10,599 nucleotides of DNA. Origin: Ruminococcus sp. Lineage in GTDB: Bacteria; Bacillota; Clostridia; Oscillospirales; Ruminococcaceae. The notes below the pieces were generated by a model. It was not told the DNA's origin. It saw only the letters and a list, made by a program, of their open reading frames with translations, and ran no database searches. Below are positions 1 through 10,599 of the stretch, piece by piece. Location: NCBI GenBank assembly GCA_003446315.1, contig DMBA01000290.1, positions 1-10,599 of the forward strand, given 5' to 3'. The first letter of the stretch is position 1; each line of letters begins with the position of its first letter. Position numbers and translations under genes: made by a program.

Positions 1-66
1 GGCCAAAGGGGGCAGACTGTAAATCTGTTGCGTCTCGCTTCGGTGGTTCGAATCCACCCTCTCCCA
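1..66 (+). tRNA. tRNA-Tyr (GUA), 5' truncated by the window edge
   Basis: This is the 3' four-fifths of a tyrosine tRNA. Its anticodon GTA lies at 19-21 inside the loop CTGTAAA. It has the long class II variable arm (GCG-TCT-CGC) and a T-arm GGTGG-TTCGAAT-CCACC, followed by the acceptor strand CTCTCCC and discriminator A at 66. All 66 bases match the second copy (149-214) exactly. The 5' acceptor and most of the D-arm lie before the window. No CCA is encoded: ATTCC follows instead, so CCA must be added after transcription. Confidence 0.95.
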
Positions 67-89
67 TTCCTTTTCTTTATGCTTTCTGC

Positions 90-116
90 AAGATGTACAG
101 CTTCGTACATCTTTTT
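90..116 (+). terminator. Hairpin terminator between the two tRNA-Tyr genes
   Basis: A perfect 9-bp stem (AAGATGTAC at 90-98 with GTACATCTT at 105-113) closes a 6-nt loop and runs directly into a T-tract at 112-116. This is the form of a Rho-independent terminator. It sits 24 nt after the first tRNA and only 16 nt before the second. It may be leaky, or it may act as a processing hairpin in a shared precursor. Confidence 0.65.
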
Positions 117-132
117 CCATTTCTATATTTCT

Positions 133-217
133 GGGAGAGTTCCCGAGTGGCCAAAGGGGGCAGACTGTAAATCTGTTGCGTCTCGCTTCGGTGGTTCGAA
201 TCCACCCTCTCCCACCA
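133..217 (+). tRNA. tRNA-Tyr (GUA), complete
   Basis: The cloverleaf is complete. The acceptor GGGAGAG (133-139) pairs with CTCTCCC (207-213), with discriminator A at 214. The anticodon stem GCAGA/TCTGT encloses CTGTAAA, with anticodon GTA at 167-169. The variable arm is the long class II form (GCG-TCT-CGC) and the T-arm is GGTGG-TTCGAAT-CCACC. CCA is encoded at 215-217, unlike in the first copy. From 149 to 214 it is identical to the upstream gene, so the pair is a tandem duplication. A class II tRNA with GTA is tyrosine-specific. Confidence 0.97.
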
Positions 218-223
218 GACTTC

Positions 224-262
224 AAACCGTGCTGCATTTTGCGGCGCGGTTTTTGCTTTTTT
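224..262 (+). terminator. Rho-independent terminator after the tRNA-Tyr genes
   Basis: A 12-bp stem (224-235 with 241-252, two G-U pairs) encloses the loop ATTTT. It is followed by TTTTTGCTTTTTT. It starts only 7 nt after the encoded CCA, so it should end the tRNA transcript. Confidence 0.85.
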
Positions 263-309
263 CCATTCCCGATTCACCGGCTTTCTTTCTTAAATTACCA
301 TGAACCATA

Positions 310-338
310 TTGACATATCACTTTTCAAATGGTATAAT
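310..338 (+). promoter_or_regulatory. Consensus housekeeping promoter for the deacetylase gene
   Basis: TTGACA (310-315) and TATAAT (333-338) are separated by exactly 17 bp, a perfect sigma-A consensus. Transcription would start near 345, giving a leader of about 40 nt. The ribosome binding site GAAGGAAG lies at 365-372, before the ATG at 386. Nothing else was recognised in 263-309. Confidence 0.85.
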
Positions 339-385
339 AATAGTAATATGACCCATTTACTTTTGAAGGAAGCGATTGCAACGCT

Positions 386-1294
386 ATGCGTAATCAGAAA
401 AAACAAAGGAAGTCCAGTCAGGCGAAATACGCCGTTTTGTGTATGTTTCTGATATTCTTAACAATTTATACTATAATATTCTTCATAGATCGCAAAAAGA
501 CACAAAACACCGCCGCCGATGATATTGTCGAAACCGGCATCAATGAGACTCTGACCGTCACCGCACCCCAAACCACTGCCGCGACGATCGTAACCACCTA
601 TACAACCGCTGCCGATTTCCCCGAAACAGTACAGACAGAACCCGCTGTCACACAAGTCCCCCGCAATGTCTTCCTGACATTCGATGACGGCCCGTGTGAA
701 AATACGCCGGAAGTGCTCAGTATTCTGGATCAATACGGTGCGCGTGCCACGTTTTTCACGGTCGGTTTTTATGTTGACCGTTATCCCGAACTCGTCGGTC
801 AGATCGCCGATCACGGAAATCTGATCGCCTGCCACTCTTATACCCATGACCTTGACCAGTGCTATGCCAGCGCCGATACATTTATGGGCGAGGTACATCA
901 GTGGGAAGAGGCGGTCATCAATGCATGCGGCTTTTTGCCGGATCGCATTTGTGTCCGGTTCCCCGGCGGCTCCACGACAAAAAATGCTGCCCCCGTCAAA
1001 GATGAGATCTTCAGCAAGCTGCTCGCCGGAAATTATCGCTGGTTCGACTGGAATGCAGGCGATAACGATAAATGGCCGAAAGGCAATACCGAAAATCTGC
1101 CGGAAGAAGAATATTTTATGGAATCTTACCGGCAATGCATCGGATGGTATAAAGATACACCGGAAACACCGGTCGTCATCCTGTTCCACGATACGGAGAT
1201 CGGTACGGTGCATATCCTGCCGGAGATCTTGCAGGATCTGATCGACCGCGGCTATCGCTTCAAAACGCTCGATGAGCATCCGGACTGGAATTGA
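386..1294 (+). CDS. Membrane-anchored NodB-type polysaccharide deacetylase
   Basis: This 302-residue protein belongs to carbohydrate esterase family 4, metal-dependent hydrolases that remove N- or O-acetyl groups from peptidoglycan, chitin-like polymers or xylan. A basic N-terminus (residues 1-14) precedes one membrane segment (about 15-34). A Thr/Ala-rich stalk (about 40-90) then leads to an extracellular NodB domain. All five NodB motifs are visible: TFDDGP (98-103, with metal and base Asp), HSYTH (150-154, the metal-binding His pair), RFPGGS (191-196), FDWNAGD (220-226) and LFHDT (266-270, catalytic His). The start is supported by GAAGGAAG 13 nt upstream and a perfect promoter. The gene stands alone between its own promoter and terminator. 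Peptidoglycan modification is the likeliest role because the enzyme is tethered to the membrane, but the substrate cannot be read from the sequence. The motif-3 variant RFPGGS, in place of RxPY, is common in clostridial members. Confidence 0.9.
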   Translation: MRNQKKQRKSSQAKYAVLCMFLIFLTIYTIIFFIDRKKTQNTAADDIVETGINETLTVTAPQTTAATIVTTYTTAADFPETVQTEPAVTQVPRNVFLTFDDGPCENTPEVLSILDQYGARATFFTVGFYVDRYPELVGQIADHGNLIACHSYTHDLDQCYASADTFMGEVHQWEEAVINACGFLPDRICVRFPGGSTTKNAAPVKDEIFSKLLAGNYRWFDWNAGDNDKWPKGNTENLPEEEYFMESYRQCIGWYKDTPETPVVILFHDTEIGTVHILPEILQDLIDRGYRFKTLDEHPDWN

Positions 1295-1298
1295 CCCC

Positions 1299-1330
1299 AA
1301 AGCATGCTGTAACCCGCAGCATGCTTTTTT
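1299..1330 (+). terminator. Rho-independent terminator after the deacetylase gene
   Basis: A perfect 11-bp stem (1299-1309 with 1317-1327) has a 7-nt loop and ends in a T-tract through 1330. It begins 5 nt after the stop codon and ends 34 nt before the birA start codon. Confidence 0.9.
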
Positions 1331-1364
1331 CATCGGAACCCAACCAGCAGAAAGGAGCACGCAA

Positions 1365-2345
1365 ATGACCACAAAAGAGCGCGTTCTCGAACAATTGGAA
1401 CAGCAGCGCGGCAAAAGCATCTCCGGAGCAAAACTTGCAGAGCAGCTTTCGCTCTCCCGCAATGCCGTCTGGAAGGCGATCACAGCGCTGCGTACAGAAG
1501 GTTATCAGATCCAAGCCGTGACCAATAAAGGCTATTGTCTTGCGCCGGAAAATGATATTCTCTCCGTGCAGGGCATTCTCCCCTTTTTGTCGCCCGATGC
1601 TGCGAAATATGCAAACCAGATCTCTGTCTTCGATTCGCTGCCTTCAACCAATCAAAAAGCAAAGGAATACGCCGTTTCCGGTGCTGCACACGGAACTGTG
1701 GTCATCGCGGAAACGCAGACCGCCGGCCGCGGCAGATATGACAGGTCTTTCTTTTCGCCGAACGGCGGCTTATATCTCAGCATCGTGCTGCATCCTGCGC
1801 ACCTGCCCTTTACGCATATCACGGCTGTGACTGCCTTTGCTGCAAATGCCGTCTGCGAAACGATCGAGGCACTTTCCGACCGGAAACCTGCGGTCAAATG
1901 GGTCAATGATGTGCTGATTGGCGGCAAAAAAGTCTGCGGAATCCTGACAGAAGCCGTCACCGATTTTGAAAGCGGCGGATTAAGCTGGATCGTGCTCGGC
2001 ATCGGCATCAATCTCACCGCACAGTTTCCGCCGGAGCTGCAAAAGATCGCAGGTGCTGTGTTTCCGGATGGTGCACCTGCCGGCTGCCGGAATCAGTTTG
2101 CCGCTTCGCTCATCAACAAGCTCCTCACAGACAGCGCCATACCGGATGAACCCGCGATTTTTGCCGCATACCGGGCGCGTTTGCTGCTGCCGGAAGCAGA
2201 GATCACCGTGCAGCAGGGAGATGTCGCTTATCCCGCTTCTGCGGTCGGGATCAACGACTGCGGCCATCTCATCGTGCGCCTGCGGGACGGTTCACAGCGC
2301 ATCCTGACATCCGGAGAGATCCGTCTGCCCTACCCTTCTGCATAA
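1365..2345 (+). CDS. birA: Bifunctional biotin-protein ligase / biotin operon repressor BirA
   Basis: This 326-residue protein attaches biotin to the biotin carrier domains of carboxylases through biotinyl-5'-AMP. In two-domain forms like this one, it also represses biotin genes when biotin is plentiful. An N-terminal winged helix (about 1-60) contains the HTH stretch ISGAKLAEQLSLSRNAVWKA. The catalytic domain carries the nucleotide/biotin loop GRGRYDR (121-127), KWVND (178-182), KVCGILTE (189-196) with the active-site Lys, and GIGINL (212-217). A C-terminal SH3-like domain spans about 275-326. The ATG at 1365 is chosen because AAAGGAG (1351-1357) lies 7 nt upstream. An in-frame ATG at 1272 would overlap the deacetylase gene and its terminator. 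No promoter is evident in the 34 nt between that terminator and the start codon. The downstream neighbour is bioY, preceded by a BirA-like operator, which fits the regulatory role of the HTH domain. Confidence 0.95.
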   Translation: MTTKERVLEQLEQQRGKSISGAKLAEQLSLSRNAVWKAITALRTEGYQIQAVTNKGYCLAPENDILSVQGILPFLSPDAAKYANQISVFDSLPSTNQKAKEYAVSGAAHGTVVIAETQTAGRGRYDRSFFSPNGGLYLSIVLHPAHLPFTHITAVTAFAANAVCETIEALSDRKPAVKWVNDVLIGGKKVCGILTEAVTDFESGGLSWIVLGIGINLTAQFPPELQKIAGAVFPDGAPAGCRNQFAASLINKLLTDSAIPDEPAIFAAYRARLLLPEAEITVQQGDVAYPASAVGINDCGHLIVRLRDGSQRILTSGEIRLPYPSA

Positions 2346-2352
2346 TAAGACT

Positions 2353-2404
2353 CGCCTGATTGTCAACTTTTTATCATCATGCAGTTGACAATCAGGCGGT
2401 TTTG
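2353..2404 (+). terminator. Long-stem terminator behind birA, containing the BirA-like operator
   Basis: A perfect 16-bp stem (2353-2368 with 2383-2398) encloses a 14-nt loop and is followed by GTTTTG. The hairpin begins 7 nt after the birA stop codon. The T-run is short, so termination may be incomplete. The same inverted repeat contains the proposed operator and the bioY -35 box. Confidence 0.7.
2360..2391. promoter_or_regulatory. Probable BirA operator upstream of bioY
   Basis: TTGTCAAC (2360-2367) and GTTGACAA (2384-2391) form a perfect interrupted palindrome with a 16-bp spacer. Known BirA sites have the form TTGTTAAC or TTGTAAAC, then 14-16 bp, then the complement, so each arm here differs at one or two positions. 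The right arm covers the -35 hexamer of the bioY promoter, so bound BirA would block RNA polymerase. It sits directly between birA and bioY. Identification rests on the pattern and context. Confidence 0.75.
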
Positions 2405-2413
2405 TGTTATAAT
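2385..2413 (+). promoter_or_regulatory. Consensus promoter of bioY
   Basis: TTGACA (2385-2390) and TATAAT (2408-2413) are 17 bp apart, a perfect sigma-A match. Transcription would start near 2420, giving a leader of about 58 nt. A further lone TTGTCAA half-site lies at 2418-2424, at the expected start of transcription. The heptamer ATGCATG occurs twice in the leader (2428-2434 and 2439-2445). Confidence 0.85.
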
Positions 2414-2477
2414 AGGGTTGTCAAAAAATGCATGCTGTATGCATGTATCCGCTTTATATATAGTATAGGAGCACACT

Positions 2478-3062
2478 ATGGAACAAACCATCCGCGCAAA
2501 CAAACATTTCCGGACAATTGATCTGACATACATAGCGATCGGGGCTGCATTGATCGCTGTTTGCTCATGGATCAGCATACCAATGTCTGTCCCGTTCACG
2601 CTGCAAACATTCGCCGTCTTCTTCCTGTTGATGCTGCTCGGCGGAAAACGCGGGACATGCGCGGTTCTGGTCTATATTCTGCTGGGCGCGGCAGGCGTAC
2701 CGGTCTTCTCCGGTTTTTCATCCGGCATCGGCGTCCTGCTCGGCAGTACCGGCGGTTATATTCTCGGTTTCCTGCTGACCGGCTTGATCTACCTCGGATG
2801 CACAAAGCTGTTCGGCGAAAAACTGCCCGTCATGCTGACAGCGCTGGTTCTGGGACTCGCTGTTTGTTATACCTTCGGAACTGCGTGGTTTTTGGTCGTC
2901 TATAACCGTGCAAATGATGCCATCGGCATCGGAAAAGCGCTCTCATGGTGTGTGATCCCGTTTCTAATCCCCGATCTGGTCAAAATGGCTTTGGCTTGCC
3001 TGCTCGCCAACCGGATCAAGCCGTTTCTCTCCAAATCCGGCATCGCTGCCGATACGCACTGA
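2478..3062 (+). CDS. bioY: Biotin transporter substrate-binding component BioY
   Basis: This 194-residue integral membrane protein is very hydrophobic, with about six predicted membrane segments. It binds biotin as the S-component of an ECF-type vitamin importer. BioY hallmarks are present: VPFTLQTFAVF (38-48), GGKRGT (55-60), the GAAGVPVFSGFSSG loop (70-83), STGGYILGF (90-98), and a late charged IPDLVKM segment (164-170). Length matches the family (about 180-200 residues). The ATG at 2478 has AGGAG at 2467-2471, 6 nt upstream. No EcfA/EcfT genes are adjacent. It therefore probably uses a shared energising module encoded elsewhere, as group II ECF transporters do, or works alone. The upstream operator-promoter indicates BirA-controlled expression: high when biotin is scarce. 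Confidence 0.95.
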   Translation: MEQTIRANKHFRTIDLTYIAIGAALIAVCSWISIPMSVPFTLQTFAVFFLLMLLGGKRGTCAVLVYILLGAAGVPVFSGFSSGIGVLLGSTGGYILGFLLTGLIYLGCTKLFGEKLPVMLTALVLGLAVCYTFGTAWFLVVYNRANDAIGIGKALSWCVIPFLIPDLVKMALACLLANRIKPFLSKSGIAADTH

Positions 3063-3078
3063 AAATCATATATAAAAC

Positions 3079-3114
3079 AAGCACCTTCGCAAATTTCATG
3101 CGAAGGCGCTTTTT
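3079..3114. terminator. Bidirectional terminator between convergent bioY and the anti-sigma gene
   Basis: The arms 3079-3091 and 3099-3111 form a 13-bp stem with one A/C mismatch and a 7-nt loop. T-rich sequence follows on the plus strand (through 3114). On the minus strand the hairpin is followed by TGTTTTATAT. It lies 16 nt after the bioY stop and immediately after the minus-strand stop codon at 3117-3119, so one hairpin serves both genes. Confidence 0.85.
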
Positions 3115-3116
3115 CT

Positions 3117-4310
3117 TTAGGTACCGGTAAATGCTTCCACAACTGCATATGCCGTCACAAGCTGCGGGATCGGTGTTTCCATGATAAACACGGTCTGATC
3201 CTGTATCCAGACGATCGTGCCGGAAGTATCCGGATAATTCACACTCGTGGAAAGAAATGCCTTTTTCCCGCCGATTTCCAGATAATTGATATTCCGCGTG
3301 CCGGTGCGGTACTGAAAATAATAGGATGCGATCGGGCTGGAATGGATGACAAACACCGTGCCGTCCGGCAAAGTCACCGTGTATTCATAATATGCATCCT
3401 CCATATAATCCGTGACTGCTACGCTGCCCATCTGGTCTGCAAGCACATACTGCTTATTCGACAGTTCCGCGGGCTGATCGGTGCTGACCACGATCCGTTC
3501 CAGATTGTCAAACGGCGCTTCTCCCGGCACGAATTCGACACGCACCTGCGGCGATTCTGCAACCGGCTGCGTTTCCGAATAGGTTTTGGAAGATTCGATG
3601 ACCGTCTGTGCAGAAGGCTGCAATGCGGTCACAACAGATGTGGTCGGTGCGATGGGTGATGTGCCATCACGCGGTTCCGCCTGAACATTCGTCACATCCG
3701 GTTCTGAAGGGGAAGAATCGGTTTGTAAGGTTTGTTCCGGCAGAACCGTTTGTGCGGCAATTGTTGTGCGGACTGTCTGCGCAGTTGTTGTGCGGACAGA
3801 TTCGGAACCGGTTGTCGTCAGCGTTGTCGGCGTTGTCAGCGTTGTTGCGCCGGCAGCCGTTCCCGCTGTTTCTCCTGTATCCGATGTGACCGGCGACAGG
3901 GTCACCTCAGTGATAATGCCGGATGAAGAATCCTGCTGTGTAAGCAGATCCGGCGTAGCTGCGGAGCGAAGCTGCATATAAAAGATCGCTCCTGCTGTAC
4001 AGATCGTCAGCAGCAGACAGGCTGCAACGCCCGGTCTGCTGGCATAAAAACGGGTGTCCCGCTTCTGACCGGTCTGTTTTTTCATCAGAATATGCGGCAG
4101 ACGATCGGACGAAACTGCCTCATTCTGTTCCTGCTGCACATCGGCTTCGGTGATGGGATCATCCGCGCCGCTTTGCTGCAAATATGCCTGAAAGCTCTTT
4201 TCAAATACATGCGACATATCCCAGTCTGCCGGATACTGCTCTGCAATTTTCTGCGCAGTTTCCGGGTCTGCATGTCTCAGAATATCTGCTTCCCGATTCC
4301 GGAATTTCAT
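3117..4310 (-). CDS. Probable membrane-spanning anti-sigma factor of the adjacent ECF sigma
   Basis: This 397-residue protein is read as a single-pass membrane regulator. It has a cytoplasmic N-terminus (1-90) and one membrane helix (about 93-113). A long Thr/Ser/Pro/Gln-rich extracytoplasmic stalk (about 118-255) follows, then a folded C-terminal domain (about 256-397). The end (EIGGKKAFLS..., TIVWIQDQTVFIM) resembles DUF4367, a domain often found in proteins partnered with ECF sigmas. The N-terminus lacks the HxxxCxxC zinc motif, so it is not a ZAS-type anti-sigma. The start chosen is the ATG at 4310, because AGGAGG lies 8-9 nt upstream. An in-frame ATG at 4331, overlapping the sigma stop as ATGA, has no ribosome binding site and would add seven residues. 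The gene starts 17 nt behind the sigma gene and is surely co-transcribed. The anti-sigma role follows from topology and position; the ligand is unknown. Confidence 0.7.
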   Translation of the reverse strand: MKFRNREADILRHADPETAQKIAEQYPADWDMSHVFEKSFQAYLQQSGADDPITEADVQQEQNEAVSSDRLPHILMKKQTGQKRDTRFYASRPGVAACLLLTICTAGAIFYMQLRSAATPDLLTQQDSSSGIITEVTLSPVTSDTGETAGTAAGATTLTTPTTLTTTGSESVRTTTAQTVRTTIAAQTVLPEQTLQTDSSPSEPDVTNVQAEPRDGTSPIAPTTSVVTALQPSAQTVIESSKTYSETQPVAESPQVRVEFVPGEAPFDNLERIVVSTDQPAELSNKQYVLADQMGSVAVTDYMEDAYYEYTVTLPDGTVFVIHSSPIASYYFQYRTGTRNINYLEIGGKKAFLSTSVNYPDTSGTIVWIQDQTVFIMETPIPQLVTAYAVVEAFTGT

Positions 4311-4327
4311 AACAGCTTCCTCCTTCC

Positions 4328-4885
4328 TCATAAAGATACGCCGTCTTCCGCCAGCAGCTTCCGCAGTTTTTTCAAAGCGCGGCTGAGTCTGACGCGAACA
4401 GCAACAGTCTGCATTTCCAGTGTTTTGGCGATCTCATCGGCTTTGCGGTCATAAAAATATTTTTGCAGCACGATGGTCGCATCCGGTTCTCCGAGCGACC
4501 TGATCTTCTCATACAGGATCCCGCTGACTGTTTTGTTCTCAAACTCCGAGGCGACATCTGTATCCGCTGCAACAAACTGCAATTCTTCTTCTTCCACCTG
4601 CTTTTGCATCTTGACAGAAGTGCGTTTCCGGAACATGTCGATCGCAGTGTGCTTGGCGACCGTTCCGATATAACTTTGCAGCGATCCTTCATGAATGTCA
4701 TCATAATGCAGGAACACATCGGTGAACACCTCACTGACGCAGTCCTCTGCATCCTCTTTTGTTCCGACTGTTTTGATCTTATTCCAGATAATCGCATAAA
4801 CATAATTCTGATATTGCTGAAACAATGCCCGATACCCGTCCTCACGGGACTGTGATATCATCGAGCGCAGTTCTCTTTCTGTCAT
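4328..4885 (-). CDS. ECF-type RNA polymerase sigma factor (sigma-70 family)
   Basis: This 185-residue protein has the compact ECF layout. Region 2 covers about 18-90, with the core-binding acidic helix EDAEDCVSEVFTDVF (44-58) and the -10 recognition helix around GTVAKHTAIDMFRKR (74-88). An acidic linker follows (95-120). Region 4 covers about 125-178, with the helix-turn-helix KADEIAKTLEMQTVAVRVRL and a basic tail RALKKLRKLL. Regions 1 and 3 are absent, as expected. The ATG at 4885 has AGGTGG at 4893-4898, 7 nt upstream. The sigma would direct RNA polymerase to a small regulon when released from the membrane protein encoded next. An ECF-like promoter 50 nt upstream suggests it activates its own operon. 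The stress or nutrient signal is not evident. Confidence 0.9.
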   Translation of the reverse strand: MTERELRSMISQSREDGYRALFQQYQNYVYAIIWNKIKTVGTKEDAEDCVSEVFTDVFLHYDDIHEGSLQSYIGTVAKHTAIDMFRKRTSVKMQKQVEEEELQFVAADTDVASEFENKTVSGILYEKIRSLGEPDATIVLQKYFYDRKADEIAKTLEMQTVAVRVRLSRALKKLRKLLAEDGVSL

Positions 4886-4934
4886 CGCAGTCCCACCTCA
4901 TTGCAAATTTGATCGTTTGCTTTCATATCAAACA

Positions 4935-4960
4935 ATCGAAATAACAGAATAAACGTTACA
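4935..4960 (-). promoter_or_regulatory. Candidate autoregulatory ECF promoter for the sigma operon
   Basis: Read on the minus strand, TGTAAC (4960-4955) is followed after exactly 16 bp by CGAT (4938-4935). This matches the AAC/CGxx architecture of ECF promoters such as Bacillus sigma-W (TGAAAC-N16-CGTA) and sigma-X (TGTAAC-N17-CGAC). Transcription would start near 4928, giving a leader of about 43 nt. No good TTGACA/TATAAT pair was found in this 100-bp gap. Confidence 0.6.
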
Positions 4961-4985
4961 TGATTTCTGATAAAAGCAGTTTTTT

Positions 4986-5255
4986 TCATTTTATGTGGAA
5001 ACTGCTGTCATTTTGCAGTGGAATATTGTGCACTCTGACATTTTCAATGGCTGCCCACGGATTCTTTTCAATTGCGAGCATCATATCTTCCAGATCGCGC
5101 ACAGTGCCCTCTGCTTCCATCTCGACACTGCCGTCACTGCAATTGCGCACCCAGCCGGTCACGCCGAACTGTCTTGCCGCAGCGGCTGCACGGTATCGGA
5201 ATCCGACCCCCTGAACATAACCGAGATAAACAATATGTTTGCGTACTTTTTCCAT
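4986..5255 (-). CDS. acyP: Acylphosphatase
   Basis: This 89-residue cytoplasmic enzyme hydrolyses acyl phosphates such as acetyl phosphate or carbamoyl phosphate. The family signatures are plain: YVQGVGFRYR (13-22), whose Arg20 binds phosphate, and GWVRNCSDGSVE (34-45), whose Asn38 positions the water. The whole alpha/beta fold (HIVYLGYVQG... NVRVHN) has normal length. The ATG at 5255 is chosen because GGAG lies 7 nt upstream and the protein then begins at the usual first beta strand. A longer in-frame start near 5363 would overlap the lipoprotein stop codon and add 36 atypical residues. It lies 104 nt downstream of the lipoprotein gene, past a strong hairpin. It may be read through from the moxR operon or have its own weak promoter; none was clearly seen. 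Confidence 0.93.
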   Translation of the reverse strand: MEKVRKHIVYLGYVQGVGFRYRAAAAARQFGVTGWVRNCSDGSVEMEAEGTVRDLEDMMLAIEKNPWAAIENVRVHNIPLQNDSSFHIK

Positions 5256-5295
5256 CCGGATTCTCCATTTTTCTCTTTCTGTATTGATATATGCA

Positions 5296-5329
5296 GCCCG
5301 AAAGCAGCATGCCTGCGCTGCTTCCGGGC
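5296..5329. other. Strong hairpin between the lipoprotein and acylphosphatase genes
   Basis: The arms 5296-5308 and 5317-5329 form a 13-bp stem with an 8-nt loop, perfect apart from one non-Watson-Crick position that is G-U when read in the minus direction. No T-tract follows on either strand, so it is not a classical terminator. It is more likely an mRNA 3'-end stabiliser or a processing or partial-termination site after the lipoprotein gene. The rest of the 5256-5359 gap holds only the acylphosphatase ribosome binding site. Confidence 0.6.
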
Positions 5330-5359
5330 CGTTTGCTGCAATGATGTCATCGTGCGGGA

Positions 5360-6241
5360 TCATTCGATCCGGATCTCGCCGCCCATTGTGACCGGTGTAA
5401 CCGGATTTGAGCCAATATCATTCATGCTGACGATCGCAGTTGTGAACGTATAGACTGTTCCGGGCTCTGCATCATCCGGAATATCGAAATAGCAGGTATA
5501 CAAAGCGCCGTCTTTGGTGCTGTCTGCGGTGCCGAATGATGCAAAGCCAACGATCCGCTGTTCTGCGCCGTAGCTGCAAATTGCGGTCAGTCCGTCGGCT
5601 GCCTCGCCGAGTGTATAACGCAGTTTATCATTATCCATGACCGGTCTGATCGCGGGATCATGGAAAAGCTGGATGCCCGATGTCAGGAAGCCGGGATTGT
5701 TCCAGAACTGCACCGACACAGCGACATTCTTTTCGCCCGGATGTGCCGTAATTTTACCGACACCGATCGTCGGCTCAGAACCGACTTCATAGCCGGTATC
5801 GCCGCCTGTCTGCGCAGCCGGTTCCTGCTGCTGTCCGCCGGAACCGTTATTCTGCGGCGGCGTGGTATTCTGCACATTCTGCTGCGTACCGGCTTCACCG
5901 GAAGGCGCAGTCTGTCCGCCCTGCTGCGGTGTTTCTGCATTGCCGTTTCCCTGCTGACTGTTCGCATCAGCCGGCGTTTCTGCATCGGAAACAGATGTAC
6001 CTTCTGCATTTGTTTGAGCCGGATCTGCCGCTTTTGTTTCAGCAGCATCGCCGGCAGCGGTCGTTTCATCCGCAGAACCGGACGTTCCGTCAGCAGAATC
6101 GGTTGTCTGTGCATCAGCGGAAACGGTCGTTTCGGCACCGGAGCTGCCGGAATCCTCGGCGGTGGTGGGTTTGCCGCAGCCGCTGCACATCAGCAGCAGC
6201 GCAGCCATCATAGCGGTTATTTTATATGTATGCTGTTTCAT
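5360..6241 (-). CDS. Lipoprotein with disordered stalk and C-terminal cohesin-like domain
   Basis: This 293-residue protein has a lipoprotein signal (MKQHTYKITAMMAALLLMCSGC) with candidate lipidated Cys at 22 or 19. A low-complexity Ala/Thr/Ser/Glu/Gln/Gly stalk (about 25-150) follows, then one compact domain (about 155-293). That domain has cohesin features: VGKITAHPGEKNVAVSVQF with NNPGF opening the first strands, QLFHDPAIRP, DGALYTCYFDIPDDAEPGT, and a closing GGEIRIE strand. Cohesins bind dockerins on cellulosomal enzymes, so this would be a membrane-anchored receptor. Dockerin binding is inferred; related jelly-roll folds also occur in other surface proteins. The ATG at 6241 has AAAGGAG (6252-6258) upstream; an ATG at 6292 would overlap the DUF58 gene and spoil the signal peptide. 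It starts 22 nt after the DUF58 stop, so it is the third gene of that operon. There is no LPXTG sorting motif. Confidence 0.75.
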   Translation of the reverse strand: MKQHTYKITAMMAALLLMCSGCGKPTTAEDSGSSGAETTVSADAQTTDSADGTSGSADETTAAGDAAETKAADPAQTNAEGTSVSDAETPADANSQQGNGNAETPQQGGQTAPSGEAGTQQNVQNTTPPQNNGSGGQQQEPAAQTGGDTGYEVGSEPTIGVGKITAHPGEKNVAVSVQFWNNPGFLTSGIQLFHDPAIRPVMDNDKLRYTLGEAADGLTAICSYGAEQRIVGFASFGTADSTKDGALYTCYFDIPDDAEPGTVYTFTTAIVSMNDIGSNPVTPVTMGGEIRIE

Positions 6242-6263
6242 AAAAACAGAACTCCTTTCGATA

Positions 6264-7361
6264 TCATGCTGAGATCGCAATATGATAAACATTCCGCTGC
6301 GTCAGATCATTCGGCAGCGGTCTGAGCGACAACACCGTAATGCGGGCATCGGCTTCGGCACATCGCAGAATCGCTGCCGTGGGCTGAGCCGTAATCACCA
6401 GAATTGCCGCGGTTGGATCGCGGTTGACGCATTGCAGCAGTAAATGCTCGAATTTGCACGCAATTTCATCTGTCAATGCAGCAAGCAGCCGCAAATGACC
6501 GGTCAATGCATCTGCATCATTGCCAAAACGTGTTTCGGCAGGCTGACCGTTCAGAAGCGTATTGGCAGCAAACCGCACCGGAATGCGCATCGCTGCTGCT
6601 TTTCCGAGATAAGCTGCACAAAGCCGCACCGCATTCTCATAAACGGCACGGTCGGAAACACGGTCACGATCCGTTTCCCGCGTTTCCAGATTCAGCAGGA
6701 TCGTCATGCCGGGCACGGCTGTTTCCTGATACTGCCAGACCATCAGGTTTTCAGAACGTGCAGAAGCGGTTTGACAAATATCCCGCACAGGATCTCCGTC
6801 AGTATATTGCCGGATGCCGCAGATTGCAAAGCGATCCGGGATCAGATTGCGGTTCCGGAGCATATCTCCGGTCAACTGCTGCGGAAGGATCGGGGGCAAA
6901 CCGATCTCCCGGACTGCGGGCAGCACAGTCAGGAAGGCTTCCGCTTCGGGATATGGCTTGGAAAGCTCCATTGTCCCGAACAGGTCACTTATGAGAATCA
7001 CCGCATGCGACACCGAAAAGATCCCGCGTTTTGTGCAGGTCACTTTCCAGCGCCTTTCTATTTTCCGGTACGGAAACAGACAGAAAAAGCTCGATATAAA
7101 CCGGGTATCTTCTGACACAGCCGACTGCTCCGATGCGATCAGCAAAGATGCATGCGTCGTCAGCTCCGCCTTGACCCACGGCAGCGGGATGGGCTTCCTG
7201 CTGCATATCGTTTCTGTCAGGGTGACTGTGTCGCCTTCTGTTGCTTCCGGTACTGAAAAAGCAAGAGAATAGGTCAGTTCGCTGTAACCGAACCGACGGA
7301 TCAGAAGCTGCGTGCAGAGAACGACTGCGCCGATCAGAAGCAGCAGCAGAATCAGGATCAT
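6264..7361 (-). CDS. DUF58-domain membrane protein, partner of MoxR
   Basis: This 365-residue protein has a hydrophobic N-terminal membrane segment (about 1-20) followed by a beta-rich region (30-130, ending RGIF... LISDLFGT, a usual DUF58 stretch). The DUF58 core holds the conserved Y-x2-GD-x2-R motif (YTDGDPVRDI, 186-195) and ASARSENLMVWQY (199-211). The normally conserved Trp of the IDWKxSAR block is replaced here (DICQTASAR). A von Willebrand A-like fold is expected for the C-terminal half. DUF58 proteins are almost always encoded beside MoxR ATPases and are thought to help assemble or fold envelope complexes, but no biochemical activity is established. The start codon overlaps the moxR stop as ATGA, implying translational coupling. 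The usual third partner (transglutaminase-like or VWA protein) is missing; a cohesin-like lipoprotein occupies that place. Confidence 0.88.
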   Translation of the reverse strand: MILILLLLLIGAVVLCTQLLIRRFGYSELTYSLAFSVPEATEGDTVTLTETICSRKPIPLPWVKAELTTHASLLIASEQSAVSEDTRFISSFFCLFPYRKIERRWKVTCTKRGIFSVSHAVILISDLFGTMELSKPYPEAEAFLTVLPAVREIGLPPILPQQLTGDMLRNRNLIPDRFAICGIRQYTDGDPVRDICQTASARSENLMVWQYQETAVPGMTILLNLETRETDRDRVSDRAVYENAVRLCAAYLGKAAAMRIPVRFAANTLLNGQPAETRFGNDADALTGHLRLLAALTDEIACKFEHLLLQCVNRDPTAAILVITAQPTAAILRCAEADARITVLSLRPLPNDLTQRNVYHIAISA

Positions 7362-8329
7362 ACTTTGGGTACCTCTGTTGTATCCAACAGCTCTGCCGTG
7401 AGCTGCTCAGCGGCATGGGGATCATTCAGCAAGCCGCCCGCTGTTTGCAGACGATGCGTACAGACAGCCGGAAAAACGGCTTTCACATCATCCGGCAGCA
7501 GATAATCTCTCCCCTGCATGGCTGCAACCGCCTGTGCTGCATGCCGCAGCGCCAGAACAGCTCTGGTACTGAGCCCGAAGCGGATCTTCGGATGACGGCG
7601 GGATGCATCTGCCAGATCAAGCATATAATGCAGCACATCATCCGATGCGGAGACTGTTCTGACTGCACGCTGAATCTGACAAATCTGTTCAGGCGATGTC
7701 ACCGGTTTCAAGGCATCCAACGGATCAGCGCACTGTCTGCCGCGCAAAATCTCGCACTCTGCCGCACGATCGGGCTGTCCCATTGTCAAACGCATGAAAA
7801 AGCGGTCAAGCTGGGCTTCCGGCAGCGGAAAAGTACCCTGTAATTCAATCGGATTTTGCGTTGCAATGACCAGAAACGGCTCCGGCAGCGCATACTGCTT
7901 TCCGCCGCAGGTCACCTGCCGTTCCGCCATGCATTCCAGCAGACCCGACTGTGAACGCGGTGCCATCCGGTTGATCTCATCGGCAAGCAGAAGATTCGTG
8001 AAGACCGGCCCGCGCCGGAAGGTCATTTCACGGGTACCATCCGGTTTCTGCATCAGCATTTCAAATCCGGTCAGATCCGCCGGCATCAGATCGGGCGTGC
8101 ACTGGACACGCGCACTTTCACAACCGGTCAGGATCGCAAATGCCTTTACCAGCGTTGTTTTTCCGGTTCCGGGCAGATCTTCCAGCAGAACATGTCCGCC
8201 GCAAAAGACTGCGGCTGTCAGCATCCGGACTGTGTGGTCTGCGCCGTGAATCACCGTTTTGGCAGCGGCTGTCAGTTGTCCTGAGATCTCCGGTATGCCG
8301 GAAAGCGGGAAAATTGGTTGTTCAGACAT
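7358..8329 (-). CDS. MoxR-family AAA+ ATPase
   Basis: This 323-residue ATPase belongs to the MoxR/RavA clade, chaperone-like motors that act on envelope or metal-enzyme complexes. Visible motifs are Walker A DLPGTGKTT (51-59), Walker B LLLADEINR (113-121), sensor 1 IATQNP (155-160), LPEAQLDRF (169-177) with the MoxR arginine region, and sensor 2 GLSTRA (252-257). The C-terminal lid helices follow. The length is normal for the family. The ATG at 8329 is chosen over a GTG at 8338 because AGAGGTG lies 7 nt before the ATG and would abut the GTG. It is the first gene of the moxR-DUF58-lipoprotein operon and has a near-consensus promoter 45 nt upstream. It is transcribed divergently from the GH9 gene. 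Confidence 0.95.
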   Translation of the reverse strand: MSEQPIFPLSGIPEISGQLTAAAKTVIHGADHTVRMLTAAVFCGGHVLLEDLPGTGKTTLVKAFAILTGCESARVQCTPDLMPADLTGFEMLMQKPDGTREMTFRRGPVFTNLLLADEINRMAPRSQSGLLECMAERQVTCGGKQYALPEPFLVIATQNPIELQGTFPLPEAQLDRFFMRLTMGQPDRAAECEILRGRQCADPLDALKPVTSPEQICQIQRAVRTVSASDDVLHYMLDLADASRRHPKIRFGLSTRAVLALRHAAQAVAAMQGRDYLLPDDVKAVFPAVCTHRLQTAGGLLNDPHAAEQLTAELLDTTEVPKV

Positions 8330-8373
8330 TTGTCTCACCTCTCACTGAAATGGAAATCGGATAGAACATATAT

Positions 8374-8402
8374 AGTATAGCACGAACGGCTTGTTTTGTC
8401 AA
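8374..8402 (-). promoter_or_regulatory. Near-consensus promoter of the moxR operon
   Basis: On the minus strand TTGACA (8402-8397) and TATACT (8379-8374) are exactly 17 bp apart. Transcription would begin near 8367, about 38 nt before the moxR start codon. It differs from consensus only in the -10 box (TATACT for TATAAT). Confidence 0.82.
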
Positions 8403-8495
8403 ATACCTTCCGTTTCGGTTCGCTGTATACTATATGTATAATAACGATGCATTTCAACCGGCAAACCGCAACTTTTCGAATACTTAACGAAATAT

Positions 8496-8531
8496 TTTCG
8501 CAATATTTGGGGATATAATTATCTTGCGAAA
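8496..8531. repeat. Inverted repeat flanking a -10-like box, possible operator
   Basis: TTTCGCAA (8496-8503) and TTGCGAAA (8524-8531) are perfect complements separated by 20 bp. The spacer contains TATAAT at 8514-8519. An adjacent overlapping palindrome CGAAA-TAT-TTTCG lies at 8488-8500. The arrangement suits a regulator binding across a promoter, but no matching -35 box was found and no regulator is identified. Confidence 0.4.
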
Positions 8532-8673
8532 TACGAACTTTGTGCAGAATTATAAAATGCACACTTTGTTTTTAGACATATTGCTCAACGAAAAACTGCC
8601 GAAAATGCGAATTGTTTAATGTTTGTTCATCATTTATTCATTATTTATCCATATACTACGTTCTGTTTTAGGA

Positions 8674-8699
8674 TATAATGAAAGTGTCGGGATTCCGAC
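8674..8699 (+). promoter_or_regulatory. Candidate GH9 promoter -10 box with 5'-terminal mRNA hairpin
   Basis: TATAAT lies at 8674-8679, without a recognisable -35 at the usual distance. Start of transcription at about 8686 would place the hairpin GTCGG-GATT-CCGAC (8686-8699) at the very 5' end of a leader of about 73 nt. Such a hairpin could protect the mRNA. The start site is predicted from spacing only. Confidence 0.45.
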
Positions 8700-8758
8700 C
8701 CAAAAATTAGAGGGATTTTTGGAAGCAATTTTAATTTTATCGAGAGGGGTTTTCTGTT

Positions 8759-10599
8759 ATGAAAAAGCGCATTCTTCAAAAAATAGGCGCTGTATGTACC
8801 AGTGCGGTTCTCTCCACGACTGCTCTGTTTGCAACCAACAGCGTATCCACCCTGCCCGCAAAGGCAGCAGACACCGATAACTATGCAAAACTGCTGCAGT
8901 ACAGCCTGTACTTCTATGACGCAAATATGTGCGGTCAGAACTCTGACTGCGCGATCGAATGGCGCGGTTCCTGCCATACCAGCGACGAGGTCGTCGGCGG
9001 CTATCACGATGCAGGTGACCATGTCATGTTCGGTCTGCCGCAGGGCTACGCAGCAAGTACACTCGGCTGGATCTACTATGAATATAAGGATACTTATAAT
9101 AAACTCGGTCTGACTGACCACTACAAGACCATCTCCAAGCACTTCACCGATTTCTTCAAGAAGAGCACCATCCTGAGCGGCAACAGCGTTTCCAAGTTCC
9201 TTTATCAGAAGGGCGAAGGCAATGATGACCATATGTACTGGGGCGCACCGGAAAACCAGAACAGAAACCAAATGTACTGGACAACCAACGGCGCAAGTGA
9301 TATCGCTGCGGAATATGCGGCTGCACTCGCTCTGGATTACATCAACTTCGGCGATGAAGAGTCTCTGAAATATGCAAAGGCTCTCTATCAGTTCTCCTGC
9401 CAGCACAATCAGGTCGCAAGAGAAGGCGTGCAGGGCTTCTATCTGAGCAATGACGCGAAAACTTCCGATGACCAGGCATGGGCTGCTGCATGGCTCCATA
9501 TCGCTACCAAGGACGGCAGCTACCTCAACGATGCAAAATCCAAGGTCACACAGTATCTCGGCTGGGCACACGCATGGGGCAACACCGACCTCGGTGCGGC
9601 TGCTGTCATCGCTGAGATCACAAATGACTGGAGCAAGGTCAACGGCTATCTCAACTCCGTATGCACCGGCAACAATTACCTCTGCATGGACGGCTGGGGC
9701 AGCGCACGCTATAACTGCTCGATGCAGTTCGTTTCCCTCGTTGCATCCAAGCACTCCAACGCGAATTTCTCAAGCTGGGCAAAGGGTCAGATGAACATGA
9801 TCCTCGGTCAGAACCAGTGGAACACTTCCTTTGTCGTCGGCTGGGATAACACTTCCCCGACACACTGCCACCACAGAGCTGCTTCCGGTTTGTCTGATGC
9901 AAACACCGATCAGCCCAATAAGTATGTGCTCGTCGGCGCACTTGTCGGCGGCCCTAACAAGAACGGCTACTACGCTGATAAGCGCGATGAATATGAGACA
10001 AACGAAGTCGCACTGGATTATCAGGTCGGTCTGGTCGGCGCTGCTGCTGCACTGTATGATGTTTACGGCACAGGCTCCACCGTCACCTCGATTCCCGGTG
10101 TCAAGAGCGGCAGCGTGATCCCAACACCCGGCACAACCACGACACAGGATCCCGGCACTCCCACCACCACGACCACTCCGGCTCCGACTCCGGGCGGTCA
10201 GAAGAATGCAACCTATACCGGCGGCGACGGCACATGGAATATTGATGTTTCCGGCGCTACTAAGCTCACCCTGACTCTGAAAACCAACTCCAATGATACC
10301 GAAACAAACGGCCGCTTCACTGTAAACGGCGAAGATACCAGATGGGAAGCAACTCCGAACAACGGCGTTTATACCGTTGAATTCAATGTTCCGTCCGGCG
10401 CAAGCAATGTGACCTTCCAGGTCTGGTGGCCGACCAGCTCTACCCTTGAGAGCGCTGTTCTCACCATGAGTGGTTCGCCTGCTGTGACCACCACCACAAC
10501 AACCAAGACCACCACAACTACTACTACAACTACCACAACTTCTACTACGCCCAGACCCACGACCACCACGACCACCACGACCACAACAACAACGACACC
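8759..10599 (+). CDS. Secreted GH9 endoglucanase (cellulase), 3' end beyond the window
   Basis: The frame stays open for 613 codons to the window end. A signal peptide (1-36, cleavage likely after AKA at 34-36) precedes a glycoside hydrolase family 9 module (about 40-437). GH9 enzymes cut beta-1,4-glucan with inversion. Catalytic signatures are GGYHDAGDHVMF (80-91), where Asp84 and Asp87 activate water; SFVVGW... HCHHRAASG (357-377); and DEYETNEVALDYQ (410-422), where Glu416 is the proton donor. A Pro/Thr linker (about 452-480) follows. Next is a beta-rich module of about 90 residues (483-572), with GGDGTWNIDVSGATKLTLTL and VTFQVWW, probably a carbohydrate-binding module; a CBM79-like identity is possible but unproven. 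An almost pure Thr tract (577-613) follows and leads out of the window, where a dockerin would be expected in this group. The ATG has GAGAGGGG 9 nt upstream. It faces away from the moxR/cohesin operon. Confidence 0.95.
   Translation, partial: MKKRILQKIGAVCTSAVLSTTALFATNSVSTLPAKAADTDNYAKLLQYSLYFYDANMCGQNSDCAIEWRGSCHTSDEVVGGYHDAGDHVMFGLPQGYAASTLGWIYYEYKDTYNKLGLTDHYKTISKHFTDFFKKSTILSGNSVSKFLYQKGEGNDDHMYWGAPENQNRNQMYWTTNGASDIAAEYAAALALDYINFGDEESLKYAKALYQFSCQHNQVAREGVQGFYLSNDAKTSDDQAWAAAWLHIATKDGSYLNDAKSKVTQYLGWAHAWGNTDLGAAAVIAEITNDWSKVNGYLNSVCTGNNYLCMDGWGSARYNCSMQFVSLVASKHSNANFSSWAKGQMNMILGQNQWNTSFVVGWDNTSPTHCHHRAASGLSDANTDQPNKYVLVGALVGGPNKNGYYADKRDEYETNEVALDYQVGLVGAAAALYDVYGTGSTVTSIPGVKSGSVIPTPGTTTTQDPGTPTTTTTPAPTPGGQKNATYTGGDGTWNIDVSGATKLTLTLKTNSNDTETNGRFTVNGEDTRWEATPNNGVYTVEFNVPSGASNVTFQVWWPTSSTLESAVLTMSGSPAVTTTTTTKTTTTTTTTTTTSTTPRPTTTTTTTTTTTTT
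10487..10599 (+). repeat. ACN-codon repeat encoding a polythreonine linker
   Basis: Thirty-seven consecutive codons are nearly all Thr, broken only by Lys, Ser and a Pro-Arg-Pro island. All four ACN codons are used in irregular order, so protein composition rather than a simple DNA repeat seems to be conserved. It acts as a flexible, probably O-glycosylated, spacer between modules. It continues to the window edge. Confidence 0.85.

Follow-up and report, generated by a model that had tools for sequence, protein, structure and literature searches.

Operators of two-domain biotin protein ligase/repressors (BirA) are interrupted palindromes, and the bioO-type consensus is given in the available portion of PMC545781 as TTGTAAACC-N14/15-GGTTTACAA. 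As stated in the accessible parts of the respective papers, BirA of S. aureus represses bioY in a biotin-dependent manner (PMC6391492), BirA of B. subtilis needs both biotin and ATP to bind its operators (PMC4016012), and the bioY1 site of L. lactis is described as overlapping the -10 to -35 region (PMC4861984). Within these same parts no terminator role is described for BirA sites, the word terminator being absent from those of PMC4861984 and PMC4016012, and both uses of the word in the available portion of PMC545781 concern thiamine riboswitches, not BirA. The nearest idea found is provided by the DNA-uptake-signal terminators of Neisseria and Pasteurellaceae, in which, according to the accessible text of PMC1852404, a complementary signal pair forms the terminator stem. 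No report of a repressor operator doubling as a terminator was recognised from titles and the starts of abstracts in the open-access literature, a weak negative with subscription papers outside its scope. Intrinsic terminators usually have a loop of about 3-8 nt, and in the E. coli frd/ampC overlap a terminator lies in the promoter-leader region of the next gene; we know of no repressor operator within that hairpin.

In the window (the whole stretch of DNA analysed, 10,599 nt), birA and bioY follow one another on the plus strand with a gap of 132 nt (Table 1). S. aureus BirA structures align with residues 6-319 of the window BirA, nearly end to end (E about 1e-34). Beginning 7 nt past the birA stop codon lies a perfect 16-bp inverted repeat with a 14-nt loop, the longest in the window among perfect inverted repeats with a 3-20-nt loop, of which only one other (1299-1327) reaches at least 11 bp. 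A sequence-only reading of this DNA had described the stem as containing TTGTCAAC-N16-GTTGACAA and its right arm as supplying the -35 box of a bioY promoter with 17-bp spacing, and inspection together with software tools recovers exactly these features. The inner core of the repeat (2360-2391) matches the BirA-operator pattern, TTGTNAAC and GTTNACAA separated by 14-18 nt, with a gap of 16; its left half-site follows the birA stop codon at a distance of 14 nt, its right half-site overlaps the bioY -35 box, and it ends 86 nt before the bioY start. Together with a 17-bp spacer, the -35 and -10 boxes form a sigma-A promoter (2385-2413) with 12/12 consensus bases. The RNA of 2345-2412 folds at -32 kcal/mol (z -8.5; 0/200 shuffles as good), and the stem is followed by a modest, interrupted U-tract, GUUUUGUGUU, with four U's in a row, so placed that the birA RNA is predicted to end at about 2403-2408. 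The 14-nt loop exceeds the usual range of intrinsic terminators, and the hairpin is absent from the output of a simple terminator scan because that scan is limited to short loops (3-8 nt). Thus read, one palindrome appears to end the birA transcript, bind the biotin repressor and supply part of the bioY promoter, and we consider it probable, on comparative sequence evidence, that operator, terminator and promoter are fused in this element.

Table 1. Features of the birA-bioY junction and its flanking genes, in window coordinates.
Feature	Positions	Strand	Description
birA	1365..2345	+	Two-domain biotin protein ligase/repressor, 326 aa; Pfam HTH_11 + BPL_LplA_LipB + BPL_C
Left arm of inverted repeat	2353..2368	+	Outer part CGCCTGA (2353-2359) extends beyond the operator core; outer arm covaries in relatives
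Left putative BirA half-site TTGTCAAC	2360..2367	+	
Right arm of inverted repeat	2383..2398	+	Outer part TCAGGCG (2392-2398) sits in the promoter spacer
Right putative BirA half-site GTTGACAA	2384..2391	+	
-35 box TTGACA	2385..2390	+	Within the right half-site
T-tract TTTTGT of the proposed terminator	2400..2405	+	Inside the -35/-10 spacer; read from sequence
-10 box TATAAT of the bioY promoter	2408..2413	+	Preceded by TG (extended -10)
Lone half-site-like TTGTCAA	2418..2424	+	Located at the predicted start of transcription; probably not a component of the system
bioY	2478..3062	+	Substrate-binding subunit of biotin transporter, 194 aa; Pfam PF02632, E 1.3e-40

The window site resembles bioO-type operators, as far as the available portion of PMC545781 describes them, in its interrupted palindrome, arms, spacing, downstream biotin gene and two-domain BirA, and has the same form as the Geobacter sites listed there (TTGTcAACC-N14-aGTTgACAA); it differs in that its palindrome is lengthened into a terminator-like hairpin of the preceding gene. 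The S. aureus, L. lactis and B. subtilis sites, in the accessible parts of their reports, are likewise BirA operators, located in S. aureus and L. lactis at bioY promoters. With intrinsic terminators the window hairpin shares a GC-containing stem that closely follows a stop codon and has U's after it, but it departs from them in its 14-nt loop, in being shared with an operator and in having its T-tract inside a promoter spacer. The uptake-signal terminators, in the part of their description at hand, likewise reuse a DNA-level sequence for a terminator stem, yet that sequence is an uptake signal, not a repressor operator or a -35 box. At frd/ampC, as at the window junction, compact neighbouring genes share terminator and promoter DNA. 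On the other side of birA, a terminator-like hairpin with T6 (1299-1327, 11-bp perfect stem, -17.4 kcal/mol) ends about 30 nt 5' of birA, and inspection by eye of the stretch from this hairpin to the gene (1299-1364) shows no evident promoter. Farther upstream, ARAGORN places a tRNA-Tyr gene at 133-217, and window positions 1-65, which get no such call, resemble, by eye, part of a second copy.

The sequence-only reading had taken the palindrome for a BirA operator, to be sought upstream of other bioY genes. We surveyed bioY loci with one genome per species, using the best 80 of 439 confirmed loci, 79 of which have at least 120 nt upstream. An operator with at most one mismatch is found within 450 nt upstream of 49 of these 79, compared with 0/74 downstream regions and 2/1580 shuffles from the same best 80 of 439. 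At least four of the 30 loci of this set that lack a near operator carry one farther upstream, either 5' of a birA that precedes bioY (L002, L007 and L010) or 5' of an inserted gene (L015). We took the genus of the closest relatives found (30 genomes) as the genus of the window; its two-domain BirA proteins are 54-61% identical to that of the window. A relaxed operator pattern matches in 10 of these genomes, once each. Nine of the 10 operators sit between a two-domain birA and bioY, and the tenth (G421, L226) precedes bioY on a contig that ends 15 nt upstream of the site, leaving birA out of view. Two-domain BirA is present in nine of the 30 genomes, all nine of which carry the operator, versus one of the 21 others; the probability of such a nine-in-ten overlap by chance is C(10,9)/C(30,9) = 7e-7, ignoring kinship. 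Seventeen of the 20 genus genomes without the operator still have bioY. The palindrome is thus conserved at other bioY genes, both in the best 80 of 439 loci and in the genus, and the sequence comparisons lend good support to its role as a BirA operator. The relaxed pattern finds no second operator in the 10 genus genomes and therefore suggests no carboxylase or bioB target there.

Beyond the genus, the operator is associated with two-domain BirA more loosely and far from one-to-one. Among 148 genomes of the wider family searched for both, the exact operator occurs in 38 of 88 with a BirA N-terminal-domain match versus nine of 60 without (p 0.0003); the 50 of 88 that have the domain and no exact operator match may be explained in part by the exact-pattern search and by incomplete genomes. 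Locus L086 is one with a two-domain BirA and no operator after it. In the family of the closest relative the operator alone matches 113/396 genomes, versus 18 for the control, and in a class-wide search the operator plus a -10 box matches 121/391 genomes, versus three for the reversed control pattern. Several further arrangements were observed. Seven of the nine genus genomes with two-domain BirA carry a second match without the N-terminal domain, and in genomes with such a second match the two-domain protein may be mainly a repressor. L142 (1501-1591) has two complete operators in tandem before bioY, 59 nt apart from start to start. In seven of the genomes listed by the class-wide search (G644:C1:872689-872764, G448, G606, G687, G768, G645 and G533) a single operator is matched on either strand and flanked by a -10 box at both ends, so that its two arms could serve a pair of divergent promoters, one arm as the -35 box of each.

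The arms differ in how freely their letters vary. In the 49 bioY sites identified without requiring a promoter (among the best 80 of 439 loci), G is the fourth base of the right arm in 47, and its counterpart, the fifth base of the left arm, is C in 17, T in 16 and A in 16; in 233 promoter-filtered sites the left-arm base is C in 123, A in 65 and T in 45. The simplest reading of this base usage is that the right arm would be held by the -35 box and the left arm free. The spacing between the -35 and -10 boxes is 17 bp in 92 of 104 related sites (16-18 allowed, ties to 16) and in 204 of the 233 sites of the larger set (ties to 17). Together with the right-arm G in 47/49 sites of the best 80 of 439 loci, these counts bear out the -35 role assigned to the right arm. 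The C in the left arm had also been proposed to mark a lineage-specific operator form. We reject this proposal, as C, T and A are nearly equal in the 49 sites (best 80 of 439) and C is the commonest letter in the 233, Geobacter sites with the same C/G letters appear in Table 1 of PMC545781 (in the portion available), and the right-arm G fits the -35 box.

For the proposed terminator, we compared the outer arms in an alignment of 10 genus sequences, from which L085 (the same place as L015) was first left out. In the outer 8-bp stem 95% of cells are paired, versus 68.9% in shuffled and 24-40% in slid controls, and two-sided changes account for 19 cells versus 6.5 expected; with L085 as the 11th sequence pairing is 90.9% versus 64.9% shuffled. 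Seven of the eight outer pairs vary across the genus, and the inner core is invariant except at left position 7, where the window, L206 and L085 have A and the remaining sequences have C. G.U cells outnumber C.A cells in the genus outer stem (12 versus 2, p 0.006, uncorrected for kinship), an excess that points to selection on the birA-sense RNA; outside the genus the same comparison is not significant (19 versus 12, against a background of 144 to 135). TTTGTG precedes the -10 box in 10 of the 11 aligned sequences of the genus, the exception being L202 with TCTGTG. Since L085 has TTTGTG in spite of its missing extension, termination alone cannot account for this stretch, which may serve the promoter too.

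The predicted folds are in line with these pairings. The window, L199, L200 and L206 fold at -30.5 to -36.1 kcal/mol (the three relatives alone at -31.9 to -36.1), some relatives folding the loop further, as L206 does to leave a 6-nt loop, and L202, with an interrupted outer stem, has a weaker fold of -18.3. In L085, without the extension, the operator hairpin reaches only -11.5 (z -1.5), and just 5' of it lies a separate hairpin of -24.1 that ends in T's; judged from sequence, this separate hairpin in place of the extended stem is a natural swap. We scored a stem as extended when 8/9 outer positions are paired, or five contiguous ones, with at least two G-C pairs; nine of the 11 genus sequences, including the window, have such a stem, and L202 and L015/L085 do not. 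These comparisons support, short of proof, the earlier proposal that the hairpin is the birA terminator; the support comes from the paired outer-arm changes, the folds and the L085 swap as well as from extended stems across the class.

For the class, 233 distinct sites were pooled from the bioY loci, the family and genus hits and the class-wide hits (123 loci taken, of which 119 gave a site), the family and class hits being taken in part; each included site has an operator with an exact right arm GTTGACAA and a -10 box, and neighbours were classified from codon-scored gene calls. Extended stems occur at 43 of the 233 sites, whereas re-pairing the left and right flanks 1000 times gives 2.0 on average and at most 7. 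When the genus sites and the window are set aside (L015 kept), 34 of 223 are extended versus 1.6 expected, and in the class-wide sample alone 17 of 119. Extension varies with the neighbour: it is found at 28/76 sites with a co-directional stop codon at most 60 nt away, 7/38 with one at 61-200 nt, 1/19 beyond 200 nt, 5/88 with a divergent neighbour, 1/11 with no gene called and 1/1 labelled as inside a gene, a label (L164) that we take for a start-site error in the gene call. The contrast between close co-directional and divergent sites stands without the genus and the window (20/67 versus 5/88, p 1e-4). When related sites are collapsed by identity of the downstream protein, the median p is 0.0001 at 90% and 0.001 at 70%, and at 60% and 50% it is 0.08 and 0.14, the direction being kept and the contrast weaker.

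Other properties of the extended sites are also consistent with termination. The 10 nt around the stem end hold at least five T's at 36/43 extended versus 101/190 other sites. L164 and L195, which have homologous upstream genes, differ in their outer arms, and both are fully paired through compensatory changes. The 42 extended sites with a called neighbour span 24 upstream gene families, or 19 without the five divergent ones. Nineteen upstream genes of non-birA extended sites were put to Pfam, three of them giving no hit; the families found include UDP-GlcNAc epimerase, YitT, alpha/beta hydrolase, TatD, polysaccharide deacetylase, glutamate-type dehydrogenase, thiamine phosphate synthase and ribosomal protein L7/L12. 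On these sequence data we rate the proposed fusion of operator, terminator and promoter as recurrent in Clostridia; 17 of the 119 class-wide BirA operator-promoters look built as all three in one. Forty-eight of the 76 close co-directional sites are unextended, and the scan finds a separate terminator in only six of these, which indicates that many lineages do without. We also considered whether an extended stem and a separate terminator exclude one another, and dropped this idea as only weakly seen: separate terminators accompany 2/28 extended versus 6/48 other sites at up to 60 nt, and 0/7 versus 7/31 at 61-200 nt.

Were the palindrome operator and promoter only, its outer arms would be longer BirA recognition DNA and its hairpin a by-product, as any palindromic operator yields some hairpin. 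That extension at divergent sites also exceeds re-paired flanks (0.46 expected) agrees with such an origin. However, a protein site would conserve letters, whereas here most outer pairs vary around a near-invariant core; the retained G.U pairs, the commoner extension after close co-directional genes and the separate terminator of L085 further argue against it, and we regard this explanation as quite improbable. An accidental overlap of a birA terminator with a bioY promoter in one genome, for which the short intergenic space is the natural argument, is scarcely credible in view of the extended stems in nine of 11 genus sequences and of the 24 upstream gene families (19 without the divergent neighbours) at extended sites across Clostridia.

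Alternatively, birA and bioY could share read-through transcription, with the hairpin acting as an attenuator that sets the amount passing. The two genes are co-directional with a gap of only 132 nt, and the modest U-tract makes read-through plausible. Yet bioY has its own consensus promoter, which overlaps and follows the hairpin, the one competing pairing observed, a 7-bp TTGACAA/TTGTCAA match, is far weaker than the 16-bp stem, and no Rfam family reaches its gathering score at the junction, making attenuation very improbable in our judgement.

The fused operator, terminator and promoter would work on two levels, for which we infer BirA binding, termination and the purpose of the fusion as follows. 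On DNA, the inner palindrome would serve the two-domain BirA as its operator; with abundant biotin, BirA carrying biotinyl-AMP would cover the bioY -35 box and switch biotin uptake off. On RNA, this palindrome, which a GC-rich arm extends on its outer side, would fold into a hairpin followed by U's and terminate birA transcription within the spacer of the bioY promoter, about 12-17 nt short of the predicted bioY start. The likely purpose would be to stop birA transcription from entering bioY and bypassing the repressor where the gap is too short for two elements. Four of eight relatives viewed (L199, L201, L204 and L205) have, by eye, a promoter-like sequence just before birA, which, with the lack of a second operator under the relaxed pattern in the genus, fits birA being outside the control of this operator. 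A protein-bound palindrome could in this manner become a terminator by altering only the unconstrained outer arms and the promoter spacer. Annotation usually treats operators, promoters and terminators as distinct elements, and here one palindrome seems to serve all three; the junction also offers a ready test bed for the way in which termination, initiation and the binding of a repressor interfere within one stretch of 60 bp.

A more far-reaching proposal, which we deem unlikely, is that the fusion is a feedback device, evolved repeatedly in Clostridia, in which repressor level, termination and transporter expression form one coupled switch. If so, a polymerase finishing birA would cross the BirA operator and stop atop the bioY promoter, and bound BirA would roadblock the end of its own gene, shifting birA RNA 3' ends and BirA level with biotin. 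With the operator empty, a polymerase released at the U-tract could pass directly to the bioY promoter; that a released polymerase can reinitiate has been shown for the E. coli enzyme, according to the accessible part of PMC6978380.

The sequence-only reading had also pointed to a lone TTGTCAA at the expected start of bioY transcription. The sequence is indeed present; a conserved position or orientation is not. Half-site-like matches near the start occur at 3/10 genus and window sites (the window, L204 and L226), 12/222 others and 9/233 control windows, and those three, a noted excess for the genus, differ in offset and orientation. Given no conserved geometry among these sites, we set this half-site aside as a component of the system and regard it as probably due to chance. 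Between the operator and bioY, most genus members with the operator have a DUF1284 gene, namely L015 (4604-5014), L199-L201, L203-L206 and L226, identified as PF06935 for L015 and by eye for the others; it is absent from the window and L202. A connection between DUF1284 and biotin uptake may merit attention.
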